This document shows, in pieces, positions 1-64,000 of a stretch of DNA of 64,000 nt. A program made the position numbers and the translations under genes. The stretch is from Bernardetiaceae bacterium (lineage in GTDB: Bacteria > Bacteroidota > Bacteroidia > Cytophagales > Thermoflexibacteraceae). The number at the start of each line of letters is the position of its first letter. Within the stretch, counting starts at the first letter, position 1. Location of the stretch: positions 62,001 through 126,000 of the forward strand of contig JANWVT010000002.1 of NCBI GenBank assembly GCA_025056255.1, written 5' to 3'. The notes beneath the pieces are model-generated. The model saw nothing but the letters and a program-made list of their open reading frames with translations, did not search any database and had not been told where the DNA came from.

Positions 1-346
1 GCATTTTAAAAATCAGAAAGTCGGCATTAGGTACAGCGTTATTCCCTTGACGTGTCATTTTCACATTTAAAAAAATCATATCACCTATCGAGGAAGTATG
101 CGCCACATACGTTTTTCGCTCCACTGCGCCTTCTATTTTGTGTGTGTGCTCCACGATTTGATACGTATACTCATTAAGCTTGGAAATTTCATAAAAGTCT
201 TTCCCATTTACATCTACTTTCCATCTGCCCAATAATTCGTCTCTTACCGGCTGATTGGGCGCATCTACCGGAACAGGAGATTGATAGGGGCATGCTGTGC
301 ACAAAAACAAAAGAGCAACTAAACTCAATAAACCGAACTTTTTCAT
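1..346 (-). CDS. Putative lipoprotein, 3' end outside window (partial)
   Basis: The reading frame opens with ATG at 346 and stays open to the left edge, giving about 115 residues without a stop. The N-terminus is a classic exported-lipoprotein signal: Lys-Lys, a hydrophobic stretch, then a lipobox-like CTAC with the candidate lipidated Cys at residue 19. The mature part begins with a Pro-rich linker and then a segment with GRWKVDVNG, of the kind seen in small lipocalin-like Bacteroidota lipoproteins that start with a LxGxW motif. That family placement is only a suggestion. The gene is divergent from the PAS gene at 782. No TAnnTTTG box was found directly upstream. It was too short and partial for functional assignment. 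Confidence 0.6.
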   Translation of the reverse strand, partial: MKKFGLLSLVALLFLCTACPYQSPVPVDAPNQPVRDELLGRWKVDVNGKDFYEISKLNEYTYQIVEHTHKIEGAVERKTYVAHTSSIGDMIFLNVKMTRQGNNAVPNADFLIFKM

Positions 347-781
347 AACCTTGTTAGTAGAATGATGGAACAATACACATCTTAAATCAAAAACTTTGCA
401 AAAAAGAATTAAGAACGATATTTTTCCAAGTGAAAAGTTCCGTTAGAGATGATGTAAATATTCCTCAAAAAGACTTATACCACTGATTATCAGCAGCCTA
501 AACAAATATTTAACTTACCAAAATTAACTAACTTTTGCAATAGTGAGCCAATAAAATCGATGAAAGTAGGCTCATGCCGGTGCTAAAAACCCGATTAGTA
601 ATGCTTATTGGAAAAGTTGGTGGAATGCCGTGCTTCAGTATTTTCGCCATACAGACTGTTTCCTTGCAATATAACTGCTCGTTCGCCTAAAAATTTTCTT
701 GTTGAGTGCAAAGAATATGCTCAGGTTAAATTAAATTAGGTTGGCAATAATTAAACGCAGTGTTTTTAATCAATCAGCAAC
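347..781. other. Intergenic region between divergent genes
   Basis: About 435 bases with no convincing reading frame on either strand. It is AT-rich and should hold the promoters for the divergent lipoprotein and PAS genes. The only promoter-like string is TAACTTTTG near 528-536 on the plus strand, which has one base more than the TAnnTTTG consensus. It lies about 240 bases before the PAS start, so an RNA leader or an unrelated match are both possible. Confidence 0.4.
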
Positions 782-1375
782 ATGGAATTTCTGGCAAACT
801 CATCTACCTTTTACCATATCATCACCGATTTGGAAGGGCGCTATGCCTATGCGAACAATTACTTCTTAGAGAAGTTTGGCTTTGTAGAAGAGGAAATTAT
901 GGGTACCAATTTTAGCAACTCTGTGCACCCCGACGATGTGGAACGCTGCAACCAAGTAGCTTATGAAATTATTACCCATCCTGAAAAAATTATTCCCATA
1001 GACATACGGAAACCCAACAAGCAAGGAGGCTTTTTTTGGACGGCGTGGGAGTTTTCTATGGCAAAAGATGGTAGCGGCAATCCAGTCGGCATTCGCTGCA
1101 TTGGATTTGACATCACCGCCGCACAAAAAGCACGTAAAGACCTTGAAGCCTATACTGAGCGGATCAAAAAACTCATGACGATTGAGGAACAAAAAAAAGC
1201 CAATGTTAAAAACGTATTGGCAACTTTACCCGAAGAAATCAAGGACTCCCTCATTGGCATTTTCGGGCTGATTCAAGTATTTAATTTCGAGGATTATCAG
1301 GATGATTTCAACAAAATCGTCATAGAGCGCTTGGCAGAGTATAGCGAGGTGCTCGACAAACTTATTTTCGAATAA
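782..1375 (+). CDS. PAS-domain protein with degenerate histidine-kinase dimerisation helix
   Basis: 197 aa, no signal peptide or membrane segment, so cytoplasmic. Residues about 3-115 form a PAS fold: YHIITDLEGRYAYANNYF at the start, the HPDD segment, and a C-terminal GFDITAAQKAR typical of PAS/PAC. A charged helix (about 115-150) follows, then KNVLATLPEEIKDSLIGIFG. This resembles the DHp helix of Bacteroidota PAS kinases, where HxLRxPLxxIxGL is normal, but the phosphoacceptor His is absent and no ATPase domain follows. I infer a signalling or scaffold protein that has lost kinase activity or never had it. No ligand-binding Cys or His can be singled out. It is a lone gene, followed 83 bases later by the DUF177 gene, which has its own promoter. 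Confidence 0.7.
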   Translation: MEFLANSSTFYHIITDLEGRYAYANNYFLEKFGFVEEEIMGTNFSNSVHPDDVERCNQVAYEIITHPEKIIPIDIRKPNKQGGFFWTAWEFSMAKDGSGNPVGIRCIGFDITAAQKARKDLEAYTERIKKLMTIEEQKKANVKNVLATLPEEIKDSLIGIFGLIQVFNFEDYQDDFNKIVIERLAEYSEVLDKLIFE

Positions 1376-1405
1376 GTTAAATAGCCAAAACTTACGAACA
1401 ATTAC

Positions 1406-1436
1406 TTGCAAATAAAAGCCTACACCTTTAACTTTG
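1406..1436 (+). promoter_or_regulatory. Bacteroidota-type promoter for DUF177-rpmF
   Basis: TTG at 1406-1408 (-33) and a perfect -7 box TAACTTTG at 1429-1436, 20 bases apart, match the Bacteroidota vegetative promoter (TTTG, about 19-20 bases, TAnnTTTG). Transcription should start near 1440, giving a leader of about 19 nt before the TTG start at 1459. Confidence 0.7.
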
Positions 1437-1458
1437 CGCACTCAAAAGCTATCGGCTG

Positions 1459-2022
1459 TTGAAAGCGTTCAAGCCATACGATATTGATATTCTCGCCCTC
1501 AAAGAAAAGACGCATCGCTATGAATATGTAATAGACGAAACGTTCTTTGCCCTTTTTGAAGGCAGATTGGTAGAGCGCGGTACGTGCAAGGTGGTGTTGC
1601 ATGTGGAAAAGTCGTTAAACGTTCTGACCTTCCATTTCAACATATCTGGCACATTAGAACTGACTTGCGACCGCAGCCTTGAACCTTTTACCGACCCGAT
1701 AGCTTTACAAGAGCGCATCTTCTACAAATTTGGCGAAGAAGCAAAAGAATTGACCGAAGATGTGATGATTATTCCACATGGTACCACCACCATCAATGTG
1801 GCACATCACATATATGACTTCATATCGCTTGCCATTCCTATGAAAAAATTGCATCCGCGCTTTAGGAACGAGGAAGCACTTCTGGCAGACGATAACCAAG
1901 AAACGCTGCTGATTTACTCTTCACCTTTTAGCGAAGAAGAAAACCAGCAATCAACAGCAGACGACACGGTAGAAGAGCAGTGGAAATGGATATTAAGAGA
2001 AAAATTTAAAAATTCGGAATAA
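1459..2022 (+). CDS. DUF177 (YceD) family protein
   Basis: 187 aa beginning with TTG at 1459; the promoter 23 bases upstream supports this unusual start. The region VVLHVEKSLNVLTFHFNISGTLELTCDRSLEPFTDPI is the DUF177/YceD core, with CDRSLEPF close to the conserved CQRCL-type segment, although only one Cys remains. The C-terminus is acidic, also typical. YceD proteins are encoded next to rpmF across bacteria and are linked to rRNA processing or ribosome assembly. The gene lies 28 bases before rpmF, as in most genomes, so the two are probably cotranscribed. No membrane segment is visible, which fits a cytoplasmic protein. Confidence 0.85.
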   Translation: MKAFKPYDIDILALKEKTHRYEYVIDETFFALFEGRLVERGTCKVVLHVEKSLNVLTFHFNISGTLELTCDRSLEPFTDPIALQERIFYKFGEEAKELTEDVMIIPHGTTTINVAHHIYDFISLAIPMKKLHPRFRNEEALLADDNQETLLIYSSPFSEEENQQSTADDTVEEQWKWILREKFKNSE

Positions 2023-2050
2023 ATTTTTGAACGACTAATCATCAGCAGTT

Positions 2051-2260
2051 ATGGCACATCCCAAGCGGAAAATATCCCGGACACGTCGCGACAAGAGAAG
2101 AACACATGATAAGCTCACTCCGAAGCAAACAACCATCTGCCAAACAACTGGAGTAGAGCATTTGCCTCATCGTGCCTACTTCTTTGAGGGAAATATGTAC
2201 TACAACGGCAAGTTAGTAGCCGTAAAGCAAACCGCTGACACTTCCGACGCACAAGAATGA
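2051..2260 (+). CDS. rpmF: 50S ribosomal protein L32
   Basis: 69 aa. The N-terminus MAHPKRKISRTRRDKRRTH is the diagnostic basic tail of bL32, which reaches into the large subunit near the peptidyl-transferase centre. The C-terminal part has the LPHRAYF core. Only one Cys (TICQTTG) remains from the zinc-ribbon positions, so this is the zinc-free C-minus form, which is usual in Bacteroidota. It is the second gene of the DUF177-rpmF unit and is followed by a strong terminator at 2292-2322, which separates it from fabH. Confidence 0.96.
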   Translation: MAHPKRKISRTRRDKRRTHDKLTPKQTTICQTTGVEHLPHRAYFFEGNMYYNGKLVAVKQTADTSDAQE

Positions 2261-2291
2261 TGCAAGCGGTTTTCTATCAGACATTGTTAGC

Positions 2292-2322
2292 AAAGGAGAA
2301 GTGATAGCGCTTCTCCTTTTTT
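2292..2322 (+). terminator. Rho-independent terminator after rpmF
   Basis: A perfect 10-bp stem (2292-2301 with 2310-2319, AAAGGAGAAG/CTTCTCCTTT) with an 8-nt loop runs directly into a T tract. It ends the DUF177-rpmF transcript. Confidence 0.85.
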
Positions 2323-2350
2323 ATCTTGCTCAACTTTTTTACTGAATCGT

Positions 2351-3343
2351 ATGGCAACAATTCGTGCAAGTATTACCGGTGTAGGGGGCTACGTTCCCGA
2401 GCATATCCTGACCAACAAAGACTTAGAACGGATGGTAGATACCAATGATGAATGGATTGTAACCCGCACTGGTATTCGAGAAAGACATATTTTAGAAAAA
2501 GGGAAGGGGTCATCGCACATGGCTTTGCAAGCCATCGAGCGGCTGATGGCTATGCGCCCTACTAACCCCTTAGAAATTGACGCAATCATTTGCTGTACTA
2601 CCACCCCCGACTACATCTTCCCCGCCACCGCTAACCTGATTGGAGCAGCTATTGGTGCCACTAACGCCTTTGGCTTCGACCTGCAAGCAGCTTGCTCTGG
2701 GTTTCTTTATGGACTTACCGTTGGAGCGCAAATGATAGAGTCGGGCAGATACAAGAAAATATTGCTGGTGGGAGCTGATAAAATGTCCTCTATCATTAAC
2801 TACGAAGACCGCACAACTTGTATCATCTTTGGCGACGGAGCCGGTGCAGTATTTCTTGAACCAGACACCTCTGGCAACGGGTTTATAGATGCCTACCTGC
2901 GCTCCGACGGCAATGGTGCCGAATATTTGCACATGAAAGGAGGGGGCAGCGTCCGTCCAGCATCCATAGAAACGGTGACCAACAAAGAACATTACGTTTA
3001 TCAGGAAGGAGCCATTGTGTTTAAGTTTGCGGTTACCAAAATGGCAGAGGCAGTGGAAACTATTATGCGCAACAATCATTTACGCGCTGAAGACATCGCA
3101 TTTTTAGTACCGCATCAAGCCAACAAACGCATTATTGATGCTACAGCTGAGCGAGCAGGATTACCTCCCGAAAAAGTAATGCTCAATATCGACCGCTACG
3201 GCAACACCACCAATGCTACTTTGCCGCTTTGCCTATGGGATTACCGCCACCAACTTAAAAAAGGAGACAACCTGATTTTTGCAGCCTTTGGTGGTGGCTT
3301 TACTTGGGGAGCTGTTTATTTAAAGTGGGCAATAGAAGTATAA
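2351..3343 (+). CDS. fabH: 3-oxoacyl-ACP synthase III (KAS III)
   Basis: 330 aa, the usual length. It condenses acetyl-CoA (or a branched primer) with malonyl-ACP to start each fatty-acid chain in the cytoplasm. The catalytic triad is visible: Cys115 in AACSGF, His255 in PHQANKR and Asn285 in YGNTTNA. The N-terminal DTNDEWIVTRTGIRER and the C-terminal FGGGFTWGA are FabH signatures. The gene sits between rpmF and accB/accC, forming a fatty-acid-initiation block, but plsX, which often lies between rpmF and fabH in other bacteria, is missing. The terminator before it implies its own promoter. TATCTTGC at about 2322 is a weak candidate -7. The gap to accB is 79 bases. Confidence 0.97.
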   Translation: MATIRASITGVGGYVPEHILTNKDLERMVDTNDEWIVTRTGIRERHILEKGKGSSHMALQAIERLMAMRPTNPLEIDAIICCTTTPDYIFPATANLIGAAIGATNAFGFDLQAACSGFLYGLTVGAQMIESGRYKKILLVGADKMSSIINYEDRTTCIIFGDGAGAVFLEPDTSGNGFIDAYLRSDGNGAEYLHMKGGGSVRPASIETVTNKEHYVYQEGAIVFKFAVTKMAEAVETIMRNNHLRAEDIAFLVPHQANKRIIDATAERAGLPPEKVMLNIDRYGNTTNATLPLCLWDYRHQLKKGDNLIFAAFGGGFTWGAVYLKWAIEV

Positions 3344-3422
3344 AACACTGAAAACTTTTCACTTTCCACTTTTAACACCTAACTTAGCCTCCCAATTAGG
3401 ATAATGTTAGCCTTTTGATGAT

Positions 3423-3923
3423 ATGAACCCAAAAGAAATTCAAGAACTTATCAGTTTTATAGCTGGCTCAGGATTAGACGAGGTCAATATCGAGACAGCC
3501 GATTTTAAACTACGGGTCAAGCGCCACTCCGAACCCAAAACCTTGCCGGTTCCTACGCCTATTGTAGCCAATCCTCAGCCTGTTATTGCAGCCCCAGTTA
3601 TTACTACCCCGCAGCCTACGGCAGTAGAAACCAAACCAGTTGAAACAAAAGAAGCGCAAAAAAGTACAGAACCTGCTAAAAAATTAGTAGCTATTAAGTC
3701 GCCAATGATTGGTACTTTTTATCGCGCCTCCAAACCCGAAAATCCGCCTTATGTAAATGTGGGCGATGAAGTGCGCAAAGGACAAGTGGTCTGTATTATA
3801 GAAGCAATGAAGCTATTCAACGAAATTGAATCGGAAGTAGAAGGACGCATCGTTAAAGTGTTAGTAGATAATGCCAGTCCAGTAGAATACGACCAAGAAC
3901 TGTTTTTGGTTGAGCCGTTCTAA
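3423..3923 (+). CDS. accB: Biotin carboxyl carrier protein of acetyl-CoA carboxylase
   Basis: 166 aa. It carries the biotin that AccC carboxylates and that delivers CO2 to acetyl-CoA, the committed step to malonyl-CoA. The N-terminal 35 residues (IQELISFIAGSGLDEVNIE) form the domain that docks with biotin carboxylase. They are followed by a flexible Pro/Ala/Thr/Val-rich linker (about 40-90) and a C-terminal biotinyl domain. The modified lysine is Lys130 in EAMKLFNEIESE. The gene is followed 48 bases later by accC, so the two form the usual accBC unit. The carboxyltransferase genes accA and accD are not in this window. Confidence 0.97.
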   Translation: MNPKEIQELISFIAGSGLDEVNIETADFKLRVKRHSEPKTLPVPTPIVANPQPVIAAPVITTPQPTAVETKPVETKEAQKSTEPAKKLVAIKSPMIGTFYRASKPENPPYVNVGDEVRKGQVVCIIEAMKLFNEIESEVEGRIVKVLVDNASPVEYDQELFLVEPF

Positions 3924-3971
3924 TTCTCAGCCGTTGCAACACAGCCTATTTGAAATAAACCTGCCACTTGC

Positions 3972-5315
3972 ATGTTTAAGAAAATACTAATAGCAAACCG
4001 CGGCGAAATTGCGCTGCGCGTGATTCGCACATGCCGCGAAATGGGTATTAAAACCGTAGCGGTTTACTCCACCGCCGACCGAGAAAGCCTACATGTAAAG
4101 TTTGCTGACGAGGCAGTTTGTATTGGTCCTCCTCCTAGTAAAGAGTCCTACCTGAATATCCCTCGTATTATTGCAGCAGCCGAAATCACTAACGCCGACG
4201 CTATTCATCCGGGTTATGGCTTTCTGTCAGAAAACGCCGAGTTTTCTGCTATTTGTGCAGAAACTAATATCAAGTTTATTGGTCCTACGCCTGAAATGAT
4301 TCAAGCAATGGGCGACAAAGCCACAGCCAAGGCTACCATGAAAGCAGCCGGCGTGCCGGTTATCCCCGGTTCGGATGGCGTGGTAGAAAGCCTCACCCAA
4401 GCCAAACGATTGGCAGCTGAATTTGGCTATCCAGTAATTATTAAAGCTACTGCTGGCGGCGGCGGTAAAGGTATGCGCGTTATACACAATGAAGCCGCTT
4501 TCGACAAAGCATGGCACGATGCTAAAATGGAAGCAGCAGCTGCCTTCGGCAACGATGGGCTGTATTTGGAAAAATTTGTAGAAGAACCGCGCCACATTGA
4601 AATTCAGGTAGTGGGCGACCAAACAGGACGCGTGTGCCATCTCTCCGAACGCGACTGCTCCATCCAACGCCGCCATCAGAAATTGGTAGAAGAAACGCCT
4701 TCACCATTTATCACACAAGAGTTGCGCGACCGCATGGGGCAAGCCGCTATCCGCGGAGCAGAGTATATCAAGTACGAAGGTGCCGGAACAATCGAGTTTT
4801 TAGTGGATAAACACGGCAACTTCTATTTTATGGAAATGAATACGCGTATTCAAGTAGAACACCCCATTACCGAAGAAGTAACCGATTTTGACTTGATTAA
4901 AGAGCAAATTAAGGTGGCAATGGGTGAACGCATCTCAGGACGCAACTATTATCCGCAACTGCATGCAATGGAATGCCGCATCAATGCCGAAGACCCCGCA
5001 CGCGACTTTCGCCCTTCACCCGGCAAAATTACCAACCTGCACATTCCCGGAGGGCGCGGCGTACGCGTAGACACACACGTATATGCAGGCTACGTCATCC
5101 CCCCTAACTACGACTCCATGATTGCCAAGCTAATTGTTTCAGGACAAACGCGAGACGAAGTAATTGTACGCATGAAGCGCGCCTTGCAAGAATTTGTGAT
5201 TGAAGGTGTAAAAACAACTATTCCGTTCCACATCAAACTGATGGATGACCCACAATTCCGTGCAGGCAATTTTACCACTAAGTTTTTAGAGAATTTCGAC
5301 CTCAGCAACTTATAA
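3972..5315 (+). CDS. accC: Biotin carboxylase subunit of acetyl-CoA carboxylase
   Basis: 447 aa, the family's usual length. It uses ATP and bicarbonate to carboxylate AccB biotin. The order is an N-terminal Rossmann-like domain ([19 protein letters not shown]), a central ATP-grasp with the glycine-rich lid [13 protein letters not shown] (about residues 157-169), the catalytic segment [21 protein letters not shown] (about 286-306), and a C-terminal biotin-carboxylase domain with [10 protein letters not shown]. All key acidic and basic residues are present. It is the last gene of the fabH-accB-accC block and is closed by the hairpin terminator at 5353-5384. Confidence 0.97.
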
Positions 5316-5352
5316 GTAGCTAAGCATATTCTTTTTTACTTTGTTATATAAG

Positions 5353-5384
5353 CCCGACAGCCCATAAAACCGTCGGGTTTTTTT
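5353..5384 (+). terminator. Rho-independent terminator after accC
   Basis: Stem CCCGAC (5353-5358) with GTCGGG (5372-5377), followed by T7. It belongs to a family of CCCGAC/GTCGGG hairpins found after several genes in this window. Confidence 0.8.
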
Positions 5385-5645
5385 GTGGGCAAATACTATT
5401 CTGCTGCTGTTGCCCAGTAGAGTAGCAAAGATTGTTTTCTTTGGAAAAGAAAAAACCAAACCATACCCCTTGCCTACTTTGGGTAGTGTTCCAATTGTAA
5501 GGAAGTGCGCCTATCAGTTTTGTATTGTTTTGTGCTATTTGTCTTAGCAACAAAGCCGACAAGTCTTCCAACTACACGGGGGTTGTACTCATACACAAGA
5601 AATCCATGCACAACTTCGGCACATAAGTAGATTGCCGCAGCAAGT

Positions 5646-5676
5646 AGACTATGAAGGTTTAAAACCTTCATAGTCT
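5646..5676. repeat. 31-base perfect palindrome with one-base centre
   Basis: The left arm 5646-5660 (AGACTATGAAGGTTT) is the exact reverse complement of 5662-5676, with a single A between them. There is no T tract on either side. It is more regular than a terminator needs and looks like a dispersed palindromic repeat unit or a bidirectional hairpin between convergent genes. Confidence 0.75.
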
Positions 5677-5756
5677 GAGAGGAGCGCCACATGTAACCAG
5701 CAATGCATGCTTTGTACAGGCATGAATAATGAAATGTTCCCAACATGCAAATTACA

Positions 5757-7001
5757 TCATTGGCGATATTTGGCAAACAATATAGTAGCAATGTGTCCGC
5801 CAAAGCCAAACGTATTGCTCATGGCAAAGTTGACCTCCTTAGCTACAGCTTTGTTTAGCGGAAAATGGAACAAGTCTTTATACTCTGGTTCTAACTCTGT
5901 TGTGTTGATAGTTGGGGGAATAAGGTTATGCATGACACTTAAAACAGAAGCTATAGCCTCCACTGCACCGGCAGCGCCTAACAAATGTCCTGTCATGGAC
6001 TTAGTGGCGCTAATACTTAGTTGGGGATTTGCTCCAAAAAGCCGTAGTATGGCTTTTAATTCGCTTACGTCGCCCAGTGGCGTAGAAGTAGCATGAGCAT
6101 TCAGGTAATCTAACTGTTGAGGAGCTATACCTGCTTCTTCAAGCGCCATTTTCATTCCTAAATAAGCACCTTCCCCCTCCGGATGTGAACCTGTTAGATG
6201 ATAAGCGTCTGCGGCTGCTCCACCCCCTACCACCTCTGCCAAGATAGGCGCATTTCGCCTTTTAGCATGTTCAAGTTCTTCTAATACCAACGCTCCTGCT
6301 CCCTCACCCATCACAAAACCATCGCGGTTAACATCAAACGGCTTAGAGGCAGTTTGCGGATGTTCGTTATTAGTAGAAAGTGCTTTGGCAGCATTAAATC
6401 CACCAACGGCACTCTCCGTAATAGGTGCTTCTGAACCTCCGGTAATAACCATGTCTGCTTTATTCCACTTGATATAGTTAAACGCTTCGATAATAGCACT
6501 TGTGGAAGTGGCACAGGCAGAAACCGTAGTAAAGTTCACACCGCGCAAACCATATTTAATAGAAATGATACCAGCAGCAATATCCACAATCATTTTGGGG
6601 ATAAAGAACGGGCTAAATCTTGGCGTGCCGTCTCCTTTGACAAACTCCGAAACTTGCTCTTGAAAAGTGTGAATACCGCCATTACCCGACCCCCAAATAA
6701 CACCAACGCGGTTGCGGTCAACGGATGCAAAATCTATTTGTGCATGCCTGATGGCTTCATCTACAGCAATTAATGCATATTGTGTAAACAAGTCATAACG
6801 CTTTGCCTCAGCCTTATCAATAAAAGCAAGTGGGTCAAAGTCTTTCAGTTCGCAGGCAAAACGCGTTTTAAATTTACTTGCATCAAACTTAGTGATAGGA
6901 GCAGCACCGCTTTTACCCTCTGTCAGTCCTTTCCAAAAATTAGCTACTCCATTGCCTATGGGAGTCAATGCACCCATACCTGTTACAACTACTCTTCTCA
7001 T
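5757..7001 (-). CDS. fabF: 3-oxoacyl-ACP synthase II (KAS II)
   Basis: 414 aa. It elongates acyl-ACP with malonyl-ACP. The thiolase-fold triad is complete: Cys163 in SACATSTSA, a His in NAHATSTPLGD and a second His in SMTGHLLGAAGA. The N-terminal MRRVVVTGMGALTPIG and C-terminal NTFGFGGHIATILF are standard. FabF usually follows acpP in a fatty-acid operon. Here the gene stands alone on the minus strand, convergent with fabH-accBC, and acpP is not in the window. No TAnnTTTG promoter was found in the bases upstream of 7001, so it may use a divergent or longer leader. Confidence 0.96.
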   Translation of the reverse strand: MRRVVVTGMGALTPIGNGVANFWKGLTEGKSGAAPITKFDASKFKTRFACELKDFDPLAFIDKAEAKRYDLFTQYALIAVDEAIRHAQIDFASVDRNRVGVIWGSGNGGIHTFQEQVSEFVKGDGTPRFSPFFIPKMIVDIAAGIISIKYGLRGVNFTTVSACATSTSAIIEAFNYIKWNKADMVITGGSEAPITESAVGGFNAAKALSTNNEHPQTASKPFDVNRDGFVMGEGAGALVLEELEHAKRRNAPILAEVVGGGAAADAYHLTGSHPEGEGAYLGMKMALEEAGIAPQQLDYLNAHATSTPLGDVSELKAILRLFGANPQLSISATKSMTGHLLGAAGAVEAIASVLSVMHNLIPPTINTTELEPEYKDLFHFPLNKAVAKEVNFAMSNTFGFGGHIATILFAKYRQ

Positions 7002-7413
7002 GAATACAACTTAGTGCGTAACTAAAAACGCTGCAATTTGCATCAAAGCACTGTATTTGCCAAAAAAGCCTTGTAACAACTGGGCATAGGTGCAGCAGTG
7101 TGCATGTAAGCAGCAAAGCCAATTAACCAAACCAGTTGGCTGAGTTTGTTGCAGTTGCTCGACAATCGCTACACACAGTATTTGCCCAAAAATAAATTGA
7201 AGACACTTCTCGTTGTTTCAAACAAATTGTAGGTTTTAGTAAAAATTACCAACAAGTATCGTTTGCTGCACTCTACTTGCCATTGATTAAAACCGTCTTT
7301 TACAAAAATACACTAGATAAATTGTACAACGCAACAAAGTGTGTAGCAATACGTATTTAAAATTAACATTGTCATTCACAAAATAACAAAAGCCGCAAAA
7401 TTTTTATTCAACT
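7002..7413. other. Divergent intergenic region
   Basis: About 410 AT-rich bases between the divergent fabF and lipoprotein genes. It should hold both promoters, but I found no exact TAnnTTTG box on either strand next to the starts, and no gene. Confidence 0.4.
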
Positions 7414-8037
7414 ATGGAATCTTATAGTAGCACAACAAAACTTAGACTTATTGCTGGCAAAGCATTTGTCCAAATTGTATTCGCCTTTGTCATTGCGTCT
7501 TTCATGGGTTGTAATCCTGATAGCCCCTTACCTACTTGTGATACCTCAAACTCCGAGTTTCAGACTATTTTCCAGAATATGCTCGCCACAGGACACAACG
7601 ACCAAGTATTTATAGATACCGAAGTCCATGAATACACCTTCACGCTCAGCACCACCAAATCGTTGTGTAAAATAGGTTATCGGAGCCATTCTGCACTTGC
7701 CAACACGCCTTACACCATCGCAATTGTAGACAACACTAATAGTACAACCATTTACACGGGGAACCATGTTTTTTCAAGTAGTGCTACCTCATATGTGAGC
7801 CTTAATGCACCAGTCATTTTGCAAGCAGGCAACAGCTATACTGTTAAGCGCATTCAAACTAATTGGGGTGGCAATATAGGCAATACAGTTGGGAGGGTAG
7901 CCCGCAAATCACCTATGAGCTTTCCCTATACTGCTGGAATTATGACTATTACAAATGCAAAATTTTATCAACATACGGTATCAAGCTCGGTGTTAAATAA
8001 TTTTGCTTTGCCTTATGTGGATTTGATTTTTGCTTAA
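7414..8037 (+). CDS. Hypothetical lipoprotein with beta-rich domain
   Basis: 207 aa. An unusually long N-region leads into a hydrophobic stretch (about 18-31) and a lipobox SFMGC with Cys33, so the protein should be exported and lipid-anchored. The mature part is Thr/Ser/Asn-rich with alternating hydrophobic strands (about 60-205), such as EYTFTLSTTKSLCKIGYRS and VILQAGNSYTVKRIQT. This pattern fits a beta-sandwich carbohydrate-binding or DUF4082-like fold. I do not recognise the family. The gene stands alone and is followed by a terminator hairpin at 8158. Confidence 0.55.
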   Translation: MESYSSTTKLRLIAGKAFVQIVFAFVIASFMGCNPDSPLPTCDTSNSEFQTIFQNMLATGHNDQVFIDTEVHEYTFTLSTTKSLCKIGYRSHSALANTPYTIAIVDNTNSTTIYTGNHVFSSSATSYVSLNAPVILQAGNSYTVKRIQTNWGGNIGNTVGRVARKSPMSFPYTAGIMTITNAKFYQHTVSSSVLNNFALPYVDLIFA

Positions 8038-8157
8038 ACAAGCAAAGCCTCAGCCAGATAGCCAGACTAAATCAATAATAGCAAGCGCAACAATACTAAG
8101 CCTTTGCTAACAATCTGCAGATAAAAAATTTGTAGCCCTGTATAAAAATGTTATGAA

Positions 8158-8200
8158 GCGCTCAGGAAGTAAATAGTTTTACTGAGCGCACTTTTTATTT
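8158..8200 (+). terminator. Terminator downstream of the lipoprotein gene
   Basis: GCGCTCAG (8158-8165) pairs with CTGAGCGC (8182-8189), with an inner AGTAAA/TTTACT stem, followed by a T-rich run. It lies 120 bases after the stop at 8037. Confidence 0.75.
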
Positions 8201-8470
8201 TTTTCGTCTAATCCCGAAGTTGTAAAAAATTGTTTTGCAAATCCTATGCATGCAAACAAGCTACCTCTGCCGTGGGTTACGCTTGCAGTCATAATAGAAC
8301 CTCAACTATAGGTTTTTTTCTCTGTACGCTTTACTCTGTTGTATTGATTTTTTGCCCACCAAAAGTGCAGCAGAATTTTTTATGTAAAACGCGCAAATAT
8401 TAATCTACTTGTTTTAAGCCGTATTTATAATGGTATTTTTCCGATGTAAGTATGTGCGTAGGGACACGCG

Positions 8471-8478
8471 TACCTTTG
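8471..8478 (+). promoter_or_regulatory. Orphan TAnnTTTG -7 box
   Basis: TACCTTTG matches the Bacteroidota -7 consensus exactly, but no plus-strand gene follows for more than 5 kb. A transcript starting near 8482 would run into the tandem repeat at 8553. There is no good -33 TTTG about 19 bases upstream. Confidence 0.35.
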
Positions 8479-8552
8479 CTGTCTTCTGTACCGTTATGTG
8501 GGGCTTTGCGCATCACAAATAGTTATGGATGTTTCACAAAAAACAAGTGACA

Positions 8553-8587
8553 TGCAACGGCGCGTGCAACGCGTGTGCAACGGCGCG
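8553..8587 (+). repeat. GC-rich tandem repeat, 12/11/12-base units with GCAACG core
   Basis: Three head-to-tail units, TGCAACGGCGCG, TGCAACGCGTG and TGCAACGGCGCG, stand out as a GC island in AT-rich intergenic DNA. The core GCAACGGC recurs in reverse orientation as a tandem array at 57621-57685. Confidence 0.8.
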
Positions 8588-8692
8588 TAGAAATTCCATT
8601 TTTCAAATGCACCATTGCTTAGTTTGCATCGAGCAAGCAAGTATAAAATACACCATCACCGATTCACTACAAACTACCAGTTAGCAACCTTA

Positions 8693-9553
8693 TTATCGGT
8701 TTTTCACCCAATAACCAAAAATAGCTGCCGTAAAAAACATCAGCAGTCCGTAGAGTGCTGGTGGAATAGACATAGCAGAATCTTGCAACACGTTTAGGGC
8801 AATATAAATGGCAAGCGTACCATTATGGATACCTATTTCCATACCGATAGCAATGGCTTGGCGAGGTGCTACGCGAAACATGAGCGGGACAGTATAACCT
8901 ACTAACATGCTCAACACATTGAAAACCAATACTGGCAGCCCTACTTGTTGAATGAAGTTGACTAAGTTGTCTTTTTCTTTCAACGTTGCTCCGGCAATGA
9001 CTAACACAAGCAACAAAGCAGAGGCAATTTTGACGGGTTTGTCTGCTTTGGCTGCTACCAATGGAGCAAATCGCCGGATAAGCATGCCTATGGAAACGGG
9101 CAACAGCACAATGGCAAATACTTCCATAATTTTGCCAAATTGCATAGGGATAGACCTTTCCGCGCCAATAAAATATAGCAGTGAGAGATTAACAATGAGT
9201 GGCAATGTAAACAGGCTTAACAAACTATTGACAGCAGTCAGCGTAATGTTGAGTGCCACGTCGCCATTGGAAAGATGGCTATACAAATTGGCAGTAGCAC
9301 CGCCCGGAGAAGCAGCTAGCAACATCATGCCCACCGCAAGAGCAGGCGCCAGCCCAAATGCAACAGCAATACCCCAACATACTGTTGGCAACAGTATCAT
9401 CTGACAAAACAGCCCGATAAAAGCTGCCTTAGGATATTTGACGATGCGTTTAAAATCGTCAATAGTTAAGGTAAGCCCTAAGCCCAACATAATGATACCC
9501 AGTGCAATGGGCAGGAATACGGTCAGTAAGTTAGACTGTTGCATATCAAGCAA
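8693..9553 (-). CDS. Bile acid:sodium symporter family (BASS) transporter
   Basis: 286 aa, almost entirely hydrophobic, with 8-10 predicted inner-membrane helices. The N-terminal FLPIALGIIMLGLGLTLTIDDF and the central LLAASPGGATANLYSHLSNGDVALNITL are SBF/BASS signatures; the latter contains residues of the crossover region that binds sodium. Members carry bile acids, pyruvate, pantothenate or other organic anions with Na+, so the substrate here is unknown. The gene is the last of a three-gene minus-strand unit and starts 25 bases after the small membrane-protein gene. An alternative Met lies three residues in. Confidence 0.85.
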   Translation of the reverse strand: MLDMQQSNLLTVFLPIALGIIMLGLGLTLTIDDFKRIVKYPKAAFIGLFCQMILLPTVCWGIAVAFGLAPALAVGMMLLAASPGGATANLYSHLSNGDVALNITLTAVNSLLSLFTLPLIVNLSLLYFIGAERSIPMQFGKIMEVFAIVLLPVSIGMLIRRFAPLVAAKADKPVKIASALLLVLVIAGATLKEKDNLVNFIQQVGLPVLVFNVLSMLVGYTVPLMFRVAPRQAIAIGMEIGIHNGTLAIYIALNVLQDSAMSIPPALYGLLMFFTAAIFGYWVKNR

Positions 9554-9578
9554 ATAGCATTTTCAGTTTTTCATATGG

Positions 9579-10130
9579 TTATGTGTCGGTTCGAATCTGC
9601 CACCAAAGATTAAAAAATCCTGTGAATAAATATAACAATGCCAATCCGACAAAGGCAAATTTGGCAGCTGCCATGGCATAGGCAAGAGGTGGCAACCACT
9701 CGTAGTTGCTATCAGACAATAGTGCCATGAGTGAGATGTTTTCTACGCCGTCAAAAAGGGCGGCTATCCATTGTAACCATGCTATGGCAATCCCTACTTG
9801 GCTTAGCAAACTGTTTTTTAGACTCATGCGCGCAATGTAGAGGCAGGCAATCGAAAAAGCAGTAGAATACATGACAAGGTTTAAAAAATCAACTCCCAAA
9901 CAAAAAGCAGCTTGAAGTTTGGCAATGTAGTCCCATGAATGTATCATTAGTCGGGCATTGGCGAGGGTTCCGGCAAACTCAAACGACAGGATGCCTGCTG
10001 GTGCATGGTTATTGATAAGACGCATATTTGCCCACAGCTGCCCGCTCGTCATCAACAGACTAAGTGTTGTCATGAGACTTAGCCAAAACAATTGCCTTCG
10101 AGGAGATAAAAACAGCAAAGGATGGTTCAT
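9579..10130 (-). CDS. Conserved four- to five-helix membrane protein of unknown function
   Basis: 183 aa with about five hydrophobic segments (about 12-35, 70-95, 108-125, 140-170). It contains the segment GILSFEFAGTLANARLMIHSW followed by a helix pair with DFLNLVMYS. I do not recognise a named family. Its ATG overlaps the stop codon of the upstream kinase gene (ATGA, 10127-10130), so the two are translationally coupled, and the BASS gene follows after 25 bases. The context suggests a membrane partner of the kinase or transporter. Nothing in the sequence shows an enzyme. Confidence 0.6.
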   Translation of the reverse strand: MNHPLLFLSPRRQLFWLSLMTTLSLLMTSGQLWANMRLINNHAPAGILSFEFAGTLANARLMIHSWDYIAKLQAAFCLGVDFLNLVMYSTAFSIACLYIARMSLKNSLLSQVGIAIAWLQWIAALFDGVENISLMALLSDSNYEWLPPLAYAMAAAKFAFVGLALLYLFTGFFNLWWQIRTDT

Positions 10131-13100
10131 GAAGACATGTGTTGTTGATTGTATGTTGCTGGCTTTTCTGTTAGGTATTCCCCACTTCCCGATATGCTAC
10201 GCAAAAGCGGTAGTTCTATAAAAAAGGTAGTACCTACGAGCATGCGGGTTTCAAACCAAATTCGTCCGCCAGCGTGTTCTACTCCGCGCTTTGCCAGTGC
10301 TAATCCGATGCCAGAGCCGGAGAACTTGGTGCTAAAATTAGGCAAAAAAACTTTGGCAGCAATATTTTCTGGAATGCCTACTCCGTTATCTGCCACTGAA
10401 ATAAGTATGCGTTCGTTGGCAGTGGGTTGTAGCGCTACTTCTATAACAGGCTGTTTGCCGTGCGGTACCGCTTGAATGCCATTGATAATCAAGTTAGTAA
10501 TAATTCGCCCCATTAGTTGGCGGTCGCCATTGACAAAAAATTTTCCTTCGGGCAGCTGTAAGTGTACAATAGCATTTTCGTGGTTGTGATGTAGCAAGCA
10601 GGTTTGTTGCAACAATTCGCTGATTTCAAATTCTTCATTTTTGGGAATAGGCATAGTAGCAAAAGCAGCAAAGGAAGTAGCAATATCGCTCAGGGTGTCT
10701 ATCTGATGAAGCAGAGATTCCAGTGAACGTCCAATACGTGGATTTTCATGTGTCAGCACGCGTTGTAGGTGTTGAATAGTTAGTTTCATAGGAGTAAGCG
10801 GATTTTTGATTTCATGGGCTACTTGTCTTGCCATCTCTCGCCATGCCGATTCTTTTTCACTACGCGAAAGAGCTTCTTTACTTTCTTCTAATTGTTTCAG
10901 CATACGGTTGTAGGCATCTACTAACAGCCCAATTTCATCAGCAGAGGCATAGTTCAGCGGTTCGTTGGGCTTATTGAGGCTGGTTCTGCCAATGGTTTTA
11001 GTAATCATTCGCAGGGGTTCAGTCAGCACGCGCGAAGCTAAGTAAGACAATACCGCCATTGCCAAGAAAATGAAGGTAAACACATTCATAATACTGCTCA
11101 ACACCCCAATAATGCGCTTTTCGGCATTGCGCTGCGACTCAAAAAACGGAATGCCAATAATGCCAGCAATATCGCCCAAGTCAGTGGAGCGCACGGCTAC
11201 ATACACCGAGCTATAGCGGAATTTGCCGATGCTTTCACTCAACAGGGTGCGTCCTTGCGGATTGAGGTTCAATTCTGCTAACGCTTGTGGATTAATCAGG
11301 TCGGTGGTAAGCCCGCCTTGTAAACTAAAAGGCTCATTGGATACTAACAGCCTCCCTGAACGGCTGTAAAGATTCATGTACACATTGGCAAGTTCTGCTG
11401 TTTTGCTTACAATATCTTCTAGCTTGTCTTTGCTGAGCACTCCTTTGTTGTAGGCTTCCATGTTAGCTGCAATGCTAGCATTAGTGCTAATGGTAACTGC
11501 TTTTTCGATGTAGGCATCCTGTATCTCGCGCCGGTTTTGGTTATTAAGCAAACTGGTGATAACTACACTAACTACTATCAGCGGCACAAAAAATGCTAAG
11601 TTCAAATATATCTGAATGCGTGCAGTTAGGCTCATAGGGGCGCGCAACAGTTGCCACATGCCCAGCCGCAAACCGTAAACAATCAGAATAAGCAACTTAC
11701 CTCCTAAAAGCACTAAAAAGAAAAATGAAAAATTGGCAATAATATTTTGCGTAGGATAAACCGGCGAAGAAACAACTACTAACACACCGGGTTTAGGAGC
11801 AAACAACAAGTGTTGAAATCCGCTGATAGTACGCGTAATAGGGATTTGGTTAGCAGGCATATCAGCTACTTGCAAGCGATTAAGCAGCGAAGGGGTATAA
11901 TTAAAGTTGCTGCTGCTATGGGTCAGCTTGCCTTCCACTATAATGGCATAGCTCATACCCTTTTCTATAGCCTCTGGAAGAAGCTCTGCTGTACGTTGAA
12001 GACTTGGGTACATGCCAAAAGGAGTGATGCGCTTGGGCTGCAGTTCAATGACAATTCTACCAATTCTTACTCCGTTGCGCAGCAAATCTGTAAAGCAAAC
12101 ATATTTAGGAACTTCGCCATTTAATTTGTTGATATACAGAATATTTGGGTATTCGGTTCTGTACTTAGATGCCTCCGACATCAGCATCAGCGAGTCGTAG
12201 GTAGTGTAGTAGTTGTATGGCTCGCCGTAGCCATCAAAAAGCAGTATACTGGTTTCGTAGCTGTCGAAATATTTATTAATGTGCTGTTTTTTGATTTTTT
12301 GTATGATGATGTCCTTACTGGAATAAGAAGTAAGCATGCGGTTGATGATGGTTTGGTCGCTCTGAATTTTTTTGAGTGCTTGCTGTAGCAAAAATTCACC
12401 GAGCTTGTCGCCTCCCTCTACTAATTGCAAGGCTACCTTGCGTTTGTTTTCCAGTTGCATTTGTTGCTCAAAATGGTAAGTGGCAATAGCTCCCATCATA
12501 GCTGATACAGCAACGCTCAAACACAAATACAGGTAAGAAAAATAGTTAAAGGTTTTTACCTGCCGAGTGAGTTTGCCCAAACTGACAATGAGCAAGTAAA
12601 CTGTGCACAATAGCAAAATGTACCACTCAATATTTGCCTGCCCAACTGTTGCTACAACTGCTGCCAACAGTCCTGTTCCTACGATTAATGTTGTTAAGTG
12701 CTGCCGATTAGTCAGTAGGAAAGCGCTAAGGCGCATGGCAATGTGGCTAATGAAAAAGAAAATCAGGCTGCTAAGCAAGAAAATAATTAGGCTGGTAACC
12801 TTCAACACATCAAAACTGGGCTCTACGGTTAGGTCTAACCTAATTTGCGAGTTGAAATATAGGTTGCGCAACAGTGAAAAGTGAAAAAAGAAAAAAACAT
12901 GGGAAAGCACAACTAACATGGCTGCTGCCAGCCACCTAAAGCGGCTGCGCAATGGGTCTAATTGGCGGCGATCAATTAAGTGCGCATAGTACAGATAGCA
13001 ATAACTACTTATCAAAAAAATAGACAAGATATTGATGAGCAAATCGCCCAACGACCGAGAAACAATGGAAGAGGCAAAGCTGGACGAGCTGAACAACGAC

Positions 13101-13960
13101 AAGCGGTTAAAAGCAGCTGGTTCGTTAGCCAACAGCAGAATCAGCCGTACACCAATCAAAAAAGTAGCCAGTAGTATCAGTCCGTCGGTGTAGCGCTTGG
13201 CTGCCAGGTAGCTTTTAAACCGCATTCGCACTTGCACACCAGCAAGTAGCAACCCGCCTATTACTAACAATAAAATCAGATTTTCTTCTGAAACGCCACC
13301 ACTAAAATGATAATTGTCGGGCAGTAATACCGAAAATAAATACCTCCCTTCTTCATCTTTTACAGGGATGCCCTCTTCGGGATTGCGCGAAATACTAACC
13401 TTTTCATCGGGGAAAATATCTGGATTAATACCGGAACGAAGGAAGGGTGCTGAGGTTTTGTAGCGCACCTCTAAGGGAATTAGTGCTGCAAAGTGAATGC
13501 GGTCGCCGTTGCTTTGGCGCACCGACTGCTTGTAGATGATAAACGTACCACCAGAGTGGCTCATGGTTTGAACATCAAACTTGCCGTTGAGGTCTTCCCG
13601 ATTGAGCCAGAAACGGTTGTCTGTCCACAGCAGCAGTTGGTTGTTGCGAAACACTAATACTGGATACTTGCCAGTAAAATTCAAATCCTGAAAACCAAGC
13701 ATTCGCCCACTTTTTTCTGCCTGCTCAAACTGCTGCCTCACCTCATCTACTTGCAAGCGCGCCTGTGCCAGCTCGGCTTTTAAGCGGCTGTTTACCGATT
13801 GCATCAAAAAATTAATACCCGGCAACGGCAAAGGCAAAAAGCCCTCTGCCAACAAAAATGCCGACAGCAACATGCCGATTGCCACCATCCAGCCTATCTG
13901 ATGTTGCATCAATTTTCTTTGCAACCAACTAGCAACTGTCTTTATTTTTGCTTGTATCAT
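10127..13960 (-). CDS. Giant NtrY-like membrane sensor histidine kinase
   Basis: 1277 aa, roughly twice a typical sensor kinase. Order: a TM helix (about 23-45); an extracytoplasmic region to about 220; a block of about six TM helices (about 225-480); a second large extracytoplasmic Cache-like region; further TM helices near 775 and 815; another sensor region; a TM helix with HAMP (about 960-1020); then HisKA and HATPase_c. The phosphoacceptor is near residue 1048 in QVAHEIKNPLTPMKLTIQHL, the NtrY-type H box. The N box is NLIINGIQA and the G boxes are DNGVGIPE and GSGIGLALAKR. All kinase motifs are intact. No response regulator is adjacent, so its partner must be elsewhere. It heads a unit with the overlapping membrane gene and BASS. 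Confidence 0.88.
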   Translation of the reverse strand: MIQAKIKTVASWLQRKLMQHQIGWMVAIGMLLSAFLLAEGFLPLPLPGINFLMQSVNSRLKAELAQARLQVDEVRQQFEQAEKSGRMLGFQDLNFTGKYPVLVFRNNQLLLWTDNRFWLNREDLNGKFDVQTMSHSGGTFIIYKQSVRQSNGDRIHFAALIPLEVRYKTSAPFLRSGINPDIFPDEKVSISRNPEEGIPVKDEEGRYLFSVLLPDNYHFSGGVSEENLILLLVIGGLLLAGVQVRMRFKSYLAAKRYTDGLILLATFLIGVRLILLLANEPAAFNRLSLFSSSSFASSIVSRSLGDLLINILSIFLISSYCYLYYAHLIDRRQLDPLRSRFRWLAAAMLVVLSHVFFFFHFSLLRNLYFNSQIRLDLTVEPSFDVLKVTSLIIFLLSSLIFFFISHIAMRLSAFLLTNRQHLTTLIVGTGLLAAVVATVGQANIEWYILLLCTVYLLIVSLGKLTRQVKTFNYFSYLYLCLSVAVSAMMGAIATYHFEQQMQLENKRKVALQLVEGGDKLGEFLLQQALKKIQSDQTIINRMLTSYSSKDIIIQKIKKQHINKYFDSYETSILLFDGYGEPYNYYTTYDSLMLMSEASKYRTEYPNILYINKLNGEVPKYVCFTDLLRNGVRIGRIVIELQPKRITPFGMYPSLQRTAELLPEAIEKGMSYAIIVEGKLTHSSSNFNYTPSLLNRLQVADMPANQIPITRTISGFQHLLFAPKPGVLVVVSSPVYPTQNIIANFSFFFLVLLGGKLLILIVYGLRLGMWQLLRAPMSLTARIQIYLNLAFFVPLIVVSVVITSLLNNQNRREIQDAYIEKAVTISTNASIAANMEAYNKGVLSKDKLEDIVSKTAELANVYMNLYSRSGRLLVSNEPFSLQGGLTTDLINPQALAELNLNPQGRTLLSESIGKFRYSSVYVAVRSTDLGDIAGIIGIPFFESQRNAEKRIIGVLSSIMNVFTFIFLAMAVLSYLASRVLTEPLRMITKTIGRTSLNKPNEPLNYASADEIGLLVDAYNRMLKQLEESKEALSRSEKESAWREMARQVAHEIKNPLTPMKLTIQHLQRVLTHENPRIGRSLESLLHQIDTLSDIATSFAAFATMPIPKNEEFEISELLQQTCLLHHNHENAIVHLQLPEGKFFVNGDRQLMGRIITNLIINGIQAVPHGKQPVIEVALQPTANERILISVADNGVGIPENIAAKVFLPNFSTKFSGSGIGLALAKRGVEHAGGRIWFETRMLVGTTFFIELPLLRSISGSGEYLTEKPATYNQQHMSS

Positions 13961-14049
13961 TACAGTAAATTACCGTAATTTCTGCAAAAAATGTGCACAG
14001 CCATAGCAGAATTACTCCCTAATACTTATCAACATACTTGTACTGTATT

Positions 14050-15420
14050 ATGAAAACACTCCATTACAAACCGGTGCTTACTTTTGTTCTGTTATTGTTT
14101 TTTGGGTGTGTTGGCATACTGCCAACTCTGCAAGCACAGAAACGAGCCGACAAAGATTTTAGCAATGCAGAAACTGCCTTCAAAAAAGAAGATTATACCC
14201 ACGCCATTACGTTGCTGGGCAAAGTCATCAGTCGCCATCCAGACCATTTGGCTGCTTACCAGATGCGTGCCGAGTCTTTTATAGCTATTAAAGACTACAA
14301 CAGTGCTATAGCAGATTATACCAAAGCCATTGAAATCAACCCTAACGACGCTAATTTATATGCTGGCAGAGCAAGAGCATACCGGCTGGCAGGCAATCTG
14401 CAAGCAGCTTTGAAAGACTTAGATGCAGCTCTGCTACTCGACAAAAAAGAAAACCGCAACAAAGACTTGCTTAACCACAGGGCTGAATTGAACATGCAAA
14501 CACATAACTATGCTGCTGCCCTGCTCGACTATCAAGAATTGGCAGACTTATATCCCGAAGAACCGCGCTATCTGCAAGCGCGCCGTGAGGCACTCGAAAA
14601 AGTAAGCGAAGAAGAACTGACCGGATTAATAGAACTGGGCAGCATCAGATTGGCAAGTTTTGGTGCAGGTGGCTTGCCTACACCCATAGCTGACGATAAA
14701 AACACTGTTGAGGTACGGAAGTTTATTGCAGAACATACATTTACCACACTACAAGAAGGGCGCAACTATTACTATCAACTGCTCGCCCGTAATGATTTTG
14801 CCAAAGGCAAGAAAACAGTATTGCTCAGTTTGCTGCGCGAGAAAATCCTGACAGACATATTTGGCCAACATCCTTACATGGAAGATATTGAAGCCATGAA
14901 GCGCTTAGTAGAAACCGAAGACTGGATTAATCCTGAAGGTAAAAAGCGCTATTTTCAACTCATCAACGACAGCCGCTATTGGTTTACGGGTGGCGTACAA
15001 CGCGGCGACATTTATTATTTTTACAAAGTCATGCGTAGTCGTTACTCGAGCAAATATAAAATGCAAATGTTTGCAGTTGTTAACAATGCTTCTAATTTAG
15101 TGCTCAACGGCGAAGTACTTGTCAGTGAAGACAGCCTTGGCAACCGCATTGTAGAGGTGCCAGCAGTAGAAAACAAAGGATACATGTGGGTAACCTCTAA
15201 AACCGACAAGTTGCGCGGCATTACTAACCTGCAAAACAGCAACTTGCAGTTTGAGCCTGTGGGTAATATTAACCGGTTCAACAGCAGTGCAAAGGGTATT
15301 GTGGCTTCGCAACAATACGATAAGTTTATTCAACCTAATGGCACCGATTTAAACGCGGCTATCAAGGCTACTTTGAACTACCTAATTTTAGAGTATCCGA
15401 AAATGTTTGTGATGCGATAG
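14050..15420 (+). CDS. Exported TPR-repeat protein
   Basis: 456 aa from ATG 14050; an in-frame upstream ATG at 14038 would only add residues before a good signal peptide. A signal peptide (MKTLHYKPVLTFVLLLFFG, cleaved after LQAQ) is followed by at least three TPR units (about 35-170), for example HPDHLAAYQMRAESFIAIKD and NPNDANLYAGRARAYRLAGN. The C-terminal 280 residues are mixed and carry no family I recognise. TPR proteins of this type act as periplasmic scaffolds in Bacteroidota. The gene is divergent from the giant kinase (about 89 bases apart) and is closed by a terminator at 15513. Confidence 0.75.
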   Translation: MKTLHYKPVLTFVLLLFFGCVGILPTLQAQKRADKDFSNAETAFKKEDYTHAITLLGKVISRHPDHLAAYQMRAESFIAIKDYNSAIADYTKAIEINPNDANLYAGRARAYRLAGNLQAALKDLDAALLLDKKENRNKDLLNHRAELNMQTHNYAAALLDYQELADLYPEEPRYLQARREALEKVSEEELTGLIELGSIRLASFGAGGLPTPIADDKNTVEVRKFIAEHTFTTLQEGRNYYYQLLARNDFAKGKKTVLLSLLREKILTDIFGQHPYMEDIEAMKRLVETEDWINPEGKKRYFQLINDSRYWFTGGVQRGDIYYFYKVMRSRYSSKYKMQMFAVVNNASNLVLNGEVLVSEDSLGNRIVEVPAVENKGYMWVTSKTDKLRGITNLQNSNLQFEPVGNINRFNSSAKGIVASQQYDKFIQPNGTDLNAAIKATLNYLILEYPKMFVMR

Positions 15421-15512
15421 TTGCACGTAACGTATGTGCTTCTTTGCTGATTCGGCAAGCAAACTACATGCTTACGGAAATGAGCAAGCAGCAAAACTAG
15501 CTAATAAAAAAG

Positions 15513-15544
15513 CCCGACAGACTTACAAACTGTCGGGTTTTTTT
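15513..15544 (+). terminator. Rho-independent terminator, CCCGACAG hairpin family
   Basis: CCCGACAG (15513-15520) pairs with CTGTCGGG (15530-15537) over a 9-nt loop and runs into T7. It has the same stem core as the terminator after accC and hairpins at 27671, 46386 and 55968. Confidence 0.85.
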
Positions 15545-15594
15545 GATAGCCAAAACAAGGGTTGAGCCTGCTGGCGTAGAATATTATTTGTTGT

Positions 15595-16338
15595 TTAATT
15601 TCCCCCGCGCCGCATCATACCGCCTTGAGCGCCCATTTCTCTCATACGTTCTTCTACAATTTTGCGAAATTCGGCACGGGTAACTTTTTTGCCTTCAGCA
15701 GGGGCTTTCAGCTCCGACTTGTCAGGCGACTTAGTACTGATACTGAGCGGTTTAAATACTACCAAATCATCATCTACATTCACTTCTAATACTGTTCCGG
15801 GCAACGAGTGAAAACGGTCGGGACCGACTGGCGCTAATAATTGCTCAGCATACCAAGCTACTACCTGTACCTTGCGGTTCATAAATTCATCTTCCATAGT
15901 AGCTTTTTTGCAAACGTAACCGTTGATAGTTTTTTCTTGGTCTTCAAATTTCCACGACCGCACGCGAAGCGTATCGCTAATGAGAAATTTTTTTCCCATA
16001 AACTCGCGCAATTCCAGCCACTGTTGCGTTTGAAAGTTGAGGTATGTAACGCCCATGTTGCGCATAAAACGCATCATGCGATTGCCGCCGCCTCCTGCCG
16101 ATAGGTCATCGTCGTCTTCTTCTATTGGTTTGTAGACCGATTCGTTTTCGTTGAAAGCCAGTTGCATTTTTTGTGTCATAAACTCAGGAATCATGCTTTT
16201 CATAGCTTCGCGCTCAGGAGGCAGATTCCGATGTAAGTTTATTTTCATTTCATAAATAATAGTCCCTTCTAGGTGTTGTGCAAGTGCAGGTACACTCCAC
16301 AAAGAACAAAGGCTTAGAGCTATCCAGATTTTTTTCAT
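15595..16338 (-). CDS. GLPGLI family exported protein
   Basis: 247 aa from ATG 16338; a consensus -7 box (16366-16373) 28 bases upstream rules out the earlier ATG at 16368. The signal peptide MKKIWIALSLCSLWSVPALAQ is followed by the GLPGLI core: GTIIYEMKINL, a conserved aromatic region, a YVCKKATME-like segment, VVAWYAEQLLAPVGPDRF, and the name-giving motif here as SLPGTVLEV. The C-terminus is Gly/Met/Arg-rich. GLPGLI proteins are abundant periplasmic Bacteroidota proteins of unknown function, often near two-component systems. The gene is divergent from such a pair, and direct repeats in the shared region suggest that pair controls it. Confidence 0.85.
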   Translation of the reverse strand: MKKIWIALSLCSLWSVPALAQHLEGTIIYEMKINLHRNLPPEREAMKSMIPEFMTQKMQLAFNENESVYKPIEEDDDDLSAGGGGNRMMRFMRNMGVTYLNFQTQQWLELREFMGKKFLISDTLRVRSWKFEDQEKTINGYVCKKATMEDEFMNRKVQVVAWYAEQLLAPVGPDRFHSLPGTVLEVNVDDDLVVFKPLSISTKSPDKSELKAPAEGKKVTRAEFRKIVEERMREMGAQGGMMRRGGN

Positions 16339-16365
16339 GTGGTTTCTTTGCTTTTTATGTAATGG

Positions 16366-16433
16366 CAAAGGTACGCCAAAGCCACTGTAAGGCTGTGTTA
16401 ATCAGGCTGAAAGTTGTGTTAATCAAGGTTAAT
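16366..16433 (-). promoter_or_regulatory. GLPGLI promoter with phased GTTAAT operator repeats
   Basis: On the minus strand the -7 box TACCTTTG lies at 16373-16366. No -33 TTTG sits about 19 bases upstream. Instead, GTTAAT occurs at 16397-16402, 16418-16423 and 16428-16433 on the plus strand, 21 and 10 bases apart, two of them within the longer repeat TGTGTTAATCA (16394-16404, 16415-16425). This phasing is the pattern of an OmpR-class activator site next to a weak promoter. The response regulator gene at 17978 is the natural candidate. Confidence 0.6.
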
Positions 16434-16494
16434 GAAAGCAGACAATCAGGCAAAAGTTACTTTCTTTTGAACAACAAAAACTTAGAAAACGACA

Positions 16495-17997
16495 ATGAGG
16501 ATGTCTGCTCATACTGTCAAACAATGGTTGCCGTTAGCTTTAATGGCTGCCAGCCTTGTACTACTTTTAATATTGCAATTTTTGTGGTTGAGCAACTCGT
16601 TCAACGAGCTGCGACATACCGTTCGTCGTGAATTAGGACATATAGTTGAGCACAGCGTCCGGCATGTGCAAGATTCGCTCGCTATGCGTTTAATGGACTC
16701 CTTGGGTATTAATAGCGACTCCATTATTCGCTTGGTAATGCCAAGCCCCACCCATGCGCATCGGATAGGTACACACCATTCGGCAGCTTTACTGTCCGAT
16801 ACAGCTAAAAATACTTCTTTTATTCTCTCTATTAGTGCCAAAAGTGATTCGCTAAGTAAAAACTACTTGCGCTTCTCCCCTCGTCGAGCACGCTTTGTAA
16901 ATACAATAGGTTTGTTAGCAGCAGGCATTCGTATAGATAGCACTTTAATTGTTAAGCGAGTACGAAATGAAATACACGAACGCCAGATGCAAGTAGAAAA
17001 AGTGATGATTTCATCTTTGCAGTTTACTCGTCCACCTACGGAAGAGGAGTGGCACCAGATGCGCGAAAATGAACTACAAGAACCCCATATTATTCGCGAG
17101 CGTGTGTTCATATTACCCGGCTGGGGCTATCAAGCGCAAATAGAAGGTTTTATGTGGAACGTATGGCAACAAATGACTCCTTTAATTTTATTTTCCGTTT
17201 TTCTAACTACGGTTACCGTAATGGCGTTCGCACTCATGTATCGTTCTATGCGCCAACAGCAGCGCCTCTCTGAGCTAAAAAATGACTTTATTGGCAATGT
17301 AACACACGAGTTAAAAACACCTGTAGCTACTGTAAGTGTGGCTATAGAGGCATTGAATAACTTTAATGTGTTGCAAAATCGCTCGCTTACAGCCGAATAC
17401 TTAGACATCTGTAAAACCGAGTTGCGCAGGCTTTCACTCATGATAGACCAGATTATGAAAATTGCAGTAATTGAACAAAAAGGAATCCACGTAGAAAATA
17501 CTACGGTTGACTTACAACAAACCGTTCAACAAGTAATTGCTTCCATGCGTCCGCAGTTGGAGCATTTTAATGTACACATACAGTTGCATACCGAAGGAGA
17601 GTCGTGGCAGGTACACGGCGATAGCACCCACCTTACCAACATTGTTTTCAATTTACTTGAAAACGCAATTAAATACAGCCCGCAAAATCCCCATATAAAA
17701 GTACAACTCATCGAAAAACAAGATAATATCGTGCTTTCGGTGCAGGATAATGGGGTTGGAATAGCACCCGAATACCACAAAAAGATTTTCGATAAGTTTT
17801 TTCGCGTGCCTACCGGTAATGTACACAATGTAAAAGGCTACGGACTGGGATTGAGCTATGTAGCCAATGTTGTGAAAAGTCATGGCGGTACTATTACTTT
17901 GCAAAGCGAGCCAAACAAGGGCAGTACTTTCTATGTAACTCTGCCTAAAATAAAAGCGGCTGTTCGCCAGTGGCAATATGAACCCTTCGTCTTTTAA
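16495..17997 (+). CDS. Two-component sensor histidine kinase
   Basis: 500 aa. TM1 (about 12-32), a periplasmic sensor of about 185 residues with no recognised ligand fold, TM2 (about 219-245), then HisKA with the phosphoacceptor near residue 272 in NVTHELKTPVATVSVAIEAL, and HATPase_c with N box NLLENAIKYSP, G1 DNGVGIAPEYHKKIF, F box FFRVPTG and G2 GYGLGLSYV. No HAMP domain is visible between TM2 and HisKA. The gene overlaps the start of the response-regulator gene by 20 bases, a tight coupling that makes a cognate pair almost certain. It is divergent from the GLPGLI gene. An alternative Met is two residues in (16501). Confidence 0.93.
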   Translation: MRMSAHTVKQWLPLALMAASLVLLLILQFLWLSNSFNELRHTVRRELGHIVEHSVRHVQDSLAMRLMDSLGINSDSIIRLVMPSPTHAHRIGTHHSAALLSDTAKNTSFILSISAKSDSLSKNYLRFSPRRARFVNTIGLLAAGIRIDSTLIVKRVRNEIHERQMQVEKVMISSLQFTRPPTEEEWHQMRENELQEPHIIRERVFILPGWGYQAQIEGFMWNVWQQMTPLILFSVFLTTVTVMAFALMYRSMRQQQRLSELKNDFIGNVTHELKTPVATVSVAIEALNNFNVLQNRSLTAEYLDICKTELRRLSLMIDQIMKIAVIEQKGIHVENTTVDLQQTVQQVIASMRPQLEHFNVHIQLHTEGESWQVHGDSTHLTNIVFNLLENAIKYSPQNPHIKVQLIEKQDNIVLSVQDNGVGIAPEYHKKIFDKFFRVPTGNVHNVKGYGLGLSYVANVVKSHGGTITLQSEPNKGSTFYVTLPKIKAAVRQWQYEPFVF

Positions 17998-18673
17998 AAT
18001 TTTATATGTAGAAGATGAACAGTTTTTGGGGCGTATCGTAAAAGATAGCCTCGTTAGTCGTGGCTTTGAAGTGCTCATGCTAACCGATGGCAAACAAGTC
18101 ATAGAACACTTCAACCGCTTTCAGCCGCATATTTGTGTGTTAGATGTAATGTTGCCTCACAAGGATGGCTTTTCTGTTGCTCGGGAAATTAGACAGATAG
18201 CCCCAAAAATTCCTATACTATTTCTCACTGCCAAAACTCAAGCCGAAGACGCTGTACAAGGATTTCAAGTAGGAGGAAACGACTACATTCGCAAACCTTT
18301 CAGCTTAGAAGAGCTGATAGCTCGTATCCAAAATTTGTTAAATCTTACGCAAAACCAGTCCTTGTCTCGGCAAGATGGTAGCATTCCCATAGGGCGCTAT
18401 GTGTTTGTGCCCCAGCGCTACGAGTTGCGATTAGGAGAAGAAGTGCGCAAACTTTCTCATCGAGAGGCAGAACTGTTGTCTATTTTTGCTGAAAATCAAA
18501 ATAAAATTATCAATAGACAAGATATTCTTATGCGTGTGTGGCACGACGATTCATTTTTTAACTCGCGCAACTTAGATGTGTACATCACCAAATTGCGCCA
18601 TTTTTTGAAAGATGACCCCTCTATTCAAATTGTCTCTATCAAAAATGTAGGCTATCATTTCTTAGTAGGCTAA
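17978..18673 (+). CDS. OmpR-family response regulator
   Basis: 231 aa. Residues 5-120 form a receiver domain: acidic pocket in YVEDE, phosphorylated Asp near residue 54 in CVLDVMLPHKDG, switch Thr in FLTAKT and Lys in YIRKPFSLEEL. Residues about 135-230 form a winged-helix DNA-binding domain, including LSHREAELLSIFAENQNKIINR and SRNLDVYITKLRHFLKDD. It is the output partner of the overlapping kinase. The GTTAAT direct repeats between the kinase and GLPGLI genes are the best candidate binding site in the window. Confidence 0.95.
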   Translation: MNPSSFKILYVEDEQFLGRIVKDSLVSRGFEVLMLTDGKQVIEHFNRFQPHICVLDVMLPHKDGFSVAREIRQIAPKIPILFLTAKTQAEDAVQGFQVGGNDYIRKPFSLEELIARIQNLLNLTQNQSLSRQDGSIPIGRYVFVPQRYELRLGEEVRKLSHREAELLSIFAENQNKIINRQDILMRVWHDDSFFNSRNLDVYITKLRHFLKDDPSIQIVSIKNVGYHFLVG

Positions 18674-18747
18674 GCGCCTCGAGGGTATTCACTCAAATAA
18701 ATGCCACTTGTGCTTATCTTAATTTTTGCTGTTAGCAGAGTGGTTCG

Positions 18748-18781
18748 GCGCGCTGTGACAAAGTGCTCTGCCACAGCGCGC
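18748..18781. repeat. 10-bp GC-rich inverted repeat
   Basis: GCGCGCTGTG (18748-18757) pairs perfectly with CACAGCGCGC (18772-18781) over a 14-nt loop, between the convergent ends of the response regulator and nhaD genes. It starts 9 bases after the nhaD stop on the minus strand, so it may end that transcript, but no T tract follows on either strand. Confidence 0.55.
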
Positions 18782-18790
18782 ATCGCCCAC

Positions 18791-20095
18791 TTAAAACATC
18801 AGCAAAAAGGAGAGCATGCCACCTGCATAGCCTAAAAAAGCAATCCATGAGATTTTTTTGGCATACCAGAAAAACTCGATGCGCTCCATACCCATAGCAG
18901 CTACGCCAGCAGCCGAACCAATGATTAAGCAACTTCCGCCCGTTCCAGCACAGTAAGCTATTAGCTGCCATAGTTCGCTGTCCACCGGATGCAAATCTAA
19001 GCTGTACATGCCCATAGCAGCAGCCACCAATGGCACGTTATCTACCACGGCAGAAAGCAAACCAAGTATAAATGAAATGATAGTGAGGTTGCCAATGGTT
19101 TTGTCTAGATACTGCGCCAAATGTGTTAAAATGCCAGTAGATTGCAAGCAGGCAACAGCTAACAGGATACCAGCAAAAAACAGCACGCTTGGCGTATCAA
19201 TACGGCGAATTACATTGACAACGGTTAGGGGGTCTTTTACATGCTTCTCTTCACCACGATGAACAAACTCAGTTACCAGCCACATAATGCCCAAATTCAT
19301 TAGAATAGCAATGAATGGTGGCAAGTGAGTAATGGTTTTAATAACTGGTACCAAAATCAGCGCAATAATTCCCGTAATGAAAATAGTGTTTCGCCTACCT
19401 TTGGAAATTTCATGAACAGGGTGTCCGTGCCCAGCATAATCGGCTTCAGAAATACTTTCTTCGGGCATTACACTTGAAATGGGAATGCGCTTGATGACTG
19501 GCGTAATAAGCAGAATGGGTATAATAAGGCAAATCAAACTGGGAACAATCAAATGAATAATAAGTGCGGCAGTAGTTACTTGCCCTCCAATCCAAAGCAT
19601 CGTAGTAGTTACGTCTCCTATGGGCGACCAGGCACCACCGGCATTAGCAGCAATTACCACCAAACTAATAAAATACAGCCGTGCTTCGCGTTGTTTAATC
19701 ATCTTACGCAAGATGGACGTCATCACAATTGTGGTAGTGAGGTTGTCTAACACTGCTGAGAGAAAAAATGCTAAAATGCCGATAATCCAGAGCAGTGATG
19801 TGATGTTGGTGGTGCGAATGCGGTCGGTTACAATGGAGAAGCCTTGATGTGCATCTATGAGTTCCACAATTGTCATGGCACTCAGTAAAAAAAACAGGAT
19901 ACTGGCAATTTCGCCAAAATGTTCTAATAGCTGGTGTTCTACTGTTTTGGCTTCTATACCACCAAAAAGGGCATAGATAGCCCAGCAAAGCCCACCAATA
20001 ATGAGGGCGGGGGAGGCTTTGTTGATGTCTAAGGGATGCTCTAAGGCGATGGCTAAGTAACCTAACACGAAGATAATAACCAGGGCAGTTTCCAT
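18791..20095 (-). CDS. nhaD: NhaD-type sodium:proton antiporter
   Basis: 434 aa from ATG 20095 (METALVIIFVLGYLAIALEHPL); an in-frame ATG at 20167 would put 24 polar residues before the first helix. About 11-12 inner-membrane helices belonging to the ion-transporter superfamily. Signature segments are FFLSAVLDNLTTTIVMTSIL, NAGGAWSPIGDVTTTMLWIG and GLLSAVVDNVPLVAAAMGMY, with the paired polar breaks that carry the cation. NhaD exports Na+ or Li+ in exchange for H+ and is common in halotolerant and alkaline-tolerant bacteria. The gene lies downstream of argC but an AT-rich gap of 160 bases with a hairpin separates them. Confidence 0.88.
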   Translation of the reverse strand: METALVIIFVLGYLAIALEHPLDINKASPALIIGGLCWAIYALFGGIEAKTVEHQLLEHFGEIASILFFLLSAMTIVELIDAHQGFSIVTDRIRTTNITSLLWIIGILAFFLSAVLDNLTTTIVMTSILRKMIKQREARLYFISLVVIAANAGGAWSPIGDVTTTMLWIGGQVTTAALIIHLIVPSLICLIIPILLITPVIKRIPISSVMPEESISEADYAGHGHPVHEISKGRRNTIFITGIIALILVPVIKTITHLPPFIAILMNLGIMWLVTEFVHRGEEKHVKDPLTVVNVIRRIDTPSVLFFAGILLAVACLQSTGILTHLAQYLDKTIGNLTIISFILGLLSAVVDNVPLVAAAMGMYSLDLHPVDSELWQLIAYCAGTGGSCLIIGSAAGVAAMGMERIEFFWYAKKISWIAFLGYAGGMLSFLLMF

Positions 20096-20203
20096 TAGTT
20101 GACTTTTTAAACTCGTTTTTTGTTTATTCTCATACTTTAACCTAACAAACAATGCAACAAAGAGCAAACAGTTTTTTCAGCCCTGTTTGGTTGCGCGCAC
20201 AAG

Positions 20204-20237
20204 TTAGCATATCCGATTTTTTTGACCAATATGCTAA
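20204..20237. repeat. 9-bp inverted repeat between argC and nhaD
   Basis: TTAGCATAT (20204-20212) and ATATGCTAA (20229-20237) over a 16-nt loop rich in T. It could be a weak terminator for argC or an operator upstream of nhaD; the sequence does not decide. Confidence 0.35.
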
Positions 20238-20258
20238 TACTGAAACAAGAGTAAAAAT

Positions 20259-21212
20259 TTAAAATGCAACTGGCTTCATAAGTAGTCCTGTTGTTTCTTC
20301 TAAGCCGCACATCAGGTTCATATTCTGGATGGCTTGCCCAGAAGCTCCTTTTACCAAATTGTCTATAATACTGATAATGAGCAACTTGTTGTTATGCTTT
20401 GCCAAGTGCAAAACACACTTGTTAGTATTAACCACTTGCTTTAAGTCTGGATTCTCGTCGGAGAGAAGTACAAAAGGAGACAAACGATAATAATGCTCGT
20501 ACAACTGACGTGCTTGCTGAAAACTAAGACTGCAGTCGGTGTAAACAGCAGCCAAAATACCACGCGTAAAGCTACCACGATAGGGAATAAAATTAACTTG
20601 TTGGTTGAAAGATGGCTGCAATTGTTGAAGTGTTTGGTAAATTTCTGCTAAGTGCTGGTGCTCAAAGGCTTTATAAACCGAAAGATTGTTGCTGCGCCAA
20701 CTGAAATGTGAGGTTTCAGTTGGCTTCTGTCCGGCGCCAGTAGAACCGGTAGTTGCGCTAATATGCACTTCTGAACAAAGCAGTTGCTGTGCTGCCAAAG
20801 GCAGCAAGGCTAACTGAATGGCTGTAGCAAAGCAGCCCGGATTTGCCAACCGTTTGGTCTGCCGGATTTGTTCCTTGTTCAGTTCGGGTAAGCCATACGT
20901 CCATTTTCCAATGCGGTGGTCATGGCTAAGGTCTATTACTTTCACCTCATCGGGGATATGGTGGTTTTGCATCAAATTGGCAGCCTCACCATGTCCGGTA
21001 CAAAGCAGTAACACGTCTACATCCGTATGCCATTCTGCACAAAAATATAAGTTAGTATCGCCCAGTAAATCGGTATGCACACTGCTTACCGGCTTGCCAG
21101 CTTGGCTATTGCTCTGTACAAATGCAATTTCAACTTTGGGGTGATGCAGCAATATGCGAATGGCTTCGCCACCTGTGTAGCCTGCTGCTCCTATAACACC
21201 TACTTTAATCAT
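20259..21212 (-). CDS. argC: N-acetyl-gamma-glutamyl-phosphate reductase
   Basis: 317 aa. It performs the NADPH-dependent third step of arginine synthesis, acetylglutamyl-phosphate to the semialdehyde. The N-terminal Rossmann motif GAAGYTGGEAIRILL and the active-site Cys127 in NPGCFAT are clear, as are the GSTGAGQKPTETSHF and HQHLAEI segments of the type 1 family. The other arg genes are not in this window, so argC is separate here. It is divergent from coaX with only 45 bases between them, so the two share a promoter region. Confidence 0.95.
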   Translation of the reverse strand: MIKVGVIGAAGYTGGEAIRILLHHPKVEIAFVQSNSQAGKPVSSVHTDLLGDTNLYFCAEWHTDVDVLLLCTGHGEAANLMQNHHIPDEVKVIDLSHDHRIGKWTYGLPELNKEQIRQTKRLANPGCFATAIQLALLPLAAQQLLCSEVHISATTGSTGAGQKPTETSHFSWRSNNLSVYKAFEHQHLAEIYQTLQQLQPSFNQQVNFIPYRGSFTRGILAAVYTDCSLSFQQARQLYEHYYRLSPFVLLSDENPDLKQVVNTNKCVLHLAKHNNKLLIISIIDNLVKGASGQAIQNMNLMCGLEETTGLLMKPVAF

Positions 21213-21257
21213 GTCTGAATGGAAAGGTTTTGTTGTACGAAATAATGTTTTGCAAAT

Positions 21258-22022
21258 TTGGCAATAATATCTGATGATACAGTGACAACACTTTGCTTAG
21301 ACTTGGGCAACACATTCGGGAAAATTCGGATAGATCAGCCAGATAAAGCACCGATTTACTATAGGCAGCTTGACAACGAAGCTGTTTGCCAGATTATTGA
21401 GCAGTACTATCCTACACACATTATTTATTGCGATGTACGTGGCACTGCTGCTGAATTAATAGCAGCTACCCACTTTAAAGGGCATCTGCTTTCCTTTACA
21501 CACCACTTGCCCATACCTCTTAAAAATTGTTATCAAACCCCTCATACCTTAGGAACAGACCGTTTAGCTGCTGCAGTAGGTGCTTGGCAACGGTTTCCAC
21601 ATCAGCACAGCCTTGTCATAGATATTGGTACGTGTGTTACGTATGATTTTGTAACAGCAACAGCTGAATTTTTAGGCGGCATCATTTCCCCGGGGCTGCA
21701 AATGCGTTTGCGAGCTATGCATGCCTTCACCTCGAAATTGCCTTTGCTTACTGCCGATTGCTCCCACCTGCCACCGCCTGTTATTGGGCAAAATACTACT
21801 GATGCTATGTTAAGCGGTGCTTTCTACGGATTAGCAGCAGAAATTCAAGGTATTATTTGTCATTATCGGGCTCTTTTTGAAAGTTTTAACATCTTACTCA
21901 CTGGCGGAGACGCACTTTGCTTTGATAAAATCATAAAAGACGTCAATTTTGTGAATGAGAATATGGTGCTTGACGGACTAAAAGCAGCCTTAGATTTCAA
22001 TTTAGCACTATCAAAGTTTTGA
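21258..22022 (+). CDS. coaX: Type III pantothenate kinase
   Basis: 254 aa if TTG 21258 is used; GTG 21282 would remove eight residues and place the start nearer the usual position just before the first strand. It phosphorylates pantothenate, the first step of CoA synthesis. The ASKHA-fold motifs are present: CLDLGNTFGKI, LGTDRLAAAVGAW and DIGTCVTYDF, followed by GGIISPGLQMRL. The stop overlaps the TTG start of the next gene. CoaX followed by an outer-membrane protein and a TPR protein is an arrangement I associate with Bacteroidota. Confidence 0.92.
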   Translation: MAIISDDTVTTLCLDLGNTFGKIRIDQPDKAPIYYRQLDNEAVCQIIEQYYPTHIIYCDVRGTAAELIAATHFKGHLLSFTHHLPIPLKNCYQTPHTLGTDRLAAAVGAWQRFPHQHSLVIDIGTCVTYDFVTATAEFLGGIISPGLQMRLRAMHAFTSKLPLLTADCSHLPPPVIGQNTTDAMLSGAFYGLAAEIQGIICHYRALFESFNILLTGGDALCFDKIIKDVNFVNENMVLDGLKAALDFNLALSKF

Positions 22023-23293
22023 GAAATATTAGTTGGAGGTTTTGTTTGCTTTTGGCAACAACGGCTTGTTTGCCAGTTGTTTTACGTGCACAGTCGGGCA
22101 ACTCGCCTTACTCCTTGTCCGGCTTGGGTGAACTCAGTCCCCGCGTTTCGCTTTACAGCCATGCCATGGGCGGAGTAGGAGTGAGCAATTCCACACCCAC
22201 AGCACTCAACCTGACCAATCCCGCACTTCTAAGCCGCAACAGTATCATGAGCTTTGAAGCAGCCTACTTTGGAGAGGTGAAACAGCTGCGCAACAGTGCT
22301 CTCACACGCCGATATAGCTACGGCAACTTAGGCTATCTGGCATTCTCTTTTCCTATTGTGCCCACCCGCCTTACTATTGCTACCGGTTTGCAGCCCTACA
22401 GTACCATTAATTACAAACTCATAGCTACTGACAAGTTGCCGTTTACTCCCACATTTGTAGAATATCGTTTTCAAGGCTCGGGCAGCGTTAGCCAAGCATT
22501 TTTAAGTGCAGGCGCATCCTTTTTTAATCGGCTGCATATAGGCGCCACTGCTAACTATAATTTTGGTCTTGTTCAAACTGAGATTTTCTCTGTTCTGATA
22601 GACAACCAATTTACAGGAGGCTATACCACTGGTTCCTTTGATAGGGTCAATATTTCTGCCTTTACCTATCGGTTGGGAACCGCCTACCGCCAACCAATAG
22701 GTAAAAATAAAACACTAAACATCGGCTATGTGACCGACTTAGCTGCTAATATGAATGCAACACGCTTGCAAACCGTGCAGCGAAAAAATATTGTAGATGA
22801 AATTATTTCTTCCGATACGGTCTTTAATGGTACTGTCAGCCAGATTTTTGTTCCTCGGCAGCAATCTTTCGGCATTAGTTTTGAAAAATTGTATGCCTAT
22901 ACATTTGCCATAGACTACAGCATGCAACCATGGAGTACTTACAGGGGCATCAACCAAGAAAATCTGGCAAATTCTTGGCGGCTCAGCCTCGGCGCCGAGG
23001 TAATTCCCAACATCAACTCCTTAACCAACTACTTTGCGCGCGTTGCCTACCGTGTAGGAGGCTACTATGCCCTTACCCCAACTGTGCTGAACGATACGCA
23101 GATTCGGGAATTTGGTATCAATTTTGGAATATCTTTACCAGTAAGTCGCACATTTTCGGCTGCTAACTTCGTTCTTACACTGGGGCAAAGAGGGGCTGCC
23201 GAAAACAATTTGCTGAAAGAGTCATTCTTCCGGCTTCATGTAGGGCTTACTGTGAACGACCCTTACTGGTTTCAGAGGCGTAGAATCAATTAA
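22019..23293 (+). CDS. Outer-membrane beta-barrel protein
   Basis: 424 aa, starting at TTG that overlaps the coaX stop (TTGA, 22019-22022). A signal peptide (cleaved about 25, LRAQ-SGN) precedes a Tyr/Ser-rich barrel. The mature N-terminus NSPYSLSGLGELSPRVS and HAMGGVGVSNSTPTALNLTNPALLS resembles FadL/OmpP1-like proteins and related Bacteroidota barrels. Alternating strands continue to the C-terminus. The substrate is unknown. Coupling to coaX is translational, but no functional link is shown by the sequence. It is followed 50 bases later by the TPR gene. Confidence 0.75.
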   Translation: MRNISWRFCLLLATTACLPVVLRAQSGNSPYSLSGLGELSPRVSLYSHAMGGVGVSNSTPTALNLTNPALLSRNSIMSFEAAYFGEVKQLRNSALTRRYSYGNLGYLAFSFPIVPTRLTIATGLQPYSTINYKLIATDKLPFTPTFVEYRFQGSGSVSQAFLSAGASFFNRLHIGATANYNFGLVQTEIFSVLIDNQFTGGYTTGSFDRVNISAFTYRLGTAYRQPIGKNKTLNIGYVTDLAANMNATRLQTVQRKNIVDEIISSDTVFNGTVSQIFVPRQQSFGISFEKLYAYTFAIDYSMQPWSTYRGINQENLANSWRLSLGAEVIPNINSLTNYFARVAYRVGGYYALTPTVLNDTQIREFGINFGISLPVSRTFSAANFVLTLGQRGAAENNLLKESFFRLHVGLTVNDPYWFQRRRIN

Positions 23294-23343
23294 AACTTTT
23301 GATGATACAGGCGATTTATTTACCACTTAAATTTGAAAAGACA

Positions 23344-24690
23344 ATGAAGAGACTACTGGTTGCCATAGCGCTCGGCGTAGGTTTGTTGCAGGCAGCATTT
23401 GCTCAAAATTGCCCTTGTGAAGCTGGATTAGATAACGGCTGGTGCTGGGGAAAAGACCCAGGAACGGCTAAAGAAAAATGGACACTTTTTTCAGATGCCA
23501 TTAACACAAAAGAGTACGATATTGCTGTAGAAAATGGCGAGTGGCTACTAACCAATCTTCCTAACTTACATGCTTCTTTGTATATTAAATCTGTACAACT
23601 CTACACTGCTCTTTTGAATAAGGAAACCGATGCAACTAAAAAGCAAGCCTATCAGGATAAAGTGTTAGCGTTGTACGACAAACGCATGTATTGCTTTGGG
23701 GTAACCAAAGACTTGTTGGAGCGCAAAGGAGCTATTTTCTATGATTACCTCATGCCCCGCAAAGGCAAAGAGAAAGAAGTGTATGAATTCTACAAAAACT
23801 TAGTAGAAAAATACAAAGACCAACTCTCCTCCCCTGTCTATTTCCAATACTATTTAGATGCTGTTGGAAAAGCCAAAGAAGCCGGGGTACAAGGCATTAC
23901 TGAGGATACCTTCATGGATGCTTACGACAACGAAGTAATGCCGGTAATAGAAAAAAAGATTGCTGCCGGAGGCGATGCCGCTGCCAGCTGGGTAAAAGCC
24001 AAAGATGCTATAGACGGCATGGTACAGCTATATGTGCAGGTAGACTGTGAGTTTGTGAAGAAAAATTTAGGACCTAAGTTACAAGAAACTCCTGATGACC
24101 TAAAGCTAGCGAAAAAAATAGCAGCCTACATGTCTAAATGCGTTACTGAGCCCTTGTTCTTACAAGCACTGCAAGTTATCTTTAAAGCAGAGCCCAGTGC
24201 AGGAAATGCTATTACCATTGGCAAGTTATTAATGGCACAAAACCGAATTGCCGAAGGCAAAGAAATGTATCAAAAAGCTATTGAGTTGTTGCCCGCAGAC
24301 GAAAAATCTAAAAAAGCCGACTTGCTAATAGAACTTGCCAAAATTGCACGCAAAGACGGCAAATTTGTAGAAGCACGCAAACTATATATGGATGCCGTAT
24401 CTTACGACCCTGCCAACGCAAAAGAAGCCTACAAAGCTATTGGCGACATGTACATGAGCAGCTATCAGCAATGCCAAGGTAAAAATCCTGTTGAAAATCG
24501 CGCTGTATTTCTTGCAGCCTACGACATGTACGAAAAAGCTGGCGACAGCAAAAGTATGGCAGAAGCAAAAGCACAGTTCCCTTCTATGGAAGAAATCTTT
24601 ACGCTGGGCATGCAGGAAGGCACTCCTATCAATGTGGGTTGCTGGATTAACGTAAGCACTACCATCCGCAAACGCCCTTCTTCTAAATAG
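23344..24690 (+). CDS. Exported TPR-repeat protein
   Basis: 448 aa from ATG 23344, where the signal peptide MKRLLVAIALGVGLLQAAFAQ begins; an upstream in-frame ATG at 23299 only adds polar residues. The mature start, NCPCEAGLDNGWCWG, holds three Cys. TPR-like helices follow, the clearest near residues 300-400 (MYQKAIELLPADEKSKKADLL; KLYMDAVSYDPANAKEAYKA). It is the third gene of the coaX unit and is followed by a strong hairpin terminator. Probably a periplasmic scaffold; its partner is unknown. Confidence 0.75.
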   Translation: MKRLLVAIALGVGLLQAAFAQNCPCEAGLDNGWCWGKDPGTAKEKWTLFSDAINTKEYDIAVENGEWLLTNLPNLHASLYIKSVQLYTALLNKETDATKKQAYQDKVLALYDKRMYCFGVTKDLLERKGAIFYDYLMPRKGKEKEVYEFYKNLVEKYKDQLSSPVYFQYYLDAVGKAKEAGVQGITEDTFMDAYDNEVMPVIEKKIAAGGDAAASWVKAKDAIDGMVQLYVQVDCEFVKKNLGPKLQETPDDLKLAKKIAAYMSKCVTEPLFLQALQVIFKAEPSAGNAITIGKLLMAQNRIAEGKEMYQKAIELLPADEKSKKADLLIELAKIARKDGKFVEARKLYMDAVSYDPANAKEAYKAIGDMYMSSYQQCQGKNPVENRAVFLAAYDMYEKAGDSKSMAEAKAQFPSMEEIFTLGMQEGTPINVGCWINVSTTIRKRPSSK

Positions 24691-24728
24691 TAAGTCACAA
24701 TCTCATTAGTATAGCATGTATTTAATAA

Positions 24729-24764
24729 AAAGACCGACCGTTAAAAAGCGGTCGGTCTTTTCGA
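24729..24764. terminator. Bidirectional terminator after the coaX unit
   Basis: A perfect 12-bp stem (24729-24740 with 24749-24760) with AAAGACCGACCG as the left arm and an 8-nt loop. T or A runs flank it on both sides, so it can stop the coaX unit (plus) and the EboA gene (minus). Confidence 0.85.
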
Positions 24765-24835
24765 TTCTGCACCTACATCAAATAAAGCTACTTTCAGTTT
24801 TCATTGCATAGTTCGCATAAGTTTGAATATTTCAA

Positions 24836-25711
24836 CTACCTGAGCGCATACAAATCATTCCAGTCCAAACCTTGTGCAAGCAATTGTTGCAGCTCGGGGT
24901 GTTGGTGCAATAAATTTTTGGCTGCTGGGTTTGCACTTTCGCGACATACTAAGGCAGCTGCAAGGCGCTGAGCAAGCTCTTCACTTGCGATAAGTTTTTG
25001 CAAGTCGGCAATGAGAGCGTCGTTTATAAAATTGCTGACCGGTAGCCATAAATCTGGTTTTACGGGTCGTCCGGCAGCCCATCTTTCGCGTGCAAAATCA
25101 GAAAGCATTTGGGCGAGATTAGCATTGGCGCGTTGCCGCAAGCCAATAATTTTTTGTAGCGGCTTATCGATAAAAACAGCTTTTAGCACCATTTGATTCC
25201 AGGCGGGTTGGTCTAAATAATCAGCCGGATATGGGTTTTGTAAAGCAATGGCTTCAAAAACAGGAGCAATGTTAGTTCTGATGCCCTCGCTCACCTGTGA
25301 AACAAAGGCTTCTGGAAAAGGCAACAGCGGTGTAGCTTTGTATAAAGCCACCAGCTCGGCTACATCCCCAGTTTCGAAAAGAGGATTGAGTAGTTGCTTG
25401 TAGCTAACAGCGTCGGTTTGTGGTACAGCCAATAGTAGGATGGCACGAGCTACTTGGTCGGCAGTCCAATGGGAAGGATTAAATGCTTTGCGCAAGCTAT
25501 CTGCTTGTTGCTTTTCTCGGTCCGACACAACCAGTTGCTTCCTCCCCACTATGCGTGCTGCGGTAGCAAAAGCCAAATAAAAGCTTTTCAGCGCAAAATT
25601 TTCAGATAGCTGTTTTTGTTTGGTGCGTATCCATTCAAGCGCCTTTGTATCTGCTGTACTACTGAGCAAGTGCATCAAAAAATCGGCATACAAGGTAGAA
25701 CTGGGTAACAT
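24836..25711 (-). CDS. EboA-like protein
   Basis: 291 aa, all-helical, no signal peptide. The segment SFYLAFATAARIVGRKQLVVS followed by NPSHWTADQVARAILLLA matches, from memory, the conserved core of EboA, the first gene of the ebo cluster. That cluster is linked to export of terpenoid-like precursors such as those of scytonemin and eustigmatophyte metabolites. The other ebo genes (TatD-like hydrolase, UbiA prenyltransferase, dehydroquinate-synthase-like, TIM barrel, phosphatase) are not beside it, so this copy stands alone. It is divergent from a glycosyltransferase gene with a 68-base gap. The assignment rests on two short segments, so a search is required. Confidence 0.55.
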   Translation of the reverse strand: MLPSSTLYADFLMHLLSSTADTKALEWIRTKQKQLSENFALKSFYLAFATAARIVGRKQLVVSDREKQQADSLRKAFNPSHWTADQVARAILLLAVPQTDAVSYKQLLNPLFETGDVAELVALYKATPLLPFPEAFVSQVSEGIRTNIAPVFEAIALQNPYPADYLDQPAWNQMVLKAVFIDKPLQKIIGLRQRANANLAQMLSDFARERWAAGRPVKPDLWLPVSNFINDALIADLQKLIASEELAQRLAAALVCRESANPAAKNLLHQHPELQQLLAQGLDWNDLYALR

Positions 25712-25748
25712 CGGTATAATTGAAGAGATTAGCGGGCAAAAGTTAGCT

Positions 25749-25756
25749 TATTTTTG
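25749..25756 (+). promoter_or_regulatory. -7 box for the glycosyltransferase gene
   Basis: TATTTTTG matches TAnnTTTG; the ATG at 25780 is 23 bases downstream, which supports that start over TTG at 25768. Confidence 0.55.
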
Positions 25757-25779
25757 CATGATTTTGATTGATAATATCT

Positions 25780-26676
25780 ATGGCGCTCTGTTCGGTTGTC
25801 ATTCGCTGCTACAACGAAGAAAAATATATTGGCAAGCTGTTAGAAAGTATTTTACAACAAACAGTTACCGATTGCGAAATAGTAATAGTTGATTCTGGCT
25901 CTACCGACAGAACGCTTTCTATTGTCCAGCAATATCCTGCACGCATTGTACAAATTGCCCCGCATGAATTTACATTTGGACGAGCATTGAATCGTGGCAT
26001 TGCAGCTGCTCGTGGCAAATACATCCTTATCGTCAGTGCACATGTGTATCCTACCCATAACGATTGGATAGAAAAAATGCTCGCGCCTTTTGCAGCAGAC
26101 AAACGGGTGGCACTTAGCTTTGGCAGACAAATTGGCAACCAAATTACCAAATATTCGGAGCATCAGATTTTTCGCAAATGGTTTCCCCCCGAACCGCATT
26201 GGTATTTGCAAGACCACCCCTTCTGCAACAACGCCAACGCTTGCATCCGACGCGATGTGTGGGAGCAACTGCCTTACGACGAACAATTGACCGGACTGGA
26301 AGATTTAGATTGGGCAAAAAAAGCTTTACAAAAAGGCTACTTGCTGGCTTACGTACCAGAAGCCCCTATTGTCCATATTCATGAAGAGACGCCACAACGC
26401 ATACTCAATCGCTACAGGCGAGAGGCTATTGCATATAAGCGTATTTTCCCAGAGGCGCATTTTTCCCTTTGGGATTTATTATATCTGTTTTCTACTAACG
26501 TTATCAGCGATTGGTACCACGCTTGGCAAGAAGGTGTTTGGAGCAAGAACTGGCGCGAAATTGTTGTTTTTCGCTTAATGCAATTTTGGGGTACATACCA
26601 AGGATATCGCCAGCGCGGGGAAGTCAGCGAAATGTTAAAACGGCGCTTTTACTATCCTAATAAGCTGAAAAGATAG
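25780..26676 (+). CDS. Family 2 glycosyltransferase
   Basis: 298 aa from ATG 25780 (MALCSVVIRCYNEEKYIGKLL). GT-A fold: nucleotide-binding VIRCYNEE and VDSGSTDRTLSI, then the position where most GT2 enzymes have DxD reads VSAHVYPTHNDW, and the acceptor region has NNANACIRRDVWEQLPYDEQLTGLEDLDWAKK with the catalytic ED. The variant SAHVYP is seen in a subset of GT2 rhamnosyl-like enzymes. The enzyme transfers an unknown sugar to an unknown acceptor, probably a surface polysaccharide or lipid. The gene is isolated from other polysaccharide genes and divergent from the EboA-like gene. Confidence 0.85.
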   Translation: MALCSVVIRCYNEEKYIGKLLESILQQTVTDCEIVIVDSGSTDRTLSIVQQYPARIVQIAPHEFTFGRALNRGIAAARGKYILIVSAHVYPTHNDWIEKMLAPFAADKRVALSFGRQIGNQITKYSEHQIFRKWFPPEPHWYLQDHPFCNNANACIRRDVWEQLPYDEQLTGLEDLDWAKKALQKGYLLAYVPEAPIVHIHEETPQRILNRYRREAIAYKRIFPEAHFSLWDLLYLFSTNVISDWYHAWQEGVWSKNWREIVVFRLMQFWGTYQGYRQRGEVSEMLKRRFYYPNKLKR

Positions 26677-26695
26677 TATTTTGCACAAAAAATGC

Positions 26696-26703
26696 TATCT
26701 TTG
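26696..26703 (+). promoter_or_regulatory. -7 box for the solute-binding protein gene
   Basis: TATCTTTG matches TAnnTTTG, 49 bases before ATG 26752. A TTTTG 12 bases upstream is too close to serve as the normal -33. Confidence 0.5.
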
Positions 26704-26751
26704 TTTACAACCTATAAATGCTTTGTTTTTTTATTCTAATTTTCAAAACTT

Positions 26752-27633
26752 ATGGCATCTTTATCTACTATTTGCAGGTTTTTTACGGCACTATTTGTTT
26801 GGTTTCCGATGCTTGTTAACGCCCAATCTGTAAAACCTACTACATGGGCAGATGCCAAAAAAAATAAGGAAGCCATTATTGTAGTAAACTACATTCAAAC
26901 GCCTATGTTCTCTTACAGCACTTCCCAGAAAGACAAACCAAAGGGAATTTGTGTGGATTTGATGGATAACTTTGCCAAGTACTTGGAGTTGCAGAAGGGA
27001 ATTAAAATAACCGTTATATACCGTCCTTATGAGGATTTTGTGAAGTTTTATGAAACCACAAAAAACGCTCCCAGCGGCACTTTCGGAATCGGTAACATTA
27101 CCATCACCGAAGCACGTAAAAAAGAGGTAAAATTTTCCCCCCCTTTTATTAGCAATACTACCGTATTGCTAACACATAATTCAGTGCCTACGCTGCGGAA
27201 GATGGAGTTGCTCGGAAAGGATTTTGCTGGTATGACCGCATACACAGTCAGAGGCACTACTAATGCCCAACGAATTGAAATGCTGAAAAAGCAATACATG
27301 CCCGAGATGCAGATTAAGTATCTCTCTTCCAGCATCGAAGCAATTCAAGCTATTGCCCAAGACCCCAAAGGGTTCACAAATTTGGATTTTGTGTATTACA
27401 ACGATGCCATTCGCGATAAAATGCCTATCAAGCGGCATCCTGTTGGCGATTTTACAGCTGAGGATTTCGGAATAATGATGCCTATGGCTTCCGATTGGCT
27501 GCCAGCCATGCAAGACTTTTTTGCTATTGGAGGCAGAAATTATCGCAATAGTGCAGAATACCGCGCTTCACTCAACACACATTTGGGTGAAACAGCAGTG
27601 CGCTTGTTGGAAAGTATTCAGAAACGCCAGTAA
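26752..27633 (+). CDS. Periplasmic solute-binding protein, family 3
   Basis: 293 aa. A signal peptide (MASLSTICRFFTALFVWF, cleaved after LVNA) is followed by two lobes typical of SBP_bac_3: GICVDLMDNFAKYLELQKG, ITEARKKEVKFSPPFISNTT, and the hinge region AYTVRGTTNAQRIEM. Such proteins bind amino acids or similar small polar compounds. No ABC permease or ATPase lies next to it, so it may be a stand-alone receptor or murein-lytic-type relative; there is no lytic transglycosylase domain. It is a single-gene unit with its own -7 box. Confidence 0.8.
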   Translation: MASLSTICRFFTALFVWFPMLVNAQSVKPTTWADAKKNKEAIIVVNYIQTPMFSYSTSQKDKPKGICVDLMDNFAKYLELQKGIKITVIYRPYEDFVKFYETTKNAPSGTFGIGNITITEARKKEVKFSPPFISNTTVLLTHNSVPTLRKMELLGKDFAGMTAYTVRGTTNAQRIEMLKKQYMPEMQIKYLSSSIEAIQAIAQDPKGFTNLDFVYYNDAIRDKMPIKRHPVGDFTAEDFGIMMPMASDWLPAMQDFFAIGGRNYRNSAEYRASLNTHLGETAVRLLESIQKRQ

Positions 27634-27670
27634 AATAAATCGTACTAATCGAGTATTATGTTGCATCAAA

Positions 27671-27697
27671 CCCGGCAGATTTTTGCTATCTGTCGGG
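27671..27697 (+). terminator. Hairpin of the CCCGACAG family after the solute-binding protein gene
   Basis: CCCGGCAG (27671-27678) pairs with CTGTCGGG (27690-27697), one pair being G-U. The T tract after it is weak (TTGATTTG), so termination may be inefficient. Confidence 0.6.
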
Positions 27698-27968
27698 TTG
27701 ATTTGTCTCCAAAATGTGTATAAGCAGTAGAATTGTTTTTCCAAATGCAGATTTATCACCCGTTTATCCCTATCTGCTGCCCCCTCTGCGTTTTCAATCC
27801 TTCTACTACCGATGCCCACGAGCTTTTGGTTGACATATTCACAATTGTCAGCACCTCCTTAGTCCCATCTGGGCAAAACCCACAATTGTGTAGTAAGTTT
27901 CTTGGGTTCTACTGCCCCTACAACAGGTAGCAATAGGTATCAACCCTTCATAATAACGCTCTAAGCTA

Positions 27969-28232
27969 TCATTCATACACCTTCCCAAAAAGTTCTCCTA
28001 TCTGCTCCATACAAGCAAAGGCAAGTTGCCGACACGCCTTTTCCTCCTCATGCAAGCATATCGGATAAAACTGCCCCTCATGACTTGGTAATCCCGTCGG
28101 GTTAACAGCTGCCCGCATCCACACGTGCGCCGCATCCAATCCTATGCCTGAACAAAGGGCATCCTCTTCTAAAATGTTAAAAACATGCTTTTGTGTAAAG
28201 CGTAGTGTTTCATAGTTGTTTTTTCCTTCTTT
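27969..28232 (-). pseudogene. Start-less coding remnant, about 87 codons
   Basis: On the minus strand an uninterrupted frame runs from a stop at 28233-28235 to TGA at 27969-27971. Its composition is that of a real protein: ILEEDALCSGIGLDAAHVWM, AAVNPTGLPSHEGQFYP and RQLAFACMEQIGELFGK. No ATG or GTG lies near its beginning; the first TTG would leave only 57 residues. An ATG in another frame at 28212-28214 begins MKHYALHKSMFLT, and a one-base shift in the T run near 28175 would join it to ILEEDALC. I read it as a small gene broken by a frameshift, or the 3' end of a deleted gene. I do not recognise the family. Confidence 0.45.
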
Positions 28233-28380
28233 TTACACACTTTCGGGAAAACATTGAGTGTGATTATCAACTAATGGCAACTATCAAAGGGCATCCATTA
28301 GCAAAAACTTGTGCAGTTGCCGATAGACTTGCAACAGATTAATAGCAAAAATTTGCCATATTCGCTGAAAATCTTCTGCT

Positions 28381-30057
28381 ATGATTCATACCCTTCCCGA
28401 GATTGCACAGTACAGCCATTGGCGGCATCCTTATACCCCCGACCCGCAATACAGCAAACGAGTAGCCTACTTTTCCATGGAATTTGCCATAGACCAATGC
28501 CTGAAAACCTATGCGGGCGGCTTGGGCTTTTTGGCAGGTTCACATATGCGCAGTGCCTATGACCTACGGCAAAACATAGTAGGTATCGGTATTCTTTGGA
28601 AACGCGGCTACTACGACCAAACTCGTCAGGAAAATGGGCACATGAACGTCCTTTTTCAAGAAAAACATTACAGTTTTCTGGAAGACACAGGCATTAAGGT
28701 AGGCTTGAAGATTACACATGCGCATGTGTATGTAAAAGCCTACTGCTTGCGCCCCGAAACGTTTGGCACCGTACCGATTTATTTTCTGACAACCGACATT
28801 CCCGAAAATGATTACCTCTCGCGCACTATCACCGAACGACTCTACGACGACAACGAACTGACTCGCGTGGCACAAAGCATGGTGTTGGGCATTGCTGGGG
28901 CAAAGGTGATAGAAGCACTCGGCGGTGCAGATGTGTACCACATGAATGAAGGACACGCTTTACCGCTTGCCTACTACCTATACAAGCAACACCAGCGCAA
29001 TATTGACGAAGTGCGCAAACGCTTGGTTTTCACCACACATACACCCGAAAAAGCGGGCAACGAAACACACGATACCGAGTTGATGCGGGTCATGAATTTC
29101 TTCAGTGGAATAGACCCACACGAGGCTATGCGCATCAGCGGACAGGAGGGAAGCCCTGTGCTGGACTATACGCTGGCAGCCCTACATATGGCGCGCAAAG
29201 CCAATGCTGTTTCCAAATTACACGGTATCGTTAGCAATCAGATGTGGGGACACGATGATGATATTTGCCCAATCATTTCTATTACCAACGCACAAAACAA
29301 ACGCTATTGGGCAGATCCAGAACTGCAAAAAGCATTGCAAAACAATGATGACCGTGCACTTGTTGCCCGCAAAAAGCAAATGAAGGCAGAACTATTCCGC
29401 GTTGTTGCCGACCAAACAGGTAATTTGTTTTCTCCCGATATTCTGACGATTGTTTGGGCACGGCGTTTTGCTGCCTATAAGCGAGCTGATTTAATTATTC
29501 GCGACTTGGGCTACTTTGAGCGCCTGCTCCGCGACAGCAACCGCCCCATTCAGATGATTTGGGCAGGTAAGCCCTATCCGGGCGACCATGCAGCGGTCAA
29601 CTTATTTAATTATTTGGTAGATTTATCGCGCAGCTTACCCAATTGTGCCGTGCTAACTGGCTACGAACTGCAGCTCTCGCGTCTGCTAAAAAATGGTGCA
29701 GATATATGGCTGAACACCCCACGTCGTACGCGCGAAGCCTCTGGCACCAGTGGCATGACTGCTGCTATGAATGGTGCTATCAATTTTTCTATTTCCGATG
29801 GATGGATTCCCGAGTTTGCCGTAGATGGCGTCAACGCATTTGTTATCCCCCCCTCAGATTTGCGCTGTACCATTCCTGAACAAGACATCACCGACCACGA
29901 CAACTTAATGGAAACGCTCACAAAAACCATTATTCCCATGTACTACAATCATCCCGAACGGTGGGTTGGCATGATGAAACAAAGCATGCGCGATGTAGTA
30001 CCGCATTTCGACTCAGACCGCATGGCAGATGAGTATTACAGGCTGATGTACCAGTAG
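28381..30057 (+). CDS. glgP: Alpha-glucan phosphorylase family protein (short form) lacking the PLP lysine
   Basis: 558 aa, GT35 family of the short type that lacks the N-terminal DUF3417 domain. Features that identify it are RVAYFSMEFAID, KTYAGGLGFLAGSH, YHMNEGHALPLAYY, VFTTHTPEKAGNETHD, TIVWARRFAAYKRADLI and IQMIWAGKPYPGDHAA. In active phosphorylases the next segment is EASGTSGMK, where Lys binds pyridoxal phosphate. Here it is REASGTSGMTAAMNGAIN: codon ACT gives Thr. The rest of the phosphate-end pocket looks intact. Either this clade works without PLP, or this copy is not a phosphorylase. The glgP symbol is by family only. It is convergent with the helicase gene, 8 bases apart. Confidence 0.8.
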   Translation: MIHTLPEIAQYSHWRHPYTPDPQYSKRVAYFSMEFAIDQCLKTYAGGLGFLAGSHMRSAYDLRQNIVGIGILWKRGYYDQTRQENGHMNVLFQEKHYSFLEDTGIKVGLKITHAHVYVKAYCLRPETFGTVPIYFLTTDIPENDYLSRTITERLYDDNELTRVAQSMVLGIAGAKVIEALGGADVYHMNEGHALPLAYYLYKQHQRNIDEVRKRLVFTTHTPEKAGNETHDTELMRVMNFFSGIDPHEAMRISGQEGSPVLDYTLAALHMARKANAVSKLHGIVSNQMWGHDDDICPIISITNAQNKRYWADPELQKALQNNDDRALVARKKQMKAELFRVVADQTGNLFSPDILTIVWARRFAAYKRADLIIRDLGYFERLLRDSNRPIQMIWAGKPYPGDHAAVNLFNYLVDLSRSLPNCAVLTGYELQLSRLLKNGADIWLNTPRRTREASGTSGMTAAMNGAINFSISDGWIPEFAVDGVNAFVIPPSDLRCTIPEQDITDHDNLMETLTKTIIPMYYNHPERWVGMMKQSMRDVVPHFDSDRMADEYYRLMYQ

Positions 30058-30065
30058 GCACCCCC

Positions 30066-33000
30066 CTAATGATTCTTCCACCAATTGCGACTGAACGCAT
30101 ATCGATATTGCCAGCCCTTGCGTTCGAAGTGCAAGGGTTGGTAAACAAATACATCACGAGCAGAAAGAGCGCAATAGAACGATGAGTCATCTGTTATAAT
30201 CATTTCCACAGGTACTTGCTGAGCATTTACTCTTATGAGGTCGGCAAAAGGTTTCCCTGGTCGCAAATCTGGATATTCAGCCAGTAAGCAGTTAGCAAGC
30301 ATATCGGCAGAGCTCCATTGGGAAAACGCAAAACGAGTTGTACCAACATAAGCTGCCTGTTGCGATATGGCAAAAGCATACTCTAAATATGCCCTCAGAA
30401 GCTTAGGACCTTCATTGCTTGTATCCGCCACCTCCAATTGCTGAGGATAAATGCTGCTGACTACAAAAATTTGCTCTCGGGCGCGTGTGATAGCTACATT
30501 TAAGCGATTTTCGCCTTTGGCTTGGTTGAGGCTACCAAATTGGAGTTGCATTTTTCCCGAAGCAGAAGGGGCATATCCTATAGAAAAAATAATACAGTCG
30601 CGCTCGTCGCCTTGCACATTTTCAATATTTTTCACAAATAAAGAAGATGGCACTACAAAGTCGCTTTTTTCCAGCAAATCTATAATCAACTGCTGCTGAT
30701 GAATGTTGAAAGTAATTACACCAATACTTTTTGCGGGGAAGTGTTCCAGTTGCTGGCGAATCATTTTCACTACTGTTTCGGCTTCTATGCGGTTAGTTTG
30801 CCCCTCCCAAATTCCTTCTACTTTCACAAATCGAATGGCATTGGGTTGTGGCTGCCAGTCGTTTTTATGGGGCAGCATGTGAAGTTTTTCCTGATAAAAA
30901 TGGCGGTTGGAAAATTCGATTAATTCGGGGTATCGGCTGCGATAATGCCCTGTAAGCATTACTTGTGGCAAGTAGCGTTTGCCCAAGTCTAAAAGTGACT
31001 CTACTTCTAACTCAGGTGCTATCTCTTCCTCAGGATTGATTTCTTCCCAGCGCGGACGGTACAAATCAAAGGGTGCTAACTGCTGCTCGTCGCCTACTAT
31101 AACGACTTGCTTACCTCTGTACATAGCTGGAATACCTCTTTCGGCGAAGCATTGTGAAGCCTCATCAAAGATAACCAAATCGAAAAGTTCTTCCATAGGG
31201 AACAACGCTGAAGCAGACTCTGGGGAGACCAGCCAACAAGGCATGAGGTTGGCTAACTCCTTCCAGTAAACAGCTATTAATTTTCGCAGCGGCCATATGC
31301 CTCGCTTTTTGCTAACCTGATGGAGTAAGTCGCGGTAGCTGACTAAGTTTTGCAGGCGGTTGTATTCCAAATTGCTAAAAGCACGCTCCCACGCACGCGA
31401 ACGAGCAATTTGCAAACTGAGTTGTTGCTTTTGTACAATTGCTTGGCGTAATTCAGCAGCCATTTGCAACATTGCTTGTCCACTTGCTTTGCGCAATATA
31501 GGGTAGCGTTTTTCTAACTCGAACAGCCAGGCTAACCGCCACGAGTTTTCAAAAATGGCAGTCCAATTTTCTGGATTTTCAGGGGCTGCTGCTTCCAAAG
31601 CAGACAGCATTACTTGCTCTTCGTTGCTTAGTTGTGCCTGTAGCGTATCTACGGCGCAGAGGTCTTCAAACAGTTCATCTACTTGCTCACTCATGGAAAA
31701 TGCTTTTTGGGGCTGTGCCCACAGCAACTCTTGTTGCCATTCGGAAAGCAGTGGCTCCCACAGTGTTTGCAAAGTGCTAATTTGCTGCAAAGTTGTGAGC
31801 AATTGCTCCCACTGTTGCGGCAACTGCTGCCAAGTTACTTTTTCCCTATCTACGTCGGGCAGCCACTGTTTGGCAAACTGCAGCCATGAATGGAGAAAGT
31901 GCCGGTAGGCAATGGTTTGTTTGACAAATGCTGCCCAATTGTCTTTAAACGAATTAGGGTACGGCAAAAAAGGCAGCAGTGCCTGCATAGCAGCCTTCGC
32001 TGTTGTCCATTTTTCATAGCAATCAATCTGATGCAGCATTTGGCTAATGCCTGCATGCGTAAATGGAAGCTGATAGAATGCCAGCCATGCCTTTATTTTG
32101 TTCCTTTGGCTCGAAAATAACCACCTAATTTTGCCAATCCAACTTTGTTGGTCCTGCAGATAGGCGTTCAGTAAGTTGCGAGCATGAGGTATGAGGACTT
32201 CTTCTAGTTGTTGCTCATGTAGTGCTGTTTTTGCCTCAATGGCTTGGGCGGCATATAAGTGCCACTCTGGGGGTAGCTCTCCTTCGGAGTGAACAGCCCA
32301 TTGGGTGGCAATTTGGTTATAGGCTTCCCAACTGCCGCAGTCCGCATGCGGCATAAGCGAGTGAGTAACTTCATGGGTAGCCTGTAAAAGGCGCCGTACT
32401 ACTTCCCACTTTTGTTGCACCAAAGAGGCGGTTAGGGCATTCTTGATAAGTGCTTGCTTAACAGCATCTATTTGTGCAGGAACTTGCTGCAGCGCCTGCC
32501 GAATGGCTTGCTGATCACTTGCCGATTTGCCAGCAAAAGAACGTCGATTGCGCCAATATGAGCCAAAAGAGTTGATGTGTTGTATATAGGCAACATATCG
32601 CTGTAATACTGGCAAAAATGATTGTGCCCGTTGAGCCTGAAAATAGATGCGCAGTTGGTCTGGTAACGCTACTGACTGCTGTCGTAAAGAACTTGTCAGG
32701 TATAATTGTTTAGCGCTAATGCCGCAAATGCTTTCATCGAAAAGTGCTTCTCGAAAATTTTCCAATTCATACTCCAACTGTACAATTCGGCGTGCTAAGT
32801 GCAAAAATTGCTGTTCGTTTTGCAGGGCTTCTAGGTCTATTCGTTGTTCATGCTTTTCTCGCACTTGTTGAATTTGTTGCGCAATGTTGGCATAAATGTA
32901 GGGTCTATCTTGCTGAAAGTCATGGACAAGTGCGGCAAAATAGTGCAGTTCTTTTTCTTGTAAGCGCCTGTAGACCACGTCTAAAGCTGCTTTTTTCTGA

Positions 33001-34007
33001 CAAACAACTAACACGCGCTTACCAGAGGCAATTGCGTCAGCAATCATGTTGACAATCAGTTGTGACTTGCCTGTTCCGGGAGGACCTTGTACTACCAGCG
33101 ACTGCCCGCTTTTAACTTGTAGCAAAGCCTTTTGTTGTGTAGCGTCTATTTCATAAGGTACCACTACATCTTCTTCGCGCAAAGCAACAGATGCAATACC
33201 TTTGTTGAAAAAAGTTTCTAAGTCTACTACTTGCTCATCTGACAGGAGTACGTCATAGTCAGGTGCTAAGTAAGAGTCGGCTTGGGGGAACTGTCCAAGC
33301 ACTGCCTGAGGCATAAGCCTAAGTTTTCCTGTGGCAGTATTTCTTTCTAATTCTTTTTTTGTTAAGGAAGGAAATGGCTGAAGATGCTCACAAAATTGTT
33401 CGGTATTAAAATGTACTTCCAAAGAAGCGCTTTCCAATAGGCGGTACAGCATAGTTAGAAAGGAGGTAGTATCTTCGGCAGGGCTGTCGAGTATCCATTC
33501 GTGAAGCGTTTGATTCAAAGGCAACTCATTATGATGCGCATACGCAAGTAAAAAAGTTTTATTAAAACCAACAGGAACATCGTGGCGTGGCATCAGTTCC
33601 CATGTGCCATGGCTAATAACCAAACGCACCGGAAAAAATAGCAACGGACAGCGCACCGGCGTATCGTTGTTGAGTCTTCCTTGCAGGAAGGGATAGCCAA
33701 CAAACAGATTTTCTGCCCCCTGTTCTTCTAATATTACTTGGGTAGTGCGGTACAACTGCTTAATAGCATAACTGGCGCGGTTGCTGGCAGCATCGTGCAT
33801 ATCGGCAAACCGGCAAATTGGAATGCGATTTTTACCTGTTATGAGCTGTCGAACAATGTCAAAAGCCGGTTTGTCTAATGCAAAGTCTAATTGTTGCAAA
33901 TCTATATGTTGCCCTGCGTAGAGCCGTAGCAGCATTAAAGAACGATTGGTTCCGGAAAGATTGGTCAAACGTTGTTTGAAGATTTGTAATAATTTTTTGA
34001 CCGCCAC
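30066..34007 (-). CDS. Very long Upf1-like SF1 helicase with DUF4011-type N-terminus
   Basis: 1313 aa, GTG start at 34007 supported by a -7 box at 34033-34040. The N-terminal 200 residues, with LKQRLTNLSGTNRSLML-like composition, resemble the DUF4011 region. Walker A is QGPPGTGKSQ (about 306-314). Motif II is VIFDEASQ (about 947), and GDEQQLAPF follows at about 972. The C-terminal RecA domain has VQGDERDCIIFSIGYA (about 1134) and NVAITRAREQIFVVSS (about 1172). About 630 Gln-rich, helical residues separate motifs I and II, a long insert of likely coiled coil. Such helicases unwind nucleic acids; many carry a C-terminal nuclease, but none is evident here. It is a lone gene divergent from the M43 protease. 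Confidence 0.85.
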   Translation of the reverse strand: MAVKKLLQIFKQRLTNLSGTNRSLMLLRLYAGQHIDLQQLDFALDKPAFDIVRQLITGKNRIPICRFADMHDAASNRASYAIKQLYRTTQVILEEQGAENLFVGYPFLQGRLNNDTPVRCPLLFFPVRLVISHGTWELMPRHDVPVGFNKTFLLAYAHHNELPLNQTLHEWILDSPAEDTTSFLTMLYRLLESASLEVHFNTEQFCEHLQPFPSLTKKELERNTATGKLRLMPQAVLGQFPQADSYLAPDYDVLLSDEQVVDLETFFNKGIASVALREEDVVVPYEIDATQQKALLQVKSGQSLVVQGPPGTGKSQLIVNMIADAIASGKRVLVVCQKKAALDVVYRRLQEKELHYFAALVHDFQQDRPYIYANIAQQIQQVREKHEQRIDLEALQNEQQFLHLARRIVQLEYELENFREALFDESICGISAKQLYLTSSLRQQSVALPDQLRIYFQAQRAQSFLPVLQRYVAYIQHINSFGSYWRNRRSFAGKSASDQQAIRQALQQVPAQIDAVKQALIKNALTASLVQQKWEVVRRLLQATHEVTHSLMPHADCGSWEAYNQIATQWAVHSEGELPPEWHLYAAQAIEAKTALHEQQLEEVLIPHARNLLNAYLQDQQSWIGKIRWLFSSQRNKIKAWLAFYQLPFTHAGISQMLHQIDCYEKWTTAKAAMQALLPFLPYPNSFKDNWAAFVKQTIAYRHFLHSWLQFAKQWLPDVDREKVTWQQLPQQWEQLLTTLQQISTLQTLWEPLLSEWQQELLWAQPQKAFSMSEQVDELFEDLCAVDTLQAQLSNEEQVMLSALEAAAPENPENWTAIFENSWRLAWLFELEKRYPILRKASGQAMLQMAAELRQAIVQKQQLSLQIARSRAWERAFSNLEYNRLQNLVSYRDLLHQVSKKRGIWPLRKLIAVYWKELANLMPCWLVSPESASALFPMEELFDLVIFDEASQCFAERGIPAMYRGKQVVIVGDEQQLAPFDLYRPRWEEINPEEEIAPELEVESLLDLGKRYLPQVMLTGHYRSRYPELIEFSNRHFYQEKLHMLPHKNDWQPQPNAIRFVKVEGIWEGQTNRIEAETVVKMIRQQLEHFPAKSIGVITFNIHQQQLIIDLLEKSDFVVPSSLFVKNIENVQGDERDCIIFSIGYAPSASGKMQLQFGSLNQAKGENRLNVAITRAREQIFVVSSIYPQQLEVADTSNEGPKLLRAYLEYAFAISQQAAYVGTTRFAFSQWSSADMLANCLLAEYPDLRPGKPFADLIRVNAQQVPVEMIITDDSSFYCALSARDVFVYQPLHFERKGWQYRYAFSRNWWKNH

Positions 34008-34032
34008 AGTCGTACCAAATAAAAACCGTTTT

Positions 34033-34040
34033 CAAAGGTA
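34033..34040 (-). promoter_or_regulatory. -7 box for the helicase gene
   Basis: Minus-strand TACCTTTG (plus CAAAGGTA, 34033-34040) matches TAnnTTTG. Transcription should start near 34029, about 22 nt before the GTG at 34007. Confidence 0.55.
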
Positions 34041-34118
34041 GGCATTTTTGCAATGCCACAGCAGTATTGTTGCTGCTTGTTTACAGGCGGTCTATATGGA
34101 AAAGCATGCGAAATAAAG

Positions 34119-34126
34119 TATGTTTG
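34119..34126 (+). promoter_or_regulatory. -7 box four bases from the M43 protease start
   Basis: TATGTTTG matches TAnnTTTG and ends only 4 bases before ATG 34131, so transcription would begin at or next to the start codon. No -33 TTTG lies at the usual distance. Confidence 0.5.
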
Positions 34127-34130
34127 GCAT

Positions 34131-35420
34131 ATGAAAAAGTGGCTTACATCAGTTGGACTTTGTTGGGTAGTGCTTAGTGCAGCTGCTCAACAGGAAGAAG
34201 AGATGCGTTGCGGATTGTATCATAGCGCCGAGTTGCGCCAAAAAATGGCATATTTTTTTGAACATGTTGAAAAACTCGGGCAAGTGCCTAGCAATACCCG
34301 CACTGAAAATATTATCTATCGCATTCCACTAATCTTCCATGTATTTCATTATGGCGAACCAATCGGAACAGGTACTAACATCAGTGCCGCCCAAATTTAC
34401 TCTCAAATAGAAGTGCTCAATGAAGATTTCCGCCGGTTGAATGCCAATCGCACAGAAACACTACCCGAATTCCAGAGCGTTGCTGCCGATGTGGGTATCG
34501 AGTTTTATCCTGCTGCTTACGACTCTGCCGGACGCCTGCTACCCGAGCGCGGTATTCGTCGCTATCAGATTCAACGCATTCCCGGCTTTTTTTGGACCAA
34601 TGAAACCTTAGACCGCGACCTTAAACCCCAAACAATTTGGGACCCAACGCGCTATCTGAATATTTGGGTCATCGATAGCCTACGGCTCAACAACCGCGTA
34701 GGGCTTGCTTATGCGCAATTTCCTGATCTAAGTAGTTTGCAAGGACTGCCCCAGCAAGGTGGCTTGGCACTTACAGACGGATTGGTTATCCGCTACAATC
34801 GCATTGGCTCTTTCGAAAAAGTCAATGTGCCACAGTTGGCACGAGGACCGTATAACTTAGGACGCACACTTACGCATGAAATGGGACATTTTTTAGGTTT
34901 GTTGCATCCATTCGATGGCTATTCATGCAACACAGACGGCGACTTCTGCCCCGATACGCCGCCCACTAATGCTGAAAATTTCCGTTGTAATCTCAATGTG
35001 CGTTATTGTAGCAATTCTCCTACTCCTACCATGATTCAGAACTACATGGACTTTACCGACGATTTTTGCATGAACTTGTTTACCCAATGTCAGGCGCAGC
35101 GCATGCGACGGGTATTGGAAGTAAGCCCGCGCCGACGCGAACTGGTAACCTCCACAGTAGGCTTAGAAGCCGAAGAGTTACGCGCTGAGGTGCGCGTATA
35201 TCCCAATCCGACCCGAGAAAATCTGACAGTAGAAATCTACGGAGCGCAACCTATTGCTTACCGACTGTATGACATCTGGGGGCGCGAGGTGGAAGCAGCC
35301 AATTGGGCGGCGGGTTATGCTTTGTCGCTTTCGCTATCAGGCAAACCTAAGGGGCTTTACTTGCTGCAAGTGAACACTTTGGGTGGAGGGGTAATTATGC
35401 GCCGTGTTGTGATAGAGTAG
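34131..35420 (+). CDS. M43-family metalloprotease with T9SS sorting domain
   Basis: 429 aa from ATG 34131 (MKKWLTSVGLCWVVLSAAAQ, a signal peptide); an in-frame upstream ATG at 34053 would bury it. The pappalysin-like zinc site is HEMGHFLGLLH (His249 onward) and the Met-turn segment is MIQNYMDFTDDFCMNLFT; DGDFCPDTPPT and other Cys suggest disulfides. The last 75 residues, VRVYPNPTRENLTVEIYG to KGLYLLQVNTLGGGVIMRRVVIE, form a T9SS type A C-terminal domain, so the protease is secreted across the outer membrane by the gliding-linked secretion system. Substrate unknown. It is convergent with the dehydratase gene, 2 bases apart. Confidence 0.92.
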   Translation: MKKWLTSVGLCWVVLSAAAQQEEEMRCGLYHSAELRQKMAYFFEHVEKLGQVPSNTRTENIIYRIPLIFHVFHYGEPIGTGTNISAAQIYSQIEVLNEDFRRLNANRTETLPEFQSVAADVGIEFYPAAYDSAGRLLPERGIRRYQIQRIPGFFWTNETLDRDLKPQTIWDPTRYLNIWVIDSLRLNNRVGLAYAQFPDLSSLQGLPQQGGLALTDGLVIRYNRIGSFEKVNVPQLARGPYNLGRTLTHEMGHFLGLLHPFDGYSCNTDGDFCPDTPPTNAENFRCNLNVRYCSNSPTPTMIQNYMDFTDDFCMNLFTQCQAQRMRRVLEVSPRRRELVTSTVGLEAEELRAEVRVYPNPTRENLTVEIYGAQPIAYRLYDIWGREVEAANWAAGYALSLSLSGKPKGLYLLQVNTLGGGVIMRRVVIE

Positions 35421-35422
35421 TG

Positions 35423-36592
35423 TTAGCATCGAAGCGTTTCTACATGCCACCGCCTAAGATACTCCATGTTGAGTTGTACTCCCAATCCGGGCTGTGAGGC
35501 ATGTAGGGCAATATCTAAAGTGCTGTTAGAAGCCTTCATTTCAATAGGGTCTGTTACGATGGCATAGCGCCCGTCTTCCCAAAATGGGAACCATTCTTGT
35601 ACAACAGCATTAGCAGTAGCAGCCATGAGTTGCACAGTAGCAGCAGAGCAGACCGGTCCGGCACAGTTGTGTAGCTGTACAAGTGTTTGATAAGCTTCTG
35701 CCATAGTGGCAATTTTTCGCGTTTCGGTAATACCCCCTGCCAAGCATACATCGGGTTGGATAGTGTGAAAAATGCGATGCTCTAAGTAGGGAATAAAGTG
35801 CTGGCGCAAGTAGAGCCTCTCGCCTCCTGCCAAAGGCAAATGTGGTAAGGCTTTACCAATTTGCAGACTTGCGCCATAGTGCAGGGTATCGGTAGGTTCT
35901 TCTACAAACTCAGGAGCTAGTTCGGCTAAGGCGCTGCCCCAGCGAATGGCATCTGCTGCGGAAAGAGCTCCGTGTAGGTCAAAGTAGAGTTGTACTTCGC
36001 TTCCTACGGCTAGGCGTACTGCCTGTGCTTTGGCAATTCCTTTTCGGGCAGAGGCAGAGTCAAGTTGTAGTACAGCCGACTGGGTTCTGCCAGCATGTTG
36101 CCGGAAGGGGTCAAATTTTAGCCCGCGCCAACCTTGTGCAACAGCTTTTTGTGCTTGTTCGGCAAATTCTTCTGGACTTTGTGCGTTGCCATACCAATGA
36201 TTGGCATATAGTGGTAGTTGCTCTCGTACTCTCCCGCCTAATAAATACCAAATAGGTTTGCCTACTGTTTTTCCTTTAATGTCCCATAGGGCAATATCAA
36301 AACCGCTCATAGCCCCATAAAGGGCAGTAGCATGTCCCATTGTCCAATAGCTCGAGCGAAAAATGTTTTGCCACAGACGCTCTGGATGTTCAGCATTAGC
36401 ACCCAAAATAAACCTTTCGCCTACGGCTTTTGCTGCTGCTAGCACGGTTTCTCCCCCTACGCCATATGGCATAGCTATTTCACCGGCTCCAGTAATCCCC
36501 TCGTCGGTTATTATTTGCAACAAAAAAAGTTGATGCTTAGGAGAGGTGTTTCGCAGGTCTACATGAAAAAGGTCTATTTGCTCAACTTTCAT
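35423..36592 (-). CDS. Enolase-superfamily sugar-acid dehydratase (MR/GalD-like)
   Basis: 389 aa. The N-terminal capping domain is followed by a (beta/alpha)7-beta barrel. Visible signatures of the mandelate racemase subgroup are GMSGFDIALWDIKGK-like text (GAMSGFDIALWDIKGK), KFDPF (catalytic Lys region), the metal ligands in YFDLHG, EEPT and GGERL, and the QPDVCLAGGITETRKIA and LHNCAGPVCSAA segments. Enzymes with this pattern dehydrate acid sugars such as galactonate. The substrate cannot be read from the sequence. Its ATG overlaps the stop of the upstream MFS gene (ATGA), so transport and dehydration are coupled. Confidence 0.88.
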   Translation of the reverse strand: MKVEQIDLFHVDLRNTSPKHQLFLLQIITDEGITGAGEIAMPYGVGGETVLAAAKAVGERFILGANAEHPERLWQNIFRSSYWTMGHATALYGAMSGFDIALWDIKGKTVGKPIWYLLGGRVREQLPLYANHWYGNAQSPEEFAEQAQKAVAQGWRGLKFDPFRQHAGRTQSAVLQLDSASARKGIAKAQAVRLAVGSEVQLYFDLHGALSAADAIRWGSALAELAPEFVEEPTDTLHYGASLQIGKALPHLPLAGGERLYLRQHFIPYLEHRIFHTIQPDVCLAGGITETRKIATMAEAYQTLVQLHNCAGPVCSAATVQLMAATANAVVQEWFPFWEDGRYAIVTDPIEMKASNSTLDIALHASQPGLGVQLNMEYLRRWHVETLRC

Positions 36593-37914
36593 GTTTGTGT
36601 ACCAATTTTTTTCTGATTGCTATGCTCTATCCATGCCAGAGAGGCAGCAGCACCAAGTTGCATAGCTCCTAACAAAATAAGGCTATAAAACGGCTCCCCG
36701 AAATGTTCTTTTAAGTAACCAAACGCATACGGTCCTACGGCACTACCCAAGCTACCTATCATATTAATTGTTCCAATAGATACAGCTATGGCAATACCTG
36801 CTCCTGAGTGGGTGGCATATGCCCAAAAACAAGGCGGTGCTCCTAAGCAACCTGTTGCTCCGAGAAAAAGCATTGCCAGTGCTCCGAGTGGATAGCCTGC
36901 TACTACCAACCATGCTGACAAGCAAATAAATGAAGTGCCTGCCAGTAACAAGCCAGTAGTATGCCAATAGCGTTCTTCAAAGCGGTCAGATGACCAACCA
37001 GCAGCAAGTTTTGAGGCAAAGCCCAAAGTAGGTGGAACAATTGCCCAAAGGGCGGCTTGAGTAGGGGAGAGTTCTCCTAATTGTTTGATCAAGAGCGGCA
37101 TCCAGGTGTTGTATCCTGTTACGCTGTTTTGCATGAAAAAATAGGTGAGACTGAGCAGCGCAATGCGGCTGTCGGCTAGTAGCGCGAAGGTTTCTTTCCA
37201 ACCCACATGAGACAGTGGAGTAGTAGTTTGCGTAGCTTTTTTTAAATAGTCGGCTTCCAGAGAGGAGAGCCATCGAACTTGTGAAGGATGGTCGGGCAAC
37301 AGCCAAATGCAAAGAATACCTACTAGCACGCTGGGAAGCCCTTGTAAAACGAACATCCACCGCCAACCACTCCACCCTAACCAATCTAAGGTAAGCATCC
37401 AAGCTGAGAGCGGTGAACCAAGAATAGAGGCAACTGTAAGTGCTCCCATGAAAATAGCAATGGCTTTGGCGCGGTCTTGCTCTACAAACCACCTGCGCAA
37501 CACTACCATCATTGCTGGAAAAAATCCTGCCTCTGCCAGCCCCAGTAGAAAGCGTAGTGTGTAAAACTGCCCGGGCGTTTGCACAAAACACATTGCTGCT
37601 GAAATAAGCCCCCACGTTGTCATGATGCGCAATATCCATAAGCGGGCACTGTAACGCTCAGCAATCATGGCGCCGGGAATTTCTAAGAGGAAATAACCAA
37701 TATAAAAAATGCCCGCCCCCAAACCGTAGACAGCATCGCTAAATTGGAGCTCGTCTTTCATTTGTAGGGCGGCATAGCTAATATTGGCGCGGTCTAACTG
37801 TGCCATAAAATAGCACAACATACTAAATGGCATGATGCGCCACATGATACGCCGCCTGAGTGCTTTTATTTGCTCAGGAGGGAGTATTGCTTTTTCTAAT
37901 GTTACAGCGGACAT
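36589..37914 (-). CDS. MFS transporter, anion:cation symporter (galactonate/tartrate-like) family
   Basis: 441 aa, 12 predicted inner-membrane helices. The N-terminus RRIMWRIMPFSMLCYFMAQLDRANISYAALQM and GIFYIGYFLLEIPGAMIAERY are the ACS-family signature, and LRFLLGLAEAGFFPAMMVVLRRWF is its second motif. ACS members import organic acids such as galactonate, glucarate, phthalate or tartrate with protons. It is the first gene of a two-gene unit with the dehydratase, so it probably imports the dehydratase substrate. No regulator gene of this unit is adjacent. Confidence 0.9.
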   Translation of the reverse strand: MSAVTLEKAILPPEQIKALRRRIMWRIMPFSMLCYFMAQLDRANISYAALQMKDELQFSDAVYGLGAGIFYIGYFLLEIPGAMIAERYSARLWILRIMTTWGLISAAMCFVQTPGQFYTLRFLLGLAEAGFFPAMMVVLRRWFVEQDRAKAIAIFMGALTVASILGSPLSAWMLTLDWLGWSGWRWMFVLQGLPSVLVGILCIWLLPDHPSQVRWLSSLEADYLKKATQTTTPLSHVGWKETFALLADSRIALLSLTYFFMQNSVTGYNTWMPLLIKQLGELSPTQAALWAIVPPTLGFASKLAAGWSSDRFEERYWHTTGLLLAGTSFICLSAWLVVAGYPLGALAMLFLGATGCLGAPPCFWAYATHSGAGIAIAVSIGTINMIGSLGSAVGPYAFGYLKEHFGEPFYSLILLGAMQLGAAASLAWIEHSNQKKIGTQT

Positions 37915-37980
37915 AATAAGCAGTCAGTACGACTTAAAGAGCCTATCCTGACCTCTGCATAATCAATCAACCTTGTATTG

Positions 37981-39669
37981 TTATTGCTGATGTTTTTTCA
38001 GTTCTTCTTCCCGAAGCGCCCGACGGAGTATTTTGCCTACATTGGTTTTAGGCAACTCGGTACGAAACTCGATGTATTTGGGCTGCTTGTAGTTGGTAAA
38101 GTTGTCTTTGCAGTACTGTCGGAGCTCTTCTTCTGTAAGGGACTGGTCGCGCTTCACTACAAATATTTTCACTGCTTCGGTAGATTTGGGGTCAGGCACA
38201 CCAATAGCAGCCACTTCCAATACCTTGGGGTGTAGTGCCACTACGTCCTCAATCTCGTTGGGATACACGTTGAAGCCGGATACTAAAATCATTTCTTTTT
38301 TCCTGTCCACAATTTTAAAATAGCCTCCGGGCAGTTGAATGCCAATGTCGCCAGTTGCCAGCCAACCGTCTTTAAGTACTTTTTCAGTTTCTTCGGGGCG
38401 CTGCCAATAGCCTGCCATAATTTGCGGTCCGTATGCCCAAATTTCACCCGGCTCGCCTAAGGGGGCAGTGCTGCCATCTTCTAACACAATTTTCATCACA
38501 GTAGAAGGCAGCGGAATACCAATGGTGCCGAGCCGCCCTGTGCCATCAGTAGGATTGCAAGAAAGCACAGGTGAGCTTTCCGTGAGTCCATATCCCTCTG
38601 CCAAATAGCAGCCAGTTACTTTGCGCCAGTTTTCGGCTACCACCGCCTGTACTGCCATGCCACCGCCTACTGATACTTTGAGCTTAGAAAAGTTGAGTGC
38701 ACGGAAAGCTGGTTGATTGAGTAGCCCATTGAAAAGTGTATTTACCCCTGTAATAGCTGTAAAAGGATGCTTTGCCAAGTCCCTGATGAAAGACTTCATG
38801 TCGCGCGGGTTGGTAATCAGCAAATTAGCACCCCCCATCATAAAAAATCCGAAACAGTTTACTGTTAACGAGAAGATGTGGTACAGTGGCAGCGCTGTCA
38901 CTACTAATTCCTTGCCTAATTCTAAGGAAACTTCCATAGCACCGCGCATCTGCGACACATTAGCAGTGATATTTCGGTGAGTAAGCATAGCGCCTTTGGA
39001 AACCCCTGTAGTGCCGCCCGTGTATTGAATAAATGCTATATCCGAAGATTGAATAGCAGGCTTTGTAAAAGGAAGCTTGGCGCCTTCTGTCAATGCATCG
39101 CGCAGCATTACTGCTTGCGGAATATGGTAGGCTGGCACCATTTTTTTGACATATTTCACTACTGCATTCACAATTTGCCGTTTAGGAAAAGGCAGAAAAT
39201 CCCCAATTTCGGAAATGATGACATGTTTGAGAGCAGGTGTATGGGGCAGTACTTTTTCCAAAGTAGCGGCAAAATTGGCAAGAATGACAATCGCTTTGGC
39301 GCCTGAATCGTTGAACTGGTGCTCCATTTCGCGAGGAGTGTAAAGCGGATTGGTATTGACCACTATCATGCCTGCCCGTAAAATGCCAAACATTACAACC
39401 GGATATGCCATTACATTGGGCATCTGTATAGCTACGCGATCGCCTTTTTTCAGATCTGTTTTGTTTTGCAAATAAGCGGCAAATTGCGCCGAAAGTTTGT
39501 CTATTTCCCTGAAGGTCAGCGTCTTGTCCATATGTATAAATGCTGGATTGTCTGCATATTGCGCAAAGGCTGTTTCCAGCATGGCAGGAATAGAAGCAAA
39601 CTCATCAGGATTGATTTCACGAGGCATCCTCGCAGGATAGCTCTCGAACCATGGATATGACTGATTCAT
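37981..39669 (-). CDS. fadD: Long-chain fatty acid--CoA ligase
   Basis: 562 aa from ATG 39669 ([20 protein letters not shown], the usual FadD start); an upstream in-frame ATG at 39771 is unlikely. It activates fatty acids with ATP and CoA. The adenylate-forming core motif is [60 protein letters not shown] and [22 protein letters not shown] follow, and the C-terminal [11 protein letters not shown] supplies the catalytic Lys. It works on the inner face of the inner membrane. No beta-oxidation genes are nearby. The closest gene on this strand is the MFS gene, 66 bases downstream. Confidence 0.93.
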
Positions 39670-39824
39670 GGGCTTGTGCGTTAAATTTTCATATTTAGGT
39701 TTCTCTACCTGCAATTTACAGATTTGTATGATTTTGGTAGCCGATTGACGAGTTAAATGGGTACTCTGCAAAATACATTTGTTTGTATGGTAAAGAGCTT
39801 AGCAATAAATGGAAGATTGGTTGG

Positions 39825-39862
39825 AAAAAAAAACAGGTCATCTTGGGAAATTCAAGATGACC
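39825..39862 (-). terminator. Rho-independent terminator after sucC
   Basis: GGTCATCTTG (39836-39845) pairs with CAAGATGACC (39853-39862) over a 7-nt loop; on the minus strand a T9 run (39833-39825) follows. Confidence 0.9.
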
Positions 39863-39887
39863 CATCTGTGAGTTGATGTGTGTGGCA

Positions 39888-41111
39888 TTATTTTTCTAAT
39901 GCTGCCAGCGCCTGTTGTACTTTGGCGGCTGCATCTTTGAGTAAAATAGCAGAGGTTACTTTTAGCCCCGATTCTTCAATCACGCGTGCGGCTTCTTCGG
40001 CGTTAGTGCCTTGCAATCGGACAATAATCGGAATATTGATATTGCCAATTTTTTTATAGGCTTCTACGATGCCATTGGCAACTCGATCGCAGCGTACAAT
40101 GCCGCCAAATATGTTAATGAGGATAGCTTTTACGTTGGGGTCTTTCAAAATAATACGGAACCCTGCTTCTACTGTTTGGGCATTGGCGCTACCGCCTACA
40201 TCTAAGAAATTAGCAGGCTCTCCGCCCGACAGTTTGATGATGTCCATGGTAGCCATTGCCAGTCCAGCGCCATTTACCATGCAGCCCACGTTACCGTCTA
40301 ATTTTACATAGTTGAGTCCCGATGCGGAAGCCTCTACTTCAAGGGGGTCTTCTTCGTTGAGGTCGCGCATAGCAGCAAGGTCGGGATGGCGAAACAGGGC
40401 GTTATCGTCTAAGTTTACCTTAGCGTCCACAGCGATAATTTTATTGTCAGCTGTTTTCAGGCAAGGGTTGATTTCAAACTGAACGGCATCGGTAGCGTCG
40501 TAGGCATTGTAAAGAGCCGTAATAAACTCTATCATGCCTTGATGGGCTTCTCCTGTTAAGCCCAATTTGTCGGCAACTTCTTTTGCCTGTTCGGGTTGCA
40601 AACCTTTGAGGGGGTCTACCCATACTTTGATAATTTTTTCAGGTGAATGATGAGCCACCTCTTCAATATCCATACCGCCTTCGGTACTCGCCATGATAAC
40701 GTTGCAAGCTTTAGAGCGGTCTAAAAGGATTGCCACATAATATTCTTTGGGTTCACTTTCGCCCTTGTAGTAAACATCCTGAGCAATTAATACTTTGTGT
40801 ACTTTGCGTCCTTGCTCTCCGGTTTGGAGGGTAACAAGGGTATTCCCGAGCAGGTTTCGCGCTACGGTTTCTACTTTTTCTAACGAGGTACAGAATTTTA
40901 CGCCTTCTTGGTTAGTTTCAATGGTTCTACCTTTGCCGCGTCCGCCAGCGTGGATTTGTGCTTTCACCACCCAGCCTTGGGTGCCTGTAGAGGCTTGCAG
41001 TTGGCGAGCTGCTTCTACGGCAGCTTCAGGCGTGTCTGCTACAATGCCTTCCTGAATACGCACACCATAACTTTTCAATATTTCTTTTGCCTGATATTCG
41101 TGAATGTTCAT
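39888..41111 (-). CDS. sucC: Succinyl-CoA synthetase (ADP-forming) subunit beta
   Basis: 407 aa from ATG 41111 ([17 protein letters not shown]), the canonical start; a longer in-frame start at 41240 lies inside the exonuclease gene and upstream of the promoter. TCA-cycle enzyme; the beta subunit binds nucleotide through an ATP-grasp domain ([14 protein letters not shown]) and closes with [16 protein letters not shown] and [16 protein letters not shown]. sucD is not beside it in this window. It has its own promoter (41141-41170) and a strong terminator. Confidence 0.97.
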
Positions 41112-41140
41112 AATGGGCGAAAGTTTAATATCCGGAGCGC

Positions 41141-41170
41141 CAAAGTTAAGTAATCCACATGAATGAACAA
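41141..41170 (-). promoter_or_regulatory. Promoter of sucC with -33 and -7 boxes
   Basis: Minus strand: TTG at 41170-41168 and TAACTTTG at 41148-41141, exactly 19 bases apart, as in the Bacteroidota consensus. Transcription should start about 41137, some 25 nt before ATG 41111. It lies within about 35 bases of the end of the upstream exonuclease gene (41176). Confidence 0.8.
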
Positions 41171-41175
41171 CTTTT

Positions 41176-41814
41176 TTATTCGTACTCCTCTTCTTCCCAA
41201 AATGCCAAATCTTGTTCGTCCACCCGAAATTTTTCGGCATTTTTCAAAATGAGCATTAAGCAGCGTCCTGTGAGGATGGCATCTTCTAATGCATTATGGG
41301 TTTCGGTTTGGCGTTCCATTCCAAAGTAAGCCGCTACACTTTTGAGACTCAATGACTTAGGCGTATGAATGCCATTTGCCTTTAAAATGCGGAAGTAAAA
41401 ATTGGATAGTACAAACAAATCCAGAGGACGGAGTGAGAACTCCCAACTCATTTGGCATTTTTTATAAGCAAAGCGCAAAAAATTGATATCGGTTGTTACG
41501 CTTTGCCCGCATACAACAATGCGCCGCAAATCGCTGCGTGTGGATAGGTTGAGCTCTTCCATAAGCCACTCTTCAAAGTCTTCCAGCATTTCATGAATCA
41601 TAGGCGCTTCCTCTAAGTCGGCAAGAGTAAGCTCGTGCACTTGGGCAGAAGGAATAGCAAACCGCTCGGGATGCTCAGGATAGACATTAGTTAGGTAGGT
41701 AGAAATTTCATCCCATCGGTCGTCGTACAATACAGCCCCTATTTGAATAATTTCGTGATAGTCGGGCTCCAATCCTGTTGTTTCTACATCAAAAACTAAG
41801 TACGGCATGTGCAA
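41176..41814 (-). CDS. DEDDh 3'-5' exonuclease
   Basis: 212 aa, single exonuclease domain like DnaQ epsilon or RNase T. The catalytic acids are in FDVETTGLEPD (Exo I), TDINFLRFAYKK (Exo II) and THNALEDAILTGRCL (Exo III, with the His). No polymerase or other domain follows; the C-terminus is acidic (FWEEEEYE). Whether it acts on DNA or RNA cannot be told. It is upstream of sucC, but sucC has its own promoter. A second Met is at residue 3 (41808). Confidence 0.85.
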   Translation of the reverse strand: MHMPYLVFDVETTGLEPDYHEIIQIGAVLYDDRWDEISTYLTNVYPEHPERFAIPSAQVHELTLADLEEAPMIHEMLEDFEEWLMEELNLSTRSDLRRIVVCGQSVTTDINFLRFAYKKCQMSWEFSLRPLDLFVLSNFYFRILKANGIHTPKSLSLKSVAAYFGMERQTETHNALEDAILTGRCLMLILKNAEKFRVDEQDLAFWEEEEYE

Positions 41815-42208
41815 ATTATTTTTTGCCGCAAGTTAAGCAGTTGTGCAGATTAAGTGCTGCTGTTCACACAAGCAAGCAATAGGGTTGGCATCGCAAATGA
41901 GCAGAAGCTACATCAACTTGATAGCCAACTGCTTACAGTCAAAAAAGAACAAGAAGTGAGCATTAGCCAGAATAGCATTACACTGGTGTGTGCTTACAAA
42001 CAATGCTTGTTACTTGTGAAGACACAAACAACAGCAGCCTGCAAACAACCCATAAGAATGAGTGCTTAACATCGCCTCATTCGCATTAAAATCAGCCAAC
42101 AACTCCTAAAAGGCACGGATTTAACACTGGGTTCACATCCTTTATGAAAAAGAAATATAGCTTTGAGGCAACTTTATCGTTTTGCGAGTTTTCGCAAGCT
42201 CTTTCTTT
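41815..42208. other. Divergent intergenic region
   Basis: About 390 bases between the exonuclease gene (minus) and the phosphate transporter gene (plus). It holds the transporter -7 box (42158-42165). A 71-codon frame at 41854-42069 has no coding features and is not considered real. Confidence 0.5.
42158..42165 (+). promoter_or_regulatory. -7 box for the Pit transporter gene
   Basis: TAGCTTTG matches TAnnTTTG, 43 bases before ATG 42209. No clear -33 TTTG is seen. Confidence 0.5.
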
Positions 42209-43618
42209 ATGTTTGGACTTGAGTTATCACTGTCTGCCGTACTGATTTTCTGCATTCTTTGTGCACTTGCATTTGAATTTATCAATGGTTTTCACGATAC
42301 AGCTAACGCTGTTGCCACTGTTATCTACACTAACTCGCTAAGACCTATTCCTGCTGTGGTTTGGTCTGGCATCTGGAACTTCATTGGCGTACTTACTGGC
42401 GGCATTTCCGTAGCAATAGCCATTATCAATATTTTGCCTATCGACACTATTTTAGATACCAACATAGGGCATAGTGTAGCATTGGTATTAGCTATTTTGC
42501 TGACTGCTATTTTTTGGAACTTGGGCACGTGGTATTTAGGGCTACCTTGTTCCAGTTCGCATACGCTCATTGGCTCTATCATTGGCGCTGGTTTTGGCTA
42601 TTCGTTACTTAATGCAGAAGTAGCAACAAGTGCAGTCAATTGGGGAGAGGCGCGTAAAATAGGCTCGGCACTGCTTTTTTCTCCTTTACTCGGGTTTGGG
42701 CTAACCGTATTCCTCATGTTTTTGCTTCGCTTTGTTTTTAAAGCCGACAGCAAAATTTTTAGAGAGCCACCCAAAGGCGAGCCGCCGCCTTGGTGGATTC
42801 GCACTATTCTCATTCTAACTTGCACCGGAGTAAGTTATTCACACGGCTCTAACGACGGGCAAAAGGGCATCGGGCTGGTAATGCTGGTATTAGTGAGCTT
42901 CTCACCTGTATACTTCGCCTTAGATACCAGCAAAGACAGCCAACAACTTAACAGCGGACTGGCTGGTTTTCAGCGAACTATTCAGCAAATCAACTTGCAA
43001 GAGTTGGCTAAACGCGACAGTGCTCAACTTGCCGATATCAACAGTAAACTTACATGGATGCAGCAAGAACTCATAAAGTACGGCTCTTTGGACAATCTAC
43101 CGCCAGAAGAACGCTTCGAGTTTCGAAAAGCAATCCTATTGGCAGAAAAGTTTTTCCGCGATGCAGAAAAAAATAGTGTGCCGGGCATTAGCCAAGAACA
43201 ACTTGTCTCTGTAAAAGCAGCACTGAAACTCATTACGCCTTTTACTAATTATGCTCCCGTTTGGGTAATTCTTGCTGTGGCTCTATCACTTGGTTTTGGA
43301 ACTATGGTAGGGTGGAAGCGCATTGTTGTTACTATTGGCGAGAAAATAGGCAAGCAGCATCTCACATATGCGCAGGGCGCTAGTGCCGAAACAGTAGCAG
43401 CCGGCACTATCGGATTAGCATCTGCTTTGGGGCTCTCTGTAAGCACCACACAAGTACTTTCCTCAGGTATTGCCGGAGCTATGGTAGCCTCTAATGGCTT
43501 GAAAAACCTACAAGGCAGTACTATTAAGAATATTCTGATAGCATGGTTGCTAACTTTCCCAGTTTGTATGGCAGGAGCGGGTACACTGTTTCTGATAATT
43601 AGGTGGCTTATAGATTAG
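42209..43618 (+). CDS. pit: Inorganic phosphate transporter, PiT family
   Basis: 469 aa from ATG 42209; TTG 42182 would add nine residues and is less likely. About ten inner-membrane helices. The two PiT signatures are present: FEFINGFHDTANAVATVIYT near the N-terminus and the paired GASAETVAAGTIGLASALGLSVSTTQVLSSGIAG near the C-terminus, plus GVSYSHGSNDGQKGIGLVML in the middle. Between them lies a soluble, helical insert (about residues 250-340) rich in Gln and Glu, longer than in E. coli PitA. It imports phosphate (or metal-phosphate) with protons. It is followed by a strong terminator. Confidence 0.92.
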   Translation: MFGLELSLSAVLIFCILCALAFEFINGFHDTANAVATVIYTNSLRPIPAVVWSGIWNFIGVLTGGISVAIAIINILPIDTILDTNIGHSVALVLAILLTAIFWNLGTWYLGLPCSSSHTLIGSIIGAGFGYSLLNAEVATSAVNWGEARKIGSALLFSPLLGFGLTVFLMFLLRFVFKADSKIFREPPKGEPPPWWIRTILILTCTGVSYSHGSNDGQKGIGLVMLVLVSFSPVYFALDTSKDSQQLNSGLAGFQRTIQQINLQELAKRDSAQLADINSKLTWMQQELIKYGSLDNLPPEERFEFRKAILLAEKFFRDAEKNSVPGISQEQLVSVKAALKLITPFTNYAPVWVILAVALSLGFGTMVGWKRIVVTIGEKIGKQHLTYAQGASAETVAAGTIGLASALGLSVSTTQVLSSGIAGAMVASNGLKNLQGSTIKNILIAWLLTFPVCMAGAGTLFLIIRWLID

Positions 43619-43646
43619 CACAAGTATTTATTTTATCTGTTTGTAG

Positions 43647-43681
43647 CTGCTCAAACTTGTTTGGTTGAGCAGTTTTTTTTT
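43647..43681 (+). terminator. Rho-independent terminator after pit
   Basis: CTGCTCAA (43647-43654) pairs with TTGAGCAG (43665-43672) over a 10-nt loop and runs straight into a long T run. Confidence 0.9.
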
Positions 43682-43699
43682 ATCTTTCTTTATAGAAAT

Positions 43700-43789
43700 A
43701 TGAAGGCAATTATCTCTGACATTTTGGGCGTATTTTTGCTTACCTTTTCAATCGTATATTTATTCATCGCCCCTAACCCCAAAATTTAA
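43700..43789 (+). CDS. Candidate 29-residue membrane peptide
   Basis: An ATG at 43700 opens a 29-codon frame ending at TAA 43787. It reads MKAIISDILGVFLLTFSIVY then LFIAPNPKI: a short polar start, one hydrophobic segment of about 17 residues and a Pro/Lys tail, the shape of small single-pass subunits. It is 61 bases before nrdA and just after the pit terminator. It has no recognised family and could be chance. Confidence 0.35.
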   Translation: MKAIISDILGVFLLTFSIVYLFIAPNPKI

Positions 43790-43850
43790 CTGTACAAACC
43801 TCATAGTAAACTAATTACCACCACAGTGTTATTGTATTAAACTTATCCAT

Positions 43851-46319
43851 ATGCTTGTTACTAAACGCAACGGGACAACCGAAACGGTCAGAATTGAGAA
43901 AATTACTGCGCGCATTGAGAAGCTCTGTTACGGGCTGGATATGAACTACATAGATGTGTTTCAGATTACCCAGCGCGTTATTCAAGGTATGTATGACAAA
44001 ATTACAACCGTTGAGTTAGACAATCTGGCGGCAGAAACGGCTGCCTCTATGACAACCCGGCACCCCGACTATGCCGTATTGGCTGCCCGTATTGCCATTT
44101 CCAATTTACACAAAGAAACCAGCAAATCTTTTTCAAGCACTATTAAAAGGTTGTACAACTACGTAGATCCTAAAACCGGAGAGAATGCAGCTCTGATTTC
44201 CAAAGAGGTCTATGAAGTGGTTCGCAACCATGCCGCCTTGTTAGACTCTGTCATCATTTACGACCGAGACTTTAACTACGATTATTTTGGATTTAAAACC
44301 TTAGAGCGCTCATATTTACTTCGCATAGACGGAAAGGTGGTAGAACGTCCGCAACACATGCTCATGCGGGTAGCCATTGGCATTCATATGAACGACATTG
44401 AGGCGGCTATTGAAACCTATAACCTCATGTCGGAAAAGTGGTTTACGCATGCTACTCCCACACTATTCAATGCAGGCACCCCCAAGCCACAACTGTCTTC
44501 CTGCTTTTTACTAACCATGAAAGAAGACAGCGTAGATGGTATCTACGACACGCTGAAACAGTGCGCTAAAATTTCACAATCTGCCGGCGGAATTGGGCTA
44601 AGTATTCACAACATTCGCGCTACGGGTAGTTATATCAAAGGTACTAACGGCACTTCTAACGGTATTGTACCTATGCTGCGCGTATTTAACGATACGGCTC
44701 GTTACATAGACCAAGGCGGCGGCAAACGCAAAGGAGCATTTGCCATCTATTTAGAGCCTTGGCACGCCGATATATTCGACTTCTTGCAGCTTAAAAAGAA
44801 TCATGGCAAAGAAGAATTACGCGCGCGCGATTTGTTTTATGCTCTTTGGGTACCCGACCTATTCATGAAACGCGTAGAAGCTGATGAAGAATGGTCTTTA
44901 TTTTGTCCTAATGAAGCCCCCGGACTTGCCGACTGCTACGGAGAAGAATTTGAGCGACTCTACCAACGCTATGAACGAGAGGGGCGTGCTCGCAAAGTCA
45001 TTCGTGCACAAGACTTGTGGTTTGAAATATTAGAGGCGCAAACCGAAACAGGCGTGCCTTATATGCTTTACAAAGACCACTGCAACCGCAAAAGCAACCA
45101 AAAAAACCTAGGCACTATCAAATCCAGTAACCTTTGCACCGAAATTATAGAGTATACTTCCAAAGACGAAGTAGCAGTTTGCAACCTTGCTTCATTGGCT
45201 TTGCCAAAGTTTGTTATCAACGGTAAGTTCGACCACCAAAAACTCTATGAAGTAACCAAAGTAGTAACGCGCAACCTCAACAAAATCATCGACATAAACT
45301 ACTATCCAGTAGAGGAGGCACGTCGTTCTAATTTGCGTCATCGTCCAATTGGCATAGGCGTACAGGGGTTGGCTGATGTATTTATCATGCTGCGCATGCC
45401 TTTCGATTCAGAAGAAGCACGCGGACTCAACAAAGATATTTTTGAAACCATTTACTATGCCGCCGTGGAGGCTTCGGTAGAACTAGCGCAACAATACGGT
45501 CCTTATGAAACCTATCAGGGTTCGCCTATGTCGCAGGGCTTGTTCCAGTTTGACCTGTGGGGCGTAAAACCTACTTCTAATCGTTGGGACTGGGAAACCC
45601 TCCGTGCAAAAGTCTTGCAACACGGCATCCGCAACTCGCTGTTAGTGGCTCCTATGCCTACAGCTTCTACCTCCCAAATTTTGGGTAACAATGAATGTTT
45701 CGAGCCTTATACATCCAATATCTATACGCGCCGCGTACTGTCCGGAGAGTTCATTGTAGTGAATAAGCACCTTATGAAAGACTTAATTCGCTTAGGGCTG
45801 TGGAATGAGACCATGAAAAACATGATTATTCAAGCAAATGGTTCTATTCAGCAAATTCCGGGCATTCCTCAAAACCTAAAAGATATCTACCGTACTGTTT
45901 GGGAAATTTCGCAAAAGTCCATTATTGAAATGGCTGCCGACAGAGGTCCTTTTATCTGCCAAAGTCAAAGCTTAAATATCCACATTCAAGACCCTAATTT
46001 TGGCAAACTCACTTCTATGCACTTTTACGCATGGAAAAAAGGATTGAAAACAGGGATGTACTATTTGCGCACTCGTCCTGCTGCTGATGCTATTAAGTTT
46101 ACAGTTGACAAAACCATGCTGCAACAAGTGCAAGGGCAGTTGGAAAATGTAGCTGCTGGTCAGCCAATTACCTCAGTATCTTTTTACGAAAGAAAGCCTC
46201 TGCCTGCAGAAATGCTGCAAATAAAACCCAGTAGTTCAAGAGATAGCTACGAACAAAAGCGTCAGGACATATCTTGCTCACTCGACGACCCCGATAGTTG
46301 TGAGGCTTGCAGCGCCTAA
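43851..46319 (+). CDS. nrdA: Ribonucleoside-diphosphate reductase alpha subunit, class Ia
   Basis: 822 aa. It reduces ribonucleotides for DNA synthesis. An N-terminal ATP-cone (about 1-90, [21 protein letters not shown]) suggests allosteric activity control. The ten-stranded barrel carries [17 protein letters not shown] and the active-site Cys429 in [10 protein letters not shown]. The C-terminal tail ends SCEACSA, the CxxC pair that passes electrons from thioredoxin or glutaredoxin. NrdB (radical-carrying beta subunit) is not adjacent and must be encoded elsewhere, whereas nrdA-nrdB is often one operon. No TAnnTTTG box was found directly upstream. A CCCGACAG-type terminator follows. Confidence 0.97.
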
Positions 46320-46661
46320 AATTCAGTAATTGCCCATATTGTTGTAAGGGGGGTTAATTACTTTGCACTACGTCAGCACTCACAAAAACCCGACAGGTTT
46401 TCAAAACTTGTCGGGTTTATTGATTTAACGCAAGGTTACGCGTTGAACGTTGATAAACCAACCAGTAAAAAACAAGCCCCAATACTGCTTGAAAATCAGT
46501 TTTGGAGCTTGGTCATTTTATGGGTGAAGAATGTTTTTGTTGTGTTGAAACTAAGCCAGATTGCAAAACGGCAGACTGGGTTAGAAAAATAATGGCGACG
46601 TTCTACAACATAACAAACAAGCATTCTGTATGCTGTGCACTACAATGGGTGCTATCTGAAT
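46320..46661. other. Intergenic region between convergent nrdA and beta-propeller genes
   Basis: About 340 bases. It holds the hairpin at 46386-46418. A 79-codon frame beginning at 46502 overlaps the end of the propeller gene on the other strand and shows no coding features. Confidence 0.5.
46386..46418 (+). terminator. Long hairpin after nrdA, CCCGACAG family
   Basis: AAACCCGACAGGTTTT (46386-46401) folds onto AAAACTTGTCGGGTTT (46403-46418) with a single C between arms and one G-U pair. Its stem core is the same as in the other CCCGACAG hairpins. T-rich sequence follows. Confidence 0.75.
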
Positions 46662-47897
46662 TTACTGTTTTACGTCCCCGTTTTTATAAACTTTTACTAC
46701 TAAATGGTCAGTTGTTTCGCCCTCGTTATATCCGGCAATGATAAAATCGCCGTTGACATCTTCGGCAATTCCATAGGCACGCTGGTCGCCATTGCCTCCA
46801 ATATTTTTCCGCCAGAGCGTTTTACCTTGGTCATCTAAAAGCATTACAAAAGCATTGTTGCCTTCTTTGCTAGAATTTTCGTTATTAGCATCTGGTACAA
46901 ACACATCTATGTATCCGGCTACTGCAATTTTGCCGTCGCGTGTTACCAGTACGTCCAAAGCCTCATCGGTGCTGTTAGTACCAGCGGTAGCATCCCATAA
47001 TTTGCTTCCTTTAGCATCTGTTCTTAACACCCAAATATCATGGCTGCCTTCTTTAGCAAAGGAGTAGGTATAGCCTGCAAGAACAAATCCGCCGTCTTGT
47101 GTTTGAGCAATAGCATTGGCTTGTTCACCCATTTTGCCGCCATAAGTTTGCTCCCATAGTTTAACACCGTCCTTATCTAATGCAATCAGCCAAAAGTTCC
47201 AAGCTATTTTATTTTGGAAGCGCACCTCTTTGCTACCGGCAATTATAAACCCGCCTTCTTTGTTGGCAATTACTTGTGCACCTATTTCGCTATTGCTGGG
47301 GAGTCCGAACTCTCGTTTCCAAATCAGGTCGCCTTTTTCGTTTGTTTTAATAAGCAGAATATCGGATTTGCCACTGGTAATTTTAGTGGCATTAGCGAGC
47401 ACTACAAAGCTACCGTCTTCCAGTTGAATTACAGAGCGAGCCTCATCAATGCTGTCATCGTCACCATATATTTTTGCCCATTGGCGGTCGCCGTTTTTGT
47501 CTAATTTGACAATCCATATATCTTTCATATCAGGACCGCCTCCGTAAGAATCGGAAGAACCGACCACCATAAAACCGCCGTCGCGAGTTTCACAGAGGGC
47601 AAATGCTTCTTCCGTCTCCTGACCGCCATAGTTTTTATCCCATACAACCGAACCATTGTTATCTAACTTAACAATGTTAAAATTCATATCCATTGAGCCT
47701 ACTCCGTAGGAGTTCGACCTACCGGCAACCACCACACCACTAGCCGATTTTAAGGCGATTACATCGGCAGAGGCATCATAGTTTTTTCCACCGAACACTC
47801 TGTAAAAGGCTGCCAAATGTTGCGGTTGATTGCCAACAACATACCACGGATTAGGTACACTCAGCAGCATCAGGGCAAGTAAAACTAATGGCTTCAT
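46662..47897 (-). CDS. Exported beta-propeller repeat protein
   Basis: 411 aa. A signal peptide (MKPLVLLALMLLSVPNP...) is followed by about seven repeats of 45-50 residues. Each repeat has a GG-xxD-EA-A start, a DGGFMVVG-like strand and a LDKNG...W strand end: for example ETRDGGFMVVGSSDS, NKEGGFIIAGSKE, TQDGGFVLAGYTYS, DVNGDFIIAGYNE. The repeats close a ring, and the count fits a seven-blade propeller. I recognise the repeat as common in Bacteroidota secreted proteins with no assigned role; PQQ-like propellers are the nearest relatives. No T9SS C-terminal domain is present, so it is probably periplasmic. Confidence 0.75.
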   Translation of the reverse strand: MKPLVLLALMLLSVPNPWYVVGNQPQHLAAFYRVFGGKNYDASADVIALKSASGVVVAGRSNSYGVGSMDMNFNIVKLDNNGSVVWDKNYGGQETEEAFALCETRDGGFMVVGSSDSYGGGPDMKDIWIVKLDKNGDRQWAKIYGDDDSIDEARSVIQLEDGSFVVLANATKITSGKSDILLIKTNEKGDLIWKREFGLPSNSEIGAQVIANKEGGFIIAGSKEVRFQNKIAWNFWLIALDKDGVKLWEQTYGGKMGEQANAIAQTQDGGFVLAGYTYSFAKEGSHDIWVLRTDAKGSKLWDATAGTNSTDEALDVLVTRDGKIAVAGYIDVFVPDANNENSSKEGNNAFVMLLDDQGKTLWRKNIGGNGDQRAYGIAEDVNGDFIIAGYNEGETTDHLVVKVYKNGDVKQ

Positions 47898-48000
47898 AAT
47901 AAGGTGCTTATTCTGATTTTCAAATTATTAATGTAATAATCGGGAAAATATTGTGCATTAGAAAGGATATGGTAACTTCACGCTGAGTTTAATTGCAAAA

Positions 48001-48660
48001 ATGGTGTCAAAATCGCTGCATTATACTCTTTTAGGACAAAACTTTTGTTTGCTGCCAGAAAAAGCGCTTTTTTGGCAAGAAGAGAACATGCTGATTTTGG
48101 CAGACATTCACCTTGGCAAAGCTGGGCATTTCCGAAAAGCCGGCTTTGCTGTACCTCGGCATGTTCATCTGCAGGACTTGACTACTTTAGAATCAGTCAT
48201 CAATAGCTGGTACCCCACAAAAATATTGATTATTGGCGATTTATTTCATAGCCAATGGAACCAAGAATGGTTGTTATTTAGCGAATGGTTGCAACCTTTT
48301 TCCACATCAATACAGTGGTTGTTAGTAAGAGGCAATCACGATATCCTGCCTGCCAGTATTTATCAGCAAAGCGTCTTCCAAATTTTTCCTGACTGCTGGC
48401 TGCAGCCACCTTTCTTGTTTACTCATGAGCCTGCTCGGTCGGTAGCCCAAGGGTGGTACAATATCTGTGGGCATCTGCACCCCTCAGTACGCTTGAACGG
48501 ACGCGGCAGGCAACAGCTAATACTGCCCTGCTTTTGCTTCGGTAGCCAACGCGCTATTTTGCCTGCCTTTGGCAAGTTTACCGGCACTGCTACTATACAA
48601 ACACAAGCAGGCGATGCGGTTTTTGTCATCACACCTGGCGCTGTCACTCGTATCTGTTAA
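48001..48660 (+). CDS. pdeM: Ligase-associated DNA damage response endonuclease (metallophosphoesterase)
   Basis: 219 aa, calcineurin-like phosphoesterase. The metal-binding motifs appear in order: DIHLGK (Asp35, His37), GDLFHS, GNHD and GHLHP. The N-terminal LLPEKALFWQEENMLILADIHLGKAGHF pattern is that of PdeM, a nuclease of the bacterial ligase-associated repair set (with an Lhr helicase, an exonuclease and LigB), which are not next to it here. It ends 22 bases before gldG, but gldG has its own -7 box. Confidence 0.85.
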   Translation: MVSKSLHYTLLGQNFCLLPEKALFWQEENMLILADIHLGKAGHFRKAGFAVPRHVHLQDLTTLESVINSWYPTKILIIGDLFHSQWNQEWLLFSEWLQPFSTSIQWLLVRGNHDILPASIYQQSVFQIFPDCWLQPPFLFTHEPARSVAQGWYNICGHLHPSVRLNGRGRQQLILPCFCFGSQRAILPAFGKFTGTATIQTQAGDAVFVITPGAVTRIC

Positions 48661-48667
48661 AATGGTC

Positions 48668-48675
48668 TATCTTTG
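48668..48675 (+). promoter_or_regulatory. -7 box seven bases from the gldG start
   Basis: TATCTTTG matches TAnnTTTG. Transcription from it would begin about 48679, four bases before ATG 48683; ATG 48698 is the next choice. No -33 TTTG at the usual distance. Confidence 0.5.
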
Positions 48676-48682
48676 TATACTG

Positions 48683-50380
48683 ATGGAAAATCGTCAAATG
48701 CGCAAATGGGAAGATATTTTGCAATGGCTTGCTGTTGCATTGGCTCTCTTGTGTGCCAACTTATTTTTGAGCAGTCTTTTCATTCGCTTTGACCTAACCG
48801 AAGACAAACGCTACTCTGTTGCCCCCGGCACACGCCGATTGTTAGAAAAATTGGAAAGCAACATTTATGTAGAAGTGTACTTAGAAGGAGAACTGAATGC
48901 TGGTTTCAAGCGCTTGCGAGCTGCTATTCGTGAAACATTAGAAGAATTTAATGCTTACAGCAACCACAAAATACAGTTCCGATTCATCAATCCTGAATCA
49001 GCAACCAATGTAGAGCAACGGAATGCTTTCCATCGCGAACTGGTTAATGCAGGCGTGCAACCTACTAACCTGTTTGAAAACGTGAATGGCAAGCGAATTC
49101 AAAAACTCATTTTCCCGGGTGCCATCGTCCGCTCAGGTACTCGACAAAGTGCTGTCAATTTTTTAAAGGGAAATTTAGCAGCATCTGCACAAGAGCGGCT
49201 TAACCAGTCAATAGAAGGCGTAGAGTTTGAACTGGCGAGTGCTATCAAGAAAGTTACCCAACAACAAAAGCCGCGCATAGCGCTCATTCAAGGGCATCAA
49301 GAGTTAAACAGTTTGCCTATTGGAGATTTAAAAACGAGCATAGACGAATACTTTATTGCTGATGAAATAACCCTGCACAGCGACAGTGCGCTAGCAAACT
49401 ATCAAATTGCTGTTATCCTTCAACCTAAACGCCCTTATACAGAAGAGGAAAAGTTCCGTTTAGACCAGTTTATCATGCGCGGCGGCAAAGCGCTGTTTAT
49501 GTTGGACATGGTGCAAATGAATTTGGATAGCATTGCCCAAGGCGGCGCATATGCTTTCGGTTATAATCTCAACTTAGATGACTTGCTGTTTAAGTATGGC
49601 GTACGCGTGAATATGGACTTAGCTCAAGACCTACAAATGGGCACAATAGTGGTCAATGTAGGACAATTTGGCAATGCACCTAATCTCCAGCCAGTACCTT
49701 GGCCGTATTATGTATTGGCTAATCAGTTCGAAAAGCATCCTATCACGCGCAATTTAAATGCTATCTACACGAAGTTCGTTAGTAGCGTAGATACAGTTAA
49801 ATCAAAAGGGCAAGTCCGCAAAATACCCCTGCTAATGACCAACCAATATTCGCGTATTCGCCGCGCACCTACTATTGTTAGCCTCGACGAGTTAAAAAAT
49901 GATACCGACCCAGAAAAGTTTACGAGAAGCCATATTCCACTGGCTTATTTATTAGAAGGCAGTTTTCATTCACTCTTTCGCAACCGCTTTGCGCCCGAAG
50001 GAATTGCCCCAGGAACAAAAATAATACAGGAAAGCATTCCTACTCAAATTGCTGTTATAGGAGATGGAGACATAGCTGTTAACGAACTAGACCGTCGGTC
50101 GCGCCAGCCTTTGCCCTTAGGATTTGACCCTATCACCAAGCAAACTTTCTCCAATAAAGACCTGATTATGAACACGTTGTTGTACTTTACTGACAAAGAA
50201 GGATTGTTGGAGGCTCGTTTGAAAGAGGTGCGCTTGCGACCATTAGATAAAATCCGATTGGCAGAGGAAAAACAATGGTGGCAAGGGGGCAACTTCATAA
50301 TGCCCTTATTGAGCGTTAGCATTTTAGGAGGATTATGGTACTATGTGCGCAAAAGACGCTATGAAAAAAGGAGGTTTTAA
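48683..50380 (+). CDS. gldG: Gliding motility ABC-type protein GldG
   Basis: 565 aa from ATG 48683; an ATG at 48698 (MRKWEDILQW) is an alternative, and an in-frame start at 48569 lies inside pdeM. A TM helix near the N-terminus (about 12-35) is followed by the GldG marker RFDLTEDKRYSVAPGTRRLL, a large extracytoplasmic domain with an IALIQGHQELNSLPI-type segment, and a C-terminal TM (about 535-555). GldG with GldF and GldA forms a transporter needed for gliding. GldF is not upstream here. Its end overlaps the next gene by 20 bases. Confidence 0.9.
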   Translation: MENRQMRKWEDILQWLAVALALLCANLFLSSLFIRFDLTEDKRYSVAPGTRRLLEKLESNIYVEVYLEGELNAGFKRLRAAIRETLEEFNAYSNHKIQFRFINPESATNVEQRNAFHRELVNAGVQPTNLFENVNGKRIQKLIFPGAIVRSGTRQSAVNFLKGNLAASAQERLNQSIEGVEFELASAIKKVTQQQKPRIALIQGHQELNSLPIGDLKTSIDEYFIADEITLHSDSALANYQIAVILQPKRPYTEEEKFRLDQFIMRGGKALFMLDMVQMNLDSIAQGGAYAFGYNLNLDDLLFKYGVRVNMDLAQDLQMGTIVVNVGQFGNAPNLQPVPWPYYVLANQFEKHPITRNLNAIYTKFVSSVDTVKSKGQVRKIPLLMTNQYSRIRRAPTIVSLDELKNDTDPEKFTRSHIPLAYLLEGSFHSLFRNRFAPEGIAPGTKIIQESIPTQIAVIGDGDIAVNELDRRSRQPLPLGFDPITKQTFSNKDLIMNTLLYFTDKEGLLEARLKEVRLRPLDKIRLAEEKQWWQGGNFIMPLLSVSILGGLWYYVRKRRYEKRRF

Positions 50381-51512
50381 TACAGGGTGGCTCCTGATGG
50401 TATTTCTGCTAATGAGTTGCGTGTCTCAGGAGGAAGAACAATCTATGCCACCTTTACCCAACAAAGACAATAACAGCGTAGATAAGCAAATTACCTATCT
50501 CTCTAAACTGATTCAAGCCAACCAAGCTAATGCGGAGGTTTTCTACCAACGCGCTGCGCTTAATTTGTCTATCGGTAAAGAAAACCTTGCGCTGATAGAC
50601 ATTGACCGTGCACTGGCGCTGAAAAACAACGACCCCAATTATTACTGGGTGCGCGCCATGGCTTTAGACCAAAAAGCTGATTTTGCTGCTGCGCTTGCCG
50701 CTGCCCAAAAAGCCGAATCCATTTACTTGGAACAAGGCATTCAGCCTCTGCCGACCACTTTCAAGCTCATGGGTAAATGGTACTATCTGCAAAAAGACAC
50801 TGCTGCTGCGCGCCGCTACTTGCTTGCCGCTCAACAGACCTTCCCCGACCATGCCGAAGTGTACTACTACTTAGGACTGCTCAGTAAAGATATAGGCGAC
50901 TCTGTACGCACTGTTGGCAATCTGCGGACTGCCATTGGTTTGCAACCTAACTATCCCGAAGCCTACACGGCGTTGATAGATTTCTACAAAAAACGCGGCA
51001 GTCGTCGCTGGGCTACTGCCGTTGCCGCAGAAGCCGTAGAGCAATGCCCCAACCAACCTCGACTCATGGAAACCTATGCAGACTTGCTTATGCTTAGCGA
51101 AGGTCGAGAATCTGCTGCTATGCAGTGGTATCAGCGGGCAGCCGACCTGCAACCCGACAATTGGCGGTTGCACTACATTGTAGGTATGTACCACTACCGC
51201 GAAAGACACTACGCAGAGGCTGAGAGGTACCTGAAAAATGCACTTGCTAACAAGCCCGATTTAGAAAAAGCCCTTTACAGCTTGGGAACGATTTATGAAT
51301 ACCAACGCAAAAACCTACCTGATGCGCTGGCGCAGTACGAGCGTGCGGCACAAATTACACCCTACGATACTACTGTTACTTATTCGGTTCGCCGCGTGAA
51401 AAAGAAAATTGCTTACGAAGAATATAAAAAGTCGCCGCAGTACATCCTTGACCAAATGCGCAAACGCAAAGAGGAAGAGGCAGCCCGATTGCTGCAGCAA
51501 CAAAATCAGTAG
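50361..51512 (+). CDS. TPR-repeat lipoprotein
   Basis: 383 aa from ATG 50361 (MKKGGFNTGWLLMVFLLMSC), a lipoprotein signal with Cys20; an in-frame ATG at 50343 only precedes it. Eight or so TPR units follow (about 45-330): NQANAEVFYQRAALNLSIGK, HAEVYYYLGLLSKDIGDSVR, DNWRLHYIVGMYHYRERHYA, DLEKALYSLGTIYEYQRKNL. The C-terminus is charged and Glu/Gln-rich. It overlaps gldG by 20 bases, so the two are coupled, and a role in gliding or secretion is a reasonable inference. I do not recognise it as a named Gld protein. Confidence 0.75.
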   Translation: MKKGGFNTGWLLMVFLLMSCVSQEEEQSMPPLPNKDNNSVDKQITYLSKLIQANQANAEVFYQRAALNLSIGKENLALIDIDRALALKNNDPNYYWVRAMALDQKADFAAALAAAQKAESIYLEQGIQPLPTTFKLMGKWYYLQKDTAAARRYLLAAQQTFPDHAEVYYYLGLLSKDIGDSVRTVGNLRTAIGLQPNYPEAYTALIDFYKKRGSRRWATAVAAEAVEQCPNQPRLMETYADLLMLSEGRESAAMQWYQRAADLQPDNWRLHYIVGMYHYRERHYAEAERYLKNALANKPDLEKALYSLGTIYEYQRKNLPDALAQYERAAQITPYDTTVTYSVRRVKKKIAYEEYKKSPQYILDQMRKRKEEEAARLLQQQNQ

Positions 51513-51557
51513 TGTACAAAAGCACAAATGATTTGCGAAAAATGTCTGAAACCTAAG

Positions 51558-51568
51558 ACCTGTCAGGT
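51558..51568. repeat. Short palindrome ACCTG-T-CAGGT
   Basis: A perfect 5-bp stem with one-base centre between the convergent ends of the TPR lipoprotein and acyl-CoA synthetase genes. The half-site ACCTG/CAGGT resembles the core of the longer hairpin at 46386. It is probably a remnant or minimal terminator. Confidence 0.3.
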
Positions 51569-51579
51569 TGGGGTATAAC

Positions 51580-53091
51580 TTAGTTAGCTATCCGCATTTT
51601 CAACACCGACTTTTGCACTTTGCCCATTGCATTGCGCGGCAGTTCATTAACTACCAACCATTGTGTTGGTTGCTTGTAAGGGGCTAACTGTGTTTTCAGC
51701 CATTGTTGAACAGCAGGAAGCACCGCATCATCGGAAAGCACCAAAAAAGCGGCGGCTTGTTCGCCTTTTTCTGCATGAGGGATGCCTACAACTGCACAGG
51801 CTTGTACGGCAGGATGTGCCAGCAGTGTATCCTCTATCTCCAATGCGGAGACTTTGTAGCCACTGATTTTCAAGATGTCTGCCGAAAGTCGCCCCATGAT
51901 TTTGTAATTGCCCTCCGCGTCGCGCTGTGCCATATCGCCGGTGCAAAACCAACCGTCGGGCGTGAAACTCTGCGCCGTTGCTTCGGGGCGTTGCCAATAA
52001 GCACGGAACAGCGTCGGGCTTTTCACCTGAATTTCGCCCATGGCTTCAGCAGCGGTCTGAACTTCGCCGTTTTCGTTGACCAAACGAACCGATACGCCCG
52101 GCAGCGGCTTGCCCACAAAGCCCGCTTTGCGCTCACCTATTAGCGGGTTGGAAATAGCCATACCGATTTCGGTCATGCCGTAGCGTTCCAGCAGGAAATG
52201 CCCCGTGATTGCCTGCCAGCGTTGCAGCACGGGCACGGGCAGCGCCGCCGAACCCGATACCATCAGGCGCAATTTGCGGGCTGCCGCCGAATATTCGGCT
52301 TGCACGTTTTTGGGGGCTTGTTCCCAATGCTGAATCAAGCGCTGATAGACCGTCGGGACAGCCATAAACAGCGTCGCCGAGGGTCGTTTGAACCATTCCC
52401 ACACTTCCGCCGCGTCAAATTTGTTGCGTAAAAGGCAGTGCGCACCGTTCCAAAGCGCACAGCAAAGGATGTTTATCAAGCCGTGGACGTGGTGCAGCGG
52501 CAGGATGTTCAGGATTTCATCATCCGCCTGCCATGCCCATGCATCGGAAAGCGATTGTATTTGCGCCGCAATACTTGCGTGCGTATGTACCGCACCTTTG
52601 GGTTTACCCGTTGTACCGCTGGTGTAAATCATCAGTGCAGGTGCTTGTTCATTAACAAGATATATCTCTGATGCTGTTGTCAGTGTCCCCACCGACGGCA
52701 ATAATCCGCCAAAATCAGCCTGCACAACAATTTCAGACGGATGAGGCAACATGGCGACTGCTTCGCGAATGCCTGCTTCATATTGCGGATGTACCCAAAC
52801 CTGTGCACAGCCGGTATCGGAAAGTACATAAGCCCATTCCGCGGGCGGGTGCGTAACGCACAGCGGCACGGCAATTCCCCCCGACTGCCAAATGCCAAAC
52901 AACACTGCCGCATAATCAAAAGACGAGGGATAGAGGAAGCAAATTGGCTGACTCGCCACATCGCCTAAGCGACTGCTGACGGTATCGGCTGCCTGTATGA
53001 GTTGTGCGTAGGTATAAGTCCCGTTGGTATCGCTCAACGCCTGCCTTTCGGCAAACTGACGCAATTGGGAAAAGAATGGAAGGGATAGCAT
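51580..53091 (-). CDS. Malonyl-CoA-synthetase-like acyl-CoA ligase
   Basis: 503 aa, adenylate-forming enzyme. P-loop-like IYTSGTTGKPKGAVHTHAS, LPLHHVHGLINIL, the family-specific LLERYGMTEIGMAISNPL followed by GERKAGFVGKPLPGVSVRL, then GRLSADILKISGYKVSALEIE and the C-terminal Lys in RNAMGKVQKSVL. The segment after the TE motif is of the MatB/ACSF3 type, which activates malonate or methylmalonate, so malonyl-CoA or methylmalonyl-CoA synthetase is the best guess, but the substrate is not proven. It lies in a GC-richer block and is divergent from the FAN1-like gene, with a good promoter. Confidence 0.75.
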   Translation of the reverse strand: MLSLPFFSQLRQFAERQALSDTNGTYTYAQLIQAADTVSSRLGDVASQPICFLYPSSFDYAAVLFGIWQSGGIAVPLCVTHPPAEWAYVLSDTGCAQVWVHPQYEAGIREAVAMLPHPSEIVVQADFGGLLPSVGTLTTASEIYLVNEQAPALMIYTSGTTGKPKGAVHTHASIAAQIQSLSDAWAWQADDEILNILPLHHVHGLINILCCALWNGAHCLLRNKFDAAEVWEWFKRPSATLFMAVPTVYQRLIQHWEQAPKNVQAEYSAAARKLRLMVSGSAALPVPVLQRWQAITGHFLLERYGMTEIGMAISNPLIGERKAGFVGKPLPGVSVRLVNENGEVQTAAEAMGEIQVKSPTLFRAYWQRPEATAQSFTPDGWFCTGDMAQRDAEGNYKIMGRLSADILKISGYKVSALEIEDTLLAHPAVQACAVVGIPHAEKGEQAAAFLVLSDDAVLPAVQQWLKTQLAPYKQPTQWLVVNELPRNAMGKVQKSVLKMRIAN

Positions 53092-53115
53092 GTGGTATTT
53101 TAACTATGGTAGCTG

Positions 53116-53146
53116 CAAAACTATTTTACGTTGGCTATCAATCAAA
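53116..53146 (-). promoter_or_regulatory. Promoter of the acyl-CoA ligase with -33 and -7 boxes
   Basis: Minus strand: TTTG at 53146-53143 and TAGTTTTG at 53123-53116, 19 bases apart. The start at 53091 is 24 bases beyond the -7 box. Confidence 0.75.
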
Positions 53147-53170
53147 TATAATCCAAAGGCACGCATATTG

Positions 53171-53178
53171 TATTTTTG
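53171..53178 (+). promoter_or_regulatory. -7 box six bases from the FAN1-like start
   Basis: TATTTTTG matches TAnnTTTG and ends 6 bases before ATG 53185. The divergent ligase promoter lies about 25-55 bases away on the other strand. No -33 TTTG is at the usual distance. Confidence 0.45.
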
Positions 53179-53184
53179 CCTGCT

Positions 53185-54846
53185 ATGGACGCGCCGAAGA
53201 ATACGCCCGAACTGCCGCCCGACTACTACCTGCACTATTTCCGCTATGTGCTGGATTTTACGGCACAACGCTATGCAGCCTTTGCCGATGAAGCGGCACA
53301 GCGGTTTGCAGCAACTTTTCGTGCACTTTCCTACAAGGCGCAATGCCTGTACGTGCGAATAGCCAACCGGAAGCCCGTTTTCTTCCTCCCCGAAGAGCTG
53401 CACTATCCTGAAATAGGCGACCCTGCACCAATGCTGGAAGAATTGCACCAAAGCAAGTTGATTGAGCGCATCATGCCACTTGCCATCACTGATGAGTTGC
53501 TGCGCGCCGAGGCGCTGGAAAGCTTGACCAAAGCACAGTTGGAACAGCTTTGTGCCGCCCTTGACGAGCCGCTGCCGATTGCACCCAAAAAAGCCCGCAA
53601 AGGCGATTTGCTGTATTTTTTACACAGCTATCAAGGCGGCTTTCAGCCTCACTTTCAGTTGGTTTGGCAGACTTCAGAACGGGAAGTTGCTTTCTGGAAG
53701 TTCCTGTTTTTCGGCAATCTGGAACAGGAAAATATGTCGCAGTTCGTCATCCGCGACCTGGGCAATGCGCAGTTTCACGACTGGGACGAAACGCAACTTT
53801 CTACCTTGGCACACTCCGCACAAGAAGCACAGGAGCATTTTGCCGTGCATTGGAACTACCACTTTTTCAAGCGATTGGTACAATACGGCGTTCCGCCACA
53901 GGCTGTTTTTAAATGGTTTGATGCCTTGCCAAAGCCCGCATTTTCATTTCCTGTTTTTGATAAATTTTGCCTGCGGCTGGGCGAGTGGCTGGAAAAAAAT
54001 AAACTGCCCAATGAGGCGCTGACGGTTTACCGATATACCGAAAAGCCGCCTTCCCGTGAGCGACAGGTGCGCATTCTGCACCGCCGCGGCGATACCGACG
54101 GGGCGCTGGCACTTTGCCTTACTATTTCGGAAAACCCGCAAACCGCTGACGAACAACTATTTGCACAGGATTTTATCCGCCGACATACACAGGGTAAAGG
54201 CACGTTCCGCAAAACCGTAACGGAGCCGTTGCTCAATGCGCCTGCCATTACGATAGACGCTGCACACAAAAACTATGTGGAGGGCGGAGTAGTACGCTAT
54301 TATCAGGAGCAAGGTTTCCATGCCGTCCACAGCGAAAACTATGTGTGGCGCGGACTTTTTGGGTTGATGCTGTGGGAAGTATTGTACGACAGCCCGCAGT
54401 TTATTCACCATCCTTTACAGCGCCACCCGACTGACTTGTTCCATGCCGACTTTTACCGCCACAGGCAAGCGACAATTCATGCGCAACTGAACCGTTTTAC
54501 TGACAGTGCCGCGGCATGGGCTTATGCAGAACAACTCTATCGCCAACAAGAAGGTATGGTCAATGCTTTTGTAGGCTGGCACGAGGCTTTTTTGCCACTG
54601 GCCAAATTGTACTTTTCCCGTATGAGGTGGGAGCAAATCCGCGAGGTACTGCTGCAAATCGCCCGCCACCCCAAGGAACATGCACGCGGCTTCCCCGATT
54701 TAACGGTGTGGAGCGAAACCGACTTTTTCTTTGTGGAAGTCAAATCGGAAACCGACCAACTCTCGGCACAGCAGTATTTTTGGCTGCAATGCTTCCAGCG
54801 GCTGCAAATTCCTGCGCAAATCTTGCGGGTTTATTTTGCAAACTGA
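53185..54846 (+). CDS. FAN1-like structure-specific nuclease (VRR-NUC)
   Basis: 553 aa from ATG 53185; TTG 53176 adds three residues. An N-terminal helical and wing-like region and a TPR-like middle (DEALTVYRYTEKPPS near 275-290) precede the C-terminal VRR-NUC nuclease. Its catalytic Asp is near residue 504 in RGFPDLTVWS, and the Glu-X-Lys pair near 517 is in FFVEVKSETDQLSAQQYFWL. The order and length (about 555) match bacterial FAN1, which cuts branched DNA and crosslinks from the 5' flap side. Bacterial FAN1 is scattered and often horizontally acquired, which fits the higher GC content. No partner gene is beside it. Confidence 0.88.
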   Translation: MDAPKNTPELPPDYYLHYFRYVLDFTAQRYAAFADEAAQRFAATFRALSYKAQCLYVRIANRKPVFFLPEELHYPEIGDPAPMLEELHQSKLIERIMPLAITDELLRAEALESLTKAQLEQLCAALDEPLPIAPKKARKGDLLYFLHSYQGGFQPHFQLVWQTSEREVAFWKFLFFGNLEQENMSQFVIRDLGNAQFHDWDETQLSTLAHSAQEAQEHFAVHWNYHFFKRLVQYGVPPQAVFKWFDALPKPAFSFPVFDKFCLRLGEWLEKNKLPNEALTVYRYTEKPPSRERQVRILHRRGDTDGALALCLTISENPQTADEQLFAQDFIRRHTQGKGTFRKTVTEPLLNAPAITIDAAHKNYVEGGVVRYYQEQGFHAVHSENYVWRGLFGLMLWEVLYDSPQFIHHPLQRHPTDLFHADFYRHRQATIHAQLNRFTDSAAAWAYAEQLYRQQEGMVNAFVGWHEAFLPLAKLYFSRMRWEQIREVLLQIARHPKEHARGFPDLTVWSETDFFFVEVKSETDQLSAQQYFWLQCFQRLQIPAQILRVYFAN

Positions 54847-54918
54847 GGCAAGTTGCTGCCTATGGCGTACCTTTGTGCCCATGCCAATTTTTTACATCTA
54901 CAAAGCCTTAATTTTTTG

Positions 54919-54926
54919 TAATTTTG
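54919..54926 (+). promoter_or_regulatory. -7 box four bases from the trhO start
   Basis: TAATTTTG matches TAnnTTTG and ends 4 bases before ATG 54931, so the transcript would be leaderless or nearly so. No -33 TTTG lies at the usual distance. Confidence 0.5.
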
Positions 54927-54930
54927 CCAC

Positions 54931-55917
54931 ATGGAACAAGCCTATAACATCCTTTTGTACTATTGTTACACGCAGATAGAAGACCCTGAAACATTCAGGG
55001 ACGAGCATCACGAGCTTTGTCTATCGCTCAATCTGCGCGGACGCATCATTGTGGCTGCCGAGGGGCTGAACGGAACGGTTTCCGGCCTAAAAGCAGACAC
55101 GGAACGCTACATGGAAGCAATAAAGGCAGACCCTCGTTTTGCCAACATCGACTTCAAAGTGGAGCCGTATCACAAGCATGCTTTTGCTAAGTTGCATGTG
55201 CGTGTAAAACCTGAAATTGTTCACTCCGATTTACATCACATCAATCCCACCCAGCGAACAGGTATCCATCTTTCGCCTGCCGAGTTCAAAAAATTAAAGG
55301 ATGCAGAAGACGTAGTGATTCTGGATGTTCGTTCTAAATACGAACACGCTATAGGCAAGTTCAAAAATGCCGTTACGCTAGATATCGACAACTTCCGCGA
55401 TTTTCCACAAAAAATTAGCGAATTAGAAAAATACAAAGGCAAGAAAATCATTACTTATTGCACCGGTGGTATCAAGTGCGAAAAAGCAAGTGCCTACCTG
55501 CTGGAACAAGGTTTTGAGAATGTATATCAGTTACATGGCGGCATCATCAAATATGCCCTTGAAGAAGGTGGCGAGGACTTTGAAGGCAAGTGTTATGTAT
55601 TTGATGGTCGTGTGGTTGCCGATGTGAACAAAGTAAATCCGAAGGTAATATCTAAGTGCTACATCTGTGGCACTGATTGCGACCGCATGGTCAACTGTGC
55701 TAACCCCGAGTGCAACATCCACGTACCCATTTGCGAACAATGTGGTTGGAATATGGACGGAGCTTGTTCACCTGCCTGTAAGGCTCATCCAAAAAAGCGC
55801 CCTTACGATGGCACCGGCTACTATGTGAAGGAATCTAACGGATACAATCCTTATTTGAATGCCAAACGAGCCAAGAAAAATAAATCTGCCAATGCTCCTC
55901 TGACCCAACAGTCGTAG
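54931..55917 (+). CDS. trhO: tRNA uridine(34) hydroxylase
   Basis: 328 aa. TrhO (formerly YceA) makes 5-hydroxyuridine at the wobble position. N-terminal ferredoxin-like domain (NILLYYCYTQIEDPETFRDEHH, GRIIVAAEGLNGTVSG), then a rhodanese domain with the catalytic Cys177 in ITYCTGGIKCEKAS, and a C-terminal Cys-rich zinc region (CYICGTDCDRMVNCANPECN and CEQCGWNMDGACSPAC). All hallmark residues are present. It has a -7 box directly before its start. The gene is followed by a CCCGGCAG hairpin. Confidence 0.95.
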   Translation: MEQAYNILLYYCYTQIEDPETFRDEHHELCLSLNLRGRIIVAAEGLNGTVSGLKADTERYMEAIKADPRFANIDFKVEPYHKHAFAKLHVRVKPEIVHSDLHHINPTQRTGIHLSPAEFKKLKDAEDVVILDVRSKYEHAIGKFKNAVTLDIDNFRDFPQKISELEKYKGKKIITYCTGGIKCEKASAYLLEQGFENVYQLHGGIIKYALEEGGEDFEGKCYVFDGRVVADVNKVNPKVISKCYICGTDCDRMVNCANPECNIHVPICEQCGWNMDGACSPACKAHPKKRPYDGTGYYVKESNGYNPYLNAKRAKKNKSANAPLTQQS

Positions 55918-55967
55918 TTATATAGCCAACTACATTACAGTTTGCGTTGCTCTTGCTAAACACAGTG

Positions 55968-55993
55968 CCCGGCAGTTTTAAAAGTCTGCCGGG
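55968..55993 (+). terminator. Hairpin after trhO, CCCGGCAG variant
   Basis: CCCGGCAG (55968-55975) pairs with CTGCCGGG (55986-55993); the loop TTTTAAAAGT can itself pair partly. Followed by T-rich sequence (TCTGTTTTTT). Confidence 0.8.
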
Positions 55994-56092
55994 TCTGTTT
56001 TTTCACTGCGTTTTGTAGTTACAAAGGAGGGATAGATTTGCTTGCTGCCATGCTATTATTTCAACGGTAGGCTAAAACAGCAGCAAGAGAAA

Positions 56093-56114
56093 TGAGCGTT
56101 TTTTTCAACGCTCA
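56093..56114 (-). terminator. Hairpin after galE
   Basis: TGAGCGTT (56093-56100) pairs with AACGCTCA (56107-56114), 10 bases beyond the galE stop (56125). On the minus strand a weak T-rich stretch (TTTCTCTT) follows. Confidence 0.55.
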
Positions 56115-56124
56115 ATTGAGTAGT

Positions 56125-57171
56125 TTACTGTTTGCGTTCTTTTAATAGTTCTTGTTGCCATTTCCAAGCAGATGCCATCATGTCGCTGATACTGAAACGC
56201 GACTTCCAACCCAATATGGATTCCGTTTTTTGCGTATCGGCATATACTGCTGCCACATCACCGGGGCGTGGAGGTCCGATTCGGTAGTTGAGCTTCATAT
56301 TGGTGGCTTGTTCAAAAGCTTGGATAGCCTCCAGTACAGTTACACCTTTGCCTGTTCCTAAGTTAAATACATCGTAATAAGCGGTATTGGCTTGCTGAAA
56401 CAAATATTCCAACGCAATAATATGTGCTTCTGCAATATCGGTAACATGGATGTAGTCGCGGATGCAGGTGCCATCACGAGTAGGATATTGATTACCTGCC
56501 ACAATTAATTCTGAACGCAAGCCAGCCGCTGTTTGTGTAATAATAGGCACTAAGTTAAGCGTGGTTTGCAAGGCATCTTCACCGATAAGCCCCGAGGGGT
56601 GCGCTCCCACAGGGTTGAAATAGCGCAAGGAAATGGCTTTTATAGTACCCAATTTACTTGTATGACTTACAATATCCTCCCCCATTTGCTTAGTATTGGC
56701 ATAGGGCGACTCTGCTTTTTTAAATGGCGTACTTTCGCGCACGGGCAATTCGTCGGCGTTGCCATATACAGAGCAAGACGAGGAAAAAATAAAGTTATTT
56801 ACGCCATAGGTCTGACAAACTTCTAACAGGTTCAATAAAGACAAAAGATTATTGCGATAGTAGCGCAAAGGTTGGGCTACCGATTCGGGCACAGATTTGA
56901 GAGCAGCAAAATGAATTACCCCTTTGATATTAGGGTTTTGAGCAAAGATAGATTCAGCCGCAGCTTTATCGCATAAGTCGAGTGCATAATTAGTAACTGT
57001 TATGCCAGTTATTTTAGCAATGCGCTGAATCACTTGTGGGCGAGAGTTACTAAAATTATCACATGAAATTACTTCGTATTTACCTTGTTGCAGCAGCGCC
57101 ACTACTGTGTGCGAGCCAATATAACCACATCCACCTGTTACTAAAACAGCGGGTTTAGTTGCTGTTGTCAT
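56125..57171 (-). CDS. galE: UDP-glucose 4-epimerase
   Basis: 348 aa. It interconverts UDP-glucose and UDP-galactose, for cell-surface sugars or galactose use. N-terminal NAD-binding TGGCGYIGSH, the catalytic Tyr and Lys in SPYANTKQMGED, the substrate segment NPVGAHPSGLIGED and a C-terminal extended SDR domain. No leloir-pathway genes are adjacent; the gene stands alone between trhO (convergent) and an AT-rich region with the tandem repeat. Confidence 0.95.
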   Translation of the reverse strand: MTTATKPAVLVTGGCGYIGSHTVVALLQQGKYEVISCDNFSNSRPQVIQRIAKITGITVTNYALDLCDKAAAESIFAQNPNIKGVIHFAALKSVPESVAQPLRYYRNNLLSLLNLLEVCQTYGVNNFIFSSSCSVYGNADELPVRESTPFKKAESPYANTKQMGEDIVSHTSKLGTIKAISLRYFNPVGAHPSGLIGEDALQTTLNLVPIITQTAAGLRSELIVAGNQYPTRDGTCIRDYIHVTDIAEAHIIALEYLFQQANTAYYDVFNLGTGKGVTVLEAIQAFEQATNMKLNYRIGPPRPGDVAAVYADTQKTESILGWKSRFSISDMMASAWKWQQELLKERKQ

Positions 57172-57210
57172 TGTCTTTTTAGCATTGTTCGAGGCATAAA
57201 ATAAAAAATA

Positions 57211-57236
57211 CCTGCTAACAAACTAATATTAGCAGG
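57211..57236 (-). terminator. Hairpin followed by T-rich tract (minus strand)
   Basis: CCTGCTAA (57211-57218) pairs with TTAGCAGG (57229-57236). On the minus strand TATTTTTTATTTT follows at once, so it would stop transcripts coming from the 57331-57552 region before galE. Confidence 0.6.
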
Positions 57237-57330
57237 CTGTTGGATGATAATTGAACTTGTGAGAAACCAAACTAAATACAACGTTCTGTCTTTCACAACG
57301 CGCCTGCACATGTTCGTGCAGCTCATTTTT

Positions 57331-57552
57331 TTACAAACGAAAGTATAAAGAACCGTTTAGCGGTTGCTTAATTTTTTGTAAGGTCGATTTTGCTAAATGC
57401 ATATGCATGAAGGTAAACTCGCCGTTGTGCGTGTTCTCACAAGCAACCCTGTTGCCAGTAAAGAGAGGCACTCCTGTGTAGCAAGGTTGCTTTTCAGCTA
57501 TAAAATCCTGTTCATCCTGCATAATAAGTAGCCATGTAGGCTGTTTATCCAT
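57331..57552 (-). CDS. Doubtful small protein
   Basis: 73 aa from ATG 57552 with MDKQPTWLLIMQDEQDFIAE and a C-terminal FTFMHMHLAKSTLQKIKQ. An earlier Met at 57648 would run through the repeat. It is followed by a terminator-like hairpin on the same strand, which supports transcription, but no family is recognised and no good promoter is seen at the usual distance. Confidence 0.35.
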   Translation of the reverse strand: MDKQPTWLLIMQDEQDFIAEKQPCYTGVPLFTGNRVACENTHNGEFTFMHMHLAKSTLQKIKQPLNGSLYFRL

Positions 57553-57620
57553 CCTGTTTGCTCCTGTATAGACTACACATGCCCTTATCCATTTAATAAG
57601 CACTAAAAGACTCAACTTCC

Positions 57621-57685
57621 ACGCTGCCGTTGCACGCTGCCGTTGCACGCTGCCGTTGCACGCCGCCGTTGCACGCCGCCGTTGT
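57621..57685 (-). repeat. Five tandem 13-base GC-rich repeats (GCAACGGC core, reverse orientation)
   Basis: Five head-to-tail units of 13 bases on the plus strand: ACGCTGCCGTTGC three times, ACGCCGCCGTTGC, and a last unit ending TTGT. On the minus strand the core reads GCAACGGC, the same as in the plus-strand array at 8553-8587. The units lie in AT-rich intergenic DNA. Confidence 0.85.
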
Positions 57686-57868
57686 TACGAGGTTTAGCTT
57701 CAACGAATCTGACAGGTTTGCCAAGCAGGTTACGAAAGTGCAAAATAAAGATACGACGCTGCAGCCAATCTTCAGCTTGCAATTTTTTTATAAAAACCGA
57801 TTATCGAGGCGTTTGGCAAAATTAGTACTAACTTAGTGTCATCTTTGTACAACTATTGACCAGTTCAA

Positions 57869-58975
57869 TTATTGCAACAGTTCAGCAAGGCGGTCTTCCA
57901 GAGCTTGTCCGCGCAAGTTTTTGTCTATGATGATGCCATTTTTATCTACCAACAATGTCATAGGGATGCCTTGGATGCGATAGAGCTGTACAATAGGGGA
58001 CTGCCAATATTGCAAGTCGGACACATGAATCCATGCAAGCCCATCATCTTGAATCGCCTTTATCCATTGATCTCTGTCTCTGTCTAAGGAAACGCCGAAA
58101 ATTTCAAAGTCTTTGTCTTTATACCGATTGTATATGCGCACTATGTTTGGATTTTCTCTACGACACGGTCCGCACCATGAAGCCCAAAAATCAATCAGCA
58201 CATATTTCCCACGCAGCGAAGATAGTTTAACCTCTTTTCCTTCGGGATTTTTCAAAGCTATCTCTGGTGCAGGTTGCCCAATAGCTGTTTTGGCTATTTG
58301 TTCTAATCGTTTTCCGAAATCTATCACATATTCCGATTCAGGATAGGCTTCCTGCAGTTGTTGATGTATTTGCCTGAGGAAAGGTAACTCTCTGTCCACA
58401 TCTAAGGCGCCGGCTACTACAATAGAGACAATTGAAATAGGATTTTGCTGTATAATTTCTTTTACACTATTAGTAGCATCTGCCACAAACATGCGATATG
58501 CCTCTTCGGCTTGCTTGCGTTCTAACTGACCTTTTGCCATCACCATTTGTAGGCTATCTCTTCTGTAAAGAAACTTTTTTTCTATCTCATAGAAGCGCAT
58601 CAGGTAGTCAGTATCAGGCGAACCTGTTACTTTAAACTTGCCATTCGTTTGTCCATCTGCTTCTATGTGGATAGTTGACGGTTTTGCGATGACTAAGTCT
58701 CCAAACTGAGTATTATACAAATTCAAGGTGTAAAAAGCAGGGGATTCTACTGGCAGTTCTATGAAGAACTTACCATAATTATCGGGCTGTACAGAGTCTA
58801 TCAGCTCTGCTTTTTGTATCCCTTGCCTACTTAGATATACTTTTTTTCCGGGCTGTGGATTGGCTATGATGCCTTCTATAATTGCTTTTCCAGTTTGATT
58901 ATGTGGAAATTCACTTTGACATGCTGTTAGTACCACCACACTAATAAACAAAGAAGCAATCAGATAACGATTCAT
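57869..58975 (-). CDS. TlpA-like thiol-disulfide oxidoreductase lipoprotein
   Basis: 368 aa from ATG 58975 (MNRYLIASLFISVVVLTACQ), a lipoprotein signal with Cys19; an in-frame ATG at 59032 is unlikely, and a -7 box sits between the two. A DUF4369-like N-terminal domain (about 25-130) precedes a helical linker and a thioredoxin domain with FWASWCGPCRRENPN (about residues 262-275) and IPMTLLVDKNG. The CxxC pair reduces or isomerises disulfides in the periplasm; this domain pair is widespread in Bacteroidota. It starts 99 bases after the TolC stop. Confidence 0.9.
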   Translation of the reverse strand: MNRYLIASLFISVVVLTACQSEFPHNQTGKAIIEGIIANPQPGKKVYLSRQGIQKAELIDSVQPDNYGKFFIELPVESPAFYTLNLYNTQFGDLVIAKPSTIHIEADGQTNGKFKVTGSPDTDYLMRFYEIEKKFLYRRDSLQMVMAKGQLERKQAEEAYRMFVADATNSVKEIIQQNPISIVSIVVAGALDVDRELPFLRQIHQQLQEAYPESEYVIDFGKRLEQIAKTAIGQPAPEIALKNPEGKEVKLSSLRGKYVLIDFWASWCGPCRRENPNIVRIYNRYKDKDFEIFGVSLDRDRDQWIKAIQDDGLAWIHVSDLQYWQSPIVQLYRIQGIPMTLLVDKNGIIIDKNLRGQALEDRLAELLQ

Positions 58976-59008
58976 TGCTACAAAACCGAAATAAAAACAG
59001 CGCATTGT

Positions 59009-59016
59009 CAAAAATA
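59009..59016 (-). promoter_or_regulatory. -7 box for the TlpA-like gene
   Basis: Minus-strand TATTTTTG (plus CAAAAATA) matches TAnnTTTG, 33 bases before ATG 58975. It lies after the TolC stop, so the TlpA gene can be transcribed separately. Confidence 0.5.
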
Positions 59017-59074
59017 GATAAAAAGCAATCATGCCATTTATTGAACGGCTGTTTTTTTGGATTATTTAACAAGC

Positions 59075-60508
59075 TTAATCCATCCACTCTCCTGCAGGGT
59101 TACGACCTGCCGCCCATAGCAATTCGGCAAACGATTTGGCATATTTAAATTGAAAATCTATCAGTTTTTGCTCTCCTTCTAACAGTTTTGCCTCGCGGCT
59201 GTTGACCAAGAAAAGCGAACTTTCACCGTTTAAAAATTTAATCTGCTCTCCATTGAGCAGTATTTGGTAGTTGTTTACCACGCGCTCTTGTTGCCGAATT
59301 TGTTCACGAAAGTTTTGTAAGTCATTGTACACTGCCTGAATATCGTTGAGAATTTCGCGATTGAGCTGAGCAAACTCGAATCGGGCTTGTTTGAGCTTAA
59401 TATTGGTTTGTGCAAGTTTTGCCCGCTCTTTTCGCAAAAACAATGGGAAGGAAAAGTCTATTCCATACTTATAGTTGTTGCGGAAAAACGCCCCAGAGTT
59501 AGACTCGTCAAAGAATGGCGATTGTCCTAAGAAATTGTAGTTAAGATTAATAACTGGTTTGAGCATTTCTATGGCAAGCTTTCGCCCCACTTCTAGTTGT
59601 TTGATTTTAAAATCGAGTTTGAGCAACTCTGGATGATTTTCGCGGGCATACTGCAACAAGGTTTCCAGTTGGTCGCTTTCACCAAGCTCATGGATATTTT
59701 GTGTGGGTAACACGTTTTCTGCCAGTTCAAGCGGCTCACTTTTATCATTCCATAAATGGTTGGAAAGGATGAGTCGCGCATTATTTAAGAATACGAGGCT
59801 ATTGTTGAGCGCTATTTCGCGTTCTTGCAAGGTAATTTTGGCTTCTACGGAGTCTATAGCAGCAAGATCGCCTTGTTCGATACGTATTTTAACAGCTTCA
59901 TACCGAACTCTTGCCAACTCAACCCCTTTTTGTGCAAGTTGCATTTGCTTATGAGCAGCATACCACTGCCAATAGTCTTTGGTTGCTTGCAGTACAATTT
60001 TGTTAATAATTTTAACGCGTTCAGCTTCCATAATGCGGCTCATATACTGAGCCTGTTGCAAGACGGCACGGCGCTCATCGAAAAGCAACCCCTGTGCAAC
60101 AGGCAGCACAACACCTGCATAAAGGAGCCCAGAACTTGGTGTACTTTCTTTGGGATTCAAATAAGCCCCTGTATTTTGCTCAAAACCCACTTTAAAATCC
60201 GGACCAAAAGCTGTTGGAATTTTTACCTCAGTATGCCAAGTGTTAAAGTAATTCTGACTCTTAAAATCTTTAAACTCGTGGAGGGCAGACAGTTTAGGGT
60301 CGAAAAAGCCGCGTGCCAAGCGAATTTCTTGCCGTGCCATTTCGGAAAGCAGTGCTGCTTGCTTAACAATAGGATGCCCTATAGCTAATTGGCGGTAAAA
60401 CTCTTTAATACCAAATATAGTAGAGTCGTTACCAGCCTTGAGTTTATCCTCAGGGCAAAATGCAAGAAAGCCCAGAATAACCGATATCCTAGAAAGAAGT
60501 TGTTTCAT
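59075..60508 (-). CDS. TolC-family outer-membrane efflux protein
   Basis: 477 aa. Signal peptide-like start (MKQLLSRISVILGFLAFC). Two long coiled-coil hairpins with OEP-type text: LARVRYEAVKIRIEQGDLAAIDSVEAKITLQEREI near 195-230 and its copy near 400-450 (QILLNGEQIKFLNGESSLFLVNSREAKLLEGE). These form the outer-membrane channel and periplasmic tunnel of an export system. It follows the HlyD gene by 27 bases on the same strand, so the three genes ABC, HlyD and TolC form a type I export unit. Confidence 0.88.
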   Translation of the reverse strand: MKQLLSRISVILGFLAFCPEDKLKAGNDSTIFGIKEFYRQLAIGHPIVKQAALLSEMARQEIRLARGFFDPKLSALHEFKDFKSQNYFNTWHTEVKIPTAFGPDFKVGFEQNTGAYLNPKESTPSSGLLYAGVVLPVAQGLLFDERRAVLQQAQYMSRIMEAERVKIINKIVLQATKDYWQWYAAHKQMQLAQKGVELARVRYEAVKIRIEQGDLAAIDSVEAKITLQEREIALNNSLVFLNNARLILSNHLWNDKSEPLELAENVLPTQNIHELGESDQLETLLQYARENHPELLKLDFKIKQLEVGRKLAIEMLKPVINLNYNFLGQSPFFDESNSGAFFRNNYKYGIDFSFPLFLRKERAKLAQTNIKLKQARFEFAQLNREILNDIQAVYNDLQNFREQIRQQERVVNNYQILLNGEQIKFLNGESSLFLVNSREAKLLEGEQKLIDFQFKYAKSFAELLWAAGRNPAGEWMD

Positions 60509-60535
60509 GCCTTTTGTACCTGTTTCTTGCTTACC

Positions 60536-61900
60536 CTATTTTTTCTGCTCGGTTTTATTACCGGCTGAGTCATCCGGAGCCTGTTTTAAGCTCGGTGGGA
60601 AGCCGTTTAACTGTCGCCATATCTCATACCAAATAGGTACGTCGTCTAACATAGCCCAACCTAAAACTCCTGACCCTTGACGCAGTTGTTTAGGCCATGG
60701 CTCGTCATTAGGGTCTGGTTTTACCAATACGCGATATTTACCATCTTTGCTATCTACAGCGTCGATTACGGCAATTTCTCCTCCGAAAGTACCTACTGCT
60801 ACACTAGGCCAACCAGAAAACTGGAGTGCCGGCCAACCGTCGAACTCGAGGCGCACTTTCCTGCCAATAGAAAGAAGTGGTACATCCATAGGTTTTACAT
60901 ATAGTTCTACGGCAACTTGTGGCTCGGCAGGCATAATAGTAACTACTGCCTCTTGTTCTTTAATAGTCTCTCCAATACCTGCTTTGAGCGCTTTTACAAC
61001 CATGCCGTCTTGTGGCGCTCGACATACGTATTGCTCGTTGCGAATTTTCATGTTGGCATACTCGTTTTTGAGTTTAGCCAGGTCGGCTTGTGCATTGGCC
61101 AGCCCCGACATAGCATCATTTAAGTCTGAACGAGCTTTGGAAATCTTTTCAAGATATTCTGCACGCTTGGCATTGAGTTCAATTTTGGCATTAATGTATT
61201 CTTGTTGCGACTGCAAATATTTGTTTTGTGCCGAAACGATTTTGGCATTGGTTTCTTGCAATTTTGTACGACGCGACTCTAAAGCAATCAAAGCGATTAA
61301 CCCCTGTTTTTCGAGGATTTCACCAGCTTCGTATTGGCGCTTAGCAATCAGCAAGTTCACCTTTTCGGCTTCTAATTCGGCGCTGTCAATAGATACTTTC
61401 AAGCGTGTTTGCTTGATTTTGTTGTCTTGCTGTGCCAAATTGAGTTCTAATGCCTCTTGCAAGGCAGCAATTTGTGCTTGATAGCTTTCTATTTTGCCTT
61501 TGTAAGCTACAATGGCATCTTCTTTGCCTCTAATTTGCTCTTCCAATCTGACTAGCAACTCAGGGTCGAAGTATTTTTCTTTAATTTCATCTAGTACTAA
61601 AATAGTATCGCCGGCTTTTACCCATTGTCCTTCTACAACATGCCAAGAGCGAATACGTCCAGCAATTGCCGACTCTACGGTTTGCGGGCGGTCTGCCGGA
61701 TTAAGAGCTGTTACAAAACCATCTGCCAAAATATTTTGCTGCCAAGGCAAAAAAAGCACAATGAAGAATATTGTACCGATGCCTGCTAACCAATAGGCTA
61801 ACACTTTGGCAGCTTGGGGCATCATTAACACATCAGAAGTGCTAAGAAATTTCTTGCTGATGTTTTCGTCTATTTCTTTATGTCCTGAAATGCCTAACAT
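60536..61900 (-). CDS. HlyD-family periplasmic adaptor
   Basis: 454 aa. One TM helix (about 35-55), then a lipoyl-like half (RPQTVESAIAGRIRSWHVVEGQWVKAGDTILVLD), a long coiled coil (about 100-280), the second lipoyl half near 295-320 (NEQYVCRAPQDGMVVKALKAG) and a beta-barrel C-terminus. It links the inner-membrane ATPase to TolC in type I export. It starts 31 bases after the ABC gene stop and ends 27 bases before the TolC gene, so these are one operon. Confidence 0.92.
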   Translation of the reverse strand: MLGISGHKEIDENISKKFLSTSDVLMMPQAAKVLAYWLAGIGTIFFIVLFLPWQQNILADGFVTALNPADRPQTVESAIAGRIRSWHVVEGQWVKAGDTILVLDEIKEKYFDPELLVRLEEQIRGKEDAIVAYKGKIESYQAQIAALQEALELNLAQQDNKIKQTRLKVSIDSAELEAEKVNLLIAKRQYEAGEILEKQGLIALIALESRRTKLQETNAKIVSAQNKYLQSQQEYINAKIELNAKRAEYLEKISKARSDLNDAMSGLANAQADLAKLKNEYANMKIRNEQYVCRAPQDGMVVKALKAGIGETIKEQEAVVTIMPAEPQVAVELYVKPMDVPLLSIGRKVRLEFDGWPALQFSGWPSVAVGTFGGEIAVIDAVDSKDGKYRVLVKPDPNDEPWPKQLRQGSGVLGWAMLDDVPIWYEIWRQLNGFPPSLKQAPDDSAGNKTEQKK

Positions 61901-61931
61901 AATAGTAGTATTAGTTTATTTTTTTTGATGC

Positions 61932-64000
61932 CTAACAACTAAGCACTACTTGGTAATAGTCGGGGTGTTGGTTGAGTTCTTGGAAAGAACCCTGCAAATG
62001 CACTTTACCATCTTTAAGAATAATGTTTCGGTCACACACTTGCATTAGTACTGGGTCGTTAGAGATGAGCAGCAGCGTCCACGGATTGGAACGGTCAACC
62101 AAGAAGTCAAGTAGTTTGCGCTTTTCGTTTTTTTGTAGTACCGAGAAGAAGTCATTCAAAATGAGCAATTGAGGCCGTTCAGCAATGCAGCGCGCCAATG
62201 TGAGGCGCACATGGATACTACTAGGCCATGATTTGCCGCCGGCAATTAATTCAGTTTGCAAACCATTGGGTAGTTCGTTTATGAAATCGGATAGCCCTAC
62301 TTTTTCCAATGCCCACACAGCATCATCTAGGCTAATAGAGGATTTACCCATTGTGATATTGTCTAAAATAGTACCTTCAAAGATGTTGTCTATGGCGAAG
62401 TTAGAAGCGACCATATCGCGCAAGGTGTTCAGGTTGATGTCGCGCAAGGAAATATTGTTAAAAGCTACTAGCCCTTCGTAATTGTCTAAAATACCTGATA
62501 GGATGCGCACTAAGGTGTCTTTACCAGAGCTATTAAATCCAGAAAGACAAACACGTTCGCCAGCGGCAATGTCTAAGTTGACTCCATTAAGTACAGGTTT
62601 GTGCCCATCTGGATATTGGTAAGTAAGGTTTTTAATGCGAATGGAAAGCCCCACATTAGGTGTTCTGGGGATAGCAATACCTGTTTGGCGCTCTATAGGC
62701 AAGTCAGTTACATGTCCTACCTTATCGGTAGCGGTGAGCATATCATAAATTGTACTCATGCTCAGGATGACTTTTTCTACGGCAGCTAAGATGAGAATAA
62801 TCACAATTTCGGAGGCAACAAACTGCCCAATCAGAATTTGTCGGTTAATCACTAGCGAAACACCAATAATAAGCAATCCTCCTGTAACAATGGTTTTAAA
62901 ACCCACGATATTGCCAAATTGGGTCATCAGCACCTTAAAGTGCTTTTTGCGATAATAGAGATAGTTGTTGACTAAATTTTCGGTTTTACTAAGTGGCAAA
63001 GTAGTATGTCCTGCTAATTTGAAAGCTTCTAAACTACGAGCCAATTCTTCTAACCAGTGTACTACCTTGTATTTATATTTAGACTCAATAATACTTGTAC
63101 GAAGCCCTTCCGGTCCGGTAAAGTAAAAAATAGCCGTCAAAATGCCTGCTAAGGCAAGTCCAAAAACCAAAAAAGCGGGGTGGTAGAAAGAGAGTAATAT
63201 TATCCCAAATATGATTTGTAGTACAGAGCTAGCTAAGTCAATCAATATTTTGGGTAGGCTTTTTTGAATAGTGAGAATATCAAAAAAACGGTTCATTAGT
63301 TCAGGAGTGTAATATTGTGTTACCGCCTCTGTGCGCACATTGGGAATGCGGTAGCTAAACTCGAAAGCCGCTTTTACAAAAATGCGTCGTTGGATTACTT
63401 CAACAATATGATACTGCAAGATTTGCAACACACCGGAGGCGAGCACTCCTACTATCACAAAAGCAATGATGAGGACAATGGAACTGAAAATAACTCCCCC
63501 CGATACCAATTCCATAATAGCCTGTATGCCCAAAGGAAGGGTTAAACTAATAGCAGCAATAATAACAGCATAAAAATATACATACCAAATATCGCGTTGC
63601 TCGATTTTTAAGAGCCTAAACATGCGTTGCATTGGAGAAAGGTGATGCGCATGGTGGTAGCTTTTTTCACGCTCCGATAGCAATGAAGTGCGCGGAAAAG
63701 GGATGATATAGATGATGTTGCCGTGCTTGTCTGTGCCGTATGTATAGCTTTGTAGGTCGCTGATTTCCTCTATGTACAGTTCTGTTCCATCTGGCTGGTA
63801 GGTATAGCCTTCAAAGAAATCTTGCTTGTTTTTGTAAATAATAAGCGGTTGCCATTTGCCATTTTGTTGAATAAAAAACAATACTGGTACTTCCGAAAGT
63901 TGTAGCAATGCAGAAATTTTTGTTTTGGGGAGCACATTGCGAAGCATTGCTAGTTCAATTTGCTCACTTTTGTCCCCCAACAGTTCTATAAATTTGTCTA
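61932..64000 (-). CDS. Type I export ABC transporter with atypical ATPase motifs (5' end outside window)
   Basis: The frame stays open to the right edge (at least seven codons, DKFIELLGD, before a TTG at 63978-63980), so the true start probably lies outside. About 682 residues are visible from that TTG: a cytoplasmic N-region of about 130 with no clear C39 peptidase Cys, six TM helices (about 135-430) and an ATPase domain. Walker A is GFNSSGKDT (Asp where Ser/Thr is normal). Walker B is LLILNDFF (Asn then Asp instead of Asp-Glu). The signature region is LIAGGKSWPSS, not LSGGQ, and the H-loop has ND instead of His. It may need a second half-transporter. It heads the export unit. Confidence 0.75.
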   Translation of the reverse strand, partial: DKFIELLGDKSEQIELAMLRNVLPKTKISALLQLSEVPVLFFIQQNGKWQPLIIYKNKQDFFEGYTYQPDGTELYIEEISDLQSYTYGTDKHGNIIYIIPFPRTSLLSEREKSYHHAHHLSPMQRMFRLLKIEQRDIWYVYFYAVIIAAISLTLPLGIQAIMELVSGGVIFSSIVLIIAFVIVGVLASGVLQILQYHIVEVIQRRIFVKAAFEFSYRIPNVRTEAVTQYYTPELMNRFFDILTIQKSLPKILIDLASSVLQIIFGIILLSFYHPAFLVFGLALAGILTAIFYFTGPEGLRTSIIESKYKYKVVHWLEELARSLEAFKLAGHTTLPLSKTENLVNNYLYYRKKHFKVLMTQFGNIVGFKTIVTGGLLIIGVSLVINRQILIGQFVASEIVIILILAAVEKVILSMSTIYDMLTATDKVGHVTDLPIERQTGIAIPRTPNVGLSIRIKNLTYQYPDGHKPVLNGVNLDIAAGERVCLSGFNSSGKDTLVRILSGILDNYEGLVAFNNISLRDINLNTLRDMVASNFAIDNIFEGTILDNITMGKSSISLDDAVWALEKVGLSDFINELPNGLQTELIAGGKSWPSSIHVRLTLARCIAERPQLLILNDFFSVLQKNEKRKLLDFLVDRSNPWTLLLISNDPVLMQVCDRNIILKDGKVHLQGSFQELNQHPDYYQVVLSC

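Follow-up and report, generated by a model that had tools for sequence, protein, structure and literature searches.

What does a glucan phosphorylase do once the lysine that holds its cofactor has been replaced? GT35 is described as the sole phosphorylase family requiring pyridoxal phosphate (PLP; PMC4336185), and the 5'-phosphate of this cofactor is assigned the part of acid/base partner to the substrate phosphate (PMC11046441, PMC6411801). The gene studied here belongs to this family and encodes threonine at the position of the PLP lysine. A large natural clade lacking this lysine is at odds with the simple view that PLP is indispensable in GT35. It would surprise specialists, and it provides natural material for probing the function of PLP in glycogen phosphorylase, as well as the ways in which the cofactor was acquired or can be lost.

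A short GT35 gene and its cofactor position

ORF reading of the window, by which we mean the whole 64-kb stretch of DNA analysed, gave one open frame of 558 codons as its GT35 gene (28381..30057, forward strand, as are all window features below), encoding a 558-aa short-form protein of the TIGR02094 branch. The protein scored 442.7 bits against TIGR02094 (alpha-glucan family phosphorylase; cut-off 191.7), which places it in that family, and 53.4 bits against PF00343 (cut-off 27). Its TIGR02093 (canonical phosphorylase) score of 46.8 bits was far below the cut-off of 552.9, and with 42.2 bits against TIGR02095 (GlgA; cut-off 328.45) it fell outside the GT5 glycogen synthases. A weak DUF3417 match, below cut-off, covered the last 28 model positions only. 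The first-pass annotation had described the gene as full length for the short form, and this was borne out by seven short lysine-bearing relatives of 560–572 aa (one exception, 621 aa); E. coli MalP has 797 aa, making the window protein 239 residues shorter. PF00343, TIGR02094 and TIGR02093 all found the window gene alone in its genome, ruling out, as far as these three models reach, another GT35 there that performs the normal role.

The EASGTSGM-T motif (residues 452–460; 29734..29760) reads EASGTSGMTAAMNG in the window protein, with E452, S454, G455 and T456 kept. Codon 460 (29758..29760) is ACT, giving Thr460 where, by alignment, E. coli MalP carries K646, the PLP lysine according to a review (PMC11046441). 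The flanking lysines are K437, the last upstream, and K515, the next downstream; no lysine nearby in sequence therefore substitutes at 460, and the initial remark that the next dozen residues hold no other lysine was correct.

From public genomes, the best 80 of 244 confirmed relatives were retrieved. Motif reading in 81 loci, namely these 80 and the copy of the window's genome, gave T in 78, S in two, A in one and K in none. An alignment of 93 clade rows (the window, 78 of the 80 fetched loci, two plasmid copies and 12 further genome copies) had T in 89, S in three, A in one and K in none at position 460; L042 and L160 probably represent a single gene, which makes it likely that one or more of the 93 rows is a repeat. 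In contrast, K occupied the equivalent position in all 37 PLP-type rows, comprising 34 of 34 other TIGR02094 rows and three of three canonical phosphorylases. The 34 were hand-picked, 12 from loci of the phylum search, with plasmids and genome stretches supplying the others, and two of them are the same gene. The motif likewise carried K in each of the 30 TIGR02094 loci that scored highest in the phylum search; 12 of these are also among the 34 rows. The Schiff-base lysine of a PLP-dependent alpha-glucan phosphorylase (EC 2.4.1.1) is thus absent from the window protein and from the entire aligned clade (T460; K in 0/93), in agreement with the substitution first claimed for this gene and for which a survey of GT35 proteins in Bacteroidota had been proposed.

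The two genes nearest to that of the window (90% and 84% identical) come from independent assemblies and likewise lack the lysine. Across the 93 aligned rows the clade spans Bacteroidota, Halopseudomonas/Pseudomonas and Campylobacterota, its carriers including Cytophagales, Chitinophagales, Sphingobacteriales, Halopseudomonas, Pseudomonas and Campylobacterota. Because independent assemblies and other phyla carry a residue other than lysine too, a sequencing error, raised at the outset as a possible source of Thr460, was ruled out. All 21 clade genomes of a survey of Bacteroidia, described below, were read at the motif as well (T in 20, S in one, G099). That a whole GT35 branch in several bacterial groups lacks the PLP lysine is, as a sequence finding, solid. 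Among the titles and abstract openings of the open-licence literature matches listed, there was no report of a GT35 protein without this lysine. Two plasmid copies of the clade are annotated glgP, and genes bearing that name may be misdescribed, since a large clade lacks the PLP lysine. Two clade-like copies per genome were seen in G099 (C44, C63) and G573 (C3), the G099 C44 copy having Ser at the lysine position.

Residue pattern, predicted fold and phylogeny

The 93 clade rows were compared with the 37 PLP-type rows, a column being considered invariant when at least 36 of the 37 PLP-type rows agreed. Of 45 such columns, 41 were kept in the clade, including H220, N303, R362, K367, Y428, E452, G455 and T456, and four were lost: Q88, which falls in an alignment stretch of lower trust, G304, A433 and K460. 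The first-pass statement that all other family segments are conserved therefore stood for the 41 columns and failed for Q88, G304 and A433. In N303-A304-Q305 (29287..29295), N is kept, the PLP-type invariant Gly has become A (79 rows) or S (14), and Q305 is found in 93/93; in Y428-E429-L-Q-L-S433 (29662..29679), Y stands in 92/93 rows and the invariant Ala has been replaced by Ser in all 93. The A433 and K460 positions, and probably that of G304, are ones we take to sit at the pyridoxal in glycogen-phosphorylase structures.

Residues of the substrate-phosphate and glucose sites were retained without exception (H220, N303, R362, K367, E452, G455 and T456 in 93/93), and the anion-site R361 was present in 91/93. 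They include the active-site His of H220-T-P-E223 (29038..29049), where E223 is clade-specific (90/93), and the R362...K367 segment (29464..29481; MalP R535 and K540), whose Arg and Lys have phosphate-binding roles in GT35. The glycine loop G46-G47 (28516..28521) was also kept in 93/93. MalP K540 is given as a ligand of the PLP phosphate (PMC11046441), and a review names MalP K554 as a third PLP-phosphate lysine; by alignment, the K554 equivalent is conserved in neither the clade nor the PLP-type group and hence does not discriminate between them.

New residues have become fixed in the clade, with Q305, V358, P398, E429, S433 and K437 in 93/93 rows, W359 clade-specific in 90/93 and Y399, next to P398, a further clade-specific residue. 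In a 52-row alignment the invariant lysines, which would be the candidates for a different PLP anchor, were K42, K95, K331, K367, K397 and K437. Compared with lysine-bearing relatives, about 20 residues after W310 are missing; the longer relatives also have an N-terminal DUF3417 region, of which the clade lacks the greater part.

An AlphaFold2 model built with 52 clade sequences (pLDDT 91.1, pTM 0.91) had the GT-B phosphorylase fold, the closest solved structure being the Segatella copri glycogen phosphorylase 9l6i (Z 33.6 over 530 residues, 2.1 Å, 31% identity). The next matches were tied: Z was 31.1 for E. coli MalP (8rvk; 527 residues) and 30.9 for the ADP-bound E. coli glycogen synthase (2qzs; 436 residues). 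Taken alone, the modelled fold is compatible with either a phosphorylase or a synthase. The window protein thus shares with TIGR02094 phosphorylases such as 9l6i an HMM score above cut-off, the fold, and the glucose and phosphate sites, but differs from them in lacking the PLP lysine, G304, A433, Q88, the residues after W310 and most of DUF3417. With canonical PLP-dependent phosphorylases (TIGR02093; E. coli MalP and GlgP) it has fold and catalytic residues in common, unlike the HMM score and the equivalent of Lys646. With GT5 glycogen synthase GlgA it shares the GT-B fold but not the family score. By sequence and predicted fold the clade belongs to GT35; by the defining lysine it does not belong to the PLP-dependent phosphorylases.

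In a tree of 65 rows (30 of the 93 clade rows, 32 of the 34 other lysine-bearing rows and three canonical phosphorylases; root assumed), a branch with an SH-aLRT support of 100 and a stem of ~ 1.6 changes per column separated the clade from all other rows; on these sequences, the clade is monophyletic. Neither monophyly of the lysine type without the clade (AU p = 0.27) nor union of the clade with the short lysine type (p = 0.14) was rejected. Loss of the lysine within the clade is the simpler reading under the assumed root, because canonical phosphorylases carry it too. A stem of this length hints at altered chemistry or specificity.

The same stem, together with the loss of a residue thought essential, would fit a catalytically dead, or purely regulatory or glycogen-binding, homologue. 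We regard this as highly improbable in view of the invariance of H220, N303, R362, K367, E452 and T456 in 93/93 rows, the equal invariance of the new residues Q305, S433, K437 and P398, and a dN/dS of 0.03–0.06 among the window gene and its two nearest relatives (dS near or at saturation), a ratio by which the clade is under purifying selection.

Candidate chemistries without the Schiff base

Since the substrate-phosphate site is kept and the Schiff base and pocket residues are gone, the clade most likely uses something other than Lys-bound PLP. In the reading we prefer, with a probability of roughly 0.5, the clade descends from PLP-dependent alpha-glucan phosphorylases, lost the Schiff-base lysine together with G304, A433 and Q88, and is predicted to cleave glucans phosphorolytically without Lys-bound PLP. 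An alpha-1,4-glucan would be cut from its non-reducing end, in the catabolic direction, and the residue pattern suggests that cleavage is most likely still phosphorolysis, yielding glucose 1-phosphate without covalent PLP. The substrate phosphate itself could take over the acid/base function of the PLP 5'-phosphate through a front-side mechanism; one such mechanism, in which inorganic phosphate donates the proton, has been proposed for the phosphorylases of GT4 and GT35 (PMC8950772). Alternatively, the partner may be a freely exchanging phosphate-bearing ligand in the kept anion site (R361, K367, T456), in a pocket remodelled through S433, T460 and E429. GT4 trehalose phosphorylase, which likewise belongs to a GT family and acts as a retaining phosphorylase (PMC4336185, PMC8950772), is comparable by analogy only; it differs in family and substrate, and no homology is claimed.

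PLP might also still be bound non-covalently, held by phosphate and ring contacts in place of the Schiff base. The residues at the phosphate end and at the PLP ring are in place (R361 in 91/93, K367, Y428 in 92/93, T456 and W310). Moreover, it is the 5'-phosphate, and not the aldehyde, that is held to perform glycogen phosphorylase chemistry (PMC6411801, PMC11046441). However, G304 and A433 were lost along with the lysine, a pattern more in line with an altered ligand than with a loosened one, and there is no evident reason for 93 of 93 rows to abandon covalent retention; we therefore consider retained, non-covalent PLP unlikely.

A bolder proposal is that the clade dropped PLP entirely and that a nucleotide or a second phosphate fills the vacated site, in which case the enzyme would be either a reversible glucan:NDP glucosyltransferase mobilising glycogen as NDP-glucose or a PLP-free phosphorylase. 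We hold this tentatively, at somewhat less than even odds. According to one proposal, PLP took the place of a nucleoside monophosphate in a proto-GT35 enzyme (PMC11046441), and a nucleotide in the clade's site would be the reverse of that proposal; if true, a PLP-free clade would have undone the step presumed to have given glycogen phosphorylase its cofactor. Of the initial suggestion of a PLP-free, glucan-active GT35 clade with a different donor or acceptor, the existence across phyla of a GT35 clade that is linked to glycogen and lacks the PLP lysine was upheld; this clade may be free of PLP and may use another donor or acceptor.

A related alternative takes the clade to be a reverted nucleotide-sugar (or NDP-accepting) alpha-glucan glucosyltransferase, with the nucleoside in the pyridoxal site and the diphosphate in both anion sites. 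The kept anion-site residues, the proposed proto-GT35 swap and the ADP-bound 2qzs structure, whose Z to the model differs from that of MalP by no more than the error, are in keeping with it, as are two clade genomes without a recognised synthase. It is nevertheless rather unlikely, given a GlgA HMM score far below cut-off, gene neighbourhoods that point to breakdown (pyk-gap-pgi-pfkA or phosphoketolase) and the GT3, GT5 or GlgE already carried by 19 of the 21 clade genomes, as detailed in the next section.

Glycogen genes and the genomic setting of the clade

BLAST with the window protein in 197 Bacteroidia genomes (clade, at least 53% identity; other TIGR02094-like GT35, 31–41%) found the clade in 21, another TIGR02094-like GT35 in 22 and both in none, plus one weak hit. 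Seven of the 22 non-clade genomes were read at the motif, all with K (G230, G238, G340, G410, G423, G437, G506). A branching-enzyme match, defined as a TIGR01515 score of at least 220 bits (scores drop from 221 to 111 beneath), was present in 21/21 clade genomes vs 25/176 others (Fisher p = 7e-16, kinship ignored). Twelve of the 21 matches exceeded the curated cut-off and nine did not, the window's genome being among the nine; its branching-enzyme-like protein (C85:155858-157144) has GlgB as best NCBIfam name, at 284 bits and below curated cut-offs. The mutual avoidance of the clade and other GT35 genes had p = 0.004 among the 46 GlgB genomes and p = 0.07, not significant, among all 197 (kinship ignored in both).

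Twenty further clade genomes were reached through the loci, each gene at the TIGR02094 cut-off having the clade-typical two-piece match; the two sets may overlap. A branching-enzyme match at E 1e-40 was found in 19 of these 20 (16 above cut-off), Halopseudomonas and Campylobacterota included, the sole exception being G560, a 1.4 Mb assembly without a match. By this co-occurrence, the clade is tied to glycogen metabolism. An additional 821–838-aa frame with a weaker match, resembling a canonical phosphorylase, was found in G563 and G570, which means that the phosphorylase slot is not always empty in clade genomes.

Glycogen synthases of the 21 survey genomes comprised GT3 in ten, GlgA above cut-off in nine and GlgE in four, with at least one of the three in 19. 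Because these 19 have a synthase or GlgE and none of the 21 has another TIGR02094 GT35, the clade gene apparently stands in for the usual phosphorylase; the presence of GT3, full GlgA or GlgE in 19 of 21 also favours a role in glycogen mobilisation over that of a new synthase. Two genomes, G076 and G111 (L164, L165, L201, L202), had a branching-enzyme match without GT3, GlgA above cut-off or GlgE. Either another glycogen synthase or the clade enzyme itself may act there, and these two would suit a synthase role.

As for the window's genome, a GT3 glycogen synthase match is present (PF05693, 692.6 bits; G000:C96:45033-46820, open frame L091 1980-3809), making it unlikely that the clade gene is the sole glycogen synthase there. 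The same contig carries a 274-aa N-terminal half of GlgA (G000:C96:34318-35007; L090 6193-7017), adjoining a panC-like gene. A GlgA match at E 1e-20 was found in 194/197 Bacteroidia genomes, only 23 of them above cut-off, and the other places among the matches listed span approximately model positions 2–230; a conserved GlgA-GT5 fragment is also reported from Bacteroidetes in a review (PMC11046441). With counterparts throughout the class and in that review, the split GlgA is uninformative for the role of the clade and was dismissed as a clue. It is likely that the fragment serves a conserved function in its own right. Three frames of 1341–1430 aa (L169, L170 and L172, in G423, G506 and G410, respectively) combine GT3 with a lysine-bearing GT35 and appear to be glycogen synthase-phosphorylase fusions.

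Neighbourhoods could be resolved for 97 of 103 given clade loci, and 21 tagged genes were sought within four ORFs of the clade gene. At least one was found in 13/97, and around the window copy there was none of the 21 within that distance. Two Campylobacterota loci (L043, L081) have the order clade gene-pyk-gap-pgi-pfkA; glgA-glgB-clade gene occurs in L075 and L079, and glgB-clade gene in L034. Phosphoketolase lies near the clade gene in L048, L206 and L207, accompanied by acetate kinase or by a universal stress protein; for L206 all three (phosphoketolase, ackA and universal stress protein) were confirmed by NCBIfam or Pfam. Single loci have a type II GAPDH-DUF1622 pair (L135), a TreZ-like gene (L007) and a maltokinase (L054; 338 bits vs a cut-off of 375, with the Pfam maltokinase cap domain present). 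Pyruvate-kinase matches in L068 and L158 were weak (30–37%). A first NCBIfam check of ten proteins returned the expected name for nine, the GT3 synthase having no match at E 1e-20.

Judged from this minority of loci and from the co-occurrence counts, the clade behaves as a genomic stand-in for a PLP-type phosphorylase feeding glycolysis or the phosphoketolase route. A glucan-cleaving, catabolic role is the most likely one; the loci behind it are a minority, and the window copy, G076/G111 and G563/G570 count against it.

The clade member on a Pontibacter plasmid is flanked by genes of the kinds (phosphoketolase, type II GAPDH, DUF1622) that also adjoin lysine-bearing plasmid phosphorylases: type II GAPDH in L129 and L130, DUF1622 in L132 and phosphoketolase in L133. 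Phosphoglucomutase (L130; L134, a long form) and glgX (L131, L132) also adjoin such lysine-bearing genes. Short lysine-bearing phosphorylases were seen on plasmids of Cyanobacteriota, Chlamydiota and Pseudomonadota (L127–L133, L154), several of them next to metal-resistance, type II GAPDH, DUF1622, CBS-domain or phosphoketolase genes, and their neighbourhoods resemble a mobile energy-stress module.
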